A stretch of 64,000 bases of DNA from Gemmatimonadota bacterium (GTDB lineage Bacteria > Gemmatimonadota > Gemmatimonadetes > Gemmatimonadales > GWC2-71-9), in assembly GCA_009692185.1 (NCBI GenBank), contig SHZT01000005.1, positions 1 through 64,000 on the forward strand. Direction: 5' to 3'. Numbering within the stretch: the stretch's first letter is position 1; each line of letters starts with the position of its first letter. The position numbers were made by a program, and so were the translations under genes. Below are positions 1 through 64,000 of this stretch, piece by piece. The notes below the pieces were generated by a model, which was not told where the DNA came from, searched no databases, and saw only the letters and a program-made list of their open reading frames with translations.

Positions 1-26
1 TGGACACGCCCCCTCGGACGTGTCCA
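1..26. repeat. 8-bp perfect inverted repeat at window edge
   Basis: TGGACACG (1-8) and CGTGTCCA (19-26) are perfect reverse complements around a 10-base GC-rich loop. It may continue to the left of the window. No transposase or gene is visible beside it, and the next 120 bases hold no convincing ORF on either strand. It could be a terminator stem, a REP-like element or a mobile-element end; the sequence does not decide. Confidence 0.5.
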
Positions 27-145
27 GGGGCTGGGGCAGGTGAGGTAGTACGCCCCGGGGTCGAACTGGAGTTCCAGGTGCTTGCGATGAACCGGGCCGG
101 GTCGGGGATGCAGAGTGGGGCCGTGACCGCCGTGCTGTGATGAAA

Positions 146-162
146 GACCCTTTTTCAGGACC
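146..162 (-). terminator. Weak hairpin terminator after hslR-like gene
   Basis: Read on the minus strand, GGTCCT - GAAAA - AGGGTC forms a 6-pair stem (two G-U pairs) followed by TTTCA, starting 4 bases after the stop codon of the S4-domain gene. The position fits a terminator; the stem is weak and the U tract short. Confidence 0.35.
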
Positions 163-165
163 TTG

Positions 166-561
166 CTAGGTCTCCAGCCGTTCGATCATGCGCCGGTCCT
201 TTTTCGTGGGCCTGCCCTTTCCTTCATATACTGGCGCGGGACTGTACCTGAGCTGGGTGGCGAGTGTCTCGCGCGCCAGGCGGCTGGATTCACTTTCCTG
301 GTACAAGAGGGCGGCCTCTTTTGCCGGCCCCCGGTGCTCCGACACGGTCATGACCGCAACCACGAACTCGAACGGCCCGCGTCGCAGGCGAACCTCGTCC
401 CCCACGTGCAGCGTCTTGGACCGTTTCGCGCGGTCACCGTTGACCTGGACCTTGCCGCCGTCCACCGCCTGCGCGGCGAGTGAACGGGTCTTGTAGAACC
501 GGGCAGCCCAGAGCCAGCGGTCCAGGCGACCCTCCCCATTTTCCTTGGCGGCCGGTTTCAA
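166..561 (-). CDS. hslR: S4-domain RNA-binding heat-shock protein (Hsp15 family)
   Basis: 131 residues. The N-terminal half (about residues 11-70) is an S4 RNA-binding fold with the family opening RLDRWLWAARFYKTRSLA, and the basic C-terminal tail (KGRPTKKDRR) is typical of Hsp15. Members of this family bind the large ribosomal subunit carrying stalled nascent chains and help recycle it. Start is TTG at 561, overlapping the stop of the upstream lipoprotein gene by TTGA, so translation is probably coupled. Length and motif order match the family; function is by family. Confidence 0.88.
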   Translation of the reverse strand: MKPAAKENGEGRLDRWLWAARFYKTRSLAAQAVDGGKVQVNGDRAKRSKTLHVGDEVRLRRGPFEFVVAVMTVSEHRGPAKEAALLYQESESSRLARETLATQLRYSPAPVYEGKGRPTKKDRRMIERLET

Positions 562-704
562 TTCTTGAGCGCGGGGGCCTTATGGACCTGCTCGAACATC
601 ATGGGGTCCATAGGGTCCATCGAGTCATTGGGATCCATGGGCCCACTGCACGCCGTGGCCAGCAGGCCGATGACGGCGACATACACAAACCATAGTTTTC
701 GCAC
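558..704 (-). CDS. 48-aa small lipoprotein with MDP repeats
   Basis: A hydrophobic signal peptide (MRKLWFVYVAVIGLLATAC) ends in a lipobox-like ATAC with the cysteine at residue 19. The mature part is only about 30 residues and has three Met-Asp-Pro repeats (MDPNDSMDPMDPMM). A GTG at 704 has GGGAG 7 bases upstream, better than the GTG at 749 that would give a longer frame. It overlaps hslR by 4 bases. No family recognised. Confidence 0.6.
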   Translation of the reverse strand: MRKLWFVYVAVIGLLATACSGPMDPNDSMDPMDPMMFEQVHKAPALKN

Positions 705-770
705 CGTAGTCTCCCGGAAAAGCTTTCTGCTGTAATGTACTCGCGTCACGTCCCCATCCGGAGTGTCGCC

Positions 771-1217
771 ATGGGTAGCCGATCGCGGGTCTTCATGGTC
801 CTCGCGCTTGCCGCGTGCCGGCCGGGAGGGGATGCCGCACGCAACTCATTGCTCGAGGCCGACCGCGTATTCGCGCGGCAGTCGCAGATCCACCGGCTGG
901 ACGCCTGGCTCGACGCGGTGGGAGACAGCGGCGTCGTTCTGCGCTTGAACGGGGCCGCGACACGGGGGCCGGCCGGGGTGCAAGACCGGCTGGCGCCTCT
1001 TTTCGCGGACTCGACCTACACGCTCACCTGGGAGCCGCTGTACGCCGACGTGTCGGCCTCGGGCGAGCTGGGGTATACGGTGGGGCTGTCGCAAAGTGGC
1101 CACCGCGGCCCGTCCGGACAGCCGGAGGTCAACGCGGCCAAGTACGTCACGGTGTGGCGGAAACGCGCAGATGGAACCTGGAGGGTCGCGCTGCAGGCGG
1201 AGGTTGGGGGGCAGTAG
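771..1217 (+). CDS. Lipoprotein with SnoaL/DUF4440-like fold
   Basis: 148 residues: signal peptide with lipobox LALAAC (Cys 16), then a compact alpha+beta domain whose pattern (early helix with an LDAWLDAV stretch, then strands ending in YVTVWRKRADGTWRVALQ) is that of SnoaL-like/DUF4440 proteins. These are usually small ligand-binding or uncharacterised proteins. The start ATG at 771 has GGAG at 760-763. It is divergent from the small lipoprotein gene, with about 66 bases between starts. Fold call is by pattern only. Confidence 0.65.
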   Translation: MGSRSRVFMVLALAACRPGGDAARNSLLEADRVFARQSQIHRLDAWLDAVGDSGVVLRLNGAATRGPAGVQDRLAPLFADSTYTLTWEPLYADVSASGELGYTVGLSQSGHRGPSGQPEVNAAKYVTVWRKRADGTWRVALQAEVGGQ

Positions 1218-1248
1218 GCGGATGGGCGGATGAGCGAATGAGCGGAAA
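1217..1248. repeat. 8-bp tandem repeat after stop codon (GGCGGATG)
   Basis: Four units of an 8-base repeat, [G/A]GCG[G/A]AT[G], begin on the last base of the stop codon of the SnoaL-like gene: two exact GGCGGATG, then AGCGAATG and a decayed unit. The same repeat follows another TAG stop at 4397. Confidence 0.75.
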
Positions 1249-1256
1249 GGACGGTC

Positions 1257-1601
1257 GTGGAAGTTCAGGTGTTCGGGTCGAAGAAGAGCGCCGACGTGCG
1301 TAAGGCCCTGCGCTTCTTCGCGGAGCGGCGGATCAAGACGCATTTCATGGATTTCGCGGAGCGGAGTCCGTCCCCCGGCGAACTCAAACGCTTCGGGCAG
1401 AAGTTCGGCGTCCGGAACCTGGTGGACCGCGAATCGAAGCGGTTCGTGGAGCTTGGGCTGGCGCATGCAATGCTCTCGGATGACCGGTGGATCGAGAAGC
1501 TGTGCGACGAGCCGATGGCGCTCCGGCAGCCGCTGGTGCGTTGCCAGCACAAGCTGACCGTCGGCCTCGCCGAGGAGGAGTGGTTGGGGTGGATAGCGTG
1601 A
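1257..1601 (+). CDS. ArsC/Spx-fold protein lacking the active-site cysteine
   Basis: 114 residues matching the ArsC/Spx thioredoxin-like fold: N-terminal strand VQVFGSKKSADVRKALRFF, a middle region ending LCDEPMALRQPLVRC and a closing VGLAEEEW. In arsenate reductases and Spx the loop after the first strand carries the catalytic or redox Cys; here the aligned residue is Ser (GSKKSADVRK), so redox catalysis by the usual route is unlikely. Start GTG at 1257. It is the first gene of an overlapping run with the GNAT, peptidase and propeller genes. Confidence 0.75.
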   Translation: MEVQVFGSKKSADVRKALRFFAERRIKTHFMDFAERSPSPGELKRFGQKFGVRNLVDRESKRFVELGLAHAMLSDDRWIEKLCDEPMALRQPLVRCQHKLTVGLAEEEWLGWIA

Positions 1602-2161
1602 CACTGGAAGGCCGCGTGGTGCGGCTCGAGCCGCTCACCCTGGGCCATGTCGAGGCGCTCGCCGCGGTCGGGCTCGACCCGGACCTGTGGCGGTGGACCA
1701 ACGCGCTCGTGCGCACGGCCGACGACATGCGCCGGTACGTGGAGACGGCGCTCCAGTGGCAGAAGGACGGCACCGCCCTGCCCTTCGCGACCGTGCTTCG
1801 GTCGGAGAACCGGGTGATCGGCAGCACGCGGTTCGGGAACATGGACGCCGCGAACCGGCGGGCGGAGATCGGCTGGACGTGGATCGGGCGGCCGTGGCAA
1901 CGGTCGGCGGTGAACTCGGAGGCCAAGTACCTCATGCTGCGGCACGCGTTCGAGATCATGAACTGCATTCGCGTGGAGCTCAAGACCGACGTGCTGAATG
2001 CGCAGTCCCGCGCCGCGATCGAGCGGATTGGCGGGAAAGAAGAAGGGACTCTCCGGAGCCACATGATCACGGAGAGCGGCCGAGTGCGCGATACGGTCTA
2101 TTACAGCATCATCGAGTCGGAGTGGCCGGCGGTGAAACGGGAGCTGGAGGCAGGGTGGTAA
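1589..2161 (+). CDS. GNAT acetyltransferase, RimJ/RimL type
   Basis: 190 residues. The order LEGRVVRLEPLTLGHVEAL, central strand RVIGSTRF, the RRAEIGWTWIGRPWQRS stretch and NAQSRAAIERIGGKEEGTLR are the features of RimJ/RimL-type N-acetyltransferases, which use acetyl-CoA. GTG at 1589 has GAGGAGGAG at 1572-1580 with 8-base spacing, so it is preferred over the GTG at 1598 that would overlap the upstream stop by 4 bases. Substrate unknown. Confidence 0.85.
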   Translation: MDSVTLEGRVVRLEPLTLGHVEALAAVGLDPDLWRWTNALVRTADDMRRYVETALQWQKDGTALPFATVLRSENRVIGSTRFGNMDAANRRAEIGWTWIGRPWQRSAVNSEAKYLMLRHAFEIMNCIRVELKTDVLNAQSRAAIERIGGKEEGTLRSHMITESGRVRDTVYYSIIESEWPAVKRELEAGW

Positions 2162-3030
2162 GATGGATGGTGGCAGTCCTGGCGCTCGCGGCGCTCCCGG
2201 GGCCCGCGAGCGCGCAACGGGGGATCACTCTCCTGTGGACGCCGGCGCGCCCGATCCAGGGCTCGCTGGTGCGTCTCGTGGCGGTCGCGGATTCGGGCGC
2301 GACCGATTCGATTCTCGCGATTCGGGGTGACCTGGCCGGCGAGCCACTGCATTTCGAGCGAGCGGGAACCCGGCGCCTGGTGGCATATGGCGGCGTGCCG
2401 GCCGACTGGCAGGCCAACCTCAAGTTTCCGCTCGTGGTCCAGTACGCGACCCATGTGGACACCATCCGTTTCGAGATGCCAGTGTACCGGGCGGTGTTCG
2501 GCAGTGAACGCCTCTCGGTCGCGCCGGAATTCACCGAAAAGCCGGACTCCGCCCTGCAGGCCAGGATCGACCACGAGTCCAGGCAAATCGCCGTGGCCTG
2601 GAGTCGCGCGCACCAGACGCCCCGGCTCTGGCAGGGCCGGTTTGCCAGGCCACGCACGGGCCGCATTACCAGTCCGTTCGGCACCGGGCGGGAGTTCAAT
2701 GGTATCGTCCAGAACCGGCACCTCGGCCTCGACTTCGATGGAAGCGTGGGCGATTCGATCACCGCGTCCAGCGACGGCATCGTGGTGCTGGTGGGCGACT
2801 TCTACTACTCCGGGCGCTGCGTGTTCGTGGACCACGGCGCCGGGTTCTCGACGGCCTACCTGCACATGAGCGAGGTGCTGGTGGCGGCGGGGGACACGGT
2901 GAAGCAAGGACAGCTGATCGGCCGGGTGGGGGCTACGGGACGCGTGACCGGGCCACATCTTCATTGGATCGCGAAGTACGGAAGGATCTCGGTAAACCCG
3001 ATGAGCCTTTTGCGCCTGGAGATCAAGTGA
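2155..3030 (+). CDS. Exported M23-family metallopeptidase
   Basis: 291 residues with a signal peptide ending near ASA-Q (residue 20). The C-terminal third is a LytM/M23 domain: ITSPFG, HLGLD (His189, Asp193), YLHM (His237) and GPHLHW (His268, His270) supply the zinc ligands and catalytic His. Such enzymes cut peptide cross-links in peptidoglycan. The N-terminal 150 residues form an Ig-like region. GTG at 2155 overlaps the GNAT by 7 bases; ATG 2167 is an alternative. Its stop overlaps the next start (GTGA). Confidence 0.9.
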   Translation: MVRWMVAVLALAALPGPASAQRGITLLWTPARPIQGSLVRLVAVADSGATDSILAIRGDLAGEPLHFERAGTRRLVAYGGVPADWQANLKFPLVVQYATHVDTIRFEMPVYRAVFGSERLSVAPEFTEKPDSALQARIDHESRQIAVAWSRAHQTPRLWQGRFARPRTGRITSPFGTGREFNGIVQNRHLGLDFDGSVGDSITASSDGIVVLVGDFYYSGRCVFVDHGAGFSTAYLHMSEVLVAAGDTVKQGQLIGRVGATGRVTGPHLHWIAKYGRISVNPMSLLRLEIK

Positions 3031-4397
3031 TTCGTCGAATCGCGGGCCTGCTGGCCCTTGGCCTGATCCCGTCCGCGGCGCTGGCCCAGCGCCCGGACAT
3101 CATCTACCCGCCCGGCGAGCAGTCGAGCCGGAACGTGAAGCTGGTATTCCACCAGCCGCTGGTGGGATCGTCGGATCTCCGGATCGAGCAGGATCTTTCG
3201 CGGCCCTATGTCTACCAGTCACACGGCCGCCCGGCCGGCTTTCACATCCTGAACATCAAGGATCCGTCACGCGCGTTCATCATGTATTCGTGGGAGATTG
3301 ACAACCCCGAGCTGCACACGGGCGGCGCCGGCGGCGGGATGATCTTCAAGACCAAGGGCCGGAACTATTATATCCAGTCGGTGCAGTTCCGCGGCACGGG
3401 CCCAGACAACGACCTGGTGGCGATCGTCTTCGACGTGACCGGGCTCCCCGACACGACAAAGGTCCGCGAAGTGGCCCGGATCCAGAACGCCGAGTATCGG
3501 GGCGGGTCCCACGAGTCATTCACCTACAAGCACTCCGACGGGCGCGCGATCTTCATGACGACGGTCGGCACTCCGCCCAAGTACGGCCGTTTCGCGAACA
3601 TGTACGACCTCGACAAGCTGATCGCGGGTGATTCGAAGCAGGGGCTCATCGGCCCGGTCCCGGTCCCGGAGGACACCCGGATGACGTACAACACGTTCGA
3701 GGGATACCACGACATGTACGCGGCGTACGATCCCGCCGCGAAACAGGACAAGTTCTACGGCGCCGGCTGGGCGGGCTACTTCGCGTACAATATCACCAAG
3801 CCGGAAGAGCCCAGACTCATCGCGACCATCACCGGGGTCTCGGGCGTGGACCTGGCACACACGTTCATGGTGGACCCCACGGGCCGGTATGCGGTGACTG
3901 AGACGGAAACCCAGTACCAGCCGATCCGGATATTCGATCTCAAGCCGGCGCTGGACGGCACCGTGAAGAACATCTCGCGGCCCATCGGCGCGTGGAGCCC
4001 CAACTGGAAGAACCTGGTCCACCAGGTGGAGATCCGCTGGCCCTACGTGTTCGCGGCGAGCTACGCGGACGGGCTCCACGTGTTCAACATGATGGACCCG
4101 ACCAACCCTTACACCGTTGGGTTCTGGGACACCTACGACAAGCCGACACTCGACAGCGTGGTGGGCAACACGGCGTATCCGGGCGCCAACATGGTGTACG
4201 TCGGCTCCTTCGGCGTAGATATCCGGAACGCCGATGGACTCATCGTGACCAGCGATATGCGGACCGGCACCTGGGGATTCCGGATGGACGGGTTCAGCGG
4301 CTGGAACGGCCGCCAGTGGGGCGTGCCGAACATTTCGTCGGTGCAGGACTGGGACAACGGCCCCGATGGGGCCCCGAAAGTGAGCAAGGTGAGTTAG
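3027..4397 (+). CDS. Secreted LVIVD-repeat beta-propeller protein (copy 1)
   Basis: 456 residues: signal peptide ending ALA-Q, then repeated motifs of the form VFNMMDPTNPYTVGFWDT and FHILNIKDPSRAFIM, which are LVIVD-type propeller blades. GTG at 3027 overlaps the peptidase stop (GTGA) and has GGAG at 3018-3021. The next gene is a paralogue with the same ending (SGWNGRQWGVPNISSVQDWDNGPDG). Likely periplasmic or surface; ligand and role unknown. Confidence 0.8.
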   Translation: MIRRIAGLLALGLIPSAALAQRPDIIYPPGEQSSRNVKLVFHQPLVGSSDLRIEQDLSRPYVYQSHGRPAGFHILNIKDPSRAFIMYSWEIDNPELHTGGAGGGMIFKTKGRNYYIQSVQFRGTGPDNDLVAIVFDVTGLPDTTKVREVARIQNAEYRGGSHESFTYKHSDGRAIFMTTVGTPPKYGRFANMYDLDKLIAGDSKQGLIGPVPVPEDTRMTYNTFEGYHDMYAAYDPAAKQDKFYGAGWAGYFAYNITKPEEPRLIATITGVSGVDLAHTFMVDPTGRYAVTETETQYQPIRIFDLKPALDGTVKNISRPIGAWSPNWKNLVHQVEIRWPYVFAASYADGLHVFNMMDPTNPYTVGFWDTYDKPTLDSVVGNTAYPGANMVYVGSFGVDIRNADGLIVTSDMRTGTWGFRMDGFSGWNGRQWGVPNISSVQDWDNGPDGAPKVSKVS

Positions 4398-4428
4398 GCG
4401 GATGAGCGGATGGGCGGATGGGCGGTCG
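4397..4428. repeat. 8-bp tandem repeat after stop codon (GGCGGATG), second site
   Basis: Starts on the last base of the TAG of propeller copy 1: GGCGGATG, AGCGGATG, GGCGGATG, GGCGGTCG. It is the same 8-base unit in the same position relative to a TAG stop as at 1217, 3.2 kb away. Confidence 0.8.
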
Positions 4429-4463
4429 GTCAGACGACACAAACGAAACCAAGGAGACCAGAC

Positions 4464-5903
4464 ATGATTCGGAACCAGATGGTAGTCGCTGCGGCGCTGC
4501 TCCTCACGACGTCCGTCGCGACAGCGCAATGGGCGCCGGGGAAACAGGGGAGCACCAACATGACGGTCGTGTCGCACCTGCCCCTGGGCGGTGCGGAGCC
4601 GCAGTGGCCGGCCGCGACCAACACGAACCCGGCCGCGGCGGCGGCAGCCGCCGCCCGCGCGGGCACCACGCCGATCAACGAGGCGGTGCGTAACCTGGGC
4701 AGCAAGACGGCCGACGTCACGATGGAGCAGGAACTCTCCCGCCCCTACGTGTACGTGTGCCACCGGTTCGCGCCAACCGGGTTCTGGATCATCAGCATCA
4801 AGGACCCGTCCAAGCCGCAAATCATCTACGACTGGAACATCGACAACCCGGAGCTGCACCGCGGCTCGGGCGCGCTGGGCCCGATGTACGTGAAGAGCAA
4901 GGGCCGGTACTACTTCATCCAGAGCTTCCAGTTCGGCGACGGCGGTCCTGACCGCGACCTGGGCGCGATCGTGTTCGACGTCACCGGCCTGCCCGACGTA
5001 TCCAAGATCAAGGAAGTCGCCCGGATTCGTGAGCCCAATTTCCCCGGCGGTTTCCACGAGAACTTCACCTACAAGCATTCCAACGGCTCCGCCCTCATGT
5101 TCACCACGGTGTCGGGCGGCGCGTTTGCCCACGTGTACGACATGGACAAGGTCGTCGCGACCGGGGGCAAGGAAGGCCTGGTCGGGAAGGTCCCCGTTCC
5201 GGTTGACCCGAACGCGGGCGTCCCGGGGCGCGGCTATCACGACATGTACGTGGCATTCGACCCCGCCACCCAGACGGACCGGTTCTACGGCGCCGGTGCG
5301 GGCGGCTACTACGTCTACGACGTGACCGACCTCAATCAGCCCAAGCTGCTCACATCCATGCAGCACCAGAGCGTCCGCGGCGGGCACACGTTCGTGGTGG
5401 ACCCGACCGGCCGCTACGCCGTCACCGAGACCGAGTACCGCTATTCGCCCCTGCTGATGTGGGACCTCAAGCCGGGGCTCGACGGCACGGCGAAGACCAT
5501 CACGCGTCCGGTGGGCGCGTGGACGGCCAACTGGAAGAACTACTCGCACAACATGGAAGTCCGCTGGCCCTACGTGTTCGTCGGTGCGTACGACGACGGC
5601 ATGCACGTCTTCAACATGATGGACCCGACCAACCCCTACACCGTCGGCTTCTATGACACCCACGACGGGCCCGATGCCAAGTCCACCCAGGAACAGGCGT
5701 TCGGCGTGTGGAGCCCGCAGATCCGGAACGCCGACGGCCTGATCGTCGCGACGGACTTCATCACCGGGTTCTGGGCGTTCAAGATGGAAGGCTTCAGCGG
5801 CTGGAACGGGCACCAGTGGGGCATGCCCAACATTTCGTCGGTCCAGGATTGGGACAACGGACCGGATGGATTGAAGAAGGCGCAAAGGATTAGTCGGAGA
5901 TAG
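4464..5903 (+). CDS. Secreted LVIVD-repeat beta-propeller protein (copy 2)
   Basis: 479 residues, paralogous to the preceding protein. It has a signal peptide (to ATA-Q), a low-complexity run of alanines near residue 55 that copy 1 lacks, and then the same blades (YVYVCHRFAPTGFWIISIKDP, FNMMDPTNPYTVGFYDT). AAGGAG at 4451-4456 gives a clean ribosome site 7 bases before ATG 4464. The shared C-terminal motif NISSVQDWDNGPDG marks the pair as a tandem duplication. Function unknown. Confidence 0.82.
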   Translation: MIRNQMVVAAALLLTTSVATAQWAPGKQGSTNMTVVSHLPLGGAEPQWPAATNTNPAAAAAAAARAGTTPINEAVRNLGSKTADVTMEQELSRPYVYVCHRFAPTGFWIISIKDPSKPQIIYDWNIDNPELHRGSGALGPMYVKSKGRYYFIQSFQFGDGGPDRDLGAIVFDVTGLPDVSKIKEVARIREPNFPGGFHENFTYKHSNGSALMFTTVSGGAFAHVYDMDKVVATGGKEGLVGKVPVPVDPNAGVPGRGYHDMYVAFDPATQTDRFYGAGAGGYYVYDVTDLNQPKLLTSMQHQSVRGGHTFVVDPTGRYAVTETEYRYSPLLMWDLKPGLDGTAKTITRPVGAWTANWKNYSHNMEVRWPYVFVGAYDDGMHVFNMMDPTNPYTVGFYDTHDGPDAKSTQEQAFGVWSPQIRNADGLIVATDFITGFWAFKMEGFSGWNGHQWGMPNISSVQDWDNGPDGLKKAQRISRR

Positions 5904-5909
5904 TGAACG

Positions 5910-5960
5910 CATAACGGCATAACGGCATAACGGCATCCCCACGCCGTCATGCCGTTATGC
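5910..5960. repeat. CATAACGG tandem repeat forming a hairpin
   Basis: Three units of CATAACGG plus CAT (5910-5936) are followed, after 12 bases, by ATGCCGTTATGC (5949-5960). The last 12 bases of the array (GCATAACGGCAT, 5925-5936) are its exact reverse complement. The hairpin lies between the propeller stop and the ribosome site of the next gene, so it could act as a terminator or limit translation. Confidence 0.8.
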
Positions 5961-5972
5961 AGCGGAGGGCAC

Positions 5973-7253
5973 ATGAACAGCCTGGCACGCCGTGATTTCG
6001 TTGGCCGAGTCCTCGGAGGCGTGGCCGCCGCCACGGTTGCTCCGTCTGCCATAGCCCGCGCGTCAGAACGCTGGCGCGAGCCGTTGCCGTCGCTCACCGC
6101 TCCCGACGACGAGGCCTACTGGAAGATGGTCCGGGACCAGTTCCCGATCCGGCCCGGTTACACCTTCCTGAACGCCGCCAACCTGGCTCCGTCCCCCTAC
6201 GCGGTCAGCGACACCGTCGCGGACCTCACCCGGGAGATCGACCGGGAGATGTCGCAGCAGAACCGGAGCAGGTTCCCCGCCCTGAGGGAGGCGGCCCGGA
6301 CCGGTCTGGCCGAGTTCCTGGGCGCCGAGGCGGACGAGATAGCGATCACCCGCAACACCAGCGAGAGCAACAACACGGTCCTCAACGGGCTCACGCTCGG
6401 CCGGGGCGACGAGGTGGTCATCTGGGACCAGAACCACCCGACGAACAACGTCGCCTGGGACGTGCGCGCGGAGCGCTATGGGTTCACCGTGATCAAGGTG
6501 AAGACGCCGCCGCCGCCGACCACGGCGGCCGCCCTCGCCGCACCGTTCCTCGCGGCCGTCACGCCGCGAACCCGGGTCCTCGCCGTCACCCACGTCTCCA
6601 GCTCGTCCGGCGTGGGCCTGCCGGTCAAGGAACTCTGCGCCGCCGCACGGCAGCGCGGCGTCCTGACCCTCGTGGACGGCGCGCAGACCTTCGGCTCCCA
6701 GTCCGTGAACCTGCACGACATGGGCTGTGACTTCTACACGGGGAGCGCGCACAAGTGGTTCATGGGCCCGCGCGAGACCGGCGTGCTCTACGTCCGGAAG
6801 GAACGCGCGGCCTCTCTCTGGGCCAGCGTGGTCGGCGTGGGGTGGGACGGGGCCAAGGACCGCGGGGCGCGGAAGTTCGAGTCGCTCGGCCAGCGCGACG
6901 ACGGCGCGGTCTCGGCGGTGGGGCGGACGGTGGAGTTTCACAACGCCATCGGGCGGGACCGGATTGACGCGCGGGTGCGGGCCCTGGCGGCCCACCTCAA
7001 GACGCGGCTCAAGGAAAAGGTGCCGGGCGTCCAGTTTCACACGCCGGTGGACGCAACGCTTTCCGGCGGCATCGTGATATTCACCCAGCCCAACCTGGAT
7101 CCCGGCCCCGCGGCGACCGCGCTGTATGAGAAGCACCAGATCACGTGCGCGACCACGGGCGGCGAATTCCGCGGCCTCCGGTTTGCCCCGCACATCTACG
7201 TGTCTCTCCAGGAACTCGACAGAGCGGCTGATGCGGTGGCAACTCTGGTCTGA
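5973..7253 (+). CDS. Tat-exported class V aminotransferase-like protein
   Basis: 426 residues. The N-terminus has a twin-arginine signal (SLARRDFVGRVLGG...) ending near IARA. The rest is a PLP fold-type I enzyme of the NifS/isopenicillin-epimerase-like group: TRNTSESNNTVLNGL, DGAQTFG and the Schiff-base lysine in TGSAHKWFMGP. Reaction unknown; cysteine desulfurase or C-S/C-N lyase are family options. ATG 5973 has GGAGGG just upstream. The stop codon lies inside a long composite hairpin. Confidence 0.85.
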   Translation: MNSLARRDFVGRVLGGVAAATVAPSAIARASERWREPLPSLTAPDDEAYWKMVRDQFPIRPGYTFLNAANLAPSPYAVSDTVADLTREIDREMSQQNRSRFPALREAARTGLAEFLGAEADEIAITRNTSESNNTVLNGLTLGRGDEVVIWDQNHPTNNVAWDVRAERYGFTVIKVKTPPPPTTAAALAAPFLAAVTPRTRVLAVTHVSSSSGVGLPVKELCAAARQRGVLTLVDGAQTFGSQSVNLHDMGCDFYTGSAHKWFMGPRETGVLYVRKERAASLWASVVGVGWDGAKDRGARKFESLGQRDDGAVSAVGRTVEFHNAIGRDRIDARVRALAAHLKTRLKEKVPGVQFHTPVDATLSGGIVIFTQPNLDPGPAATALYEKHQITCATTGGEFRGLRFAPHIYVSLQELDRAADAVATLV

Positions 7254-7370
7254 GCGCCGAGAGGCAGGACGCCGGACGCTTCTGACCCGAGGCGCTCGAC
7301 CGAGAAAGGAAGCGGCCGTGCGCCTCGGGTCTTTTCGCGTCCTTCGCCCTGCCCCCTCGGCGCTCAGACC
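7247..7370. repeat. 124-base composite hairpin between convergent genes
   Basis: Outer arms GGTCTGAGCGCCGAG (7247-7261) and CTCGGCGCTCAGACC (7356-7370) are perfect complements over 15 bases; inner arms GACCCGAGGCGC (7284-7295) and GCGCCTCGGGTC (7320-7331) over 12. The stretches between also match imperfectly. The outer left arm includes the stop codon of the aminotransferase gene. It sits between two converging genes and probably ends transcription from both sides, though it lacks a T tract. Confidence 0.8.
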
Positions 7371-7379
7371 TGCCTGGTT

Positions 7380-7988
7380 CTACCTGACTGGGTTCTTCAG
7401 AACCCCTACCCCACTCACTTCGATCTCCACCGTGTCGCCGGGCGCCAGCGGCCCGACGCCGTCCGGCGTGCCCGTCGCGATCAGGTCCCCCGGTTCCAGC
7501 GTCATGATCCTGGAGATGTAGGACACCAGGTACACGAGGCCAAAGACCATCTCCGAGGCCTTCGCATGCTGGCGTTCCTTCCCGTTCACCCGCGCCATGA
7601 CCTCGATATCGCCGTACTTCGCCGGCAACGGCACGACGCGCGGGCCCATGGGGCAGAACGTGTCAAAACCTTTCGCGCGGGTCCACTGGCCGTCCGCCTT
7701 CTGGAGATCGCGAGCCGTGACATCGTTGACGCAGGTGATGCCGGCGATCCCCGCGATGGCCTCGCTCTCGCTGACATTCCGCAGCCGCTTGCCGATCACG
7801 ATGCCGATCTCGGCCTCGTGTTCGACCTGGTTCGAGTCCGGCGGCAGGATGATGGTATCGCCATCCGCGATCACGGCGGATGGTGGCTTGAGAAACAACA
7901 GCGGCTTGTCCGGCACGTCGTTGCCGAGTTCCTTGGCGTGGGCAGCGTAGTTCCGGCCGACACAAACGATCTTTCCGGGACGATTCAC
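7380..7988 (-). CDS. Fumarylacetoacetate hydrolase-family protein
   Basis: 202 residues, the length of a single-domain FAH enzyme. KIVCVGRNYAAHAKELGN, the metal-binding EHEAEIGIVIGK, CVNDVTARDLQ, KGFDTFCPMGP and GDLIATGTPDGVG are the family landmarks. Members hydrolyse or decarboxylate 2-oxo acids with C-C cleavage (acylpyruvases, oxaloacetate decarboxylases). GTG 7988 overlaps the stop of the esterase gene (GTGA); a longer frame exists but would run into that gene. Confidence 0.9.
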   Translation of the reverse strand: MNRPGKIVCVGRNYAAHAKELGNDVPDKPLLFLKPPSAVIADGDTIILPPDSNQVEHEAEIGIVIGKRLRNVSESEAIAGIAGITCVNDVTARDLQKADGQWTRAKGFDTFCPMGPRVVPLPAKYGDIEVMARVNGKERQHAKASEMVFGLVYLVSYISRIMTLEPGDLIATGTPDGVGPLAPGDTVEIEVSGVGVLKNPVR

Positions 7989-8686
7989 TTCTTTCCCTCC
8001 TTTTCCCGTTCGTGGATTTCGGGCATCACCGACACGAGCACCTTCCACACATTGTCGGCGAGGATCCGGTGGCCTGCCGGCGTCGGATGAATGCCATCGA
8101 CCTGGTTGAGCTCGGGATGCCCCCCAACCCCCTCCAGCAGGAACGGGATCAGCGCCGCCTTGTTGTCGCGAGCGAGGTCCACGAACATCCGCCGGAATTC
8201 CTCTGTGTAGGGGCGGCCCAGGTTGGGCGGCGCCTGCATGCCGGCCACGACGATCTGCACCTGCGGATACTTTGCCCGCGTGCGACTGATGATTTCCTGG
8301 AGGTTTTCTTTCGCCGCCTTGAGTTCGAGCCCGCGCAGGGCATCGTTGGCCCCCAACTCAAGCACCAGGACGGCCACCGGCTGGCCCAGCAGCCATTCGA
8401 TGCGACGGAGCCCGGCCGCGGACGTCTCGCCGGACACGCCGGCGTTCACCACTTCGACGGCGAGGCCGAGGGAGTCAAAGCGGTTGTGGAGGAGGGCCGG
8501 GTAGGCCTCGTCGGGATCAACTCCGAGCCCCGCCGTAAGTGACGTACCAAAGAACAGGATCCTCGCATGTTCCGGGGCGGACGGGACGATCGAGACGGTC
8601 GAGTCCGCACGCACCTGACTCACCTCGCGTCTGCCACAAGCCGTGAGAACACACAAGAGAAGCGCCGTCAGTATCTTTGTCGTCAT
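7985..8686 (-). CDS. SGNH/GDSL lipoprotein esterase (TesA-like)
   Basis: 233 residues: lipoprotein signal with LTAC, then an SGNH hydrolase. Block I is FFGTSLTAGLG (GTS in place of the usual GDS but nucleophile Ser kept), the Gly block is VVNAGVSGETSA, Asn is in LGANDALRG, and the Asp/His pair is in DGIHPTPAGH. Members are arylesterases or lysophospholipases on the cell envelope. The start codon overlaps that of the divergent propeller gene in the sequence CATG (8684-8687). Confidence 0.88.
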   Translation of the reverse strand: MTTKILTALLLCVLTACGRREVSQVRADSTVSIVPSAPEHARILFFGTSLTAGLGVDPDEAYPALLHNRFDSLGLAVEVVNAGVSGETSAAGLRRIEWLLGQPVAVLVLELGANDALRGLELKAAKENLQEIISRTRAKYPQVQIVVAGMQAPPNLGRPYTEEFRRMFVDLARDNKAALIPFLLEGVGGHPELNQVDGIHPTPAGHRILADNVWKVLVSVMPEIHEREKEGKK

Positions 8687-8698
8687 GCTGACAAGCTA
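8672..8698. promoter_or_regulatory. Overlapping divergent starts with leaderless -10-like boxes
   Basis: The two start codons share CATG at 8684-8687. On the plus strand TATCTT (8672-8677) lies 7 bases before ATG 8685; on the minus strand TAGCTT (8698-8693) lies 6 bases before ATG 8686. Both fit TAnnnT. Neither gene has a Shine-Dalgarno sequence. This suggests leaderless transcripts with each promoter inside the other gene. No good -35 box is visible. Confidence 0.4.
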
Positions 8699-9581
8699 TC
8701 GCTCATTCCTCGCGCTCGGGGTCGTGGCGGCAACATCGGCCTGCGGGTTGTTCGACGGCGGCAGTGACACGCCGCGTCCCATCGTCTACACCGCCCTGCA
8801 CAACACCAGGGAAGACGTCCAGATCCATGTTTCCGACGACCTGGGCCACCATCCCAAGAAGATTACCGACACGCCCGGCGAAAAGGCCCAGCCCGCCTGG
8901 TCACCGGACGGGGCCAAGATCGCGTTCTCCTGGGAGACGGAGTCCCAGATTCTCATCTATACCATGAACGCGGACGGCTCCACCCCGGTGCAAATCACGC
9001 CCAAACTGACGTCCCCGAACGTCGCCCTCTACGATTCGCCGGCCTGGGCGCCGAGTGGCACGCAGTTGGCGTATGGCGTGGTGGACGGGGGCCCGATCCG
9101 GATCATCAATATCGACGGCTCCGGCCTCCGTCAGCTCACGCCGGCCAACATCTCGGCGGACGACCCGGCGTGGTCGCCGAACGGCCAGAAGATCGCGTTC
9201 TGGGGCGTGGTCACAGCTGCCACGACTCCCAGCGCGGACATCTACGTGATCAATGCGGACGGCACCGGGCTGGTCAACCTGACCAATTCGGTCGCCACGG
9301 AAACAGACCCCTCCTGGTCGCCCGACGGCACCAAGATCGCGTACGACGCGGACGGCGGGACCAGCGGGCTCAAGATCTTCGTGATGGATGCCAGTGGCGC
9401 GAATCCGCGCATGGTGGCCCAGCACGCTGCCGGGCAGACGTTCGCGCATCCCCGCTGGTCTCCGGACGGCGCTCATCTCGTGTTCGGTTCCGCGGACGGG
9501 ATCTGGACAGTGAACCTCGACGGCACCAACCTCCGGCTCATCATCACCGATCGCCTGGCCACGGACCCGGACTGGCACTAG
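8685..9581 (+). CDS. TolB-like beta-propeller lipoprotein
   Basis: 298 residues. Lipobox ATSAC after a short signal peptide, then five or six PD40/TolB blades with the repeat core PAWSPDGAKIAF, DPAWSPNGQKIAF, DPSWSPDGTKIAY, HPRWSPDGAHLVF. TolB-like propellers act in the periplasm, often as binding platforms. Start taken at 8685 because the signal peptide begins there; an ATG at 8643 would add a basic extension. Followed 3 bases later by the ABC ATPase gene. Confidence 0.82.
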   Translation: MLTSYRSFLALGVVAATSACGLFDGGSDTPRPIVYTALHNTREDVQIHVSDDLGHHPKKITDTPGEKAQPAWSPDGAKIAFSWETESQILIYTMNADGSTPVQITPKLTSPNVALYDSPAWAPSGTQLAYGVVDGGPIRIINIDGSGLRQLTPANISADDPAWSPNGQKIAFWGVVTAATTPSADIYVINADGTGLVNLTNSVATETDPSWSPDGTKIAYDADGGTSGLKIFVMDASGANPRMVAQHAAGQTFAHPRWSPDGAHLVFGSADGIWTVNLDGTNLRLIITDRLATDPDWH

Positions 9582-9584
9582 CGG

Positions 9585-10268
9585 ATGCTGATTGTCGCGG
9601 AGAATCTCGAACAGACCTACCTGAGCGCGGGCAAGCCGCTCACTGTTCTTCGAGACGTCAATCTCTCCATCGCGCCGCAGGAGTTCGTCGCCATTGTCGG
9701 TCCGTCGGGGAGCGGCAAGACCACGCTGCTCGGCCTCCTCGCGGGGCTCGACGTGCCGTCCCGCGGATCCGTGCGGATTGATGGGCTGAGCCTGGGCGAC
9801 CTCACCGAGGACCAGCGGGCGCGGCTCCGCGCCGAGAAGGTCGGGTTCGTCTTCCAGACATTCCAGCTGATCCCGACGCTCACGGCGCTCGAGAACGTCC
9901 TCGTTCCCATCGAGCTCCGTGGCAATGGCGCAGGGCGCACGGCGCACGGGAAGGCCACCGAGATGCTCGAGCGGGTCGGCCTGGGCGACCGGGTGCATCA
10001 CTACCCGGCCCAGCTGTCGGGCGGCGAACAGCAGCGGGTGGGGCTGGCGCGGGCGTTTACCAGCGAGCCCAAGATTCTCCTCGCGGACGAGCCCACCGGA
10101 AGTCTCGACACGGAGACGGGGAAAACGGTGATCGCGTTGCTCGAGCAGCTGAATCGCGACGCGCAGACCACCCTCGTCCTGGTGACGCACGACGGGGCCC
10201 TCGCTTCCCGCGCCCGCCGAGTCATCCGGCTCGAGGGCGGGAAGATCGTGTCCGACTCGACGACCTAG
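9585..10268 (+). CDS. ABC transporter ATP-binding protein, LolD/MacB type
   Basis: 227 residues with Walker A GPSGSGKT, Q-loop FVFQTFQLIPTLTALENV, signature LSGGEQQR, Walker B ILLADEPTG and H-loop VTHD. This is the LolD/YbbA-like class that pairs with FtsX-type permeases to move lipoproteins or other substrates out of the inner membrane, or to drive mechanotransmission. The permease gene follows immediately and shares one base. Confidence 0.92.
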   Translation: MLIVAENLEQTYLSAGKPLTVLRDVNLSIAPQEFVAIVGPSGSGKTTLLGLLAGLDVPSRGSVRIDGLSLGDLTEDQRARLRAEKVGFVFQTFQLIPTLTALENVLVPIELRGNGAGRTAHGKATEMLERVGLGDRVHHYPAQLSGGEQQRVGLARAFTSEPKILLADEPTGSLDTETGKTVIALLEQLNRDAQTTLVLVTHDGALASRARRVIRLEGGKIVSDSTT

Positions 10269-12898
10269 TGGCGCCTTTTTCGCTGGTCATGGCCTGGCGC
10301 GAAAGCTGGCGCAGCCGGCGGCGACTGGCGCTCTACATGAGCGCCGTGAGCCTGGGCGTGGCGGCGCTGGTCGCCATCAACTCATTCAGCGCCAACGTGG
10401 CCGCGTCGGTGAAGGGCCAGGCCAAGGGCCTGCTCGGCGCAGACGTCGAGATCAGGAGCCGCGGCAAATGGACCAAGCCGATGGCCGCCCTGCTCGATTC
10501 CCTTTCGGGCTCCGGCGTCCCGATTTCGCGCGTGACCAGCTTCGCGTCGATGGTCCTGTCCCCCCGCACCGGGCTCACCCGGCTCGTCGAGGTGCGGGCG
10601 GTGACCGGCGGGTTCCCGTTCTATGGCAGCATCGACACCGACCCACCCCTTTTGTGGGGCGGCCTCCAGGCGCGGCGGGGAATCCTGGTGGACCCCGCAG
10701 TCCTGATCCAGCTCAACGCGCTGGTCGGCGACACGCTGACCATCGGAGACGCGCGCTTCCCGGTGTCGGGCGTCATCACCAGCGCGCCGGGCGACATCGG
10801 GATCCGGACAGCCGTGGGGCCGCGGGTGTTCATGCCGGGCCAGTACCTGGACGAAACCAACCTGCTCCGTTTCGGGAGCCGCGCGCAGTACCGCGCGTAT
10901 CTCCGGATGCCGGATGACAAGAGCACCCAGCGGTTCCTGAACCGGCACAACCGCCTGTTCCGCGCGAACAACGCGAGTTACGGCACGGCGGACGACCAGG
11001 AGGAACAGGTCTCCAGAATACTGGACCAGCTCGCGCGCTACCTCGGGCTCGTGGGCCTGATCGCGCTCCTCCTGGGCGGGATCGGCGTGGCCAGCGCGGT
11101 GCACGTGTTCGTAAAGGAGAAGCTCGACACCGCCGCACTCCTGCGCTGCCTCGGCGCCAAACAGCGAACAGTCATTTCGATTTACCTGATCCAGGCCATG
11201 GCGCTGGGACTGCTCGGCGCGGTGGCCGGCGTGGTGCTTGGCGTTATCGTGCAGGCCACGCTTCCCCGCGTCGTACGGGACTTCCTCCCGCTGGACGTCG
11301 CGATCTCGATCGACTGGACCTCGGTGTTTGCCGGGCTGGCCATTGGCGCGGGAACGGCGGCGATCTTCGCGCTGCTGCCGCTCCTCGCACTCCGCGATGT
11401 CACGCCGCTCCGCGCGATCCGCCACGAGTTCGAGACCCAGCGCCGCCGGTTCGACCCCTGGCGGGCCGGCGCCTGGGCAGTGCTCGGCGGCGCCGTGGTG
11501 CTCCTCTCGGTGTGGCAGGCCCCTCAGCGCTTCATCGGGTACTGGTTTGCCGCCGCCGTCGCGGGGACGACGTTCATCCTGTGGCTCACCGCCATCGGCC
11601 TCATGCGCGGCACCCGCCGGTTTTTCCCGGCGCGGGCGAGCTACGTCGTTCGCCAGGGCATCGCCAACCTGTTCCGGCCGCAGAACCAGACCGTCGCGGT
11701 CGTCCTGGCCATCGGCTTCGGCGTGTTCCTCATCGCCACCATCTACGTCGTCCAGAAGAACCTCGTCTCGCAGTTCTCGTTCGACACCCGGAGCGACCGG
11801 CCCAACCTCGCCTTGTTCGATATCCAGACCGACCAGAAGGACAGCGTCTTCCGCATGCTCGCCGCCCGCGGTATCGCCGGCGCCAACCTGGTGCCGATCG
11901 TGCCCGGCCGCATTTCGCGGATCAACGGGGTCCGGATCGACTCCCTGAAACGGGACTCGACCGGGAGGCTCCCCGCGAGGTGGGCAACGCGGCGCGAGTA
12001 CCGGAACAGCTACCGGGATGCCTTGGTGGGTGGAGAGGAACTGGTGGCGGGTAAATGGTGGGGCGGAACGGGCGGGCGGGACGGGCAAGGCGGGCTGCGG
12101 GATACATCGCCCGTCCAGCCCGCCCCGCCCGTCCAGCCCGCCCCGCCCGCCCCGCCCGCCCCGCCCGCCCCGCCCCTTCCGGCAATCTCAATGGAGCAGG
12201 ATCTGGCAACGGAACTCGGCGTTGGCCTGGGAGACCAGATGACGTGGGACGTGCAGGGCGTGATGATCGAGACCCGGATTACCAGCATCCGCAAAGTGAT
12301 CTGGGCGCAATTCCAGCCCAACTTCTTCGTCGTATTCGAGCCCGGCGTGCTCGAGAAGGCGCCGCAGACACTGGTGACCCTCACGCGGGTCCCGGATGCC
12401 ACCAGGCGGGCCGAGCTCCAGCGCGATCTCGTCATGGCGTACCCCAACATCTCGGCGCTCGACCTCACGCTGGTCCAGCAGGCGCTCGACGGGATTATCT
12501 CCAAGGTGACGCTCGCGATCCGGTTCATGGCCCTCTTCAGCATCGCGAGCGGACTGATCATCCTGGTCGGCGCGCTGGCCACGAGCCGGTTCCAGCGGGT
12601 CCGCGAGGCGGTTCTGCTCAAGACACTCGGCGCGGGCGCCCGGCAGATCCGGCAGATCCTCCTGACCGAGTATTTCGCCTGGGGCTCCCTCGCCGCCCTG
12701 ACCGGCGTCCTGCTGGCGGGCGTCGCCGGGTGGGCGCTGACCCGGTTTCTCTTCGAGGTTCCCTTCGCCCTGCCCACGGCCCAGCTCGCCGGGGTGTGGC
12801 TGGGCGTGTGCGCCCTGACCACCACCCTGGGATTCCTGAACTCGGGCGAGGTTCTCCGGAAGACACCGCTCGCCGTGTTGCGGGAGATGAGCGAGTAG
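10268..12898 (+). CDS. FtsX-like ABC permease (YbbP type) with a proline-rich insertion
   Basis: 876 residues with two FtsX core regions, each with a MacB-like periplasmic domain: first membrane block near residues 260-370, further segments near 400-500, and the last block at about 740-870. With the ATPase it resembles YbbA/YbbP. GTG 10268 overlaps the ATPase stop by one base. Between about residues 595 and 640 lies a G/P-rich low-complexity stretch (repeated APP) encoded by an inverted GC repeat that looks inserted into an otherwise conserved domain. Confidence 0.88.
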   Translation: MAPFSLVMAWRESWRSRRRLALYMSAVSLGVAALVAINSFSANVAASVKGQAKGLLGADVEIRSRGKWTKPMAALLDSLSGSGVPISRVTSFASMVLSPRTGLTRLVEVRAVTGGFPFYGSIDTDPPLLWGGLQARRGILVDPAVLIQLNALVGDTLTIGDARFPVSGVITSAPGDIGIRTAVGPRVFMPGQYLDETNLLRFGSRAQYRAYLRMPDDKSTQRFLNRHNRLFRANNASYGTADDQEEQVSRILDQLARYLGLVGLIALLLGGIGVASAVHVFVKEKLDTAALLRCLGAKQRTVISIYLIQAMALGLLGAVAGVVLGVIVQATLPRVVRDFLPLDVAISIDWTSVFAGLAIGAGTAAIFALLPLLALRDVTPLRAIRHEFETQRRRFDPWRAGAWAVLGGAVVLLSVWQAPQRFIGYWFAAAVAGTTFILWLTAIGLMRGTRRFFPARASYVVRQGIANLFRPQNQTVAVVLAIGFGVFLIATIYVVQKNLVSQFSFDTRSDRPNLALFDIQTDQKDSVFRMLAARGIAGANLVPIVPGRISRINGVRIDSLKRDSTGRLPARWATRREYRNSYRDALVGGEELVAGKWWGGTGGRDGQGGLRDTSPVQPAPPVQPAPPAPPAPPAPPLPAISMEQDLATELGVGLGDQMTWDVQGVMIETRITSIRKVIWAQFQPNFFVVFEPGVLEKAPQTLVTLTRVPDATRRAELQRDLVMAYPNISALDLTLVQQALDGIISKVTLAIRFMALFSIASGLIILVGALATSRFQRVREAVLLKTLGAGARQIRQILLTEYFAWGSLAALTGVLLAGVAGWALTRFLFEVPFALPTAQLAGVWLGVCALTTTLGFLNSGEVLRKTPLAVLREMSE
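12079..12177. repeat. GC-only inverted/tandem repeat inside permease gene
   Basis: A G-rich arm (GGACGGGCAAGGCGGGCTG, 12079-12097) and a C-rich arm (CAGCCCGCCCCGCCCGTCC, 12116-12134) match as reverse complements at 17 of 19 positions. The C-rich side continues as 9-base repeats of CCCGCCCCG to about 12177. The repeat unit keeps the reading frame and codes for repeated Ala-Pro-Pro. Confidence 0.8.
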
Positions 12899-12899
12899 C

Positions 12900-13427
12900 A
12901 TGGCCTCGAAACCGCTCGTGGTGTTCATGCGGGGCGTGAACGTGGGCAAGAACAAGCGGTTCAAGCCCGCCGAGCTGACCCGGGATCTCGCCCGTTTCGA
13001 CGTGGTGAACATCGGCGCGGCTGGCACGTTCGTCATCAGGGCGGCACCCAGCGAAGCTGCCATTCGCGCGGCCATCACCAAGTGGATGCCGTTCGATGTC
13101 GAGATGATGATCGCGCCCGGCCCCGACGTTACGGCGCTCGAATTCCCCGAGCACCGTGAGAAGGGAGACCTGCGGCCGTTCGTGAGCGTGCTCGCCGGGC
13201 GCCCGCCCAAGTCTCCGGCCATGCCGCTGGCCGTCCCAGGGGGTGCATGGCAGGTCAAGTTTCTCGCGGTCACCGGCCAGTTCGCCCTGTCCCTCTGGCG
13301 CAGAGCGGAGGCCGGTGCCGTCTATTATCCCAACGGTGTTTTCGAGAAGCATTTCGGGGTGAGCGCCACGACGAGGGACTGGAAGACGATCGAGAAGATT
13401 CAGGCGCTGCTGGATCGGCCGGAGTGA
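12900..13427 (+). CDS. DUF1697 family protein
   Basis: 175 residues matching DUF1697 from end to end: VVFMRGVNVGKNKRF at the N-terminus, VVNIGAAGTFVIRA, the middle FVSVLAG region, and the terminal GVFEKHFGVSATTRDWKTIEKI (family form: KxFGxxxTTRNWxT). Biochemical function is unknown for the family. It starts one base after the permease stop. Confidence 0.9.
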   Translation: MASKPLVVFMRGVNVGKNKRFKPAELTRDLARFDVVNIGAAGTFVIRAAPSEAAIRAAITKWMPFDVEMMIAPGPDVTALEFPEHREKGDLRPFVSVLAGRPPKSPAMPLAVPGGAWQVKFLAVTGQFALSLWRRAEAGAVYYPNGVFEKHFGVSATTRDWKTIEKIQALLDRPE

Positions 13428-13428
13428 C

Positions 13429-13554
13429 ATGTTCATCCTGATCGGCGCCCTCACATCCTTCAACCTCCTCATCGTGTTGTATGAGGAACCCCCGCTGCGG
13501 AGCCTGTTCGACCAGGAATACGAGGACTACCGCCGCACTGTGCGGCGGTGGTGA
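13429..13554 (+). pseudogene. C-terminal remnant of an isoprenylcysteine methyltransferase-like protein
   Basis: Only 41 codons: a short hydrophobic stretch followed by VLYEEPPLRSLFDQEYEDYR, the hallmark C-terminal end (YEEPxLxxxFGxEYxxYxxxVxRW) of the ICMT/PEMT-like membrane methyltransferases. The rest of the enzyme, including the SAM-binding core, is absent; the DUF1697 gene occupies the space. It could be translated from ATG 13429 but cannot be a working enzyme. Probably left by a deletion. Confidence 0.65.
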
Positions 13555-13562
13555 CCACGCTA

Positions 13563-13579
13563 GATACCGACCCGGTATC
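13563..13579. repeat. GATACCG-ACC-CGGTATC palindrome before small membrane gene
   Basis: A perfect 7-base inverted repeat with a 3-base centre ends 2 bases before the GTG at 13582. It could be an operator for the following gene or a terminator for the one before; it has no T tract. Confidence 0.45.
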
Positions 13580-13581
13580 GC

Positions 13582-13800
13582 GTGGCAATCGTCTGTCTCG
13601 GCCTCTTTGTCGTGGCCAGTGCGGCGTTCAGCCTCTTCTCCCTCACTCGGCTTGACCCCGCCACCGGCCAGCCCGCCCGAGCGGTCCTCGGCGCGATCGT
13701 CGCCGCCTTCGTCGGGGTCAGCCTGATAGTCGGGGGCTACCGGGGCCGAGCGCCAGTCTGGTTGAGCAATCTCTTTATCGGAGGCCCCGACCCGGATTAG
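13582..13800 (+). CDS. 72-aa two-helix membrane protein
   Basis: Two hydrophobic segments (about residues 1-20 and 33-51) joined by a short loop LTRLDPATGQPAR, ending in a polar tail. No family recognised. Start GTG 13582 directly after the palindrome; no clear ribosome site. Confidence 0.5.
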   Translation: MAIVCLGLFVVASAAFSLFSLTRLDPATGQPARAVLGAIVAAFVGVSLIVGGYRGRAPVWLSNLFIGGPDPD

Positions 13801-13832
13801 ATTCCCGCCACCACCTTCAACTGAGGGGACGC

Positions 13833-14018
13833 ATGTCCAAGAGCGAAGAGCAGAAGCTGGCCGCCCTGATCAAGAAGAACATGGCCAAGGCGGCCGCCAA
13901 GCCGAAAGCCGACACCCTGCGCAAACAGTTCGATACCACACTCCGCCCGGACCCCAACACGGACGATGACCTGGAACGCCGGGACTTCTTCTCGGAAATG
14001 AAGAAGCGGGAGTTCTAG
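13833..14018 (+). CDS. 61-aa charged small protein
   Basis: A soluble lysine-rich N-terminal half (SEEQKLAALIKKNMAKAAAK) and an acidic linker (PDPNTDDDLE). GAGGGG about 6 bases before the ATG supports translation. No homologous family recognised. Confidence 0.6.
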   Translation: MSKSEEQKLAALIKKNMAKAAAKPKADTLRKQFDTTLRPDPNTDDDLERRDFFSEMKKREF

Positions 14019-14098
14019 CGCTCCGGACACCCGCCTTGCGCCTCCGGGCCTCGCCCTTCCACGTTAGGCGAGATCTTTCCCTTTCCGGAGGTTTCAGC

Positions 14099-14848
14099 AT
14101 GCGACTCTCTCTGGTTTGCTTTTCGCTCGCGCTCTTCGCGGCGCCTCTCCCCGCCCAGGCGCCCGGCAAGTTCCCGCCCGATTCGCTGATCAACGTCAAG
14201 GTGATCCCGAAGGGCACGCCGGTCGTCCAGGTCGTCGGCATGATGCGGAACTTCACCGGCGGACTGGGTGTGCGGTGCCAGTTCTGTCACGTGGGCGAAG
14301 AGGGCATGCCACTCGGCCAGTTCGATTTCGCGAAGGACGAAAAGAAGACCAAGCTGGTCGCCCGGCAGATGATGCGGATGGTGGAGGAGATCAACAAGCG
14401 GCTGGACACGATCCCCGGCCGGGCGGCGCAGGGCCTCCAGGTATCCTGCTCCACGTGCCATCGAGGGGTCAACAAGCCGACACCGCTGTTCCAGGTCGTC
14501 GCCGAGGCGACGGTCGCAGCAGGCGCCGATTCTGCGATCCGCGCGTACAAGGCGCTCCGCGAACGGTTTTACGGCCGCGATGCGTACGATTTTGGCGAGG
14601 GGTCGCTCAACGCCGCGGCGTTCCGCGTGGCGCGGGCGAACAAGGTGGATGACGCGCTCGCCCTGCTCAAGCTCAATGAGGAACAGTTTCCCAACTCATC
14701 GGGCATGTACGTCTTTCGGGGGAACATCGTCCTCCTGCGGGGCGACACGACGAGTGCCGCGACTGCGTACCGCGAAGCGATCCGGCGAGACTCGACCAAC
14801 AACGAAGCGCGGGGGCGTCTGCGGGATATCGGCCGGGCGCAGGAATAG
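14099..14848 (+). CDS. Exported diheme c-type cytochrome with TPR-like tail
   Basis: 249 residues. Signal peptide to about residue 20, then two heme c sites CQFCH (60-64) and CSTCH (117-121) in the layout of the reaction-centre-cytochrome-like family (MMRNFTGGLGVRC ... KLVARQMMRMVEEIN ... STCHRG). The C-terminal part (about 150-249) has helical repeats of TPR type. Likely periplasmic electron carrier; the family occurs in many non-phototrophs. GGAGG at 14087-14091 gives 7-base spacing to ATG 14099. Confidence 0.85.
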   Translation: MRLSLVCFSLALFAAPLPAQAPGKFPPDSLINVKVIPKGTPVVQVVGMMRNFTGGLGVRCQFCHVGEEGMPLGQFDFAKDEKKTKLVARQMMRMVEEINKRLDTIPGRAAQGLQVSCSTCHRGVNKPTPLFQVVAEATVAAGADSAIRAYKALRERFYGRDAYDFGEGSLNAAAFRVARANKVDDALALLKLNEEQFPNSSGMYVFRGNIVLLRGDTTSAATAYREAIRRDSTNNEARGRLRDIGRAQE

Positions 14849-14871
14849 GGCAACTGAAGGGGACTCCGCTC

Positions 14872-15201
14872 ATGCACATCACGTCCGTTCCATTCATGAC
14901 CACGGATTGGTCATCGGTCCCCGAGGTGTCCCATTCCGGCGAGACCGGTACCGCGTACTGGCGCACCATAGAGATCGGGAACATCCGCGTCCGGATCGTG
15001 CGATACTCGCCCGGCTACCACGCGGATCATTGGTGCAAGCGCGGCCACGTGGTGTTCTGTCTCGAGGGTGAGCTGGAAACTGAGCTGGAGGACGGCAGCG
15101 TGCACCGGCTGACGCCCGGCATGAGCTACCAGGTGGCCAACGACGCGGCGCCGCACCGGTCCCGGACAACCCCGGGGGCCATGTTGTTCATCGTGGACTA
15201 G
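14872..15201 (+). CDS. Cupin protein of the DHCW-motif family
   Basis: 109 residues, one cupin barrel. The DHWCKRGHVVFCLEGE segment and the closing MSYQVANDAAPHRS strand are typical of the small family named for the DHCW motif. Likely metal binding through His residues; substrate unknown. Lies 1 base before the YjbR-like gene start. Confidence 0.82.
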   Translation: MHITSVPFMTTDWSSVPEVSHSGETGTAYWRTIEIGNIRVRIVRYSPGYHADHWCKRGHVVFCLEGELETELEDGSVHRLTPGMSYQVANDAAPHRSRTTPGAMLFIVD

Positions 15202-15202
15202 G

Positions 15203-15532
15203 ATGACGAGCGAGGAGTTTCGGAAACTCGCCCTGAGCCTGCCTGCGGCATCCGAAGGGGCGCACATGGGGCATCCCGACTTTCGGGTGGCCGGGAAGAT
15301 CTTCGCCACGCTGGCATACCCCAAGCGCGGGTGGGGCACGATCATGCTTACGCGAGACGAGCAGGAGCATTTCGTCCGTGCCCAACCCGCCGCGTTTTTG
15401 CCCGTCAAGGGCGGCTGGGGTGAAAAAGGCGCGACGAATGTTCAGTTGCGCACGGCGACAAAGGGAATCGTTTGTGAAGCGCTGACGTTTGCATGGCAGA
15501 AACGCGCGCCCAGGCGCCTGACCAGGAAATGA
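15203..15532 (+). CDS. MmcQ/YjbR family protein
   Basis: 109 residues with the family pattern: FRKLALSLPAASEGAHMGHPDFRVAGKIFATL, then a LTRDEQEHFVRAQPAAF helix and GGWGEKGATNVQL. YjbR-like proteins have a MotA-type DNA-binding-like fold but no firm function. The stop overlaps the next start (ATGA). Confidence 0.85.
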   Translation: MTSEEFRKLALSLPAASEGAHMGHPDFRVAGKIFATLAYPKRGWGTIMLTRDEQEHFVRAQPAAFLPVKGGWGEKGATNVQLRTATKGIVCEALTFAWQKRAPRRLTRK

Positions 15533-16158
15533 ACAAGCTGCGGGTCGGCATCTTCATCTTCGACGACGTCGAGGTCCTCGACTTCGCCGGCCCCTACGAA
15601 GTCTTCTCCCGCGCCCGCCTCACACCCGGGCTTGAGTCCCGCCGGTCCGACGAGACGGCGCCGTTTCGCGTGTTCACCGTCGCCGCGAAGGCCGAAACCA
15701 TTACTGCTACAGGCGGGCTTCGGGTCGTCCCCGACTATGGCTTTGCCACCACGTCTCCCATAGACCTGCTCGTCGTCCCTGGCGGGTTCGGAACGCGGCG
15801 ACTGCTTGAGGACTTCGCCGCGCTCGACTGGATTCGCGGCAGTGCGGCTGGCGCGCGACAGGTCACGTCGGTGTGCACCGGCGCCCTCCTCCTGGCAAAA
15901 GCCGGATTGCTCGCGGGCCGGCGGGCGACGACCCACTGGGGGTCGTTGGACCTGCTGGCGAGCTTGGACCCGACCATCCAGGTAGAACGAATCCGCCGCG
16001 TCGTTGAGGACGGGATCGTGACCTCGGCCGGGGTCTCGGCGGGCATTGATATGGCGCTGCTGATGGTGGAGCGGCTCTGCGGGGCCGAGGTGGCAAACGA
16101 AACGGCGCGGTACATCGAGTACCAGCGCCGCCCGATCGAAGCAGGAGAATCGGTCTAG
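15529..16158 (+). CDS. DJ-1/PfpI family protein
   Basis: 209 residues: VGIFIFDDVEVLDFAGPYEVFS, the acid residue region DLLVVPGGFGTRRLL and the nucleophile elbow TSVCTGALLLAKAGLL with conserved Cys, then THWGSLDLL. This is the isonitrile-hydratase/AraC-partner branch of DJ-1 proteins. ATG 15529 overlaps the upstream stop by ATGA; an ATG at 15493 would add 12 residues. It ends one base before the converging helicase gene. Confidence 0.88.
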   Translation: MNKLRVGIFIFDDVEVLDFAGPYEVFSRARLTPGLESRRSDETAPFRVFTVAAKAETITATGGLRVVPDYGFATTSPIDLLVVPGGFGTRRLLEDFAALDWIRGSAAGARQVTSVCTGALLLAKAGLLAGRRATTHWGSLDLLASLDPTIQVERIRRVVEDGIVTSAGVSAGIDMALLMVERLCGAEVANETARYIEYQRRPIEAGESV

Positions 16159-17547
16159 TCAGCGCCCGGGACGGTTGCCCCCACGCCAACGGTTCTTCCC
16201 CGACCACCCCTTGCCGCCACCGCCGCCGAACTGGGCCGGACTGCTTCCCGTCGCCGCCGGCCGGTCTGGCAGCGGCCCCTGCGCCGGCCGCCCGGTCTGC
16301 GCCGTGTTGTGCGCCGCTCGCCGCTGTTCCTTCGCTTTCGAGCGCGCACGATCGTCTGCTTTCTGGGCCCGCATTTTCGCCATGCGTTCGGCAATCGGGA
16401 CCTCGAACTTCGCGGCCGGACGCGCCGCGTAGTCGAAGTCGGGCAGGGTCACGCGGGGCAGCGCCTTGCCGACCGCTCGCTCGATCGTGCGGATTTCCCG
16501 TTCTTCTTCCGGCGACACGAACGTGAAGGCCTCGCCGGTGAGCTCCGCGCGACCCGTACGGCCCACCCGGTGGATGTAGTCCTCGGCCACGAGCGGCACG
16601 TCGAAGTTGACGACATGCCCCAGCGCCTCGACGTCAATGCCGCGTGCGGCGATGTCCGTGGCGACCAGCACGCGGATCTTGCCGGCCTTGAACCCGGCAA
16701 GCGCCTCGGTCCGCTGGCCCTGGGAGCGATTCCCGTGGATCCGCGCGGCGTTGACACCGCGCTTGGTAAGAAACTCCCACAGGCGGTTCGTGCGGTGCTT
16801 GGTCCGGGTAAAGACCAGCGCGTCGCGAATGAGGTCCCGCTCGAGGAGCGTCACCAGGAGAAGCGCCTTGAGATCCTGGCGCACCGGGTAGACGGCCTGG
16901 CTGATACCGACGGCAGGCGCGGCTTTCCGGGCAAGATTGATCATCGCCGGGTCCTTGAGCAATTCCCGGGTCAGTCCCTGGATCGGCGGCGGCATGGTAG
17001 CGCTGAAAAACAGCGTCTGCCGCTTGGTCGGCAGCAGCTTGAGCAACCGGCGGATGTCCGGCAGGAACCCCATGTCGAGCATGCGGTCCGCCTCGTCCAG
17101 CACCAGGTGCTCGATGTGGTTGAGCTTGGCGTACGGGCGCCGCAGGTGATCGAGCAGGCGGCCCGGGGTCGCGACGATGACGTCCACGCCCGTCCGGAAC
17201 GCATGCTCCTGCGGACCCATGCCGACGCCGCCGAAAATGGCGGCCGCGGTGATGGGCGTGTGGGTGGCCAGGGCGTTCAGCTCCTCGAGGATCTGCGCCG
17301 CCAGTTCCCGCGTGGGCGTTATGATGAGCGCGCGGGTGGTGCCGCGCGGGCGCGCCAGCAGGTGATGGAGAATCGGGAGCAGGAACGCGGCCGTCTTGCC
17401 GCTACCGGTCATGGCGCAGGCCAGCACGTCGCGACCGCCCATGGCGGGTGGAATGGCGTCGGCCTGGATGGGCGTGGGCCGGGCGAAACCGAGTTCCTTG
17501 ATCCCTGTGAGAAGCGTCGGATGGAGCTTGAGTGAGCCGAAGGGCAA
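16159..17547 (-). CDS. rhlE: DEAD-box RNA helicase, RhlE type
   Basis: 462 residues. Q motif region FARPTPIQADAIPP, motif I AMTGSGKT, Ia PTRELAAQ, Ib TPGRLLDH, II DEADRMLDMGF, III SATMP, IV VFTRTKH, V VLVATDIAARGID and VI HRVGRTGRA are intact. A basic Gly-rich tail (GGGGKGWSGKNRW) follows, as in RhlE proteins that act in RNA remodelling and cold adaptation. The start is TTG 17547, the only standard codon that keeps the N-terminal Q-motif region. Confidence 0.9.
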   Translation of the reverse strand: MPFGSLKLHPTLLTGIKELGFARPTPIQADAIPPAMGGRDVLACAMTGSGKTAAFLLPILHHLLARPRGTTRALIITPTRELAAQILEELNALATHTPITAAAIFGGVGMGPQEHAFRTGVDVIVATPGRLLDHLRRPYAKLNHIEHLVLDEADRMLDMGFLPDIRRLLKLLPTKRQTLFFSATMPPPIQGLTRELLKDPAMINLARKAAPAVGISQAVYPVRQDLKALLLVTLLERDLIRDALVFTRTKHRTNRLWEFLTKRGVNAARIHGNRSQGQRTEALAGFKAGKIRVLVATDIAARGIDVEALGHVVNFDVPLVAEDYIHRVGRTGRAELTGEAFTFVSPEEEREIRTIERAVGKALPRVTLPDFDYAARPAAKFEVPIAERMAKMRAQKADDRARSKAKEQRRAAHNTAQTGRPAQGPLPDRPAATGSSPAQFGGGGGKGWSGKNRWRGGNRPGR

Positions 17548-17638
17548 TGGATTCTTTGAAAGAGGAAGGATTTACCGTCGGAATGCGGAAGCTATGTCGG
17601 GCACATACCTTTCGCTACGACATGAAAGGAGTACTTCC

Positions 17639-19321
17639 GTGCGACGTTGTATGATCGTTTTGGGCTTGCTGACCGGCGTAGCCACCAGCGCTGAAACCCA
17701 GGTGACCACGCCACCGGCGCCTCAGCCGCCCGCGGCGCCCAGGGTGTTCACGCGCGCCGACACGCTCCGCGGCGCATGGACGACACCCGCCCGGGCATGG
17801 TGGGATGCCGCCTTCTACGATCTTCACGTGACCCTGAGCCCCGGGGACAGCAGTATCCGCGGGTACAACGCCATTTCCTACCGGGTTCTCAAGCCCGCGC
17901 AGGAACTGCAGATCGACCTCATGGTGCCGCTGGACGTGGACAGCATGGTGCAGGACAGAAAGGCGGTCGCGTTCCGCCGGGAAGGCAACGCGTTCTTCGC
18001 CACGCTCACCGCGCCACAGCGCGCCGGCGAGCGCAAGACGATCACGGTCTACTACCGCGGCAGGCCGCAGGTGGCCAGGCGGCCGCCCTGGGAGGGCGGG
18101 TTCACGTGGGGGCAGGACAGTATCGGCCGGCCCTGGGTCGTGACCACGGACCAGGGGATGGGCGCCAGCGCCTGGTGGCCGAACAAGGACACCCAGGCGG
18201 ACGAACCCGACAGCCAGCGCGTCGCGATCACTGTTCCCTACCCCATGGTCAACATCTCGAACGGGCGGCTGCGCAGCACCACGCATAACGGTGATGGCAC
18301 GACCACGTTCGAGTGGTTCGCGGCCAACCCGATCAACAACTACGCGATCGCCGTGGCCGCGGGGAACTACGCGCACTACAGCTCGGTCTACCACGGCGAG
18401 AAGGGCGACCTGGCGCTGGACTTCTGGCCGTTGGATTACCACCTGCCGGTGGCGCGGAGCACGTTCCCGCAGGCCATTCCGATGCTGCAGTGCTTTGAGC
18501 ACTGGTTCGGGCCGTACCCGTGGTACGAGGACGGCTACAAGCTGATCGAGGTGTCCAACAACGGGATGGAGCACCAGAGCGCGATCGCGTACGGCAACCG
18601 GTACGCCAATGGGTACCGCGGGCGCGATGCCTCAGGCACCGGGTACGGCATGAACTGGGATTTCATCATCGTGCACGAGAGCGCTCACGAGTGGTTCGGC
18701 AACAACATCACGACGAAGGACCTGGCCGACATGTGGGTGCACGAGAGTTTCGCGAACTACGCGGAGAACCTCTACACCGAGTGCCTCTTCGGGAAACAGG
18801 CGGGAGCGGACTACGCGATCGGGACCCGGCGCGGCATCCGTAACGACCGGCCGATTGTCGGGGCGTACGGCGTGAACGACCAGGGCTCGGGTGACATGTA
18901 TCCCAAGGGCGGGAACATGCTGCACACCATCCGGCAGGTCGTGGGCGATGATGAGAAGTGGCGCGGGATCCTGCGCGGCCTGAACCAGACATTCTGGCAC
19001 CAGGTCGTGATGGGATCACAGATCGAGGACTACATCACCCGGAAATCGGAGAAGGACCTGTCGAAGGTGTTCGAGCAATACCTGCGGACCACGAAGATCC
19101 CGGCCCTGGAATACAAGATCGACGGTACGATGCTCTCCTACCGCTGGGCGGACGTGGTGCCGGGATTCAACATGCCGCTCCCGGTCACGTTGTCGAGCAC
19201 AGGGTACACCGTCATTCGGCCGACCGAAGCGTGGCAGACGGCACGGATCACGCTGGCCAACCCGGCCGACTTCAAGGCGGACGCCAACTACTACGTCATC
19301 GTGCGCAACCCAGCGCCGTAG
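17639..19321 (+). CDS. Exported M1-family aminopeptidase-like metallopeptidase
   Basis: 560 residues. Signal peptide to about residue 18; M1 catalytic core with HESAH (346-350) and third zinc ligand Glu369 in WVHESFANYAE. The substrate motif usually written GxMEN reads NGMEHQ here (308-313), which could change N-terminus recognition. Ends with a short beta domain rather than a full ARM repeat. GTG 17639 has AAAGGAG at 17625-17631, so the longer upstream frame is not used. Confidence 0.88.
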   Translation: MRRCMIVLGLLTGVATSAETQVTTPPAPQPPAAPRVFTRADTLRGAWTTPARAWWDAAFYDLHVTLSPGDSSIRGYNAISYRVLKPAQELQIDLMVPLDVDSMVQDRKAVAFRREGNAFFATLTAPQRAGERKTITVYYRGRPQVARRPPWEGGFTWGQDSIGRPWVVTTDQGMGASAWWPNKDTQADEPDSQRVAITVPYPMVNISNGRLRSTTHNGDGTTTFEWFAANPINNYAIAVAAGNYAHYSSVYHGEKGDLALDFWPLDYHLPVARSTFPQAIPMLQCFEHWFGPYPWYEDGYKLIEVSNNGMEHQSAIAYGNRYANGYRGRDASGTGYGMNWDFIIVHESAHEWFGNNITTKDLADMWVHESFANYAENLYTECLFGKQAGADYAIGTRRGIRNDRPIVGAYGVNDQGSGDMYPKGGNMLHTIRQVVGDDEKWRGILRGLNQTFWHQVVMGSQIEDYITRKSEKDLSKVFEQYLRTTKIPALEYKIDGTMLSYRWADVVPGFNMPLPVTLSSTGYTVIRPTEAWQTARITLANPADFKADANYYVIVRNPAP

Positions 19322-19324
19322 CGC

Positions 19325-20068
19325 GTGAATCCGCGAATGCCCCTGGCCGGCCTGGCTGCGCTCGTTCTCGCGTGTTCACAGGCGGCGACCACACCGTCCG
19401 CCACGTCCATCGACGCCAACCTTCCGGCCCCATGGAAGAAGTTCACAGCGAACTCGGGCGTCGTTGCGACGCTCGAGGGTACGACGGTCGTGGTGCGGAG
19501 CACCGCGATTCCCGACCACAAGAGCCCGTATTTCGGTGCGGGTGATGCCCGGTACGAGGCCTACACCGGAACGAACGGCGCGTTCGCCATCAACCCGAAC
19601 CGCATCGGCACGCAGTCCCTGACGTTCCGGATTCCGGTGGCGCCGACCGCGGCGGCGACGGTGACCGCGACCCCGCTCGGGCCGATCGGTGTGGCGCTCA
19701 ACGGCGTGCCGTTCTTCAACCAGTACGCCGGCCCCAACCAGCCGCTCACGGGGGAGATCAACTCGTTTGACCAGTACAATGGACACCCGCAAATGAGCAG
19801 CATGTATCACTATCACGTCGAGCCGCTCTCGCTGACCGCGCGGCTCGGCCGGGAGGGACTGCTTGGGTTCCTGCTCGACGGCTTTCCGCTCTACGGCCCG
19901 CTCGAGAACGGCATTGCGGTGGCCGAGGCGGGCCTCGATGCCCAGCACGGCCACACCCACGCCACAGCGGACTACCCCGCGGGCACCTACCACTATCACG
20001 TGACCGCGATCGCGCCGTATATCAACGGAGCCGGGTTTCGTGGTACGCCCGGGACCGTCTCCCAGTAG
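19325..20068 (+). CDS. YHYH-domain lipoprotein
   Basis: 247 residues with signal and lipobox VLAC. Two YHYH motifs (MYHYHVEPLS and GTYHYHVTA) and the HGHTHATADYPAGTYH stretch define the YHYH domain, found in secreted proteins of unknown role and thought to bind metal. GTG 19325 is 3 bases after the peptidase stop. Probably an operon with it. Confidence 0.85.
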   Translation: MNPRMPLAGLAALVLACSQAATTPSATSIDANLPAPWKKFTANSGVVATLEGTTVVVRSTAIPDHKSPYFGAGDARYEAYTGTNGAFAINPNRIGTQSLTFRIPVAPTAAATVTATPLGPIGVALNGVPFFNQYAGPNQPLTGEINSFDQYNGHPQMSSMYHYHVEPLSLTARLGREGLLGFLLDGFPLYGPLENGIAVAEAGLDAQHGHTHATADYPAGTYHYHVTAIAPYINGAGFRGTPGTVSQ

Positions 20069-20111
20069 TGTAGGGGCCATCGTCAACAACTATTCACAAG
20101 GGAGGCTCGCC

Positions 20112-20570
20112 ATCAGGTCCGCAACGGCCCCGCTCGTCCTGGCACTCCTCTCCTGCACCGGGGGAGATGTTCGGCGTCCCGTCACGGTGACGCCGGCGCA
20201 GTTCACCGGGCTCCGGTGGATCTCCGGCTCATGGCGAGGGACAGGGAGCGGGGTAAAGCCGTTTTTCGAGCGTTATCAGTTCGTGGATGACTCAACTATC
20301 GAGATGCACGGCTCTCCGGACTCTGCGTTCGGGACGCCGGGCGACAGCATCCGGATTACGCTCCGCGGCGGTCGGGTTGTTTCGAAGAGCGCGTCCTCGT
20401 GGGTCGCTACCTCGATCGACTCGTCTTCCGTGCGGTTCGACCACTCGGAGAGGCCCGGCAACGCCTTCACGTTCCGTCGCGTCTCGCACACCGAATGGAC
20501 CGCCCACATCGAATGGACGGGCGACAAAGGTGTGCAGACGATCTCATACCAGATGACCCGGGTGCCGTAA
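20112..20570 (+). CDS. DUF6265-like lipoprotein, start codon apparently ATC
   Basis: About 152 residues: short signal peptide to LLSC, then FTGLRWISGSWRGTG and FFERYQFVDDSTIEM, a lipocalin-like strand set as in DUF6265. The upstream AAGGGAGG (20098-20105) is a perfect ribosome site with 6-base spacing to ATC at 20112. No ATG, GTG or TTG occurs in frame between 20040 and the signal peptide; ATG 20040 would start inside the YHYH gene and destroy the signal. The start is therefore uncertain. Confidence 0.6.
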   Translation: MRSATAPLVLALLSCTGGDVRRPVTVTPAQFTGLRWISGSWRGTGSGVKPFFERYQFVDDSTIEMHGSPDSAFGTPGDSIRITLRGGRVVSKSASSWVATSIDSSSVRFDHSERPGNAFTFRRVSHTEWTAHIEWTGDKGVQTISYQMTRVP

Positions 20571-20660
20571 TAGGGCTGCCTCGCGACCGTTACCGCCCCA
20601 CACGCCGTCCAACAGGGCAACGACACACAACACGCCGAAGACAACCATTCCCGCATATGT

Positions 20661-20686
20661 CACGGACACCCGCCGAGCGGGAGCCG
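20661..20686. terminator. Hairpin between convergent genes
   Basis: CACGG-aca-CCCGC-cga-GCGGG-ag-CCGTG folds into a two-part stem in the 174-base gap between the DUF6265-like gene and the converging acetamidase gene. A second weaker stem (AAGCCCT with AGGGGCTT) lies at about 20712-20744. They may serve as bidirectional terminators. Nothing else is convincing in this gap. Confidence 0.45.
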
Positions 20687-20744
20687 TGATCATGTTGGGC
20701 TGCCAACCGTGAAGCCCTGATGAACTGACCCTGAAAAAGGGGCT

Positions 20745-21752
20745 TTACCGCTTCCCGATGATCGCCTTGGGGATCACGACATGCACTCCGACGTTGCCGT
20801 CTACCAATTGGGTGATCCGGACGTCGCACGCGATGCTCACCAGCCGATAGGCCTCCATTTTCGGCCACGCCTTGTACTCGGCGATGAAGTTGACCGCCTC
20901 CTGGATCGCGATCTGTGTGGCTTTCGTGAGATCCTTGTCCATTCCCATCGCGATGAAATGCGTGGCCGTCTCTCCCCGCGGCCACGCGAGCTTCATGTCC
21001 TTCCGCACGATGAGCTGAAGCCGCCCGCGGAGTGATGTCTCGATTGCCGTCTGGTTCACCTCGCCGTCGCCCTGGGCCGCATGGCCGTCGCCCACCAGGA
21101 ACAGGGCGCCGGGCACGTGGACCGGGATGAACAGCGTGGTCCCGGCCACCAACTCCTTGTTGTCCAGGTTCCCCGCGTGAATGCTGGGCGGGTTGCTGCT
21201 CACCCGCCCCGAGTCGCGCGGCGGTGAGACGCCCATGCTGCCGAAGAAGGGCCGCAACGGGATCTCGATGCCGTTCCCGAATGCGCCCACCATGCGGGCG
21301 CGATCGAGCCGGATGATCTTGGTCGACGGCTGTTCGCAGTTGGCGCGCAGGAACCCGCTGCAGCCGTTGTAGCCATATGGAATCGCGATGTCGATGCTCA
21401 GAATCCGCACTTCGAGCACATCACCCGAGTCGGCGCCTTCCACGTAAACCGGCCCGGTCAGAATGTGCCCGCCCGGACCGCGGTCGGTCACCTGTGCAAC
21501 GACGTCACGCAGGGACTGTTCGATTTCGCCCGGTGGTATTCCCGCGGCTTCCAGGCGGCTCGGGACGTTGGTCAGCAGGGTCTCGACGTCAATCGTGTCG
21601 CCCGAGGCAATGCGGATCGCCGGCGCCTTGCCGGCCCAGTAGTAGCCATAGGCCACGGTGGCCGGCGTCGCAGGCAGACGATGCAAATGTTGCGCAGCGA
21701 GCGGCTGCGCGACGAGGGCCAGCAGCAGGGCGGCGAGAGGCTTGCTAGTCAT
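20745..21752 (-). CDS. Exported acetamidase/formamidase-family protein
   Basis: 335 residues: signal peptide to LAAQ, then FmdA/AmdA fold marks GPGGHILTGPVYVEGADSGDVLEV, the PYGYNGCSGFL loop, NNKELVAGTTLFIPVHVPGALFLVGDGHAAQGDGEV. Family enzymes hydrolyse short amides; a signal peptide is less usual. ATG 21752 is taken (ATG 21758 also possible); a longer frame would be shadow sequence. Divergent from the DUF5655 gene. Confidence 0.85.
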   Translation of the reverse strand: MTSKPLAALLLALVAQPLAAQHLHRLPATPATVAYGYYWAGKAPAIRIASGDTIDVETLLTNVPSRLEAAGIPPGEIEQSLRDVVAQVTDRGPGGHILTGPVYVEGADSGDVLEVRILSIDIAIPYGYNGCSGFLRANCEQPSTKIIRLDRARMVGAFGNGIEIPLRPFFGSMGVSPPRDSGRVSSNPPSIHAGNLDNKELVAGTTLFIPVHVPGALFLVGDGHAAQGDGEVNQTAIETSLRGRLQLIVRKDMKLAWPRGETATHFIAMGMDKDLTKATQIAIQEAVNFIAEYKAWPKMEAYRLVSIACDVRITQLVDGNVGVHVVIPKAIIGKR

Positions 21753-21768
21753 ACCCATAACATGCGGC

Positions 21769-22176
21769 GTGTGGACGTCCTTGCGCCAACCGCCGGGAGG
21801 TCCGCAGTTTTTCCCCATGCCCAGCGCAGCCTCCTCTTTCAACGTGGTGCACCATTTCTCCGGGTGTACGTCCGACGTCAAGTCGACGTACACGGCAATC
21901 CTCCGCGCGGCCCGGCGCCTGGGCGACGTACGTGAGGAGCCCAAGAAGACATCCATTCACCTCGTGCGGAACTCCGCCTTCGCGGGCATCGCCACCCGGA
22001 AGACCGCGCTCATCCTGACGTTCAAGTCCGACGCGGACATCAAGAGCCCGCGAATCTCGAAGCACGAGCAGGCCTCCACCAACCGGTGGCACCTGGAGGT
22101 CCGGCTCGAGAAGCCCGCCGAGGTGGACGCGGAAGTCGTGGGCTGGCTCTCGCGAGCGTACCAGCTGTCCGAGTGA
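21769..22176 (+). CDS. DUF5655 family protein
   Basis: About 135 residues. The core EEPKKTSIHLVRNSAFAGIATRKTALILTFKS and KHEQASTNRWHLEVRL is the DUF5655 signature. Relatives often begin with a WTCPxCGRxF zinc site; here the matching place reads VWTSLRQPPGGPQFF with the cysteines gone, which supports GTG 21769 as start (ATG 21817 is the other choice). Function unknown. The stop overlaps the NUDIX start (GTGA). Confidence 0.72.
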   Translation: MWTSLRQPPGGPQFFPMPSAASSFNVVHHFSGCTSDVKSTYTAILRAARRLGDVREEPKKTSIHLVRNSAFAGIATRKTALILTFKSDADIKSPRISKHEQASTNRWHLEVRLEKPAEVDAEVVGWLSRAYQLSE

Positions 22177-22616
22177 GCGAGGCAGTCCGGGAGTTCGGCC
22201 AGCGCGATCCGTCGGTCACGTACCACCTTCGGCCCGGCGGATACGCCGTCGTGCGGAACACTGCGGGTGACGTTCTGCTCGGCATCACGCATGAGGGCGT
22301 GTTTCTCCCCGGCGGCGGGCAGGACGCGGGCGAAGGCCCCGAACAGGCGGCCGTCCGCGAGGCCTGGGAGGAATGCGGATACCGCGTGCGACTCGGCCCC
22401 ATGCTTGGTGTCGCTGACGAGCTGGTCTACGTGATCGAGGAATCCCGCCACTGCCGGAAACGCTGCACGTTCTTCATCGCCCACGTTATTGAGCAGGACG
22501 CCGCCAAGGCACCGGACCACGAGGTTGCCTGGATGCCCGTCGCAGAAGCACAGAGGCGCCTGAGAGACGGCAGCCAGCGCTGGGCGATCGACCTGGCCTT
22601 GCAGGCGACGAGCTAG
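22173..22616 (+). CDS. NUDIX hydrolase
   Basis: 147 residues with a full Nudix box GX5EX7REUXEEXGU beginning at GGQDAGEGPEQAAVREAWEE. It cleaves nucleoside diphosphate-linked compounds; the substrate cannot be told. GTG 22173 overlaps the upstream stop by GTGA, so it is translationally coupled to the DUF5655 gene. Confidence 0.9.
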   Translation: MSEAVREFGQRDPSVTYHLRPGGYAVVRNTAGDVLLGITHEGVFLPGGGQDAGEGPEQAAVREAWEECGYRVRLGPMLGVADELVYVIEESRHCRKRCTFFIAHVIEQDAAKAPDHEVAWMPVAEAQRRLRDGSQRWAIDLALQATS

Positions 22617-22675
22617 GGTCGCGCATTTGCTCCGCCAAGGCCTTCCCGCCAACTTCGTACAGTGAGAGAAGCGAG

Positions 22676-23182
22676 ATGATGGTCCGCTCTGCCGCCGCCA
22701 CCGTCCCCGAGTACCTCGCGGCGCTTGCCATCGAACGCCGCCCCGAGATCGAGCAGGTCCGCACGGTCGTCCTGCGAAACCTGCCCACAGGCTACAAGGA
22801 GGTGGTGAGCAGCCAGTTCATCGCCTACGTGATTCCGCTCGAACGCTATCCCAACACCTACAATGGTCAGCCGCTCTACTATGCCGCTCTCGGCGTGCAC
22901 AAGAGCTACAACACGCTCTACCTCATGGGCGCGTACGGCGACCCCGGCCAGCGGGCCAAGCTCGAGGCCGGGTTCAAGAAGTCGGGCAAGAAAATGGACA
23001 TGGGCAAGTCCTGCTTGCACTTCAAATCAGCCGCGGACCTGCCACTCGACACGATCGGCGAATTGATCGCCGCAATTCCATCGGAGAAATGGATCGCCAT
23101 GTACGAAGAGAGCCGGAAGATTCACACGAAACGGAAACCGGCGAAGACCAAGCCCAAATCCAAGACCAAGGCCAGCAAGTGA
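22676..23182 (+). CDS. DUF1801 (YdhG-like) protein
   Basis: 168 residues: TVPEYLAALAIERRPEIEQVRTVV and SSQFIAYVIPLERYPNTYNGQPLYYAALGVHKSY match DUF1801. A lysine-rich tail (KRKPAKTKPKSKTKASK) is added. Starts at ATG 22676 or 22679 after AGAGAAGCGAG. Unknown function. Confidence 0.85.
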   Translation: MMVRSAAATVPEYLAALAIERRPEIEQVRTVVLRNLPTGYKEVVSSQFIAYVIPLERYPNTYNGQPLYYAALGVHKSYNTLYLMGAYGDPGQRAKLEAGFKKSGKKMDMGKSCLHFKSAADLPLDTIGELIAAIPSEKWIAMYEESRKIHTKRKPAKTKPKSKTKASK

Positions 23183-23421
23183 AGCGAGTCGCGGCCCTGC
23201 TCCTCGTGGTAGCCACGACAGCCAAGGCGCAAAACGCGGACCCGCTCATGCCGTCCGAATTCCCTGGCACCACCGGTAATCCATCCCTGGTGACAGACCG
23301 GTTCGTGCTGGGCTTCATGGCATCCCTGGTGGTCCCGCCAACCGCCGAGGAGATGGCGGAGGAATTGAACAAACCGCAGGTCACACCCGACACGCAGCCG
23401 GGCTTCGGGCCACCGGCGTGA
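23179..23421 (+). CDS. 80-aa exported protein
   Basis: Signal peptide (KRVAALLLVVATTAKAQ) then a short polar mature part. GTG 23179 overlaps the DUF1801 stop (GTGA), and its own stop overlaps the next small ORF the same way, so it belongs to the operon. No family recognised. Confidence 0.6.
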   Translation: MKRVAALLLVVATTAKAQNADPLMPSEFPGTTGNPSLVTDRFVLGFMASLVVPPTAEEMAEELNKPQVTPDTQPGFGPPA

Positions 23422-23552
23422 TCGGCGAGAGCCCGACCCGCGCATTGTTCGTGACCGGTCGCGTGGCCATCCTGGCGTGGGTGGACGGCGACGCGCCGGC
23501 ATGTTTTGCGGGTGTGAAGGACTACCTGCGGTCAGTGCAGTTTCGGCAGTAG
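23418..23552 (+). CDS. 44-aa small ORF in operon
   Basis: GTG 23418 overlaps the previous stop (GTGA) and the frame runs to TAG 23550-23552: a short protein with a hydrophobic core (VAILAWVDGDAPACFAGV). Its placement in the chain of overlapping junctions is the main support; no homology is known. Confidence 0.4.
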   Translation: MIGESPTRALFVTGRVAILAWVDGDAPACFAGVKDYLRSVQFRQ

Positions 23553-23557
23553 GTGCC

Positions 23558-24355
23558 GTGACTGCGTCGCCCGCCGAGCCGTTCAGCGTGGTGAAGTGGT
23601 ACCTCGATTGCACGGATCCGGACGGCCGCTCCGCGATCTGTTACTGGGTATCCGTCGCGTGGCGCGGCTTCGCGCTCACCTGGCACAGCGTGGACCTCTA
23701 CGAACCCGGCTCACCACCCCACCGCGCAAGCCTCACGTCCGTCCCACCACCCACTCTCGCAGACGGAAGGATCACCTGGTCCTCCCCTGTTCTCCGTTGC
23801 ATGGCCACCGTCGAGCCCAGGAACCCTCCCCTGTCGGCCGTTCTTTTTCAGGATGACACCGGCCATGTGCACTGGCACTGCGACGCGCCCATCGGCCTCG
23901 CGTCCATCGCGGTGGCCGGTCATGCGCCCGTCTGCGGCAGCGGATACGCCGAGCACCTCGAGATGACCGTGGCCCCATGGCACCTGCCGATAACCGAGCT
24001 GCGGTGGGGCCGGTGGGGGGATGCCGACACGTCGCGATCGCTGGTCTGGATTGATTGGCGGGGAAAGACCAACCGCGCGTGGGCTTTTCTCGACGGACAC
24101 GAACAGGACGAGATACACGTGAGCGACACGACCGTCTCGGTGGGAGACACCACGCTCACGCTCGAACGACACCAGACGCTCGTACATCGCGGGCTTTCGG
24201 ACCTGTTGGATCCCATCCCCGCCCTCCGCGCCGTGCTCCCGGCGTCGCTCCTCAAGGTCAGTGAAACAAAGTGGCGGGGGACCGGCACACTGAGCCGTCC
24301 GGGAAGCGCTCCGGTCACCGCGCCGGCCGTCTACGAAATGGTTCGCCTCGGATGA
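23558..24355 (+). CDS. Possible CrtC/AttH-like lipocalin-domain protein
   Basis: 265 residues, no signal peptide from GTG 23558. KWYLDCTDPDGRSAICYWVSVAW, GSGYAEHLEMTVAPWHLP and TELRWGRW resemble the conserved strands of the carotenoid 1,2-hydratase/AttH-like lipocalin fold (GxGYxE and WGR motifs). If so it might hydrate or bind a hydrophobic chain; the call is by motif spacing and is uncertain. The stop overlaps the following start (ATGA). Confidence 0.45.
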   Translation: MTASPAEPFSVVKWYLDCTDPDGRSAICYWVSVAWRGFALTWHSVDLYEPGSPPHRASLTSVPPPTLADGRITWSSPVLRCMATVEPRNPPLSAVLFQDDTGHVHWHCDAPIGLASIAVAGHAPVCGSGYAEHLEMTVAPWHLPITELRWGRWGDADTSRSLVWIDWRGKTNRAWAFLDGHEQDEIHVSDTTVSVGDTTLTLERHQTLVHRGLSDLLDPIPALRAVLPASLLKVSETKWRGTGTLSRPGSAPVTAPAVYEMVRLG

Positions 24356-26262
24356 TCGCGCGTATCGCCTACGCCCTGGTGTTCGTGGTCCTGCTTCCCC
24401 TGCTGCTGACACTCTGGGCCGCGCGGCTGGACACGCTGGTGCGTCTCCCGGCCTACGGAACTCCAGCAATGGGCCTCGGGTTGGCGATCGCCGGGCTCGG
24501 GCTCATGGCGCTCGCCACCCGCGAGCTGTGGGTCCGGGCGCGCGGGCTCCCGATGAGCCCGTTCCCGCCGGCCCGCTTGGTCACGACCGGCGTCTATCGC
24601 GTCATAGACCACCCGATTTACCTCGGTGCGGTGCTGGTGGCTGCGGGAGCGTCGTTAGCGACGCATTCGGGCGCCGGTCTCTGGATCGTGACACCCACGC
24701 TCGCGCTGTCGGCAATCGCGTTCGTCGCCGGGTTCGAACGGGAGCAGACGCGGCGCCGGTTCGGCACATTACCACCGCCCGCATTCGCTCTCCCTGGAGC
24801 GGGCAACGGCCCACCGACGGCAACCCAGCGCCTCTCCGTGTACGTGCTGGTCCTCTTGCCCTGGCTGGTGCTTGACCTGGCCGTCGAATTCCTCGGCGTG
24901 CCGCCTGATGCGCGCTCGACGTACCTACCATGGGACGGGAACCTGCCGGTGATCCCGTGGACCGAGGTGATCTACATCACGACGTACGCGGCCGTCGTGC
25001 TGGCGCCGCTCGCTGCGCGTAGCCAGCGCGACTTACGCCGGTTCGCGCGGAGCGGTCTCGTGGCCACGGCGTTGATTATCCCGCTTTATCTCTTGTTGCC
25101 ATTCGTGGCCGAGGCCAAGCCCGTCATCGGAAACGGATTCTGGGAGAACCTCCTGCGGCTGGAACGCGTGGGTGACGAGGCGGTCACCGCCTTTCCCGCG
25201 TTTCACGTCGTGTGGGCCTGCATCACGGCGCGGCTATACGGCTCGACCTGGCCCAGCGCGCGGTTCGCGTGGTGGGGGCTCGCCCTGGCAGTGGGGGTGA
25301 GCTGCGTGACCACAGGCATGCATTCGCTGGCAGACGTGGTCGCGGGGTTCGCGGCGTATGGACTCGTGGAAGCCGGCCCGGCTATCTGGCGCGCCATGCG
25401 GAAGTCGGCCGAGGAAGTGGCGAACTCGTGGCGCGAGATCGCGGTCGGCCCGGTGCGATTCCTGAATCACGGCTTGTACGCCGCAGCGGGCGGCGCCATG
25501 GGCCTCGCGCTCGCGCTGAACCTCGCGGGCCCCGGCCAGCTCCAGTGGCTCGTGACCATGTCCCTCGTGTCCATTGCCGGGGCCAGTGCGTGGGCGCAGG
25601 TCATCGAGGGCTCGCCCCAGTTGCTTCGTCCCTACGGCTACTTCGGATCGGTGTTCGGCGTGGTCTTGCTGGGCGTCGGAATTGGCGCCATTGGAGGTGA
25701 CGGGTGGCTCGTGCTCGCCGCATTCGGCACCGGCGCCACGCTCACACAAGCCATTGGCCGACTGCGTTGCCTGGTACAGGGTTGCTGCCACGGCCGTGAG
25801 GCACCCGAGGCCCTCGGCATCCGCTACACGCACCCGCGCTCACGGGTAGTGCGACTGAGCCCGCTCGGCGTGGTCCCGCTCCACCCCACGCAGGTCTATT
25901 CCATCGCGTCCACGCTCTTCGTCGGGGCGGTAATGCTCCGACTCTGGACCCTCGGCGCGCCACTGCACATGATCGTCGGCGCCTATTTCATCCTGGTTGG
26001 CCTGTCCCGGTTCGTCGAAGAGCATTTTCGCGGCGAGCCGCAGACCGCGGTGCTCGCGGGCCTTCGCCTCTATCAATGGTTGGCCATCGCGTTCGTCGTG
26101 GCGGGGGCCGTCGTGACGACGCTGGGCGCCGACCCGGCGCCGCCTATCGCCGGGTTCGACCCACGAATCCTCCCGGGCGTTCTCGCCGTCGGCCTCTTCG
26201 CCTACCTCGCGTACGGGGTGGACTTTCCCCGAAGCGAGCGCCGGTTCTCCCGCCTGGTGTGA
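24352..26262 (+). CDS. Three-module membrane protein: ICMT-like + PAP2-like + Lgt-like
   Basis: 636 residues, about 15 membrane segments. Module 1 (1-165): isoprenylcysteine/PE methyltransferase-like, LVTTGVYRVIDHPIYLG (76-92). Module 2 (165-345): PAP2 phosphatase-like of the inositol-phosphorylceramide-synthase type, FPAFHVVWA (281-289) and TGMHSLADVVAGF (321-333). Module 3 (370-590): Lgt-like, GRLRCLVQGCCHG (469-481), LHPTQVYS (510-517) and SRFVEEHFRGE (552-562). Lipid headgroup modification is an inference. ATG 24352 overlaps the previous stop. Confidence 0.8.
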   Translation: MIARIAYALVFVVLLPLLLTLWAARLDTLVRLPAYGTPAMGLGLAIAGLGLMALATRELWVRARGLPMSPFPPARLVTTGVYRVIDHPIYLGAVLVAAGASLATHSGAGLWIVTPTLALSAIAFVAGFEREQTRRRFGTLPPPAFALPGAGNGPPTATQRLSVYVLVLLPWLVLDLAVEFLGVPPDARSTYLPWDGNLPVIPWTEVIYITTYAAVVLAPLAARSQRDLRRFARSGLVATALIIPLYLLLPFVAEAKPVIGNGFWENLLRLERVGDEAVTAFPAFHVVWACITARLYGSTWPSARFAWWGLALAVGVSCVTTGMHSLADVVAGFAAYGLVEAGPAIWRAMRKSAEEVANSWREIAVGPVRFLNHGLYAAAGGAMGLALALNLAGPGQLQWLVTMSLVSIAGASAWAQVIEGSPQLLRPYGYFGSVFGVVLLGVGIGAIGGDGWLVLAAFGTGATLTQAIGRLRCLVQGCCHGREAPEALGIRYTHPRSRVVRLSPLGVVPLHPTQVYSIASTLFVGAVMLRLWTLGAPLHMIVGAYFILVGLSRFVEEHFRGEPQTAVLAGLRLYQWLAIAFVVAGAVVTTLGADPAPPIAGFDPRILPGVLAVGLFAYLAYGVDFPRSERRFSRLV

Positions 26263-26304
26263 ACTCCCCTGCCGCCCGGGGGCCGAAGGCCACAGATTGA
26301 TTCA

Positions 26305-27132
26305 GTGACTCGCACCCACGCCTCTCGACTTGCCCTGCTGCTATTCGCCCTCGCCGCCACGGCGCCGTCGGCCCACGCCCAGTGGCGCGGGCACCGGGAG
26401 GGCGGTTACGCGCCCATTTTCGCGCCGGACACGCTGTTCGACCGCGGGTTCGTATTCTGCCGGCTGATGTACGACCGAGACCGCTACGAGCGGGGAGGGA
26501 TCGGCTGGGAAACCGACTATCCCTACGCCGAGCTGAACTTCATGTCGCGCGTGGCCGAACTGACGACGGCGGTCGTGAGCTTCGAGGAACCCGAGCGGCC
26601 CACCCATTTCGTCGTCCGCGCCACCGACGAGGCGCTCTTCCGCTGCCCCTTCATCATGGCCTCGGACACAGGCACGATGCATCTCTCGGATGCCGAGGTG
26701 GACGGGCTCCGCAAATACCTGCTCAAGGGCGGGTTCTTCTGGGTGGACGATTTCTGGGGCACGGCCGCGTGGATGCAGTTTTCCGAGGAGATCGGGCGGG
26801 TGCTCCCGCCGAGGGAGTTTCCCATCGTGGACATCCCGCTGAGCGACCCGATCTTCCAGACACCCTATGTCCTGCCGAAGATGCCGCAGATCACGAGCCT
26901 CCAGAACTGGCTGCGGACGGGACAGACCTCGGAGCGGGGCGCGGACAGCGAGTTCCCTCACCTCCGCGCCATCCGCGACCACGCGGGGCGGGTCATGGTG
27001 CTGATGACGCACAACACGGACGTGGGGGATGCGTGGGAGCGGGAGGGGGACGAATACGAGTTCTTCTTCAAGTTCGCACACGACGGCTACGCGCTGGGAA
27101 TCAACGCCCTGATCTACATGCTGGCGCACTAG
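26305..27132 (+). CDS. Secreted DUF4159 protein
   Basis: 275 residues: signal peptide to AHAQ, then FVFCRLMYDRDRYERGGIGWETDYP, FRCPFIMASDTGTMHLSDAEVDGLRKYLLKGGFFWVDDFWG and a closing FKFAHDGYALGINALIYML, which are the DUF4159 landmarks. In other bacteria it accompanies AAA/MoxR-like operons; that context is absent here. GTG start at 26305. Confidence 0.88.
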   Translation: MTRTHASRLALLLFALAATAPSAHAQWRGHREGGYAPIFAPDTLFDRGFVFCRLMYDRDRYERGGIGWETDYPYAELNFMSRVAELTTAVVSFEEPERPTHFVVRATDEALFRCPFIMASDTGTMHLSDAEVDGLRKYLLKGGFFWVDDFWGTAAWMQFSEEIGRVLPPREFPIVDIPLSDPIFQTPYVLPKMPQITSLQNWLRTGQTSERGADSEFPHLRAIRDHAGRVMVLMTHNTDVGDAWEREGDEYEFFFKFAHDGYALGINALIYMLAH

Positions 27133-27138
27133 GGCGGC

Positions 27139-27408
27139 CTAGGGAGGCCGTTCCACCACGGTGCCGCCCGGCGGCTTCCGGGCCACGCCCGTCCAGCCGC
27201 ACTTCAAGCACCAGCGTTTTTCCAGGAGTATCCAGCGAAGGGCGCGCGCGGTCTCGAGGTGCTCAGTGGGCTCGGCGCACTGCGGACAGTTGCGATGGCG
27301 TGGCACGATAAACCACGCTGCGAAGAGGAGGAGAAGGAGCCGAAAGCCATCCAGCGCGAACAGCAGGATCGCGGTAAGAACATCGGCGGACTCCTCGGGA
27401 GACTGCAT
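27139..27408 (-). CDS. 89-aa membrane-anchored zinc-ribbon protein
   Basis: One hydrophobic helix (LTAILLFALDGFRLLLLLFAAWFIV) followed by two CxxC pairs (CPQC and CLKC) in a rubredoxin-like knuckle. The zinc ribbon faces the cytoplasm if the N-terminus is outside. Function unknown. It converges on the DUF4159 gene with 6 bases between. Confidence 0.7.
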   Translation of the reverse strand: MQSPEESADVLTAILLFALDGFRLLLLLFAAWFIVPRHRNCPQCAEPTEHLETARALRWILLEKRWCLKCGWTGVARKPPGGTVVERPP

Positions 27409-27418
27409 CTACCGCCGG

Positions 27419-28927
27419 TCAGCCCGCTTTTGCTTCCCGTTCCTCCGCCCGCAACTGCATCAGGCCATCGTGCACCTTGGACGTCATGTCCCGCTCCTCG
27501 CGGAGCGTGGTGATGAGGGCCTCGGCCTCCTTGACCACGAACGTGAGCTGGCTCGCCTTCTCCAGCACGTGATCCACGCCGACCTTCTGCGACTGGAGCG
27601 CCTCGAGGCTCGCCCGCACATCCACCAGCAGGGCGTCGAGGCGGGCAATGCGCTGTTCGGCCAGGTCGATCTCGCGCGAGCGGCGGTCAATGCCCGCGGC
27701 CCGTTCATCCACCGCGGCCGCCCGTTGCAGCACTTCGTCCAGCGCGGTGCGCGCGGAGTGCACGTCCTGCCGCGCCGCCGAAATCGCGCGGACGTCTTCC
27801 ATGGTGTGCTCGACCAACTCGAAGATCCGGGTCAGATCGCTGCGCACCGCGTCCACGCTCTTGGTGCGGGACTCGAGCCCTTCCATGGAACGCTCCAGTG
27901 CCTGCTCAGACCGTTCCAGTGACGCCAGCTTCTCTTCGAACACGGTGAGCCGCTTCTCCGCGAGGCGCAGGCCGCTCGCCCGCGCTTCCAGCTGGTCGGT
28001 CAGCTGGCTCACCTTGTCGGCCTGCGCTTCCGCCCCGGCGATCGAGCCGGAAAGTTTCCGCCCCTGCTCTTCCAGCGCCGACGCGGCTTCCATCGCGCCC
28101 TGGCGGAGCTGGGCGGCCCGTTCGAGCGTCTCGCCCGCCTGCTGAATGGCCCGCTCGCGCTGTTTCTCGAGAATGCGCGTCTTGGCCGCCACGTGGTCGG
28201 CGAGGGCGTTCAGGGCCTGCACGTCTTCCGCCGCCCGCGGGGCGATCTGCTGAAGCTTGGCCAGGTCGGCGACGGCCACTTCGAGCCTGGCCACCTTGCC
28301 GCCGGCATCCTCCAGCTGGGTCGTGACCCGCTGGGCCACGTCGCGCGCCTGGGCGGCGCGTTGCATGGCTTCGTCCTGCACGCGCTTGATGGCGTCCTGC
28401 TGTTCCCTCGCAACCTGCACGTCGTGGCTGTAGGACAGGAAGTCTTCGCGCAGCTTCTCGATCCGCGCCTTGATGTCGCTGACCGGGCCGCTGGGCGAGG
28501 TCGCGGCTTCCAGTTCCCCGCGCACCTTGAGGGCCGCGTCGACCGACGCCTTGAGCCCACAGGCGATGGCGTGGAGATCGGCGATATCACCGCTGATCCT
28601 GGCGTAGGCGGATTGCGTGGATTGCTGCTGCTCCTCGGCCGCCGCGAACTTCTGCGTGAAACGGTCGAGCTGTTGCGAAAGGGCTTCCAGCATGCCGGTG
28701 CGGTCTTCGACCTTCGCCAGCCGCTGGCTCGCGGTCTCTGTCTGGGCCTGGAGCTGGTGAAGCAGCTCCTCGAGCTCGGCCAGCCTGTCGGTGAATTGCT
28801 TGGCCTTGCCGACCTAGGCGCCAAACTTGGTGCGCTCGTCCTGCGCCTTGGCGATCAACGCCTTCAGCTCTTCGGGGAGCTTGGCGAGGTCGAGTTGCGG
28901 TTCCGGTTTTTTGCCGAAAAGAGCCAT
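27419..28927 (-). pseudogene. Coiled-coil protein interrupted by an in-frame amber codon
   Basis: ATG 28927 opens a frame of 502 codons that is coiled coil almost throughout (heptad-rich, many AEEQ/LERS stretches). Codon 38 is TAG (28816-28814), after KAQDERTKFGA; the same frame continues without further stops to 27419 with the coiled coil unbroken (VGKAKQFTDRLAELEEL). ATG 28693 could restart translation at codon 79. Either a fresh nonsense mutation, a sequencing error, or readthrough. Sequence resembles myosin-tail/SMC-like structural proteins without an ATPase. Confidence 0.7.
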
Positions 28928-29012
28928 AAATCGAGTCCAGCCTAGAGGTTATGCCGACCGGCGCAGGTTCGGCCTGCCTCAAGTTCTTCCGCAGCGCCCG
29001 CCCCGTCAATGC

Positions 29013-29127
29013 CGGGAAACAAACAGCCCCTGAAGTTCCCCTCGGGGGCTACCGGTAATACGACGGCCCGTTGCAGGCCGTACCGACCTCGTAGAACCAT
29101 ACTGACGCTGGAAGGCTTGCGAGTCAA
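29013..29127 (-). ncRNA. Candidate small RNA or attenuated leader
   Basis: On the minus strand TTGACT (29127-29122), a 17-base spacer and CAGTAT (29104-29099) make a promoter-like pair. About 45 bases on, AGCCCC (29050-29045) pairs with GGGGCT (29030-29025) and is followed by GTTTGTTT, a terminator-like end. A second stem, ACGGCC with GGCCGT, lies between. The product would be about 80 nt, 90 bases upstream of the coiled-coil gene. It is not a known RNA family to me. Confidence 0.35.
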
Positions 29128-29162
29128 TGGCTGAATCTTGACGGATCAGCGATAGTTACGGC

Positions 29163-29549
29163 ATGGCAGACGAAGCTCCCAAGAAGCTGGTAGTCGTCGG
29201 TGACCGCGTGCTTATCACGCCCGAAGAGGGCGAGGAGCGGACGGGCGTCGGCCTCTATCTCCCGGCGACGGCCATCCAGAGCCAGCAGGTCCAGAGCGGG
29301 CGGATCACTGCCACGGGCCCCGGCACGCCGACCGCCGAGCCCGCGTCGCTGGACGACGAACCGTGGAAGATCGGGATGGGTGGGGGTGAGACACGGTACG
29401 TGCCGATGCAGGCCCGCGTGGGCGACTTCGCATTGTTTTTCCGGAAGGCCTCGGTCGAGATTACGTTCGAGGGCAAGAAGTATCTCGTCGTTCCACAGGC
29501 GGCGATCCTGATACTGGTGAGAGCGGACCACCCCGAGAACGAGCCCTGA
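29163..29549 (+). CDS. GroES-like co-chaperonin (Cpn10 family)
   Basis: 128 residues. VVGDRVLITPEEGEERTGVGLYLPATA is the Cpn10 opening with its mobile loop, and FEGKKYLVVPQAAILILV the closing strand. It is longer than classical GroES because of a 25-residue insertion (EPASLDDEPWKIGMGGGETRYVPM region), as in solitary GroES-like proteins; no groEL is nearby. GATAGT 6 bases before the ATG may be a leaderless -10. Confidence 0.82.
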   Translation: MADEAPKKLVVVGDRVLITPEEGEERTGVGLYLPATAIQSQQVQSGRITATGPGTPTAEPASLDDEPWKIGMGGGETRYVPMQARVGDFALFFRKASVEITFEGKKYLVVPQAAILILVRADHPENEP

Positions 29550-29552
29550 ACC

Positions 29553-30842
29553 CTACTTCGAAAAGTCGAATGCCCCGCTGAACGGATCCGCCGCCGCATC
29601 CCGCGCAGTCAAGGCCGCAATCCCGAACCGCTTCTCGATCAACGCCAGGATAGACGTCGTGTCGTAGACCTTGTGGTCCACATAGGCGGTCTTCGCGAAT
29701 GGCGAGATAATCACCGCAGGTACGCGTGCACCCGGCCCCCACCGATCTACCACCGGGGGCGACACGTGATCGTAGAACCCGCCGTGTTCATCGTACGTCA
29801 GGATGATGACGGCGTCCTTCCAGTTGGGCCCGTTTTTCACCGCGTTCACCAGCGCCACAACGTGGTTCTCGCCGGAGATGATATCGGTGTAACCGGGGTG
29901 CTCGTTCTCCGTGCCCAGCGGCTTGACCCAGGACACGGCCGGCAGCGTGCCTGCCGCGGCCGCGGCGAGGAACTCGGCCTCGTCCTTGAGGTGGGCCGCG
30001 CGGCCCGCCGTTCCGGCCGCGTAGTTCGCCCAATAGACGAACGGGTGATGATGGAACTGGAACAGCGGATCGGGACTCCCCGCCACCGCGTTGTTCCAGC
30101 CGCCCGCGTACCAGGCCCAATCCACGTTCTTCGCGGTGAGCCGGTCGCCGATGTTGGGGATCGTGAGCGAGGGGAGCCGGTTGGCGACGGGCGTGGACGC
30201 AGGCATCGGCGTGTTCACGCTGAACAGTGTATTGACACCGTAGCCGTCCGGCGTCACCGCGCCGTCCGTCACCAGGTTCCCCGAACCGTCCAGCGCGGCC
30301 ACCATGCTCGCGGGCGCGTTGGGGAACGGGGGCGTCGCCGCCGCGATCAGCCAGATATGATTCAGGAATGACCCACCGAACGCCGCGTGGAAGAACCGGT
30401 CGAGGACCGTGTACTGCTGGGCCAGCGCCGCGATGGGTAGCTGCATGGAGTGGTAGTAGCCCATCGCGAGGCCCTTGGCGTCGCTCACGTACACGAACCG
30501 GTCCATCTTGCCGCCGTTGATCTGCTGCTGCTCCTGGTAGAACCGGTGCACCAGGTCCCGGGTCGCCACGCTGGCCGGCAGGTACTGTTCGATGGCAAAC
30601 GGGGCGTTGGGCAGGCCGGCCGGAATCATCGATCCCGCCACCTGCGGGAGAGTCGGGTAGATCGTATTGGAGCCGTCGGTCTGCTTCGCCGCCGACGCCG
30701 CCGCGGCAATACCATCCGCCCCGGGGAACTCGCCATACAGGTTGTCGAAGCTCCGGTTTTCCATGAAGACCACGATGATGTGCTTGATGCTGGTGATGTC
30801 CCTGCCCTGCGCTGCTGCCTCACCCTTGCAGCCGGCAAGCAC
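29553..30842 (-). CDS. Lipoprotein phosphoesterase (acid phosphatase/phospholipase C family)
   Basis: At least 429 residues of the phosphoesterase family: IKHIIVVFMENRSFDNLYGEFPG (metal Glu/Asn), NIGDRLTAKNVDWAWYAGGW, GENHVVALVNAV, ILTYDEHGGFYDHVSPP and RVPAVIISPFA. GTG 30842 is the only standard start, yet it leaves only MLAG before the lipobox cysteine. The frame continues upstream as a good signal peptide (RTTLVLAVAVLAGC) beginning at a GTC (30872) or CTG (30860). True start unresolved; activity on phospholipids or phosphomonoesters by family. Confidence 0.82.
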   Translation of the reverse strand: MLAGCKGEAAAQGRDITSIKHIIVVFMENRSFDNLYGEFPGADGIAAAASAAKQTDGSNTIYPTLPQVAGSMIPAGLPNAPFAIEQYLPASVATRDLVHRFYQEQQQINGGKMDRFVYVSDAKGLAMGYYHSMQLPIAALAQQYTVLDRFFHAAFGGSFLNHIWLIAAATPPFPNAPASMVAALDGSGNLVTDGAVTPDGYGVNTLFSVNTPMPASTPVANRLPSLTIPNIGDRLTAKNVDWAWYAGGWNNAVAGSPDPLFQFHHHPFVYWANYAAGTAGRAAHLKDEAEFLAAAAAGTLPAVSWVKPLGTENEHPGYTDIISGENHVVALVNAVKNGPNWKDAVIILTYDEHGGFYDHVSPPVVDRWGPGARVPAVIISPFAKTAYVDHKVYDTTSILALIEKRFGIAALTARDAAADPFSGAFDFSK

Positions 30843-30911
30843 GGCAACGGCGAGTACCAGCGTCGTCCGGACTCGCGACTGAAGTCGCCGGCTCGCTCCG
30901 ACGCTCCGCCA

Positions 30912-32237
30912 TCACAGGACCTCCACGCCTTTCTTGCTCAACCGGTGGGAGATCAGCGGCAATGGGGGCTCACCCGCCTCGTCCGCGATGCTGAAGGCGG
31001 CGTCGAGCGCGGTCCGCGCGATCTGCACCTGCTCCGCAGTGTTTGCGTGGATCGTCGCCAGCGGGTCGCCCTTCCGCACCTTGTCGCCTGGCGAAACCCC
31101 GATCCGGAAGCCGACCCCGAAGTCCACCTTGTCTTCCACCTTCTGGCGTCCGCCACCCATGGCCACGATCGCCCGGCCGATCGCGCGTGGCTCGATGCGC
31201 GTGACATAGCCATTGCGGGGCGACGTGTACGTCTCGCGCATGGGTGCCCCGGGGAGGAGGCCAGGATCGTCAACCACCTTCGGGTTCCCACCCTGTGCCT
31301 TTATGATCTCGGCGAACTTCTCCGCGGCCCGGCCTGACCCGATCGCGGCCTCGAGCGCCTGTCGCGCCACGGCCGGATCCGCCGTCACCTCGGCGAGGAG
31401 CAGCATTTCGACGCCTTCCGCGTACGTCACGTCCATCAGGTCTTCCGGGCCCTGGCCCTTGAGCGACAGGATGGCCTCTTTCGTTTCCAGGGCGTTCCCG
31501 CACGCCACGCCGAGTGGCCGGTCCATGGCGGTGAGCAGGACCACGGTCGTGCACCCGTTGTCCTCGCCGAGCTCGATCATCGTCTTCGCAAGAAGGATGG
31601 CGTCGGCATCCTTGGTCATGAATGCGCCCGAGCCGCGTTTCACGTCGAGCACGAGGCCCGTCAGCCCTTCCGCGAGCTTCTTGGACATGATGCTCGCGGC
31701 GATGAGCGGAATGGCCTCGACCGTGCCCGTCACGTCGCGTAGCGCGTAGAGTTTGCGGTCGGCCGGGGCAACTTCCGGCGTCTGGCCGAACATCGCGCAG
31801 CCAATCTTGTCGACCTGCTTCCGGACCTCGTCCAGCGACAGGCCGGTGCGGAAACCCGGGATCGCCTCGAGTTTGTCGAGCGTGCCACCGGTATGCCCCA
31901 GTCCCCGGCCGGACATCATCGGTACCGCGACGCCGCACGCCGCGACCAGGGGAGCCAGCACGAGGGACACCTTGTCCCCCACGCCGCCGGTCGAGTGTTT
32001 GTCCACAATGTGCCGGCCGGCGCCAAAGTCGAGGCAGGCCCCCGACTTGAACATGGCTTCGAGCAACGCGGCCAGCTCGTCGCGCTCGATACCCTTGAGC
32101 AGGACCGCCATGAGCATGGCGGACATCTGGTAGTCCGGAACGCGCCCCGCGGTGTATTCAGTGATCAGCCCGCGCCACTCGTCCGGCGTGAGCTTGCCAC
32201 CGTCGCGCTTGCGTTCAATGAGGGGGACGATCAGCAT
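30912..32237 (-). CDS. deoA: Thymidine/pyrimidine-nucleoside phosphorylase
   Basis: 441 residues, full length. IVPLIERKRDGG start, HSTGGVGDKVSL and the signature SGRGLGHTGGTLDKLE, then the C-terminal alpha/beta domain ending in the HANTAEQVQIA region. It converts thymidine (and often uridine) plus phosphate to base and sugar 1-phosphate; deoA or pdp would both fit. ATG 32237 is divergent from ATG 32247 with 9 bases between. Confidence 0.92.
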   Translation of the reverse strand: MLIVPLIERKRDGGKLTPDEWRGLITEYTAGRVPDYQMSAMLMAVLLKGIERDELAALLEAMFKSGACLDFGAGRHIVDKHSTGGVGDKVSLVLAPLVAACGVAVPMMSGRGLGHTGGTLDKLEAIPGFRTGLSLDEVRKQVDKIGCAMFGQTPEVAPADRKLYALRDVTGTVEAIPLIAASIMSKKLAEGLTGLVLDVKRGSGAFMTKDADAILLAKTMIELGEDNGCTTVVLLTAMDRPLGVACGNALETKEAILSLKGQGPEDLMDVTYAEGVEMLLLAEVTADPAVARQALEAAIGSGRAAEKFAEIIKAQGGNPKVVDDPGLLPGAPMRETYTSPRNGYVTRIEPRAIGRAIVAMGGGRQKVEDKVDFGVGFRIGVSPGDKVRKGDPLATIHANTAEQVQIARTALDAAFSIADEAGEPPLPLISHRLSKKGVEVL

Positions 32238-32246
32238 GATGGGTAT

Positions 32247-33002
32247 ATGCGCCTTTTCACGACGTTAATACTCGCTGCCATTCTGCCGCTCGCGGCCCAG
32301 GCCCAGACGCCGCTGGCCGTGGGGGACAGCCTCACCAAGGCGCTCAAGCCCGCCGAGGCGCTCGCGTGGTACCAGAAATCCCTGGCCGCCGACTCCAGCT
32401 CCTACGAAGTCCTCTGGAAGGCCGGCCGCGCCGCCGCGGACATCGCGAAGCAAATGGAAAAAGGCGACAGTCTCTATGATGTGGCCCGACGGTACGCCGA
32501 GCGGGCGATCCGGGCACACTCCGCCGCTCCCGACGGGCATTTCGTTCTGGCCCTGGCCCTGGGCCGGCTCGCCCGCACCAAGGGCGGTCGCGACCGGGTG
32601 CGCTACGGGCAGATCATTTACGACGAGGCCGCAAAGGCGATCGCGATCAAGCCCGACCACGACGGCGCTCATCACATCCTGGGAGCGTGGCACGCGGAAG
32701 TCGAACGGTTGTCCGGCATCACGCGGTTCTTTGCCAAGGCGTTCTTCGGCGGCGCGTTCCTGTCGCGCGCCAACTGGGATTCGTCGGTCGTGCACCTCGA
32801 GCTGGCCGTCGCCGAAAACCCGGCGTACATCTACCATCACCTCGAACTCGCCGAAGTGCTGATCGACCTCAAGCGTTACGACGAGGCCAGGCAGCAACTG
32901 GCGGCAATCGCGCCGTTGCCGCCAACCAGCGACGTGCTGGACCCAGGGTACAAGAAGCGCGCCGCCACCCTGCTTACAACCGTTCGCGCAGCTGCTCCTT
33001 GA
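32247..33002 (+). CDS. Exported TPR protein of the RMDN type
   Basis: 251 residues. Signal peptide to AQAQ, then TPR helices matching the regulator-of-microtubule-dynamics-like family, whose most conserved stretch is DGAHHILGAWHAEVERLSGI and FFAKAFFGGAFLSRANWDSSVVHLE. In bacteria these are exported TPR scaffolds of unknown role. It overlaps the converging YtxH-like gene by 29 bases. Confidence 0.85.
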   Translation: MRLFTTLILAAILPLAAQAQTPLAVGDSLTKALKPAEALAWYQKSLAADSSSYEVLWKAGRAAADIAKQMEKGDSLYDVARRYAERAIRAHSAAPDGHFVLALALGRLARTKGGRDRVRYGQIIYDEAAKAIAIKPDHDGAHHILGAWHAEVERLSGITRFFAKAFFGGAFLSRANWDSSVVHLELAVAENPAYIYHHLELAEVLIDLKRYDEARQQLAAIAPLPPTSDVLDPGYKKRAATLLTTVRAAAP

Positions 33003-33312
33003 GCTTCTTCCGGCGGCGGGCTACTTCGGTCCTCACGTCGTCGGAAATATCTTCGATCTTGTCCTTTGCGTCGCTCCGCATGCGTTTCGCCAGCTTCTTG
33101 AGCCGCTTCCGCATGACGGCCACGCGTTCCGGCGCCACCAGCAGGGCGATCCCGGCCCCGACGAGCGCGCCGAGGAGGAGCCCGGTGATGAACCGCATCG
33201 AGCCGCCACTCCGTTCGCGGGGCTCGTCATCGTCGTCGTCGTCGACCTCGTCGAGATCCTCGTCGGTCTCCTCCGGGATCTCGTCCATTTCTTCATCGTC
33301 CTCGTGCACCAT
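32974..33312 (-). CDS. YtxH-like membrane protein with acidic N-terminus
   Basis: 112 residues: an extremely acidic N-terminal 30 residues (DEDLDEVDDDDDDEP), one membrane helix (ITGLLLGALVGAGIALLVAP) and a basic coiled-coil tail (KRLKKLAKRMRSDAKDKIED). The GLLLGALVGAGIALLVAPE core is typical of YtxH proteins, which are stress-linked membrane proteins of unknown action. Confidence 0.78.
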   Translation of the reverse strand: MVHEDDEEMDEIPEETDEDLDEVDDDDDDEPRERSGGSMRFITGLLLGALVGAGIALLVAPERVAVMRKRLKKLAKRMRSDAKDKIEDISDDVRTEVARRRKKLKEQLRERL

Positions 33313-33379
33313 CGTTACCTCTCAGCCCGTTTCCGGCCGCACTTCAACCTCGATGCCGACCGTGGTGAACCTTACTGTC

Positions 33380-33409
33380 TTGACGTGACTCAGTCGAGGC
33401 CACCAAACT
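33380..33409 (+). promoter_or_regulatory. Putative leaderless promoter of the GAF gene
   Basis: TTGACG (33380-33385), an 18-base spacer and CAAACT (33404-33409) end 7 bases before ATG 33417. The -35 is a good match, the -10 modest (3 of 6). No ribosome site precedes the ATG. Confidence 0.45.
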
Positions 33410-33416
33410 ACGCTTC

Positions 33417-36187
<2,771 letters not shown>

Positions 36188-36198
36188 GTTGCGCCCAC

Positions 36199-36757
36199 AT
36201 GGCGCTTTCGCAGATCCTCCTCGACGGTGACGTTCTCGGATTCGGCAAGAAAGGTCTCCACGCCCTCCGGCACGTCATCACCCAGACCCAACTTCACGAA
36301 TCAGCCATCAGTCTCCAGGAAGCCTGGTTACACGGCGGGCGACGACATGTTCGCCTGTTTCCGCCGCTGGCTTCCCGGCTTCACCGGTGTCCGGGACCCG
36401 GCCGACCTCGACGCGGCGGCCCTGGGCGAGGTCCTGTCGGAATTCTTCAAGGCGCTGGGCTGGGGAAGTCTTGCGCTGGGGCAGCTCGGGACTGCGGGAA
36501 TCACGCTGGACTCGAATGACTGGGCCGAATCCGAGCCCGGGTCGGGCGCGGAGCAGCCCTGCTGTTACATCTCGGCCGGCATGCTGGCCAGTTTCATGGG
36601 CAAGTTGGCGGGAAACCACGTGGCGGTGCTGGAAGTCGAGTGCCGAAGCCGTAATGACGCGCGGTGCCGGTTCCTGGTGGGAGCGCCGGAGACGCTGCAG
36701 GTAGTCTATGACGCGATCAGTTCAGGGAAGGACTACCGGGCAGCACTGCTCGAGTAG
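36199..36757 (+). pseudogene. V4R-domain protein gene with a one-base frameshift
   Basis: N-terminal part MALSQILLDGDVLGFGKKGL to SLQEA is in one frame (36199-36324); the rest, from GYTAGDDMFACFRRWLPGF to the end, is in another. One extra T at 36325 separates them: GCC-T-GGT-TAC. Joined, they form a V4R protein of about 185 residues with the family ending NHVAVLEVECRSRNDARCRFLVGAP. V4R domains bind small hydrophobic ligands in regulators. True mutation or sequencing error cannot be told. Confidence 0.75.
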
Positions 36758-36761
36758 GAAC

Positions 36762-36823
36762 GGGAAAAGGGAAACGGGAAAAGGGAAAAGTACGACTGCG
36801 ACCTTCGACCTTTCCCTTTTCCC
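36762..36823. repeat. GGGAAAA-array hairpin between convergent genes (site 1)
   Basis: GGGAAAAGGGAAA (36776-36788) and TTTCCCTTTTCCC (36811-36823) are perfect 13-base complements; a second copy of the left arm precedes it at 36762-36774. It lies between the V4R gene and the converging phosphoribosyltransferase gene and could terminate both. It is A/G-rich in a GC-rich genome. Identical 13-base arms recur at 40056/40116. Confidence 0.9.
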
Positions 36824-36827
36824 TCTT

Positions 36828-37352
36828 TCACTGACCCATTCCCTTGAGTAGTTGCGCATAGTCCGGCCGCATGACCAGTTCCCCGTCTTCCACGATCTCC
36901 CGGTCCCACGGCAGAATGATGATGCTCGCGGTCTTGAGCGCGAAGAAATCCAGCGTGTAGGCGCCGGTCGTGAACGACGCCGCGGACTTGACCGAGGCCG
37001 GGCTGTGCTCCTTGATCGCCGACATGGCGAGCTTCATCGTGGCCCCGGAATCGCAGGTCTCGTCCACCACGAGCACCCGGCGGCCCTTCACGGAGGGCGG
37101 CGGCGCGGTGACCAGCGTCGGACGGGCCTCGTCGTTCCTCCGGGTGACGCCCATGGAGGCGAAGTCGCGCTGGAGGATGGACGCGATGACCGCCCCGGGA
37201 ATGACGCCTGCCTTGGCGATCCCGATGACGATTTCGGGGTCGTAGGCGCCCGCGATCCGCAGGGCGAGCCCGCGGCACAGCTCGCCGAAAAACGTCCAAT
37301 CGACTTCCAGGACGTCGCGTTGTGGCATCGACAGCGGTTTGCGGGGTCGCAT
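36828..37352 (-). CDS. Phosphoribosyltransferase (hypoxanthine/xanthine type)
   Basis: 174 residues. PRPP loop VLVVDETCDSGATMK, flexible loop region and the IVIGIAKAGVIPGAVIA strand fit the type I PRTase fold of purine salvage enzymes (Hpt/Xpt/Gpt-like). Start taken at ATG 37352; ATG 37328 is possible. Base specificity cannot be read from sequence. Divergent from the TPR gene. Confidence 0.82.
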   Translation of the reverse strand: MRPRKPLSMPQRDVLEVDWTFFGELCRGLALRIAGAYDPEIVIGIAKAGVIPGAVIASILQRDFASMGVTRRNDEARPTLVTAPPPSVKGRRVLVVDETCDSGATMKLAMSAIKEHSPASVKSAASFTTGAYTLDFFALKTASIIILPWDREIVEDGELVMRPDYAQLLKGMGQ

Positions 37353-37441
37353 GCGGGACACTACCCCCCAGAGCGCCCCGCCACAACCCGCCAACCGTGC
37401 GTGTGGCAAACCCCTCGTTAGGACGGTATCTTGACCTCTCA

Positions 37442-37882
37442 ATGGGGTTCTGGAGACGCCTCTTCCGGCGCGGGCGCGGGGATGAACTCAAGCCTCAGCG
37501 GCTGGACTATCTCAACGAGGCGCTGGCTCTCGAGCGCCAGGGCGACTACGAGGCGGCGCTGACGTCGTATCGCCTGGCCCTGCGCGACAATTCCGCAGAC
37601 CTCCGCGTCATCCAGAACATGGCCATCGCGTTCACCAAGACCAACCGCCACGACGAGGCCATCCGGTTCTACCGGAAGGCGCTGGAGATTGACCAATCAC
37701 AGGCCGGGGCCCACTATGGACTCGCGTTTCTCCTGATCAAGCGCGGCGAGCGCGATGCCGCCGCGACGCACCTGCGCGCGTTCCTGGCCCAACCCCCGCG
37801 CGGACCGGACGCCGCCAAATGGACCGAGCACGCGAAGCAGGCACTGACCGACATCACGGCCGACGGCCAGCCGCACGGCTGA
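37442..37882 (+). CDS. TPR-repeat protein
   Basis: 146 residues: basic N-terminus (GFWRRLFRRGRGDELK) followed by three TPR units (YLNEALALERQGDYEAALTSY, FTKTNRHDEAIRFYRKALEI, LLIKRGERDAAATHLRAFL). Likely protein scaffold, perhaps membrane associated through its basic start. TATCTT lies 9 bases upstream. The stop overlaps the next ATG (TGATG). Confidence 0.82.
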   Translation: MGFWRRLFRRGRGDELKPQRLDYLNEALALERQGDYEAALTSYRLALRDNSADLRVIQNMAIAFTKTNRHDEAIRFYRKALEIDQSQAGAHYGLAFLLIKRGERDAAATHLRAFLAQPPRGPDAAKWTEHAKQALTDITADGQPHG

Positions 37883-38241
37883 TGCCGGCGGTCCTGTTGC
37901 TCGGCGCCGTACTGACCGCGTCCTGCCGGGACCTCTCCATTCCCACTGACCGCGTTATTGCCATCGAGGTCTCCACGACCGCGCCCAAGGTCGCCGTCGG
38001 CGACACACTTCGCCTGTCGGCCAGCGCGCTGAACGGGGCGGGCGACGTCGTCTCCGCGGCGACCATCACTTGGGCACCCGTCGACACTGGGGTGGGATTC
38101 ACGCTCGGGCCGAGTACGGGACTCCTGACGGGAATCAAAGTGGGCGCGTGGCGCGTGCGGGCTGAGGCCACAACCCCGCCCTCCGATACGCTGCGCACCG
38201 ATGCCATCACCGTGACTGTTATCGCTGCGCCGGCCCCGTGA
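37882..38241 (+). CDS. Small lipoprotein with an Ig-like (BIG2) domain
   Basis: 119 residues: signal peptide with lipobox LTASC, then one bacterial Ig-like fold (AIEVSTTAPKVAVGDTLRLSASALNGAGDVVSAATITWAP ... VTVIA). Surface or periplasmic; role unknown. Coupled on both sides by overlapping stop/start codons (TGATG before, GTGA after). Confidence 0.75.
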   Translation: MPAVLLLGAVLTASCRDLSIPTDRVIAIEVSTTAPKVAVGDTLRLSASALNGAGDVVSAATITWAPVDTGVGFTLGPSTGLLTGIKVGAWRVRAEATTPPSDTLRTDAITVTVIAAPAP

Positions 38242-40073
38242 ACGTCCCTCGCACGATCGTCCAGCTGTTCTTCGACGCTGTCGAGCACTACAGCACCAAG
38301 CGCGCGGCGCTCCGGTATCGGGTAAACGGCGCCTGGCGGGACGTGACCCACCAGGAGCTGGCGCGGCGAGTCCGGCAGTCGGCCTTCGGGTTGATCGAAC
38401 TGGGCATCAAGCCGGGAGATCGCGTGGCGATCCTCTCGGGCAACCGCCCGGAGTGGGCCATCGTGGACTACGCGTGCATCCTGGCGCGGGCCGTGGACGT
38501 GCCCATTTACCCCACGCTGCCGCCCCGCCACGTGCGCCACATGCTCCGCGACTCGGGAGCGAAGATCGCGTTCGTCTCCGATCCCGAGCAGTTCCAGAAG
38601 ATCCGGGAGATCCGTCACGAACTGCCGGACCTCCAGCACGTCATCGGCTTTTCCGGCGCCACCGACGACGGCGACGTGCTTCCCTTCCTGCGGTTTATCC
38701 AGATCGGCGCGGCGGCGGAGCCCAAGTACCCCACGCTCGTGGCGGACGGGCTCGCGGCCCAGCCGGACGACGTGGTGACGCTCATTTATACGTCTGGCAC
38801 CACGGGCGACCCGAAGGGGGTCATGCTCACGCACAAGAACTTCTGCACCAACGTGGTCGCGGCGCTCGAGGTCCTGCCCATTGGGCCGGATGACACCTGT
38901 TTGTCGCTCCTGCCGCTCTGCCACAGCTTCGAGCGCATGGGCGGCCACTACACGATGTTCCACGGCGGCTGCACCATCAATTACGCCGAAACGATGGACA
39001 CCGTCGCGCGGGACATGAAAGAAACCCGGCCGACGATCGTGCTCGGCGTGCCGCGGCTCTACGAAAAGTTCTATGCGCGGGTGCTCGACCGCGCCGTGTC
39101 GGGCGGGGGGCTCAAGCGCCGGATCTTTTTCTGGTCCTGGAAGAGCGGCGAGCGCTGGGCCGACACGGTCCTTGCCGGGAAACCGGTGCCCGCGCTCCTG
39201 GGAATATCCAAGCGCATCGCGCAGTCCCTGGTCTTCAACAAGATGAAGGCCGCCACCGGCGGGCGCATCCGGTTCTTCGTGTCCGGGTCGGCGCCGCTGT
39301 CAGCCGAGATCGCGCGGTTCTTCTACGCCGCCGGCCTCCCGGTGCTCGAGGGCTACGGCCTCACGGAGACGTCGCCGGTCGTCACGTTGAACTCCCTCCA
39401 GGCACCTCGCATCGGCACGGTTGGCCCGCCGATCCCGGGCGTCGAGGTCCGGTTGGCGGAAGACGGAGAGATCCTGGTGCGCGGCCCCAACGTGATGGCC
39501 GGGTATTTCAACCAACCCGAAGCCACCCGCGAGGCGATTGACGGCGAGGGATGGTTTCACACCGGCGACGTGGGCGAGTTCGACGAGAAGGGCTATCTCC
39601 GGATCACGGACCGGAAGAAAGACCTGATCAAAACCTCCGGCGGCAAGTTCGTCGCGCCCCAGCCCATCGAGAACCTGGTCAAGGGCAGCAAGTTTGTGCT
39701 CAACGCGGTGGTGCTGGGCGACAAGCGGAAGTTTCCGATCATTCTCGTGGTGCCGAACTGGGATGCGATCCGGTCGTGGGCCGACGAGCGGCGATTGACG
39801 GTCTCGAACCTCTCGTCGGCATTGGGCCAGCCGGACGTCGTCGCCAAGATCGAGCGCGAGGTCATGGGCCGCCTGCGGGACCTCGCGCACTACGAAATGC
39901 CGAAGAAGGTCCTGCTGGTCGAGAACGACTTCACCATCGAGGGTGGAGAGCTGACGCCGACGTTGAAAGTGAAGCGGAAGGTGGTGGAGGAACGGTACAA
40001 AGACCTCATTGACGGGGCGTACGAGGATTCGGAAGGCGAAGGGGAAAAGGGAAAAGGGAAAAGGGAAACGTAG
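38238..40073 (+). CDS. Long-chain acyl-CoA synthetase (AMP-binding family)
   Basis: 611 residues. YTSGTTGDPKGVMLTHKN (A3), GYGLTETSPV (A5), GWFHTGDVGEF (A7), RKKDLIKTSGGKFVAPQPIE (A8, with the Ac Lys region) mark a FadD15-like acyl-CoA synthetase that activates fatty acids through acyl-AMP. GTG 38238 overlaps the previous stop. The last 12 residues (GEGEKGKGKRET) are coded by the left arm of a GGGAAAA hairpin and are not part of the enzyme fold. Confidence 0.9.
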   Translation: MNVPRTIVQLFFDAVEHYSTKRAALRYRVNGAWRDVTHQELARRVRQSAFGLIELGIKPGDRVAILSGNRPEWAIVDYACILARAVDVPIYPTLPPRHVRHMLRDSGAKIAFVSDPEQFQKIREIRHELPDLQHVIGFSGATDDGDVLPFLRFIQIGAAAEPKYPTLVADGLAAQPDDVVTLIYTSGTTGDPKGVMLTHKNFCTNVVAALEVLPIGPDDTCLSLLPLCHSFERMGGHYTMFHGGCTINYAETMDTVARDMKETRPTIVLGVPRLYEKFYARVLDRAVSGGGLKRRIFFWSWKSGERWADTVLAGKPVPALLGISKRIAQSLVFNKMKAATGGRIRFFVSGSAPLSAEIARFFYAAGLPVLEGYGLTETSPVVTLNSLQAPRIGTVGPPIPGVEVRLAEDGEILVRGPNVMAGYFNQPEATREAIDGEGWFHTGDVGEFDEKGYLRITDRKKDLIKTSGGKFVAPQPIENLVKGSKFVLNAVVLGDKRKFPIILVVPNWDAIRSWADERRLTVSNLSSALGQPDVVAKIEREVMGRLRDLAHYEMPKKVLLVENDFTIEGGELTPTLKVKRKVVEERYKDLIDGAYEDSEGEGEKGKGKRET

Positions 40074-40128
40074 GACCTTCGCAACCATCCTTTACGCGCG
40101 GCCTTACTTTTCCCCTTTCCCTTTTCCC
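40040..40128. repeat. GGGAAAA-array hairpin between convergent genes (site 2)
   Basis: Left arm: repeated GGGAAAA from 40041 ending in GGGAAAAGGGAAA (40056-40068). Right arm: TTTCCCTTTTCCC (40116-40128). Perfect 13-base stem, and the same two arms as at 36776/36811. Here both neighbouring genes read into the arms: the synthetase ends in GEKGKGKRET and the converging gene in KRETGKGKGEK. Confidence 0.9.
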
Positions 40129-40733
40129 GTCTCCCGCTTCACTCCGACCCACACCCCCGGCCCGCTCGCCATCCGCTCGATCCCTGGCGCTTCTCCCTTG
40201 TCGGATAATACGACGATCCGTTGACCCGGCAGGACAACCCGCGCCGCCTCGCTGAGCCATTTCTCGTTCGCCCGCTCGCCGCCCACGACCACGCCCCGCA
40301 CCGAAGCCGTGCGAAGGGGAATGAAGCCGGGAGATTCCAGGAGCGAGAACATGGTGTCGGGGAAGACGCCGTCCGGCGCATTGATGCCCACGAGGTGCAC
40401 GTCGCCGAGGAGTTGGCCCAGGGCGTGCGCGGCCCGCGTGGCGGTGCCCACGAGCGCCACGTAGCCCCCGGGTCCGCCAAGTCCAAGAAATGCATGAATT
40501 GCGGCGGCATCCGGAGCGGCGGCGGTTCTATCTGCGTCATCTGTCATTTCTGTGCGATCTGTGGCCCCAAAACGCGCGACGCCCTTCTCTACCCAATACT
40601 CGGCGTTGCACACCGGACAACCGATCATGCCGCGCGTGATCCGGCGGTTGCGCATCTCGCCGGTGGCCACGACGAGGTGGCCATCGGCGTGGTCGCCGGC
40701 GCAGCGGAGGAGGTCGGTCAGTTCAATGAACAT
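40104..40733 (-). CDS. Trm112-like zinc-ribbon protein with an unknown C-terminal domain
   Basis: 209 residues. The N-terminal 55 residues ([42 protein letters not shown]...) have the Trm112/YcaR pattern with a CPVC knuckle. The following 150 residues contain a Rossmann-like GGPGGYVALVGTATRAAHALG but no recognised catalytic motif. It may be a diverged methyltransferase partner. The tail KRETGKGKGEK is repeat-derived. It overlaps the SDR gene by 11 bases. Confidence 0.6.
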   Translation of the reverse strand: MFIELTDLLRCAGDHADGHLVVATGEMRNRRITRGMIGCPVCNAEYWVEKGVARFGATDRTEMTDDADRTAAAPDAAAIHAFLGLGGPGGYVALVGTATRAAHALGQLLGDVHLVGINAPDGVFPDTMFSLLESPGFIPLRTASVRGVVVGGERANEKWLSEAARVVLPGQRIVVLSDKGEAPGIERMASGPGVWVGVKRETGKGKGEK

Positions 40734-41433
40734 TCACCCTCTCCTCTGGCCCCCTCTCCCCTGCGGGGAGAGGGGCACGAACTCCGACGATCTGCATCAC
40801 AACGTCGCTGGCGACATCGCGCGGCGATCGCATGGAAGAACGCTCCGGCAATCCGGGGTTCGCGACGCGATCAATCGTATCCCAGATCGCGGTATCGGTC
40901 GCCCCTGGGGAAAAGAGCGTTGTGCGAATGCCGGTTCCTTCCAGCTCGGCCGTCAGCACCTCGTGCAAACCCCGGACGCCGTACTTGCTCGCCGCATAGG
41001 CCGCGTTGCCCGGCAGGGCCACGTGGTCGGCCACGCTGCCGATCGTCACGATGTGGCCGGTGCCGCGTTTCTTCATCGCGGGCAGGAAGGCGCGGAGGAT
41101 GAGAAACGCGCCGGTGAGGTTCACCGCGACCTGGTCGCGGAATTCCTCCGGAGTCGTATCCACCAGCGGTTTCAGAAGGAACGATCCGGCGTTGTTTACC
41201 ACAATGTCCGGCACGACGCCAGACTCGGCGAGCGTGGCGGCGGCCTTGTCCACGTCTTTCTCGCGGGTCACGTCACAGCGGATATCGGTGCGGCGGTCGG
41301 TGCGCTTTGGCTTGAGGGAGCGCGCGAGGCGCACGATCCGGGCGCCGTCGGCTTCCAGCGCGTCGGCGATGGCCAGCCCGATGCCGCGGCTGGCGCCGGT
41401 GACGAGGGCGGTCTGGCCGGTGAGGCGCCCTAT
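40723..41433 (-). CDS. Short-chain dehydrogenase, apparent ATA start
   Basis: 236 residues of a classical [11 protein letters not shown] nucleotide loop, NNAG, catalytic Ser in TIGSVAD and [17 protein letters not shown] is the natural N-terminus, and the codon before it is ATA (41433-41431), overlapping the folE stop as ATAG. No ATG, GTG or TTG stands close enough. The last 15 codons are formed by a GC hairpin (reads APLPAGERG). Next to folE, a pteridine-reducing role is possible but not shown. Confidence 0.85.
40751..40775. repeat. CCCCTCTCCCC-TGC-GGGGAGAGGGG hairpin in SDR 3' end
   Basis: Perfect 11-base arms with a 3-base loop inside the last codons of the SDR gene. Palindromes of this kind, translating as PLPAGERG, are scattered through many high-GC genomes between genes. 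Here it has entered or extended the reading frame and may also terminate transcription. Confidence 0.85.
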
Positions 41434-42083
41434 TCCAGCCAGTTGCCGCCGTGCGCCAGGCGCAGGAATTCGTCGCGGCTCTTCGCATCGTCGCGGAACG
41501 CGCCGCGGAGTGCCGAGGTGATGGTCTTGGAGTTCTGTTTCTCGACGCCCCGCATCATCATGCAGAGGTGGTAGGCCTCGACCACGACGCCGACGCCGTG
41601 CGGTTGCAGGACCTGCATCAGCGCGTCGGCCACCTGGTCGGTGAGGCGTTCCTGCACCTGGAGCCGCCGGGCGAACATGTCTACCAATCGCGGGATCTTG
41701 GACAGCCCGATGATGCGGCCCTTGGGCAGGTACGCGACGTGCACCTTGCCGAAGAACGGCAGCATGTGGTGTTCGCACATCGAGTAGACCTCGATGTCCC
41801 GCACCAGCACCATGTTCTCGTGGGCCTCCTCGAACACGGCGCCGTGCACCACGTCGTCCACCGAGAGGTCATAGCCCTTGGTGAGCCATCGCATGGACTC
41901 GGTGACGCGCTGGGGCGTGCGTTGCAGGCCTTCGCGTTGGGGATTTTCGCCGACCAGTTCCAGCATTCGATGGACCAACGAGGCCAGCTCGGCGCATGCG
42001 GCGCCTTCCAGGGGGCCGACGCGGACGTTGGTGTCGCCAGGCGTGGGAGCCGGTTCTGAACGGATTGGGCGGGGTGTCGTCAC
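41430..42083 (-). CDS. folE: GTP cyclohydrolase I
   Basis: 217 residues. [73 protein letters not shown] and [16 protein letters not shown] are the type IA family marks, with zinc ligands in MCEHH and HLCMM. Makes 7,8-dihydroneopterin triphosphate for folate or pterins. GTG start 42083; a hairpin with a T-rich tail lies 54 bases upstream. Confidence 0.93.
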
Positions 42084-42135
42084 GGGATCCTCATCACGGT
42101 TGCTGGGGGAACGCTAGGCCCAGGAACACGAACAA

Positions 42136-42169
42136 ACAACCGCCGTTTCCCGAAGGAGCCGGCGGTTGT
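42136..42169 (-). terminator. Terminator-like hairpin upstream of folE
   Basis: ACAACCGCCG (42136-42145) pairs with CGGCGGTTGT (42160-42169), and on the minus strand the stem is followed by TTGTTCGTG. It may end transcription from the 49-aa gene upstream or act as an attenuator in the folE leader. The rest of the 289-base gap (42170-42372) shows no ORF, tRNA or other structure I can support. Confidence 0.55.
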
Positions 42170-42372
42170 GGAGTGAAGCGGGGACGAAGAGGAATATTGA
42201 AGCCCAGTTAAGAACTTACCGTGCCCTCGCTACAGCGTCTGTCTTCCCCTCTCGGGGCGTGGCATCGGTTGGAGCAGCCGGGCCCGTAACCGGACATGTT
42301 GGCTCAATAGTTTGGTTCTTCGCCCCCACACCTGATTGTCTCTCGCGAATATGGACGCCGGGTTCCCCAGCG

Positions 42373-42522
42373 TCAAGAATCAATGATGGCCTTGGCAATG
42401 AGAACAGTAGCGACGGCAAGCGGCGCGTGTGCCCAGCCGCTGTGAATCGCGGCCACGAAGGCCAGGACGACCCAGAGCGCGAGACACACCGCGGCGGCGA
42501 CGAGCGACATGCGCGAAGTCAT
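42373..42522 (-). CDS. 49-aa small membrane protein
   Basis: Two hydrophobic stretches (MSLVAAAVCLALWVVLAFVA and WAHAPLAVATVLIAKAII) with short polar ends. ATG 42522 overlaps the stop of the GNAT gene (TGATG), which supports it as real and coupled. No family recognised. Confidence 0.6.
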   Translation of the reverse strand: MTSRMSLVAAAVCLALWVVLAFVAAIHSGWAHAPLAVATVLIAKAIIDS

Positions 42523-43499
42523 CAGATTTCCCAATTGGAGAAGACGGTCTCGCCTTCGGGCAACGCGGACTCCGGGAATCCCGCGATCGTCATCCGGAGA
42601 TCGGTCCACCGCACCCGGTAGCCGCGCTCCAGCAATTCCCGGTACGCGGGAGTGTAGGCGGTTTGGCACCGTACGGCGACCCGCCGCACGCGGAGCGACT
42701 GAGCGCAGGTCTCCAGCACGCCCATCAGGTTGCTGAAGCTCTCGGGCCCATCCGCGAAGAGCTTGAGTACTCGCAGTTCTTCCATGGGCCGGGACTCGGC
42801 CAGGGGCGCGGAGTGCCAGAGTGCGAAAGCGCGGATGCCCTCGTCTTCGATGATCACCGTGTCCCCGATGTTCAGCTCGGCGGTCAGCTCGTGCTCGCGG
42901 GTGAAATCGCGCCCGGGGGCCGACTGTTGCAGGCGGTCGCGGCAGCGAGTGAGTGCCGCCTTGCGTTCCCCCGTTGGCAGTTCGGAGAGGCGAACGAACT
43001 TGGGCCGCAGGATTCGGGTGTTCGGCGTGAGGTCACAGGTCAGCGTCACGGTCAGGAAACCGGGCTCAAACCCTAGTCTACTATAGAAGCCGATATTCTC
43101 GACCGTTCTTGGCATGGTTTCCAGGCCGAGCGTGGTCACGCCTTTTTCCTTGAGCCACTCTATGGCGGACTGCACCACAGCCTTCCCCAGGCCGAGACCT
43201 TGGCGGTCAGGGCGTACCGCGAGCGGGCCCATCCAGCCTTCGAGGCCTGACGCGTGCGCAATGTTGAACGCGATGAGCTTCCCGTCCTCGTCGGTCCAGA
43301 CCATCGCGCCGTCGCCAGCGTCTTCCAGTGCGTAGCGCCAGATGAGCGGGTTCAAGGGCGGTACCCGCACGCCGACCAGCCCGTCGCGCCGATACCTGTC
43401 GGTGAACGCGTCGGAGAAGATCTTGTTGAGTGCCGGGAGGTCTGCGTCGGTGGCCCGGCGCGGCCCTTGGACGGCCTGGTCGGGTCGCCAAAGCTTCAT
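42522..43499 (-). CDS. Two-domain GNAT acetyltransferase
   Basis: 325 residues. The N-terminal GNAT domain is well preserved (MGPLAVRPDRQGLGLGKAVVQSAIEWL, TENIGFYSRLGFEPG), the second half is a diverged GNAT-like domain ending in RVRWTDLRMTIAGFP. Substrate unknown. It heads a minus-strand unit with the 49-aa protein gene. Confidence 0.88.
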   Translation of the reverse strand: MKLWRPDQAVQGPRRATDADLPALNKIFSDAFTDRYRRDGLVGVRVPPLNPLIWRYALEDAGDGAMVWTDEDGKLIAFNIAHASGLEGWMGPLAVRPDRQGLGLGKAVVQSAIEWLKEKGVTTLGLETMPRTVENIGFYSRLGFEPGFLTVTLTCDLTPNTRILRPKFVRLSELPTGERKAALTRCRDRLQQSAPGRDFTREHELTAELNIGDTVIIEDEGIRAFALWHSAPLAESRPMEELRVLKLFADGPESFSNLMGVLETCAQSLRVRRVAVRCQTAYTPAYRELLERGYRVRWTDLRMTIAGFPESALPEGETVFSNWEI

Positions 43500-43578
43500 G
43501 GGGGAACGTTACGCGAGGCGGGTGGGGCGGGCAAACCGGGCATTCGGTCGATTGATCGGCAGGACGCCCCAGCCGCGC

Positions 43579-43610
43579 TTGACGTCCGCTTGACGGCCCC
43601 GACCCATACT
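43579..43610 (+). promoter_or_regulatory. Putative promoter of propeller lipoprotein gene
   Basis: Two copies of CTTGACG 11 bases apart (43578-43584, 43589-43595) precede CATACT (43605-43610), which ends 6 bases before ATG 43617. Spacing from the first -35 is 20 bases, longer than ideal. If used, the mRNA would be leaderless. Confidence 0.35.
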
Positions 43611-43616
43611 GGCCCC

Positions 43617-44696
43617 ATGCTAACCCACTACGCGCCGCCCTCGCTCTTCGGCACACGGTCGCTCAGGCTCAGCCTCTCCGTCGGCGCATTGCTGGCAATG
43701 CAGGGCTGCGCTGACCCTGCCGGGCCCTCCCCCCTGCCGGAAGTCCACGGCAACCTGATTGCCAGCGCCGGGCCCATGGCCCTCACTTGGGCACCATCCG
43801 GTCGTGACGTCGCGTTTGTCTCCGCGGATTACCGGAGCCTGCTTGCGCACACCGTGCAAACAGGCGCCACGCGCCAGCTGTGGGTATCGACTTCCCTCAC
43901 CGACCAGATTCAAGACGCCTTGTTGCCGGCCGACGGCGCGGAGTGGTTCACAACTTCATACGACCCCAGGTCGTCCACGGATCTCCAGCCCGTCATCCGC
44001 CGCCACACCGCTACCGGCTCGACGATCCTGACGAAGAGGGGCTACGGACTGCGGCTTAGCCCGGCTGATGGGCGCGGCGTGCTATTGGCGCCCGGGGAGC
44101 CGCTGGTGACGTTCCTCGTGAAGCCGGACAGCCTGTTTCTGATGCGCCGAGGGAGTGAGCCGACATTCGTGGGAGCTGGCTGTCGCGGCCTCATCGCCTT
44201 TTCACCCGATCAATCACAGGTTCTGTGCCGGGCCCAGTTTGCGCCGTCAACGTTCCGGATCCTCCGGCTCGACCGGAGCGGCTCGGACTCTCTGGCTCTC
44301 CCCTCCGATGTCGCGGGTTCCTCAAACCTGTTCCGCTGGGACGAGACCGGGTTGCGTGTGGTCTACTACCGCAACGGCGAGTACTGGCTCTACGGATTGG
44401 CAAACGGGTCCACTCATTTCCTGGCCCCCGCATCGTCCGGCCACGAGGTGATTGCACCCCATTCGTGGGCCTGGTCCGGCGACGGCAAGGCGATGGCATA
44501 CTGGGCCACCGGCTATTGCCCGCCGCAAGGCCTTTGCCAGAGCGACTTGTTTGTGTTGGACCTCTCCACCGGAAAGGCCAACCGTGTTGCCGTGCACACC
44601 GACACCCAAGGCAACGCGCGGGTGGCCTTTTCGCCCGACGGGACAACCGTTGCGTACTACATCAGCGGCACCGTGTATCTGCTCAAGGTCAGGTAG
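43617..44696 (+). CDS. Beta-propeller lipoprotein
   Basis: 359 residues: signal peptide with lipobox MQGC, then PD40-like blades (LTWAPSGRDVAFVSADY, LIAFSPDQSQVLCRA, WSGDGKAMAYW, VAFSPDGTTVAYY). Cell-surface binding protein by fold; ligand unknown. No ribosome site; see the promoter entry. Confidence 0.78.
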   Translation: MLTHYAPPSLFGTRSLRLSLSVGALLAMQGCADPAGPSPLPEVHGNLIASAGPMALTWAPSGRDVAFVSADYRSLLAHTVQTGATRQLWVSTSLTDQIQDALLPADGAEWFTTSYDPRSSTDLQPVIRRHTATGSTILTKRGYGLRLSPADGRGVLLAPGEPLVTFLVKPDSLFLMRRGSEPTFVGAGCRGLIAFSPDQSQVLCRAQFAPSTFRILRLDRSGSDSLALPSDVAGSSNLFRWDETGLRVVYYRNGEYWLYGLANGSTHFLAPASSGHEVIAPHSWAWSGDGKAMAYWATGYCPPQGLCQSDLFVLDLSTGKANRVAVHTDTQGNARVAFSPDGTTVAYYISGTVYLLKVR

Positions 44697-44836
44697 GACG
44701 AGGACGTCCCTCCGGGCGCGCGACACCGTCTCCTTCCTTGCGCCCCGCACCATCCCTCTCGCAGGTTAGGGACGACTCTGGGGGCGGCAGCCATGAACTT
44801 CCCACGAATCACAATCGTCGGCCCTGACGGGGGGCC

Positions 44837-44871
44837 TTGCGATACTTTGTTGCGTAAAGTACTTTGTCCCC
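44837..44871 (+). promoter_or_regulatory. Leaderless promoter with operator in its spacer (DUF4173 gene)
   Basis: TTGCGA (44837-44842), exactly 17 bases, TACTTT (44860-44865), then 6 bases to ATG 44872. The spacer and -10 contain the palindrome TACTTT-N7-AAAGTA (44843-44861), and TACTTTGT is repeated directly at 44843 and 44860. This is a strong -10/-35 pair with an operator in the spacer, so a repressor would block RNA polymerase. The regulator is not in the window. Confidence 0.7.
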
Positions 44872-46347
44872 ATGCCTTCGACCCGAACGACCTCGGTCAT
44901 TCTCGCTTCGGCCGTTGCGATAGGTGTGATCGCGGACCACCTGTTCCGTGCCCCCGAGTGGGGCGTCAACGTGGCACTCGCCGCCGGCCTGCTCGCCGCC
45001 GCGGGAATGGCCATGCCCAGCACCCAAGGCCGGCCCCCATGGGCCTGGCTCGCGGCCGTGTTCTTCGCGGCGATGTGGGCGGTGAGAGATGATCCGGCCC
45101 TGCTCCCGGTCGACCTGCTTGCCGCCCTGTCCCTCGCCAGCCTGCCGCTCCTCAGTGAGCGGAGCATCCAGCTCCGCGCGGTTGACCTGTTCAACCTGCT
45201 CACCGCGCCGCTCCGGACTGCGTGGATCATTTCGTTCGGCACACTCGACTTCGCCCACGTCGTCCGGAGCCGGGCGTTCCCGGCCCGGGAGGGCACCGGG
45301 CGGGCCCGGGCCATCGGCGCGGGAGTCCTGGTAGCGACCCCGCTCGTCCTCCTGTTCGGCGCACTCTTCGCCGCCGCCGACCCGGTATTCGAGGTGGCGA
45401 TCTCGTCCGTTTTCACCAGCAGCGTCGGCCCGCTCATTTCGCACAGCATTCCTGCCGGCGCCCTGGCGTGGGCCACCGCCGGCTACCTCTGGGTACTGGC
45501 GAAGCCGCCCCGGGCCGCATCAGCGCCCTTCGAGATTCCATCGATCGGAGGTCTCCAGGTCCTGACCCCGCTGGTCGCGATACTCGTGTTGTTCACGTTG
45601 TTCATCGGGGTCCAGGCCTCAAGCCTCTTTGGCGGCGCCGAGTTTGTCGAAACGACGACGGGCCTCACGTTCGCCGAGTATGCGCGCGGCGGGTTCTTCC
45701 AGCTGGTGTTCGCCTCAATGCTGGTCCTGCCGCTCCTGTACTTCGCCCCTGCCATCGCCGGCCCGCTGGACGAGCGGGGCACGCGACAACTGCGCGCGGT
45801 CACCGCGGCGCAAATCGGGCTCACCGCCCTGGTGCTGGCATCCGCGCTCTGGCGCATGAGGTTGTACGTCGGGGTGTACGGCCTGACCGAGGACCGCATC
45901 AACGGCACCGCCGTCATGGGCTGGATCGCCGCGACGCTCGGCGTGTTCGCGTTCACCGTCGCGCGCGGCCGGCCGCGCCACGCGGCATTCGGGTCGCTGG
46001 TGGCCGCGGTCGCGGTCCTCGCGACACTCAACTTGATGAACCCCAAGGCGACCATCGCCCGCTACAACCTCGCCAATCAGAACGGCCGGGAGATCGATTT
46101 CGAGCATCTGGCTGGCCTGGGCGGAGACGCGGTGCCAATACTGGTGGCCGGAATGGACCTGGTCCCATCCGGGTTGCGCTGCCGGCTCACCAATGACCTG
46201 AGAACCCGCTACCTCGCGCCGAAGGGCGACTGGCGCGGCTGGAACCTGGCACGCGAGCGGGCCCGGGAGGCCGTGTCCGGACTCGGGCCGGTGGAGGCCT
46301 GCCCGACGCCCTCCGGCCCCGCATCTCCCCGCCCCGACCAACAATAG
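44872..46347 (+). CDS. DUF4173 multi-pass membrane protein
   Basis: 491 residues, about 11 membrane helices. TTGLTFAEYARGGFFQLVFASMLVL and LWRMRLYVGVYGLTEDRINGTAVM are the DUF4173 hallmarks. The C-terminal 90 residues are soluble. Function unknown; related genes are often linked with sensory regulators. The ATG is 6 bases after the -10 box. Confidence 0.88.
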   Translation: MPSTRTTSVILASAVAIGVIADHLFRAPEWGVNVALAAGLLAAAGMAMPSTQGRPPWAWLAAVFFAAMWAVRDDPALLPVDLLAALSLASLPLLSERSIQLRAVDLFNLLTAPLRTAWIISFGTLDFAHVVRSRAFPAREGTGRARAIGAGVLVATPLVLLFGALFAAADPVFEVAISSVFTSSVGPLISHSIPAGALAWATAGYLWVLAKPPRAASAPFEIPSIGGLQVLTPLVAILVLFTLFIGVQASSLFGGAEFVETTTGLTFAEYARGGFFQLVFASMLVLPLLYFAPAIAGPLDERGTRQLRAVTAAQIGLTALVLASALWRMRLYVGVYGLTEDRINGTAVMGWIAATLGVFAFTVARGRPRHAAFGSLVAAVAVLATLNLMNPKATIARYNLANQNGREIDFEHLAGLGGDAVPILVAGMDLVPSGLRCRLTNDLRTRYLAPKGDWRGWNLARERAREAVSGLGPVEACPTPSGPASPRPDQQ

Positions 46348-46398
46348 CGGCCATGGTGGCGCCTTGCGCCCCGCGGCCCGTCCGCGGCACCTTGCCCC

Positions 46399-46944
46399 AT
46401 GGTGAACATCCAGACCTTGCCCGACTTGCCCGCCCGCCCCGTCGCGGTCACAATCATCGGCTGGCTCGCTGTGGCCTTCGGGCTCCTGACAGTCGTCTCC
46501 GGGGTTATGGGGCTGCTGGCGGCGGGTGACATGCCTCCCATGGCTGAGATGGCGCTGGACCCGAACGTCGCGTTCCCGTCCTGGCTCTTTAAGCACTTCT
46601 GGGCTCTCTCGGCGGTACAGATTGTCATCGCGGCTATCGGCGTGATCGCCGGCGCTGCGTTCCTCAAACTGAGACCCTGGGGGCGGACAACACTCGAAGG
46701 ACTCACCTGGTTCTGCGTCGTCTCCGCACTTGGCTTCGGGGGCCTCTGGGTAGTCAATGCCATTTTCATGACGGCCAAGCTGCCCGCCGATCCTTCCCTC
46801 CCCGTCCCGCCCGGCTTGTTCGTCATGGTTGGCCTCGTGACGACGCTCGTCATGGCGGCTCCGATGCTGGTGGCCCTGTACTTCCTCCGCAGCAAGCCAG
46901 TTCGAGCCGCGATGGAGCCCGCGCCTGATGGCGCGGCATTGTAG
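46399..46944 (+). CDS. Four-helix membrane protein
   Basis: 181 residues with four hydrophobic segments (VAVTIIGWLAVAFGLLTVVSG, FWALSAVQIVIAAIGVIAGAA, LTWFCVVSALGFGGLWVVNAI, MVGLVTTLVMAAPMLVALYFL). No recognised family. Between DUF4173 and carbonic anhydrase genes on the same strand. Confidence 0.7.
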   Translation: MVNIQTLPDLPARPVAVTIIGWLAVAFGLLTVVSGVMGLLAAGDMPPMAEMALDPNVAFPSWLFKHFWALSAVQIVIAAIGVIAGAAFLKLRPWGRTTLEGLTWFCVVSALGFGGLWVVNAIFMTAKLPADPSLPVPPGLFVMVGLVTTLVMAAPMLVALYFLRSKPVRAAMEPAPDGAAL

Positions 46945-46976
46945 CTTCCGCCCAGCATGACTACCCGGGCGATTCC

Positions 46977-47594
46977 ATGATTCCCGTACGCGACGCACTC
47001 GAACGCCTCCGCGAGGGCAACCGCCGGTTCGCCTCGCACGCGCGTGACTCCGAGGCACTGGTGACACCGGCCCGCCGCGCGTCGCTGACGACCGGCCAGG
47101 AACCGTTCGCCATCATTCTCGGCTGTTCGGACTCGCGCGTGCCAGCCGAGATCGTGTTCGATCAGGGCCTCGGCGACCTGTTCGTGATACGGGTGGCCGG
47201 GAACATCGTCGCCCCGTCGCAGGTGGGCAGCGTAGAATTCGCCGCTGCGCTGTACGGCACCCGCCTGGTCGTCGTGCTCGGCCATTCCCAATGCGGGGCG
47301 ATTCTCGCCACGCTTGAGCAGATTCGGCGCCCGACCGAGAACCAGTCGCGCAACTTGAGCTCGATCGTGGACCGCATGCGCCCATCGGTCGAGGGATTGC
47401 TGGCCACCGACCTCCGTCACGACCCAACGGCTCTGGTCAAAGAGGCCGTCCGAGCCAACATCCGGGCCTCGGTGGATCACCTGCGTCACGGCTCGGCGGT
47501 CGTCGAGCAGTTGATCCGGGATGAGGGGCTGCTGGTGGTGGGCGCGGAGTATTCGCTAGAAACGGGCCTCGTTGAGTTCTTCGAAGCGGGGTGA
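46977..47594 (+). CDS. Beta-class carbonic anhydrase
   Basis: 205 residues with zinc ligands Cys50 (GCSDSRVPAE), His103 and Cys106 (GHSQCGA) and the Asp52-Arg54 pair. Interconverts CO2 and bicarbonate. Start ATG 46977. Confidence 0.92.
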   Translation: MIPVRDALERLREGNRRFASHARDSEALVTPARRASLTTGQEPFAIILGCSDSRVPAEIVFDQGLGDLFVIRVAGNIVAPSQVGSVEFAAALYGTRLVVVLGHSQCGAILATLEQIRRPTENQSRNLSSIVDRMRPSVEGLLATDLRHDPTALVKEAVRANIRASVDHLRHGSAVVEQLIRDEGLLVVGAEYSLETGLVEFFEAG

Positions 47595-47742
47595 CACGAC
47601 GGATGGCGTGAATCCCGCCAGCAACATCCTTCCGAACTAGCTCCCGAATCACCCGTCCGGCCGATATCGCCCAGGGGCTACGCCCCCGTAGCTTGCCTCC
47701 ACGCCCCGAAATTGCCTGCCGACCCTGCCAGAGGTACCAGTC

Positions 47743-48250
47743 ATGGCAACTCGCACAGACGTTCCCGAGGTCCCTCCTACTCTGGCCATATACGTCACGT
47801 CCTTGCTGGACGGTTCGAGGGGAGTTGTTAGTTCCGGCACGTACCCGGCTGCCTTGCACTGGAACAAGGGGGGGGATCGAGATCCTGTATTGGCAGGATT
47901 CCAGGACCTCCCTCTTCGTTCGGAATCTCGCGACCAATACCGCACGCGCACTCGGGGTACTGGGAAGTGAATTTGGTTGGGGGTCTCCGGAAGGGTGGTC
48001 ACCCGACGGCACGTGGGTGGCCGTTTGGACAGTGGGCCGTTGTCTCAGGTCGGTTCCGGCGGGCGGGATCTACCAAACATGTGCGTTATATCCGTACACA
48101 CTTCAGCTGATTGACGCCGGTTCGGGAACGAGGACGTCGGTGGGGCAAGGCAACTTCAGTAGCTTACCGAGCCATCCTTGGTTTTCTCCCGACAACAAAC
48201 GAATCGCGTACGTCGCAGGAGACACGTTGTATGTGAAGGATGTTCGGTAG
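47743..48250 (+). pseudogene. Beta-propeller remnant with a frameshift in a G8 tract
   Basis: From ATG 47743 (AGAGG 8 bases before) one frame reads LAIYVTSLLDGSRGVVSSG and ends LHWNKGG; the next frame takes over with IEILYWQDSRTSLFVRNL to the stop at 48250, with blades GWSPDGTWVAVWT and HPWFSPDNKRIAYVAG. They join if the 8-G run at 47868-47875 has 7 Gs. There is no signal peptide and only two or three blades, so it is probably a truncated propeller gene; slippage or sequencing error at G8 is possible. Confidence 0.65.
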
Positions 48251-48267
48251 GCTGCCCCGTGTCCGGC

Positions 48268-50691
48268 CTACCCCGCAAGTTCCCCAACCGCCTCCTCGCT
48301 CACGACCGCCGCGCCCTTCGCCTGGTCCAGCGCCACGCGCAGGACGCGATCCACCCGGCCGCTCAACTCGATGTGCGTGATCAGCACCACCTGCGAGAAT
48401 CGATCCCTTAGCCCGTCGAGCGACGCCACGACGCGCTGGCGACGGGGCTCGTCGAGACTGCCGAAGATCTCGTCGAGCACCAAGAGCGAAATGGGCTGAC
48501 CGGCCCGCTCGGCCACCAGCTGGCTGATGGCGAGCCGCAGCGCCAGGTTCGCCACGTCTTCTTCGCCCCCCGAGATGACTGGCTTCACGATTCCGTCTTC
48601 CAGTATCAGGATATTGTAGTTCTCGTCCAGCTCCATTTCCGTGTACCGGCCATCGGTCAGGTCCGAAAGCAACGACGACGCGCGGTCAGACAGCTCGGGC
48701 CGCATCTCGGCATTCAGGTCAGAGCGCAACTCGCCAAACGCCGCATCCAGCTCTTCGTGCAACTGGAAGTTGGTCTTCAATTCCACGAGCCGGTTTGCAC
48801 GCGCCGCCCGCTCCTCGATGCGCTTGGCAATTCCGGCAAGGTGGGCCTCGGCGGCCTTCAGGTCCCCGCGCTGGGCCACGAGGTCCAGCTCCGCTTCCTG
48901 CGCGGACTTGTTCGCTAGCTCGTACCGGCCGCGCGCCGCCTGATACCGCTCGTCGCTGAACCCCAGGGCGGCGAGCGCCTCGGTGAGCTGCTTCACCAAC
49001 GCCTCCCGTTCCGACAGCCGCTTCTCCGCCGCTTCCATTTCCGACACCAGGGTCGCGGCCCGTTCGGACTGCACCGCCAGCCGCTCCTGCGCGCGGATCG
49101 AGGGCTCCAGTTCCTTGAGCCGGTCCCGCACCACGTCGTGCCGCTCCACGTCGTACTTCTCCGGCAAGGCGGCGATCTTGGTCTTGATGTCCCTGACCCG
49201 CCCTTCGAGGGACACACGCTCGCGCTCCAGTTCCGAGCGCTCCTTCACCGCGGACCGCGCTTCGGCCAGCGCCTGGGTGAGCCTGTCTACCTGGGCGTTC
49301 GCGGCAAGGCGGACCTTTCCCTGGGCCGCGACATCCGCCGGCTCCACCTCGAGCTGGGTAATCCGGTCTCGGTAGAACTGCCCGTTTGTCTTGACCTCCG
49401 CCAATTGATCGTTCAGCGTGTTCAGCATCTGCTCGAACTCCTTCCCCAGCGGCCGTCCGCACGTCGGGCAGGGGCTCAGGGGGCCGAGTTCCTTGATCTT
49501 GTCCCGTTGTTTCTCGATATCCTCGTACTGCTGGAGCAGTTCCTGGCGCTTGGTGTTCGCGTGCTCTTTCTCGCGCACCCACGCGGCCCGGGCCAGCTCG
49601 GCCGCGGCCTGATCCTCGACGAACGCCTTGCGCGCGGCCCCGAGCTCTTTTTCCCGCGCCGCTGCGTCAGCGGCCGGGTCGGGGGTCTCCGTCACCCGCG
49701 CCGCCATCTTGCCGAGGGCGGCCTCGACCTCCTTGAGCTGACCCGTGAGGCCGCGGTGCTGGTCGGCGCCCCGCGCGTCGGCATCCAGGCGTTCGAGCTC
49801 GGCGCGGAGCGGCGCCACCTCGGCAAGCCCAGGCTTCATCTTCTCGTAGGCGGCCTTCGCCGCGAGCGCCACGGCCAGCTCCTTGTCCAGCCGCTCGTGG
49901 TCCCGCCGCGCATCAATCACCTGCTGTTCCGCCGCGCGCCGGTCGCCATCGATCGCCAGGGACGACTGGCGCAGGTCCGCCATGCGAGTCCACTCGGGGC
50001 CCTCGACCGACAGGGCCTTGGCCGCGGCGTCGCGCGCCGCGGTGGCGCGTTTCACGAGCGCGGTGGTGTCCGCCTGGCGCTTGGCAGCGTGCGCCCGCTC
50101 CCGTTCCAGCTCGGCCGCATCACCCAGGCCCAGTTCGAGCCCGCCCAGCTCGGCCAAGACCCTCCGGACACTCGCCCGTTCGGCGCGGGCGGCCTCCTGC
50201 GCCAGACGGAGCTTCTCGTAGCCCAGGACCCGTGAGAGAAACCGTGCGCGCTCCGCTGGCCCGAGCGCGGCCATCACGGCCAGTTCCTTCTGGCCGGTGA
50301 AGTACGTGTTGAAGAACTCGTCCCGCGTCATGCCCAGCGTACGCGTCAGGACGCGCGTGACCTCTTCGGTGCCCGCCGAGACCGGGCTCGCGCCGTGATC
50401 CTGGAACAGCTGGGCCTCCCGCTGGGTGCGGACCACGAGATAGTCGTGCGCGCCGAGGCTGAACTCGATCTCGACTTTGACCGGCGAGCGGGCGGGTGCG
50501 CGGCTCCAGCGAATCGAGTCCCTGGTCCCGCGCGCCGCCGCGTTGCCGTAGATGGCCCACGCAATCGCTTCGAGAAGTGTGGTCTTCCCCGCCCCGTTGG
50601 GCCCGATGATGGCGGTGAGCCCCGGGCCCAGTTCGAACTCGGTGTCGGCGTGCTGGCGGAAATTGACCAGGTGAATCCGGCGGAGCTGCAT
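48268..50691 (-). CDS. sbcC: SbcC/Rad50-type ATPase
   Basis: 807 residues. Walker A GPNGAGKT (30-37), long coiled coils on either side of a zinc hook CPTCGRPLG near residue 410, and Walker B LLVLDEIFGSLD near the C-terminus. With SbcD it forms the Mre11-Rad50 end-processing nuclease. ATG 50691 overlaps the sbcD stop (TGATG). Last gene of the operon. Confidence 0.93.
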   Translation of the reverse strand: MQLRRIHLVNFRQHADTEFELGPGLTAIIGPNGAGKTTLLEAIAWAIYGNAAARGTRDSIRWSRAPARSPVKVEIEFSLGAHDYLVVRTQREAQLFQDHGASPVSAGTEEVTRVLTRTLGMTRDEFFNTYFTGQKELAVMAALGPAERARFLSRVLGYEKLRLAQEAARAERASVRRVLAELGGLELGLGDAAELERERAHAAKRQADTTALVKRATAARDAAAKALSVEGPEWTRMADLRQSSLAIDGDRRAAEQQVIDARRDHERLDKELAVALAAKAAYEKMKPGLAEVAPLRAELERLDADARGADQHRGLTGQLKEVEAALGKMAARVTETPDPAADAAAREKELGAARKAFVEDQAAAELARAAWVREKEHANTKRQELLQQYEDIEKQRDKIKELGPLSPCPTCGRPLGKEFEQMLNTLNDQLAEVKTNGQFYRDRITQLEVEPADVAAQGKVRLAANAQVDRLTQALAEARSAVKERSELERERVSLEGRVRDIKTKIAALPEKYDVERHDVVRDRLKELEPSIRAQERLAVQSERAATLVSEMEAAEKRLSEREALVKQLTEALAALGFSDERYQAARGRYELANKSAQEAELDLVAQRGDLKAAEAHLAGIAKRIEERAARANRLVELKTNFQLHEELDAAFGELRSDLNAEMRPELSDRASSLLSDLTDGRYTEMELDENYNILILEDGIVKPVISGGEEDVANLALRLAISQLVAERAGQPISLLVLDEIFGSLDEPRRQRVVASLDGLRDRFSQVVLITHIELSGRVDRVLRVALDQAKGAAVVSEEAVGELAG

Positions 50692-51962
50692 CAGGTGCTC
50701 CCCACCGGTCCGGGATCGCGCTCGACCTGCTCCATGTAGCGGCGGCCGAGCCCCACCAGCTTCGCGCGCTCGACGCCCGGGGTGAGCTGGCGCTGTTCGA
50801 GGTAGTCGGTGACGATGTCGCCGAGCGTCCGGATGCGACCCCCACCGGTTCCCCCCACCCCGACCTCGCGCCGCGACTCCGGCCGTCGAAGATCAAGATG
50901 AAAATGGAGGGCGCGCGCCTTGTACTCGCGGATCGCTTCGTGATCCAGTTCGCGCGCAACAAGTCGCGGCACATCGTAGGCCAGCTGGCGCACCACCTGG
51001 CCGTCGATGCCGCCCTTCACCTTCGCCACCTGCCCGGCGATCTCCTTGCTCAGTGCCTCGGCATCCATGCCCACCGCGGCGATCGGCGCGAGATCAACGT
51101 GGCGCCTGGCCAACGGAATCGCCCGGAACTCCACGTGGGGTTTTGGCCCGCCGAGCCGCACCAGGAGCCAGCCCTTCTGCCCCGGGCGCCCCAGCTCCCC
51201 TTCCTGCTGGAGCTCGCCCCACGGGTTCCGGCCCACGTATTCGATTGACCCCGCGTACCACGCCGTTGGCGCCATCTGCCGTGCCACGTGGTAGTGGCCG
51301 AGCGCGACGTAGTTCCACTGGTCCGCATGCAGCTCGGACAATTCCAGCGTGGGTGTGCCGTATTCCGCCGGGTCGTAGTCGCGAGGCAGGCCGGCGAGTT
51401 CGCCGTGGAGCAGGAGGATATTGTGCCGCGCGTCGGCCTCCGGCAGAAGCGACGGCCGTTGTTCAGCACCAACAGCCGCCCACGGTACGGCCAGAAGGGA
51501 AACCCCAAGTGATTCGAAATGGAGCCGCTTGGCCTCGTGCACCACGACCGCGATACCGGGGATCGCCTCGAACAGGCGGAGGATCGTGCCCGTTTCGACG
51601 GAACGCGGGGTGTCGTGGTCACCCGCGATGATGACGACGGGCGTGTCCGGCAGCGTGTCGCGGAGGCGGCGGAGCTGGTTGAACGCGTCGAGAATGGCGG
51701 GGTTGGCAGGCCGCACCGAGTGGAACAGGTCGCCGGCCACGAGTACCATGTCGGGCCGGGTGCTGATCACGTCGTCGATCACCCGGCGGAACGCGATCGC
51801 GACATCGGCTTCCCGCTGGTTGATGCCCTGCGCGGTAAGGCGGTGATGCTGGCGGAACCCCAGGTGAAGGTCCGCGAGGTGGGCAATGGTGGGACCGTCG
51901 GCAGTGGCGGCGGGCGCGGGAGCAGGGTCCGGCGCCCGCTGCCGTGCCTGCCGCTTGGTCAC
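50691..51962 (-). CDS. sbcD: SbcD/Mre11-type nuclease
   Basis: 423 residues with metallophosphatase motifs IAHLADLHLGF (DxH), VLVAGDLFH, IIAGDHD (Asp in place of the usual Asn of GNHD), LLHGEL and ALGHYHV. Functions as manganese-dependent 3'-5' exonuclease/endonuclease with SbcC. GTG 51962 overlaps the stop of the secreted-protein gene (GTGA). A C-terminal extension of about 150 residues contains a Gly-rich linker. Confidence 0.92.
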   Translation of the reverse strand: MTKRQARQRAPDPAPAPAATADGPTIAHLADLHLGFRQHHRLTAQGINQREADVAIAFRRVIDDVISTRPDMVLVAGDLFHSVRPANPAILDAFNQLRRLRDTLPDTPVVIIAGDHDTPRSVETGTILRLFEAIPGIAVVVHEAKRLHFESLGVSLLAVPWAAVGAEQRPSLLPEADARHNILLLHGELAGLPRDYDPAEYGTPTLELSELHADQWNYVALGHYHVARQMAPTAWYAGSIEYVGRNPWGELQQEGELGRPGQKGWLLVRLGGPKPHVEFRAIPLARRHVDLAPIAAVGMDAEALSKEIAGQVAKVKGGIDGQVVRQLAYDVPRLVARELDHEAIREYKARALHFHLDLRRPESRREVGVGGTGGGRIRTLGDIVTDYLEQRQLTPGVERAKLVGLGRRYMEQVERDPGPVGST

Positions 51963-52822
51963 AATCTCACCTGGTGCCGTCCGGAAATAGACAGCGACAC
52001 CGAGCCGTCTACCGGCGGGCCCTCCGCGCGTCCCAGGTGGAGCTTTATTCCGAATCGCGCATTCGTCGCGGCCGACACCATCGCGTTCCATCCGGACGAC
52101 CACACGAGCACGGCGGCGATGCGCCCCGTGACCATGCCGGTTCCAATGCCGCCCTCGCCCGCCACGACGATCGTCTTGGGATCCAGGACGCCGGAGAGCG
52201 TGAGAAACGCCAGCGTGTCGGAACCGCGCGCCGTGACGCTGTCGAGGATGACCGTGGCGGTGCCCCGCACGGATTCCGCGGCCGACAGCTTGCCACCCGC
52301 GCTCAGGTGCGCGCCGAGGGGAAATTGCAGGGGACTGCCCCAATTGAAGCCCGGGGCGACGGCACCGTCCGCGAGCTGAAACTCGAGGCCGCCGAGTCCC
52401 GCCCGGAGCGCGGCGACCAGCGACGGGTCGGCGCCGCGTTGGGTGGGGGTCGCTGACTGGATATCCAGCTTCCAGCCGACCAAGGCATCGAGCGCGAGCC
52501 CCTGCGCGCCCGGGAGCGGCACGTCGGCGCGCGGGCTGGCGCCGGTACGGGCGCGCGAGCGCGAGGAGTCCAGCGTGATCCGCACCTTTCGCTTGTCGCC
52601 GATCATTTCGATGATTCTCGCGGTCCGAACCGTCCGCCAGTCACTCTCGGTCACTGTGCTGTCAGGCAAGCTCGGCAGGCCGAACCACACCGCGGTCATC
52701 CGGAATTCACTGATGGTCTGGACCCGCGTGCCGCCGGCCGGGTGATACTGGAGTGAGACGCCCTGGGCCGCCGCGCTGACGGGGATGACGAACAGGAACG
52801 CGAACGACCACCTACGGCCCAT
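51959..52822 (-). CDS. Predicted secreted protein inside the resection operon
   Basis: 287 residues with a clear signal peptide (WSFAFLFVIPVSAAAQ). The mature part is mostly beta strands (VTESDWRTVRTARIIEMIGDKRKVRITLDSSR; TATVILDSVTARGSDTLAFLTLSG). No family recognised. It overlaps herA by 11 bases and sbcD by 4 bases, so its expression is tied to DNA repair genes though it should act outside the cytoplasm. Confidence 0.7.
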   Translation of the reverse strand: MGRRWSFAFLFVIPVSAAAQGVSLQYHPAGGTRVQTISEFRMTAVWFGLPSLPDSTVTESDWRTVRTARIIEMIGDKRKVRITLDSSRSRARTGASPRADVPLPGAQGLALDALVGWKLDIQSATPTQRGADPSLVAALRAGLGGLEFQLADGAVAPGFNWGSPLQFPLGAHLSAGGKLSAAESVRGTATVILDSVTARGSDTLAFLTLSGVLDPKTIVVAGEGGIGTGMVTGRIAAVLVWSSGWNAMVSAATNARFGIKLHLGRAEGPPVDGSVSLSISGRHQVRL

Positions 52823-54749
52823 AAGGATCCTCGACCGGCCGGACTACGCTCACGCCACTCTTGGGCTTCATCTCCGTGCGCTGAACGGCGGTCGGAAGGC
52901 GGGACTGGAAAAATGTCAGTACGTCCTTGGGCCGCGCGCGTCGCGTCGCGAGGAGTGCGCGCCGGACGTCGTCTTCCGGCCGCCCGGCGATCAGGTCTTT
53001 CACCCGCGCGGCCGCGACCCCGCGGTCCAGCTGCGCCAGCTGGCGCGCGACGGCGTCTTCGAACGACACGTCCACGGCCGGCGGGAACCGCTCGACCCCC
53101 CCCCGCCCCGTGAGCACGGCGGGCCGCGGGAACTTGACGAACACCGGGTGGGTGAAATGCGGATGGCGAATCATCAGCTCGCCCTTCGGCATCGTGGCCA
53201 TCTTGATCTTGGTCGCGGGCGAGAGCACCTGGTAGCCGGGCGTCGCCAGCTCATCCAGGTCCATGCGGCCAAAGAGCACCGTGCCCGCGTTCCCCACCAC
53301 GCGCTTGTGAACCTGCGAGCGGAACTGCTGGGCGCCGAACAGCACCAGGCCCAGGTAGCGGCCCCGCTCGGAAATATCCAGCAGCATCTTCCGGACGTAC
53401 GTGTCGGGCCCGTCCTGCGGCGCGTACTTGTTCAGTTCGTCCACGAAGACCACGACGTGCTCGACCCCCAGGTTCCGCCGCTCCAGGTGCTCCCGCAACT
53501 GGGACACGATCCGGGTGAACACCAGGTCCTGCCCCAGATTGTCCATGCCGGCCACGTCAATCACGTAGACGCGCCGATCCTCGAACGTGCCGAACGGCAG
53601 GTCGCTCACCGAGCCGTCGTCGGTGACAAGACCCTTGCAGCGGACCGAAATGTTGAGCAGCCGGTTCCGCACCTTGCGAATCGTCGCGATGTGATGCGTC
53701 CGCCACATGTCGCTCCGCCCAGCCGACTCCAGCCCGTCGAATATCGCGCGGAACAACCGCTCCAGATCAATGAAATTCTTCACCCGGTGGAGGTTCCCCC
53801 ACTCGTCGGCGAATTCCTTTTCTACCACCCGGTCGGCGAGGAAGTCGATGAATGCGTCGGCCTTGGCATCCACGTCGTCGCGGTTGAGCAGGACTTCGTG
53901 ATAGTCGAGCACCTCGCGAAGCCCCCACACGAGGGGCTCGACCGTGCCGACCAGCTCGGGGTTGGAGCGGAGCGTGTTGAGGTTCACGCCATCCGGCCGG
54001 AAGGGCGCGTAGTACGACACGTTCTCGAACGGCTTGGGCTCGATCCCCAGGTCTACGTACATCTGCTTCTCCGCGTCCGTCAGCGGCCCGGGCTGGTCCA
54101 GGAAGCAGAGATCCGGGCCTTTGACATTGAAGCAGACCGCGGCCACGCGGCCCTTGTGCGTCGGGAAATGCTCGAAGATCGAGCCGATCAGGAACTCGAC
54201 CGCGCTCGTCTTGGTCGCGAGCCCGGAAATGCCGGTGATGTTGAGGTGCGCCGACTCGGGGCCCAGGAGGAAATCGGCATCCACGTACACGGGAGACGAG
54301 AGCCCTCCCGCCGTGTAGAGCCCGACCGGAATCCCGGTCGGCCGCTCGCCGCGCAGGTACGCGTCCATGCGGAGCGCGGTCTCGACATCCACGCGTGACG
54401 CGAGCCGGACTTCCGCGAGCGGCACCGGCTGGACCGGCTCTTCCGGAACCTGCCGAAGCACGGCCGCGGTCCATAGCCGTATTTCCGCCCGGCTGGTTGG
54501 CGCCTCGCCCGTCGGGTTCCCCTCGGCGGCAAGCACGTCGTGGAGCGGCGTCGCCAGGTCCGAGTAGGCCTTGCCGTCGGTGACGACGGCGTACACCACC
54601 CGCCCATCGCCCCCGTTTTCCACCCGCACGATCGCGCCGATGCCCAGCGGCGCCTCGACCGCCGTCCAGAAATGGAACTGGTGCGGCGAGGCCGGCAGAA
54701 CCTCGGTCGCGACCACTCGGCCGATCGGCTTGGACCCTCGATCGATCAC
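52812..54749 (-). CDS. herA: HerA-type DNA translocase (DUF87 ATPase)
   Basis: 645 residues. N-terminal HAS-barrel-like part (IGRVVATEVLPASP), P-loop GISGLATKTS (173-182), which is one residue longer than and lacks the second Gly of a classical GxxGxGKT loop, Walker B VVVFVDELNKYAP, and GAQQFRSQVHKRVVGNAGTVLFGR. HerA pumps DNA for NurA and Mre11-Rad50. GTG 54749 overlaps the nurA stop (GTGA). Confidence 0.88.
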   Translation of the reverse strand: MIDRGSKPIGRVVATEVLPASPHQFHFWTAVEAPLGIGAIVRVENGGDGRVVYAVVTDGKAYSDLATPLHDVLAAEGNPTGEAPTSRAEIRLWTAAVLRQVPEEPVQPVPLAEVRLASRVDVETALRMDAYLRGERPTGIPVGLYTAGGLSSPVYVDADFLLGPESAHLNITGISGLATKTSAVEFLIGSIFEHFPTHKGRVAAVCFNVKGPDLCFLDQPGPLTDAEKQMYVDLGIEPKPFENVSYYAPFRPDGVNLNTLRSNPELVGTVEPLVWGLREVLDYHEVLLNRDDVDAKADAFIDFLADRVVEKEFADEWGNLHRVKNFIDLERLFRAIFDGLESAGRSDMWRTHHIATIRKVRNRLLNISVRCKGLVTDDGSVSDLPFGTFEDRRVYVIDVAGMDNLGQDLVFTRIVSQLREHLERRNLGVEHVVVFVDELNKYAPQDGPDTYVRKMLLDISERGRYLGLVLFGAQQFRSQVHKRVVGNAGTVLFGRMDLDELATPGYQVLSPATKIKMATMPKGELMIRHPHFTHPVFVKFPRPAVLTGRGGVERFPPAVDVSFEDAVARQLAQLDRGVAAARVKDLIAGRPEDDVRRALLATRRARPKDVLTFFQSRLPTAVQRTEMKPKSGVSVVRPVEDPYGP

Positions 54750-55684
54750 GACCAGCTCCCTGCCTTCGCCCGCAGCAAGTCCTCCACCCGGTGAATGGGA
54801 TACAGCAACCGGTCCCACCGCGCATCGGGCGTCGACAGCGGAGCTCTCTCCCGCATCAACCACCCCGAAATCTCATCCGCCTCGCTCACGCTGGCGTCGG
54901 TAGCATATCGCTCGACCCTGACCAGGCCGTGCGTGATGTCCTGCCCTTCCCACGGCCACAACCGGACGTACCAGCTGTGCACCGGCGCGCCACGCTCGTA
55001 CTTCGGCGCGAACACGGACGAGCGGTGCCCCGGCTCCAGCGTCATGGCCGTCACAACGTCGGCACCATTCAGGAACTGGGTCTCGTGACTCTTCACGATG
55101 CCGAGCAGCCGCGAGTCCTTCGCGAACGCGGAATGCGCGGTGACTGAGCCATCGACGACCAGCAGCCCGCCGGGCTTCGCCTCGCGATACTCTTTCGCGA
55201 CGGTCGCCTCGACTTCGGCCCGCCGCCGGTCCACGACCTGCACCGCCAGCTGGATCTCCAGCAGGGGGTGCCGGCGAGATCCGGGTTCGGACGGGTAGAG
55301 TCTCTCTTCGCGAGCCGCAAGCGCTTCGCGTTCTGAATCCGACAGCACCGCGAGGGGCGCGACCAGGAAGTCTTCGTGGCGTGTCGCGACCGTGACCAGC
55401 TCGCCGCCGTTCCGGCACAAGGCCGCGGCCGCTACGTGCGCCCGCACGACGGGTGTGGCGCCGAACCAGCCGTCTACGGAGTAGCGCTGAATGCCGCCCA
55501 GGAACGCGACGCCAGGTGGTGCCTCGCGCGGAATCACCGGAATCGCCCGAATCCGGTCGCCTTCGACGATCTCCGCCGTGCCGAACGGCGTCTCGAGGGG
55601 CGCGCCGGCGTGGGTGGCCATGCGGCCCCCGCCGGCCACGCCGCCCGCGCGAACGATGACTTTGCGAATTCCCGCGTGCGCCAT
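54746..55684 (-). CDS. nurA: NurA nuclease
   Basis: 312 residues of the NurA domain; the catalytic strand LLVVDGSVTAHSAFAKDSRLLGIVKSHET keeps the conserved Asp, and VVDRRRAEVE and DSRLLGIVK motifs are in the usual order. It works with HerA to resect DNA ends 5' to 3'. Start ATG 55684. First of the tightly overlapping set nurA-herA-secreted protein-sbcD-sbcC. Confidence 0.88.
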   Translation of the reverse strand: MAHAGIRKVIVRAGGVAGGGRMATHAGAPLETPFGTAEIVEGDRIRAIPVIPREAPPGVAFLGGIQRYSVDGWFGATPVVRAHVAAAALCRNGGELVTVATRHEDFLVAPLAVLSDSEREALAAREERLYPSEPGSRRHPLLEIQLAVQVVDRRRAEVEATVAKEYREAKPGGLLVVDGSVTAHSAFAKDSRLLGIVKSHETQFLNGADVVTAMTLEPGHRSSVFAPKYERGAPVHSWYVRLWPWEGQDITHGLVRVERYATDASVSEADEISGWLMRERAPLSTPDARWDRLLYPIHRVEDLLRAKAGSWS

Positions 55685-55721
55685 GCGGTTCAGTCCCGCC
55701 GCGCCGCGGTGCCGCCCGGCA

Positions 55722-56228
55722 TCAGGCGTCGGGCGCTGGGAAGGGTGGGACGTTGAGGAGCCACAACCCCGCGATATTGCCGCTGCCGTCCACTTCGGCA
55801 ATGAGACCATTCGCGATTTGCACAGCGTCCACCTTGCGCCGGGGTCCCACGCGCAGGTGAATGACCGACTCGTCCGCCCGCTTGAGCGCGGAGAGGTGCG
55901 TATCCACCTCGACCGCCGCGATCCCCGGTTGAGACGGGCGGGCGGGCATCATGAGGCGGCCCTGCGATCCCGGCTCGGGGGCCTTGAGGCCCTCGACAAC
56001 CTGGCGCTCGGGCCACACCACCACTTCGAGCCCGCACACCGCGCCACCCGAGACGTCGAGCATTACGTACGACCCCTCGGCGCCGGTCAGTTCGACCGAG
56101 CCGGTAAGCCCGCCGGCCTTCTTGGGAACCTTGAACTGCCCAGAGAGGATCTCCGTCTCGGCATCCCACCGCCACGCGACCTCCGGCAGCTTGCCCTCGA
56201 GCTTCTCGACCGTCACGGTGTAGGCCAT
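55722..56228 (-). CDS. Unknown protein upstream of nurA
   Basis: 168 residues, mostly beta: VEKLEGKLPEVAWRWDAETEILSGQF ... ADESVIHLRVGPRRKVDAVQIANGLIAEVDGSGNIAGLWLL. The C-terminal part resembles DUF2283-like small beta proteins (DexGxxxGIExL). Lies 37 bases from the nurA start and probably belongs to the operon. No enzyme motif seen. Confidence 0.55.
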   Translation of the reverse strand: MAYTVTVEKLEGKLPEVAWRWDAETEILSGQFKVPKKAGGLTGSVELTGAEGSYVMLDVSGGAVCGLEVVVWPERQVVEGLKAPEPGSQGRLMMPARPSQPGIAAVEVDTHLSALKRADESVIHLRVGPRRKVDAVQIANGLIAEVDGSGNIAGLWLLNVPPFPAPDA

Positions 56229-56230
56229 GA

Positions 56231-57481
56231 TCAGCGAGGCTTGAGGGAGCGGGCGAACCGGGTGATTCGCTCGAGCGCCTTGACCAGGTCCTTTTCCGAC
56301 GCGGCAAACGACAGCCGCACGAACCGCGGGTCCCCGAAGGCATCACCCGGCACCAGCGCCACGCCCTCGCTCGCCATGAGCTTGGAGCAGAACTCCGCGC
56401 CGGTGGAGATACCGGGGCCGAAGTAGTTGTCGACGCGGAAGAACAGGTAGAAGGCGCCCATCGGCTCGACGAACTCGACATTCGGGAGGTGCTTCCGGAA
56501 GTGCGCCAACAGCATGTCCCGCCGCTTGCGGAACTCGTCCACCATGCGGAGCACGTCCTGCTCCACCTTCGGGTCGCTCATGGCGGTCGCCGCGGCCCAC
56601 TGCGACGGGTGCGACGCGCCCGACGTCGTGTGCGACTGGAATCCCGCCATGGCCTTGGCCACCGGCAACGGCGCGAGCGCCATGCCGATTCTCCAGCCGG
56701 TCATCGCGTACGCCTTGCTCGCGCCGTAGATCACGACCGTCCGGTCGAGCAGCTCGTCCGAAAGATCCAGCACCGAGGGCGCGGAACCCGAACCAAAGTG
56801 AATGCGGCGGTAGATCTCGTCCGAGATCAGCCAGATGCCCCGCTCGTGCGCCCATTCGGCAATCGCCTTGAGCTCCGAGCGCGAATAGACCGCGCCGGTC
56901 GGGTTGACCGGAGAACACAGGAGCAGGCCCGTGGTGTGCGCGTCGGTGTGTGCCTCGAGGTCGTCCACGCTCACCTTGAGGCTCCACTCGATATCCCCGG
57001 GCACCATCACCGGCTCCGCGCGCGCCAGATGCACCATTTGCGGGTACGACACCCAGGCCGGCGCCGGAATCAGCACCCGATCACCCGGACCGAACAGCGA
57101 AAAGATCGCGTTGAAGAGCGACTGTTTTGCGCCGGTGGAAATCACCAGGCAATCCGCGTTCACCGGCCGGCCGTTCGACAGGAGCGACAGGTGCTTCGCC
57201 GCCGCGGCCCGCAGGTCCAGAAGGCCCACGTTCGGCGGGTACCTGGTCTTTCCTGACTGGATGGCCTTGATGCCGGCTTCGGCCGCCGCGCGGGGTGTGT
57301 CGAAGTCCGGCTCTCCCGCCGAAAGGTCGATGACGTCCTCCCCGGCGGCCTTGCGGCGCTGGGTTTCCTGGTTGATCGCGACCGTTTCGGACGGCTTGAG
57401 CTGGGCGAGGTTCTCTGACAGGGACAACTGCGGCGCCCGTTGGGCGGGAGCCGAAATTCGTGATATGGGGCTGGCTTCCAC
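56231..57481 (-). CDS. Class I/II aminotransferase (aspartate aminotransferase-like)
   Basis: 416 residues. IDLSAGEPDFDTP, CSPVNPTGAVYSR, and the PLP lysine in IYGASKAYAMTGWRIG show a group Ib aspartate or aromatic aminotransferase. GTG 57481 with GAGG 6 bases ahead is preferred to the TTG at 57493. Transamination of amino acids is by family; the exact pair is unknown. Directly followed by the unknown gene and nurA on the same strand. Confidence 0.9.
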   Translation of the reverse strand: MEASPISRISAPAQRAPQLSLSENLAQLKPSETVAINQETQRRKAAGEDVIDLSAGEPDFDTPRAAAEAGIKAIQSGKTRYPPNVGLLDLRAAAAKHLSLLSNGRPVNADCLVISTGAKQSLFNAIFSLFGPGDRVLIPAPAWVSYPQMVHLARAEPVMVPGDIEWSLKVSVDDLEAHTDAHTTGLLLCSPVNPTGAVYSRSELKAIAEWAHERGIWLISDEIYRRIHFGSGSAPSVLDLSDELLDRTVVIYGASKAYAMTGWRIGMALAPLPVAKAMAGFQSHTTSGASHPSQWAAATAMSDPKVEQDVLRMVDEFRKRRDMLLAHFRKHLPNVEFVEPMGAFYLFFRVDNYFGPGISTGAEFCSKLMASEGVALVPGDAFGDPRFVRLSFAASEKDLVKALERITRFARSLKPR

Positions 57482-57517
57482 GATGTTCCTCAAGGCTAAG
57501 GCGCAGTCAGAAGACTA

Positions 57518-57537
57518 CGGCCTCGCATGGGAGGCCG
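57518..57537 (-). terminator. Hairpin between P1 peptidase and aminotransferase genes
   Basis: CGGCCTC (57518-57524) and GAGGCCG (57531-57537) form a 7-pair stem with a 6-base loop, followed on the minus strand by TAGTCTTCT. May end the peptidase transcript. Confidence 0.4.
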
Positions 57538-57546
57538 CAACAACTT

Positions 57547-58713
57547 TTAGGGCCGGATTACCCCGTGCCGCTTGAGAATCACGACCGTGGAGTCTACGGG
57601 TAGTTCCTGGGCGGTTCCACGGTACCCGCGCACGGTGGTCGCCATGAACAGGGAGTTGTAGATCGCCTCTTCGGTGGCCTCGATCGCGGCCTCGAACAGC
57701 GGGGAGAGCGCGTCGCCGGGAATCTGGGGCTGGGTCACCCGCCGCGCCCCGGTGACCGTGCTGAAGGCAATGACGAAGTCGCCCGACCCGTGGGACATCG
57801 AACTGCCGGTCCGCGCGAGCCCCGCCAGTGCCCGCCGCCCCAGCCGCTCGAGCGCCAGGTGATCGAGCGGTGCGTCGGTGGCGATCACGATCATGCAGGA
57901 TCCGTCCGGAGAAGGATCGACGGTCGCGGCACCGACCCGTGCTCCCGCCGAATCAGCCGGATTCAGGATGTTTCGGAGATAGTACTTCCCCAGCTCGACC
58001 CCCACCGGCGCGCCCGCGATTTGCAGGACGCCGCCGAAATTGCTCTGCACCAGCGCGCCGACGGTCCAGCCGCCGAGCGCGTCCGGAAGCTTGCGGCTCG
58101 AAGTGCCGATCCCGCCCTTCCACCCGAACGCCTGCGTTCCGCGCCCCGCACCGACACTGCCCTGCTCAACCGGTCCTTCCTTCGCCAATTTGATCGCGCG
58201 GAGCACGTCAGCTTCGGTGATCGGCCGGCGGCGAATGTTGTTCAGGCCGCCGTCGTTGGTCTCTCCCACGACCGGATTGGCCGACCCCACGTTTTCGTTT
58301 CCCGGGAGTCCCAGCAGGTAGGTGAGGACCGCATCGGCCGCACGCGGCACGCAGAGCGTGCACGTGAGCACGATCGGCGACTCCAGCTCACCCAGTTCCT
58401 GCACCTGCGTCGAGCCGGTCAGCTTGCCGAACGCGTTTCCGATCACGATTGCGGCGGGGACTTTTTCCCGGAAGATGTTGCCATCGTGCGGCAGGATCGC
58501 CGTGATGCCCGTGTTGATCGAGTCGCCGCGGGCGAGCGTCACCTGCCCCACCCGCACGCCTTTCACATCGGTGATCGCGTTGAGCGGGCCGGGCGGAAGG
58601 ATGCCGACGATGACACCGATTTCCCGCGCGGTCTTCTTGGCCTGGGCCGAGAGCGGCGGTGCGACGAACAGGATCAGGGTGAGAACAGTTGCAGTGCGCA
58701 ATGGATGTTCCAC
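57547..58713 (-). CDS. Exported P1-family (S58/DmpA) aminopeptidase
   Basis: 388 residues: signal peptide to SAQA, then NAITDVKGVRVGQVTL, TGITAILPH, and the self-processing site region DGSCMIVIATDAPL with the nucleophile after Gly. P1 enzymes (DmpA, BapA) cleave N-terminal or beta-amino acids after autoproteolysis. GTG 58713 or TTG 58701 could start. Divergent from the DbpA-like gene. Confidence 0.88.
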   Translation of the reverse strand: MEHPLRTATVLTLILFVAPPLSAQAKKTAREIGVIVGILPPGPLNAITDVKGVRVGQVTLARGDSINTGITAILPHDGNIFREKVPAAIVIGNAFGKLTGSTQVQELGELESPIVLTCTLCVPRAADAVLTYLLGLPGNENVGSANPVVGETNDGGLNNIRRRPITEADVLRAIKLAKEGPVEQGSVGAGRGTQAFGWKGGIGTSSRKLPDALGGWTVGALVQSNFGGVLQIAGAPVGVELGKYYLRNILNPADSAGARVGAATVDPSPDGSCMIVIATDAPLDHLALERLGRRALAGLARTGSSMSHGSGDFVIAFSTVTGARRVTQPQIPGDALSPLFEAAIEATEEAIYNSLFMATTVRGYRGTAQELPVDSTVVILKRHGVIRP

Positions 58714-58808
58714 GGACGGTTAAACGGTTCGCCTATCCACCAGACGAAAGTTGCCCGACGGACGAGCCCAAGCTAGCATCCTGTCACTGTTTGACAACCG
58801 AGGTAGTT

Positions 58809-60122
58809 GTGACGGAAGAAACCAGTTCGCTGGACGCGGGCGCGCGAGCCGCGCTCGACAGCGCGAAACCGCTGATTACCGTGGGCCCCCCCGCGGCGTG
58901 GACGCTTACGCCCATCTTTGGCGCGCTCCCGCGCGACGAAACGCCCGGCCTGCATGTGCTGGTCCTGGCCCCCGAACCCGGCGACCTGCTGGAGGCGGCG
59001 CGCATGATCCGGCGCCTCCCGGGCATTGAACCGGTCCATGCTGTTACGGGCAATTCCCGCGCCGCGCGGCTCCTGTCCGCTGGCGCTGTCCGCACACTAC
59101 TCTCGACCCCGCGTGACGCGCTCAAGCTCCTCGAGCGCTCGGCGCTTCCCTCGAAACAACTCCACACCGTCGTGGTCCTATGGCCGGAAGTCACCCTGGC
59201 CCTGGGCGAATCGGCCACGCTCGATTCCGTGCTCCAGGAGATCAAAGTCCCCCGGACGGTGTTTGCCACCACGGACGACGCACCCCTCAAGGATTTCCTC
59301 GAGCGCCACGCGCGCCGGGCGCCACTCGTCCCGCTGGGCCGCGTTCCTTCGTCGCCCATGGGCGGCATCCGTTACATCGTGGTGGAAGATGACCGCCGCG
59401 GCGGAGCAGTCCGTGGCACCCTCGACTCGCTGAACCCCGAAAAGACGCTCCTGTGGGAACCAGCCGCCGACCGCTATGAACGGTGGCACGAACTGGTCGA
59501 GGACCCCACCGTCGTGGTGAGCGGCACCGTTCCTACCGACAAGCGGTTCGACCTCGCCATTGCCGCGGATTTCCCCACGCCGGAAATCCTCATCAGGCTA
59601 TCCAACCAGGCGAACCAGGTCGTCGTCCTCGCCCGTGGCGCCCAGCTCACCTACCTCGGCCGGGTCGCCAAGCCGCTCCGGGCGCTTCGCCTGACCGGCG
59701 CGGCGGACCGGGCACGCGAACGCGCCCACGCACTCCGGCAGGCCGTGCGCGAGCGCGTCGAGCAGGGCGATGTGAGCGCCGAACTCCTCGCGCTGGCGCC
59801 GTTATTTGATGAATACGATCCCGCGCTGGTGGCAGCCGCCCTCGTGCGGGGCGCCGAAGGCCCGCCCGCCGAAGTCGCCGCGGCGGCCAATTCGTGGGTG
59901 CGCATACAGATCAGCATTGGCAAACGGGATCGCGTGCGGCCGGCAGATATCGTCGGCGCCCTGCTCAACGGCGTGGGACTGGCCAAGGACCACGTCGGCC
60001 GCGTGGAAATCCAGGACAACTTCTCGGTCGTGGACGTGAATCCGGATGCCGCCAACCGGGTCGTGAGCGAATTGCCGAAACTCACTGTGCGTGGCCGCCC
60101 ACTTACGGGAAGGGTCCTCTAG
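58809..60122 (+). CDS. DbpA-like protein with inactive helicase core
   Basis: 437 residues. The C-terminal 75 residues (WVRIQISIGKRDRVRPADIVGALLNGVGLAKDHVGRVEIQDNF ... VRGRPLTGRVL) are the DbpA/CsdA RNA-binding domain. The rest has a helicase-like layout (RecA1 and RecA2 sheets), but motif I reads VGPPAAWTLTPIF, the DEAD box reads VVLWPE and SAT reads FATT, so it cannot hydrolyse ATP as usual. GTG 58809 has GAGG 5 bases upstream. Likely an RNA-binding scaffold. Confidence 0.75.
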   Translation: MTEETSSLDAGARAALDSAKPLITVGPPAAWTLTPIFGALPRDETPGLHVLVLAPEPGDLLEAARMIRRLPGIEPVHAVTGNSRAARLLSAGAVRTLLSTPRDALKLLERSALPSKQLHTVVVLWPEVTLALGESATLDSVLQEIKVPRTVFATTDDAPLKDFLERHARRAPLVPLGRVPSSPMGGIRYIVVEDDRRGGAVRGTLDSLNPEKTLLWEPAADRYERWHELVEDPTVVVSGTVPTDKRFDLAIAADFPTPEILIRLSNQANQVVVLARGAQLTYLGRVAKPLRALRLTGAADRARERAHALRQAVRERVEQGDVSAELLALAPLFDEYDPALVAAALVRGAEGPPAEVAAAANSWVRIQISIGKRDRVRPADIVGALLNGVGLAKDHVGRVEIQDNFSVVDVNPDAANRVVSELPKLTVRGRPLTGRVL

Positions 60123-60127
60123 CCGTC

Positions 60128-60156
60128 TTGCATCCGGGGCCAACGGGCGCTAACCT
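60128..60156 (+). promoter_or_regulatory. tdk promoter (TTGCAT-N17-TAACCT)
   Basis: TTGCAT (60128-60133), 17 bases, TAACCT (60151-60156). The start point would fall near 60163, giving a leader of about 30 bases before ATG 60193. The same -10 hexamer and spacing occur before gcvH. Confidence 0.75.
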
Positions 60157-60192
60157 CACCCGCCCTTGGTTCCCTCCACCTGACGCGACGAC

Positions 60193-60798
60193 ATGCACCA
60201 CACAACTCGGCCCGGCTGGATCGAAGTCATCGCGGGTGTCATGTTCAGCGGAAAAAGCGAAGAGCTGATCCGCCGCGTGCGCCGTTCAGTCATCGCCAAA
60301 AAGAAGGTCCAGGTGTTCAAGTCGCACCTGGACGATCGCTACGGCGGCGTCTACCAGGTCAGCTCCCACAATGGTGCGGCCGTCGAAGCCCGCCCGGTGG
60401 ATTCATCCATCGAGATCATGCGGCTGGTGCGACCCCAGTCCGAAGTCATCGCGATCGACGAGGCCCAGTTCCTCGACGAAGGAGTCGTTGACGTCGTGAC
60501 GACACTGGCGACTCGCGGTGTGCGGGTCATCCTCGCCGGTACCGACACCGATTTCCGCGGCGAGCCGTTCGGCGCCATGCCCCAGCTCCTCGCCATCGCC
60601 GAAATCGTGGACAAGCTCCACGCCATCTGCGTCGTGTGCGGAGACCCGGCCTGCCGTAACCAGCGGCTCATCAACGGCCGTCCCGCTGCCTACGAATCCC
60701 CCACGATCATGGTCGGCGGGTCGGAGGCCTACGAGGCGCGGTGCCGGCACTGTCATTCCGTCCCGAAGGCCGACGAAGCGCAGGTGAGGTTGCTCTAG
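60193..60798 (+). CDS. tdk: Thymidine kinase
   Basis: 201 residues of type II thymidine kinase: P-loop [14 protein letters not shown], Asp-Glu in AIDEAQFLD, the lasso YESP..., and zinc ligands CVVCGDPA and CRHC. Salvages thymidine to TMP. Lies 14 bases upstream of coaE. Confidence 0.92.
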
Positions 60799-60800
60799 CC

Positions 60801-60812
60801 TATTCTTCTCCC
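60801..60812 (+). promoter_or_regulatory. -10-like box 6 bases before coaE
   Basis: TATTCT (60801-60806) ends 6 bases before ATG 60813, as expected for a leaderless transcript. No clear -35 box is seen, and coaE could also be read from the tdk promoter. Confidence 0.35.
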
Positions 60813-61445
60813 ATGCTGAATGTCGCCGTCACCGGCAACGCCGCCGCCGGAAAATCCACCGTGGTGAAATGGTTCCGCGAATGGGGCGCCACGGTCATTG
60901 ACGCGGACCATCTGGTGCGGGAAGTCGAATCGCCCAGCTCCCCGATCCTGAATGCCATCGCCCGCCGGTTCGGCCCCCACGTCATCAAGCCCGATGGTTC
61001 GCTGGATCGTGACGAGTTGCGCGGTCGCGTCATGGGTGATGAAGACGCCCTGGCCTCGCTCAATGCCATCGTGCACCCTGCCGTCCGCCGCCTCCGCGCC
61101 GAACTGGTCGCCGACGCGCGCAAGGCCGGGGTCAAGGTGCTGGTGAACGAGATTCCACTGCTCTTCGAGGTGATGAACCCGGAGGACTTCGACCTGGTCG
61201 TGCTGGTAGACGCCCCGGTCGCCACCCGGCATGGGCGGCTGGTCGAGCACCGCCACCTCGAGCCGGAAGACGCCGACCGGCTCATCGGGTCACAGATGCC
61301 GTCGGAGTTCAAGCGCGAACGCAGCCAGATCGTGATCGACAATGAGGGATCGCTCACCGAGCTGGAAGCCCGGGCGCAGGATGCCTGGCGGAGTATCACC
61401 GAGCGGGCGGGCCGAACGCTTGACACCCCCGGAAGCGGCGGGTAA
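60813..61445 (+). CDS. coaE: Dephospho-CoA kinase
   Basis: 210 residues: Walker A GNAAAGKST, IDADHLVREV, and NEIPLLFEV with the CoaE pattern. It phosphorylates dephospho-CoA, the last step of coenzyme A synthesis. ATG 60813 starts at the signature motif; a longer frame would lie inside tdk. Confidence 0.92.
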   Translation: MLNVAVTGNAAAGKSTVVKWFREWGATVIDADHLVREVESPSSPILNAIARRFGPHVIKPDGSLDRDELRGRVMGDEDALASLNAIVHPAVRRLRAELVADARKAGVKVLVNEIPLLFEVMNPEDFDLVVLVDAPVATRHGRLVEHRHLEPEDADRLIGSQMPSEFKRERSQIVIDNEGSLTELEARAQDAWRSITERAGRTLDTPGSGG

Positions 61446-61448
61446 CCT
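61420..61448 (+). promoter_or_regulatory. gcvH promoter (TTGACA-N17-TAACCT)
   Basis: TTGACA (61420-61425), exactly 17 bases, TAACCT (61443-61448): a near-ideal housekeeping promoter lying over the last codons of coaE. Predicted start near 61455, leader about 44 bases before ATG 61499. Confidence 0.8.
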
Positions 61449-61498
61449 AACCGCCGTCGCTCGCAACCCAGCTAAACCGCCAGCCAAATCGCGAATAA

Positions 61499-61885
61499 AT
61501 GTCGAAGATACCGCCGGCCCTGCAGTACACCGAAGAACATGAATACGTCGCCCTCGACGAGGCCGATATCGTCCAGATCGGCATTACCGACTACGCCCAG
61601 GGTGAACTCGGCGACGTCGTGTTCGTCGAACTGCCCACCATCGGCGACAAGTTCGACCGCATGCACGTCTTCGGCACCATTGAGGCCGTGAAGGCCGTGT
61701 CCGAGTTGTTCTGCCCCGTGGCCGGTGAAGTGGTGGATATCAACGGGGCGCTGGACAAAGACCCCTCGCTGGTCAACCGCGATCCGTACGGCAACGGCTG
61801 GATGATCAAGCTTCGCGTGAAGCGGGTGGACGACCTGAAGGAACTGCTCAGCGCATCGGACTACGCCGCCCATATCGGAGAGTAG
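61499..61885 (+). CDS. gcvH: Glycine cleavage system H protein
   Basis: 128 residues with the lipoyl lysine in [17 protein letters not shown]. Carries the aminomethyl group between P, T and L proteins. Followed 8 bases later by gcvP; the T protein gene is not in the window. Confidence 0.94.
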
Positions 61886-61893
61886 GGCCCGCC

Positions 61894-64000
61894 CTGCCTA
61901 AGTCCCGCAGCAAGAAGAAGACCCCGATTCCAGCCCCAGATCAGGCAGCCACACTGCCGCATCCGGACCGTTTCGCCGCGCGCCACATCGGCCCGCGGCC
62001 GGACGACGTCCGCGCCATGCTGGACCTGCTGGGCTACCGGTCGCTGGACCAGTTCGTGGATGCGGTCGTCCCGGCGGATATCCGCCTGCGCCGCACGATG
62101 GACTTGCCGGCCGCCCGGAGCGAGCCGCAGGTCCTGGCGGCACTTCGGGACATGGGCTCGCGCAATCGCGTGGCCCGCTCGTATCTCGGCATGGGCTACT
62201 CGGACTGCTTCACGCCACCTGTGATCCTGCGAAACATTTTGGAAAACCCGGGTTGGTACACGGCATACACGCCCTACCAGGCCGAGATCGCCCAAGGGCG
62301 CCTCGAGGCCCTGCTGAATTTCCAGACCGTGGTGTCCGACCTCACGGGCCTGCCCGTCGCCAACGCGTCCCTGCTCGACGAGGCAACCGCCGCGGCCGAG
62401 GCCATGCATCTCACGGAATCCGTCGCCGGCAAGGGCGGGCCCATGGTCTACCTGGTGGACCGCGGGTGTCACCCGCAGACCATCGCGGTGGTCGAGACCC
62501 GCGCCGAGGCACGAGGCGTCGAGGTGAAGGTGGGCGACCCGGCGACGTTCCAGTTCGGCGGCGCCGTGATCGGCGCCCTGGTCCAGTACCCGGGCACCGA
62601 TGGCGGCATTCAGGACCACTCGGCGCTGGTCGCGCGGGCGCACGACCACGGCGCCCTCGTCACCGTCGCCACCGATCTCCTCGCGCTCGCGCTGATCACG
62701 CCGCCCGGCGAGTGGGGCGCGGATATCGCCGTGGGCAACTCCCAGCGTTTCGGCGTGCCGCTGGGATACGGCGGCCCGCACGCCGCCTTTTTCGCGACGC
62801 GCGAGGAACACAAGCGCTACCTGCCGGGCCGGATCATCGGCGTGTCGAAGGACCGCTCGGGCCGTCCGGCGTTGCGCATGGCACTCCAGACCCGGGAGCA
62901 GCACATCCGCCGCGAAAAGGCCACCAGCAACGTCTGCACCGCGCAGGTCCTGCTCGCGGTAACGGCCTCGATGTACGCGGTGTACCATGGGCCCGACGGC
63001 ATCCGCAAAATTGCCGAGCGGCTGCATCGCCTGGCCGGCGCGCTGGCGGCAGGAGTCCGGAAGTTCGGCTTCAAGCTCACGCACGACGCGTTCTTCGACA
63101 CGCTGTCGGTCGAGGCCCCGGCCGCGACCACCACCAAGGTCATCGCAGCTGCCCGGACGCGCGGCATCAATCTCCGCGCCATCTCCCCGACGAGAATCGG
63201 CGTGGCGCTGGACGAGACGACCAGCGCCGCCGACGTCGCTGACGTCGTGAGTGCGTTCGCGCTGGGCCGGGCGATTTCGTTCGACACCGGCCGCGTGGCC
63301 CAGGGCGTCGAGTCCGCCGTTCCGCCGGCACTCCGCCGCACGACGCCCTACCTCACGCACCCGGTGTTCAAGCGGCACCGCTCCGAAACCGAAATGCTCC
63401 GGTATCTCAAGCGGCTCGAGGACCGGGACTTCTCGCTGACGTCAGGGATGATTCCCCTGGGTTCGTGCACGATGAAGCTCAACGCGACCACCGAAATGGC
63501 CGCCGTGACCTGGCCCGAGTTCGGGCGGATCCATCCGTTCGCCCCGCGCGACCAGGCTGCCGGCTACGGGGAGCTCCACCGCCAGCTGGAAGACTGGCTC
63601 GCCGAGATCACCGGGTTCCCCGGCATATCGCTCCAGCCGAACGCCGGCTCCCAGGGTGAGTACGCCGGCCTGCTCGCGATTCGCGCCTACCACCGCTCGC
63701 GGAAAGACACCCACCGCACCACCTGCCTCATTCCCCAATCGGCGCACGGAACCAACCCGGCGAGCGCGGTGATGGCGGGGTTCTCGGTCGTCGTGGTGAA
63801 AACCGACCCGCAGGGCAACGTGGACCTGGACGATCTTCGCGCCAAGGCCGATCAGCACAAGGCGACGCTCGGCGCGCTGATGATCACGTATCCGTCTACG
63901 CACGGTGTGTTCGAAGCGGGCGTGCGCACGATCTGCGACATCGTGCACAAGGCGGGCGGACAGGTCTACATGGACGGCGCCAACCTGAACGCGCAGGTCG
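61894..64000 (+). CDS. gcvP: Glycine dehydrogenase (P protein), cut by window end, apparent CTG start
   Basis: At least 702 codons in one open frame to the end of the window. [44 protein letters not shown], and the second half [22 protein letters not shown] show a single-chain P protein. The PLP lysine lies beyond the window. Between the gcvH stop and the conserved N-terminus there is no ATG, GTG or TTG in frame; CTG 61894 (PKSRSKKK follows) is the first plausible start. Decarboxylates glycine in the glycine cleavage system. Confidence 0.93.

Follow-up and report, generated by a model that had tools for sequence, protein, structure and literature searches.

A hairpin at the end of an aminotransferase gene in a Gemmatimonadota bacterium is probably a relict of a palindromic, MITE-like mobile element

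Short palindromic repeats have been described in several bacteria, and the comparisons made here follow the available portions of the reports cited. QMITE2 of Coxiella burnetii is a 150-190 bp MITE with a hairpin, found mainly in 3' untranslated and intergenic sequence; it is a target of the IS110-type element IS1111, and shortened copies without terminal repeats occur (PMC5896051). The enterobacterial repeats ERIC (RU-1) and YPAL (RU-2), of 127 and 168 bp respectively, are palindromic, mostly intergenic and highly folded as RNA, and empty and filled sites show that YPAL is mobile, with targets at dyad symmetry (PMC2229807). SPRITE, a hairpin repeat of Streptococcus pneumoniae, is enriched near gene 3' ends and has been proposed to be a co-opted terminator (PMC3049150). 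The family described here resembles QMITE2 in being a small hairpin MITE with an IS110-family gene inside one copy, but QMITE2 has direct repeats of 7-11 nt and variable sequence together with a GTAG REP, whereas the duplication here is a 4-bp YTAR and both host and sequence are different (PMC5896051). ERIC and YPAL also have other hosts; the termini of ERIC are 5'-TA, the duplications of YPAL range from 3 to 26 bp, and a stop-codon target is not among the features set out in the available part of that report (PMC2229807). The ends of SPRITE are AAAA/TTTT with a long T tract, whereas here four T occur in a single copy and relatives carry YTAR duplications (PMC3049150). IS5, which duplicates Py-T-A-Pu and most often CTAG (PMC5493358), has the same YTAR target and is a possible mobiliser, but no IS5-type transposase with the ends of this family was found in the seven draft genomes searched. 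The family is thus of a known general kind but is a new palindromic MITE-like family, set apart from the known ones by their descriptions, and no such palindromic family was found in the open-access literature searched.

The window (the whole stretch of DNA analysed, 64,000 nt) contains a class-V aminotransferase gene on the + strand (5949-7253, start at 5949 or 5973; Pfam PF00266) that converges on a FAA hydrolase gene on the - strand (7380-8048, start at 7988 or 8048; Pfam PF01557). The first-pass annotation had described a 124-base inverted repeat between them with nested perfect stems of 15 and 12 bases, and both the coordinates and the predicted fold bear this out. The whole repeat spans 7247-7370 (124 nt, without strand). 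Read on the + strand, its outer arms (7247-7261 and 7356-7370) pair perfectly over 15 bp and its inner arms (7284-7295 and 7320-7331) over 12 bp, while a 6-bp middle stem of GGACGC (7274-7279) and GCGTCC (7337-7342), flanked by two internal loops, has a geometry shared by the family. The T at 7296 faces 7319 in a T.T mismatch common to the ten sequences of our alignment A4. Positions 7227-7390 fold at -104.4 kcal/mol (z -8.78), and none of 200 dinucleotide shuffles was as low. The left arm does contain the aminotransferase stop codon, as claimed (TGA, 7251-7253): the first seven bases of that arm, GGTCTGA, are the end of the gene, and the far arm mirrors them as TCAGACC. The further description of the repeat as joining the two gene ends holds for the aminotransferase, whose end enters it, but not for the FAA hydrolase, whose TAG stop codon (7380-7382) lies 9 nt outside the right arm.

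In a 464-kb sample of this genome (the window plus 400 kb), only 7247-7370 and a (GGGAAAA)n site have a perfect inverted repeat of 15 bp or longer within 130 nt. A scan of the same sample for compact palindromes gave 25 with a score of at least 13, among which 7247-7370 (score 20) is tied third; in three length-matched Markov controls the numbers were 4, 5 and 4 and the best scores 19, 13 and 14. A simple gene caller puts 12 of the 25 inside genes and 13 between them, the latter divided among co-directional (8; 344 junctions), converging (5; 51 junctions) and diverging pairs (0; 50 junctions). This distribution and the position of our hairpin between converging genes favour a reading in which it is an ordinary terminator, evolved locally to serve both genes, and its likeness to sequences in relatives is convergence of GC-rich palindromes. 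The same reading gains from G001, a genome of the same genus with the same gene order, in which the junction holds a hairpin of GGCGGTA units (L017, about 1398-1465) that includes both genes' stop codons. The G001 hairpin is unrelated to ours, matching neither of the covariance models R1 and R2 introduced below, so something besides the element can favour hairpins at this site, and a hairpin at the junction may be useful whatever its source. A run of TTTT (7332-7335) follows the inner stem on the + strand and could act as a weak intrinsic terminator. However, a terminator pattern scan (loop of 3-8, at least five T in eight) returned no terminator-like site at the hairpin, and the T run is confined to the window copy among the copies of the family. 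No comparable T run follows the stem on the minus strand, and no promoters were found. From its sequence, a terminator role for the window hairpin is plausible, though we lean against it; that the hairpin arose locally as a terminator and resembles its relatives by convergence we consider unlikely, given the comparisons that follow.

Related long inverted repeats, for which the first-pass annotation had proposed a search, are present in related genomes, so one half of the refutation it had named, that no similar elements exist, fails. A blastn search of 101 genomes gave one convincing relative, the MAG Gemmatimonadetes bacterium B60T1B8 (G025), which has three full copies about 92% alike and one internally deleted copy; used as query, the G025 element recovered one copy in G037 and half copies in G006. 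The G006 half copies (L102, L132-L136) consist of a left or a right arm only, one of them at a contig end. Matches in G033, G097 and G015 look by eye like chance similarity in coding sequence and were set aside. The alignment of the window repeat with the G037 copy spans both arms; its score of 32.5 exceeds the best of 500 dinucleotide shuffles (26.0) and of 500 shuffles that keep the arms paired (27.0). Against the three G025 copies the scores are 31.5-32.0, with shuffle maxima of 25.5-28.0. This pairwise support is independent of the covariance models, and a fit of sequence and stem geometry to a dispersed family well beyond that of pairing-preserving shuffles argues against convergence.

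R1, the first covariance model, was run on 102 genomes of the taxonomic family at E <=0.01 and matched 11, of which eight were kept (G000, G001, G019, G025, G037, G309, G320 and G413). The weak matches in G050, G425 and G044 look like other palindromes and were left out of the count. The second model, R2, was built from unaltered sequences and run on 394 genomes of the class at E <=0.001; it matched eight, all in the same taxonomic family, and those absent from its training are G025, G376 and a third G001 copy. Together the models place full copies in at least nine genomes, all of one taxonomic family, these counts being lower bounds with few candidates scored per genome. Full copies number eight in G320, two in G019, two in G001 besides the third found by R2, and one each in G309 and G413. 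The dispersed copies expected of a MITE are therefore present in relatives (eight in G320, three in G025), and the source genome has one copy: neither blastn nor R1 and R2, which scored only some candidates per genome, gave a second. The family core within the window copy (7256-7361, + strand) scores 69.5 bits with R1 and 74.8 bits with R2, although both models had the window sequence in their training, and its membership of the family rests on this core.

A short pattern allowing up to two mismatches matched 35 of the 394 genomes, but a backward control pattern also matches many genomes, so only matches within hairpins were used. Its exact form occurs in six stretches among 84,980 genomes, three of which are the G025 copies; the other three, in a deltaproteobacterium, Agromyces and Novosphingobium, are pattern matches only, and a hairpin check was uninformative, missing the true G025 copies too. 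No Rfam family reached its gathering score, the only hits being microRNA precursor models, which reached 35.6-44.8 bits where 168 and 268 are required.

All folded copies share three stems, outer, middle (about six pairs) and inner (12-14 pairs), with small internal loops between them. Most also have a single mismatch after the inner stem, which is T.T in the ten rows of A4 in the orientation chosen (that of G019 having been picked by it) and C opposite A in G025. In A4, both partners have changed in 17 of 38 pairs. Double-change cells number 46 against 17.7 in shuffles, a value reached by none of 500, and fall to between 0 and 11 when the partner is slid, a count to be read with the structure drawn from the same sequences, some rows close relatives and the shuffles blind to relatedness. 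Outer arms differ between two neighbouring G001 copies, yet each copy matches itself, and homologous cores carry different ends in G320, G025 and G037. Such joint variation of the arms, the T.T mismatch and the different ends around a homologous core could all be read as marks of a structured RNA or a protein-binding DNA hairpin whose core would be under selection for a function of its own, mobility in one genus being secondary. The patchy distribution (8 of 394 genomes, with a single copy in the source genome), the different neighbouring genes of the copies examined and the lack of an Rfam family at gathering score speak against this, and joint arm variation also arises by template switching; we regard a selected functional core as improbable. 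The copies offer a natural hairpin set for testing arm repair by template switching against selection for structure.

In one related genus, labelled g16, the element is mobile: it has many copies, terminal repeats, a YTAR duplication and sites that are empty in congeners. Terminal inverted repeats are present in G320, G309 and G413, and by eye in G037, and presumably resemble those of IS5. Identical 4-mers stand on both sides of the element at eight of ten g16 loci, which amounts to seven of nine events, L153 and L163 representing a single insertion. The duplicated 4-bp target is YTAR, in the forms CTAG, TTAG or CTAA. The site of the L155 insertion in G309 is empty in G045 and G016, where the joined sequence has one CTAG, and that of the L152 insertion in G320 is empty in G413 and G016. 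A stray hairpin thereby takes its place in a mobile family for which related genomes offer both filled and empty sites. A search of seven draft genomes with the terminal-repeat pattern found no transposase with the same ends; its 16 matches fall in G320 and G413 only, and those examined are element copies or remains without a transposase of their own. One copy in G320 (contig C47, L193) has an IS110-family transposase gene inside it (802-2441; Pfam PF02371 and PF01548), with both halves of the element seen, and in G413 a similar gene (L197, 2010-3355) adjoins half an element with its break at the same position.

In g16, 18 insertion events were examined. At 14 of them YTAR forms the stop of an adjacent open frame whose coding score is good, and at three of these (L152, L155 and L199) it does so for each of two converging genes. 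The four events away from stops are L153/L163, L161, L197 and L206. A nineteenth mini-copy, L234, was found later and is not counted; it has CATAAG at both ends and also lies away from a stop. In the 464-kb sample of the source genome, 92 of 366 YTAR sites are stop codons (P 4e-6 for 14 of 18), or 92 of 217 when only sites outside genes are taken (P 0.0025). In sequence flanking the g16 loci, which offers few sites, the figure is 4 of 38. The enrichment is explained in part by selection against insertions inside genes. Outside g16, the G037 copy lies at the stop codon of a neighbouring gene and the G376 copy, by eye, between two converging stops. By contrast, divergent genes flank G019a, G019b follows a stop at a distance of about 90 nt, and at least 22 nt separate the G025 copies from called stops. 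We tentatively suggest that this palindromic mobile family in practice homes to stop codons, YTAR being the stop itself. The palindromic CTAG could serve both converging genes, its duplication rebuilding both and leaving a hairpin past each; the core would persist across genera while ends are exchanged and template switching restores the match between arms, and old copies would in this way come to include host stops. A target tetranucleotide that is rare except at stops would explain simply how a transposable element can spread through a compact, GC-rich genome while leaving genes unbroken.

The window copy has neither a family-type terminal repeat nor a target duplication, and its TGA stop codon differs from YTAR. 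It is probably a relict copy of the dispersed, non-coding, palindromic element, the term relict reflecting the absence of a recognisable terminal repeat and target duplication. The sequence downstream of the aminotransferase in G006 and G021 is other than that in the window, and these genomes therefore provide no empty site. The protein of the window ends in ...AVATLV* and its G006 orthologue in ...AVAELV*, and by this comparison the last codons and TGA look native. The mirrored GGTCTGA/TCAGACC is consequently best explained by arms that have extended into the gene. Copying from coding sequence and extension into it had both been offered as origins for the arms: as a whole they were not copied, the core being homologous to a dispersed palindromic element, and extension would account for the outermost 7-9 bp only.

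Template switching is known to extend and mirror arms in this way (PMC8794818, in the part of that report available). It could in principle have made the inverted duplication on the spot with no element involved, and the mirroring of host coding sequence in the outermost 7-9 bp is what such an event would leave. This reading, which we consider very unlikely, leaves unexplained why the inner 106 nt resemble copies that other genomes carry at unrelated sites. For a relict copy of the element we propose instead that, in this lineage, an ancestral copy inserted at the aminotransferase gene's 3' end and that the copy's own ends were then lost or rewritten. Template switching between arms during replication would have kept the arms matched and may have copied the final 7-9 bp of the gene, as a mirror image, into the far arm, placing the stop codon inside the hairpin. 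The weakest step is that a hairpin past the stop would be tolerated as harmless; it may end or stabilise the + strand transcript.

Other palindromes were seen in the source genome. A palindrome of GCATAACG units lies just upstream of the aminotransferase gene (5917-5960). Mostly intergenic palindromes made up of (GGGAAAA)n heptads together with the complementary sequence occur at 36776-36823 and 40038-40140 of the window and on contig C3 of the same genome at 638-733, 117988-118089, 257020-257096 and 305564-305665; their G-rich strands might form quadruplexes. A palindrome of GGCGGG-type units at 12060-12153 is apparently read through in frame within an 876 aa open frame (10268-12898) that by eye is ABC-transporter-permease-like, and the compact palindrome scan found a similar palindrome within a gene on C3 (261947-262020).

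Follow-up and report, generated by a model that had tools for sequence, protein, structure and literature searches.

The locus and the encoded three-domain protein

The analyzed stretch of DNA, further referred to as the window, comprises 64,000 nucleotides of contig SHZT01000005.1 from a Gemmatimonadota bacterium (GenBank assembly GCA_009692185.1). Two adjacent genes in it are considered here, one coding for a three-domain integral membrane protein and the other for its soluble partner (Table 1). The ATG codon at 24352 overlaps the TGA stop codon of the preceding open reading frame (ATGA). The partner is probably translated from GTG at 23558, which gives a protein of about 265 aa.

Table 1. 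Features of the two-gene locus (positions in the window; residues of the three-domain protein)
Feature	Coordinates	Strand	Remarks
Partner gene, soluble CrtC/AttH-like beta protein	23477..24355	+	Directly upstream, translationally coupled
Three-domain integral membrane protein	24352..26262	+	636 aa, 18 predicted transmembrane helices
Domain 1, PEMT/ICMT-type membrane methyltransferase	24352..24807	+	Residues ~1–152; site predicted cytoplasmic
Domain 2, PAP2_3 / IPC-synthase-SMS-type phosphotransferase or phosphatase	24820..25371	+	Residues ~157–340; site predicted exoplasmic
Conserved linker E354–H373, PAP2 to Lgt-like domain	25411..25470	+	Predicted cytoplasmic
Domain 3, Lgt-like	25456..26115	+	Residues ~369–588; predicted inverted, site cytoplasmic
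Extra C-terminal helix and conserved tail GVDFPxSxRRFxRL	26161..26259	+	Residue conservation

The domains were assigned using Pfam with curated cut-offs. PEMT (PF04191, residues 73–138, E 7e-9, 36.4 bits with the cut-off of 25), PAP2_3 (PF14378, residues 206–337, E 4e-10, 40 bits with the cut-off of 27) and LGT (PF01790, residues 430–589, E 2e-17, 63.7 bits with the cut-off of 24.9) all scored above the thresholds in the single 636-aa chain, confirming the original prediction of three lipid-acting modules fused in one protein. The predicted model of the whole protein has pLDDT 93 and pTM 0.92.

Domain 1 had been described as ICMT/PE-methyltransferase-like; the PEMT assignment holds, whereas ICMT (PF04140) scored 18.5 bits, below its cut-off of 24. 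This domain carries the methyltransferase motif GLPM..PP..V..G.YR...HPIY.G and E129; P67, P72, P73, P88, Y90, G92 and E129 are invariant in the homologues, the last four as residues of the conserved SAM-site motif. The assignment of domain 2 to the IPC-synthase type agrees both with the PF14378 match and with the presence of the His-His-Asp triad, conserved at 96% (H285), 97% (H324) and 97% (D328). Foldseek matches of this domain are SMSr (8ijq), a bacterial IPC synthase (9vj4) and Aur1 (9ivc), with weak E-values and probabilities of 0.99–1.00. In domain 3, both predicted motifs, GRLRCLVQGCCHG and HPTQ, were found, GCCHG being residues 477–481. The Foldseek search with the whole model retrieved Lgt from Escherichia coli (5azb, E 5e-5, TMt 0.63); the NCBIfam Lgt equivalogs scored far below their cut-off (58 vs 334 bits). 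N358, W360 and R369 of the linker and D624, P626 and L635 of the C-terminal tail are invariant, and G622 and S628 of the tail are conserved at 90% or more.

The architecture is retained in 61 aligned full-length homologues from at least nine phyla (36–63% identity): LGT was detected in 61 of them, PEMT in 60, PAP2_3 in 56, and ICMT, weakly, in 22. The same fusion occurs in independent assemblies, including complete chromosomes (e.g. Minicystis rosea CP016211), and therefore the possibility that three genes had been joined by mis-assembly is excluded. An artefact of gene prediction or assembly is likewise of negligible probability: GC content stays even along the locus, and no point in favor of an artefact was found. 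Two copies look broken, due to decay or assembly errors. One (L152, G030:C40) lacks the catalytic part of PAP2, residues ~237 to 345, and the other (L155, G273:C213) is split over several frames.

Membrane topology and the Lgt-like domain

The 18 transmembrane helices were identified by reading the secondary structure of the predicted model, and lysines and arginines (K+R) were counted per loop in 61 homologues, with loop boundaries taken from the same model. The counts alternate over 19 loops, the N-terminus being inside, with 33.7 K+R in "in" loops vs 6.0 in "out" loops; for the Lgt part the alternation holds in 61 of 61 sequences. The "in" loops include the methyltransferase loop 58–90 and the Lgt loops 472–517 and 553–576, and the "out" ones are the PAP2 loops carrying H285, H324 and D328. 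Canonical Lgts, used as a control, have the opposite charge pattern in the equivalent loops: 3.1, 3.7 and 3.1 K+R in loops 1/2, 3/4 and 5/6, compared with 0.4, 0.2 and 1.1 in the three-domain family, and the net charge of the head loop is −2.8 vs +3.1.

Helix parity yields the same arrangement. There are 12 helices from the methyltransferase loop to the GCCHG loop, which places these loops on the same side, and five from the methyltransferase loop to the first PAP2 motif, which places the latter on the opposite side. SAM is cytosolic; hence, parity places the Lgt-like site in the cytoplasm and the PAP2 site outward even if the charges are disregarded. Thus, the methyltransferase and Lgt-like sites are predicted to be cytoplasmic, and the PAP2 site, to face outward. 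Canonical Lgt faces the periplasm (PMC4728403), and relative to it the Lgt-like domain seems to be inverted in the membrane, given the loop charges and the helix parity.

In the alignment with E. coli Lgt, R143, R239, E243 and R246 correspond to R470, R553, E557 and R560, all invariant. G145, N146 and E151 are replaced by R472, C473 and C478, respectively, and these replacements are invariant in the homologues. In E. coli Lgt, activity is lost upon the tested substitutions of R143, G145, E151, R239, E243 and R246 (PMC4728403). The same genome contains a separate canonical lgt gene (G000:C5:26529-27284) with the sequence GRVGCFLVQDDYG; thus, cysteine at the N146 position is by itself unremarkable. 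Canonical Lgt is separate from the three-domain protein in other sampled genomes as well, and LGT-family matches were observed in all 41 Gemmatimonadota genomes sampled.

An Lgt-like protein with a GCCKG motif is encoded at another locus (L143, G038:C1:3843000-3846800, positions 405–2036, minus strand) by a 543-aa open reading frame with a long extra C-terminal part. Hence, GCCxG is not special to the three-domain family. As read from its sequence, the lysines and arginines of this protein are placed as in canonical Lgt. An "Lgt-like" lipidating enzyme is only posited in the paper on myxosortase (PMC11980579).

A co-inherited two-gene module

A scan of 84,980 species genomes yielded at least 80 loci (the best 80 of 114 relatives listed); almost all alignments span the full length, with 36–63% identity. 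Among the matches listed, the carriers belong to Acidobacteriota, Bacteroidota, Ignavibacteriota, Gemmatimonadota, Planctomycetota, Verrucomicrobiota, Myxococcota, Zixiibacteriota, Calditrichota and Pseudomonadota, the last phylum being represented by Neisseria wadsworthii, Actibacterium atlanticum and a Woeseiaceae MAG. The original prediction named no characterized protein combining all three domains; the architecture is common across phyla, and no function is assigned to it in the literature searched. On the phylogenetic tree, the window copy clusters with two Acidobacteriota copies and with those from genomes of the same order, and four other Gemmatimonadota copies stand apart from it, which suggests transfer of the gene between phyla. 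The search for plasmid or phage carriage of the module gave no matches.

The partner gene is located directly upstream of the three-domain gene in 85 of 93 loci, always on the same strand, the median distance between the two being about 8 nt; loci without a detected partner are mostly truncated by contig ends or contain broken genes. Strong matches to the membrane protein were obtained in only about 16 of 395 Gemmatimonadota genomes. The partner is found in 16 genomes of the same set, and both proteins, in 14 (Fisher's p 7e-22, ignoring the kinship of genomes). Over 46 loci, the pairwise identities of one protein correlate with those of the other at 0.82, again with kinship ignored. The three-domain protein is therefore one half of a two-gene, co-inherited module, in which the fusion is conserved and nearly all residues of catalytic type are kept. 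A partner homologue with no three-domain protein nearby is present in a closed genome (L172, G074, positions 6689–7558, minus strand).

The window copy of the partner has no Pfam or NCBIfam match, and no consistent Pfam match was observed in 50 members; searches of PDB sequences with profiles of the partner and of the membrane protein gave no matches. The AlphaFold2 model of the partner (pLDDT 95) is similar to AttH (2ich, E 2e-9, probability 1.00, TM-score ~0.5), other Foldseek matches being kievitone hydratase, CghA/Fsa2/Phm7 and 25-phosphosteroid lyase. TM-scores near 0.5 indicate a fold class shared with CrtC/AttH rather than close kinship. Hence, by its predicted fold, the neighbor coupled through ATGA is CrtC/AttH-like, as had been proposed. 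No signal peptide was seen in it by eye.

The window genes flanking the module encode an M1 peptidase, YHYH, acetamidase, NUDIX and DUF1801 proteins upstream, and DUF4159, Cpn10, a phosphoesterase and pyrimidine phosphorylase downstream; they name no pathway. A PF04185 phosphoesterase (phospholipase C / acid phosphatase family) is encoded at 29553–30842 on the minus strand, 3 kb downstream and opposite to the module, with no sign of being conserved with it. In a search for a larger conserved operon, nothing was found beyond the two genes, save for a UbiA prenyltransferase in one Acidobacteriota clade. It is encoded just upstream of the CrtC-like gene, in the same orientation, at seven Bryobacterales-related loci (L010, L011, L012, L016, L021, L022 and L023). 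Its best matches, all below cut-off, are a generic prenyltransferase model and geranylgeranylglycerol-phosphate geranylgeranyltransferase (five of the seven loci by Pfam).

In a Gemmatimonadota-phylum genome lacking the three-domain protein, a split locus was observed (L151, G219:C313:22000-38000, positions 4753–9926). It comprises a CrtC-like gene, an Orn/DAP/Arg-type PLP decarboxylase, a fusion of PEMT with a PlsC acyltransferase, an ABC ATPase and a divergent PAP2_3 protein, followed by a dicarboxylate symporter. This may be the same functional set in separate parts, without Lgt. The locus was found once, and a wider search for the PEMT-PlsC protein returned only G219; therefore it is no more than suggestive.

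Possible function and comparison with known systems

The original prediction allowed for an unusual membrane lipid or a lipoprotein anchor. The former is the best reading, and the latter is disfavored in view of the predicted cytoplasmic position of the Lgt-like site and of the canonical lgt present elsewhere in the genome. The three-domain protein probably makes an unusual membrane lipid rather than ordinary lipoproteins, given that its Lgt-type domain appears upside-down. As the leading, still tentative, explanation we suggest that the two-protein module serves to build or modify a methylated polar membrane lipid of an unusual kind. In this scheme, the Lgt-like domain would take diacylglyceryl from an anionic phospholipid in the cytoplasmic leaflet and pass it on to a cytosolic nucleophile, a small molecule or a lipid, instead of an exported prolipoprotein. 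The PEMT-type domain would then methylate the product using SAM, and the soluble CrtC-like partner might hold the hydrophobic intermediate or perform acid-base chemistry on it. After flipping, the PAP2 domain would swap or remove the phospho-head group in the outer leaflet, a step modeled on sphingomyelin or IPC synthases, yielding a betaine-like or N-methylated polar lipid. A search of the betaine-lipid literature revealed nothing relevant. The split genes of G219 form a set resembling lipid synthesis, which favors this explanation. On the other side, that locus is known from one genome, no conserved neighbor names a pathway, the topology is a predicted one, and the PAP2 Foldseek matches are weak by E-value.

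The UbiA genes point rather to isoprenoids. One could imagine a prenyl chain being hydrated or cyclized by the CrtC-like protein, with PAP2 acting on prenyl phosphates; the methyltransferase would cap the product, which the Lgt-like domain would join to a glyceryl moiety. The geranylgeranylglycerol-phosphate geranylgeranyltransferase similarity at the Bryobacterales-related loci and the presence of kievitone hydratase and a steroid-acting lyase among the CrtC-fold relatives agree with such an enzyme. We nevertheless consider it unlikely, as UbiA is confined to a single clade of the tree, isoprenoid genes are not enriched near most copies, and the PAP2 fold matches are phospholipid head-group transferases, not only prenyl phosphatases. 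Lipidation of proteins in the cytoplasm, in parallel to CAAX processing, seems rather improbable. Here the inverted Lgt-like domain would put diacylglyceryl on a cysteine of a cytosolic protein or peptide, and the ICMT-related domain would methylate the carboxyl. Transfer of diacylglyceryl to cysteine is indeed the Lgt chemistry (PMC4728403), the methyltransferase and Lgt-like sites share one side, and domain 1 has weak ICMT kinship (22 of 61 members). However, PEMT outscores ICMT, the two-gene module includes no conserved substrate gene, and this reading does not account for the PAP2 and CrtC-like parts.

The LGT match above the cut-off and the invariant equivalents of R143, R239, E243 and R246 (roles: PMC4728403) might imply an accessory prolipoprotein diacylglyceryl transferase, the second in the genome, that bears extra domains and has a periplasmic site. 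This is very unlikely: by charge and helix parity the site is predicted to be cytoplasmic, arginine and cysteine occupy G145 and E151, positions sensitive to substitution in E. coli Lgt (PMC4728403), and the genome has its canonical Lgt. Family searches score such proteins as Lgt and thereby imply a second lipoprotein enzyme; the evidence presented here says otherwise.

A bolder version of the lipid-tailoring explanation, possible but doubtful, is that an enzyme of the Lgt fold has become inverted in the membrane and moves diacylglyceryl inside the cell, this widespread module thereby producing methylated membrane lipids of a new, thioether- or ether-linked class. To our knowledge, an Lgt fold acting on the cytoplasmic face would be a novel instance of topology inversion affecting an entire domain of a lipid enzyme, and the membrane lipids of Acidobacteriota, Bacteroidota, Planctomycetota, Gemmatimonadota, Myxococcota and Verrucomicrobiota are poorly mapped. 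An operon of two genes lends itself to expression in E. coli, which opens a direct route to the product. All three domains belong to known families. No description of the three-domain fusion, the CrtC-like partner, the pairing of the two or the inverted Lgt orientation was found in the open-access literature searched, and an earlier account may exist elsewhere.

Among known systems, the PEMT/ICMT family (PF04191, PF04140) shares with domain 1 the PP..V..G.YR...HPxYxG and Glu motifs and the cytoplasmic site, domain 1 differing in its N-terminal fusion to PAP2. Domain 2 has the fold of IPC synthase, sphingomyelin-synthase-related protein and Aur1, the PSxH-like and TTGxHxxxD motifs with the triad residues, and a predicted exoplasmic site. 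In contrast to these enzymes, to which it is only 13–14% identical, it is fused to other domains, and ceramide is not indicated as its substrate. Domain 3 and Lgt (PF01790; 5azb) have in common the seven-helix fold, the GR motif, HPTQ and the four charged residues listed above, whereas the predicted inversion, the Arg, Cys and Cys at G145, N146 and E151, the fusion to two other domains and the extra C-terminal helix set domain 3 apart. The predicted fold of the partner is that of the CrtC / AttH / kievitone hydratase / CghA-Fsa2 group (2ich, 7a0q, 6kbc, 7e5t; E down to 2e-9), but the partner is shorter, paired with a membrane protein and has no Pfam family match. Finally, the split locus resembles the module in having together a CrtC-like protein (27–29% identity), a PEMT domain (37%) and PAP2_3 (31%), and differs from it by the additional PlsC-type acyltransferase, Orn/DAP/Arg-type decarboxylase and ABC ATPase, and by the absence of an Lgt-like protein.
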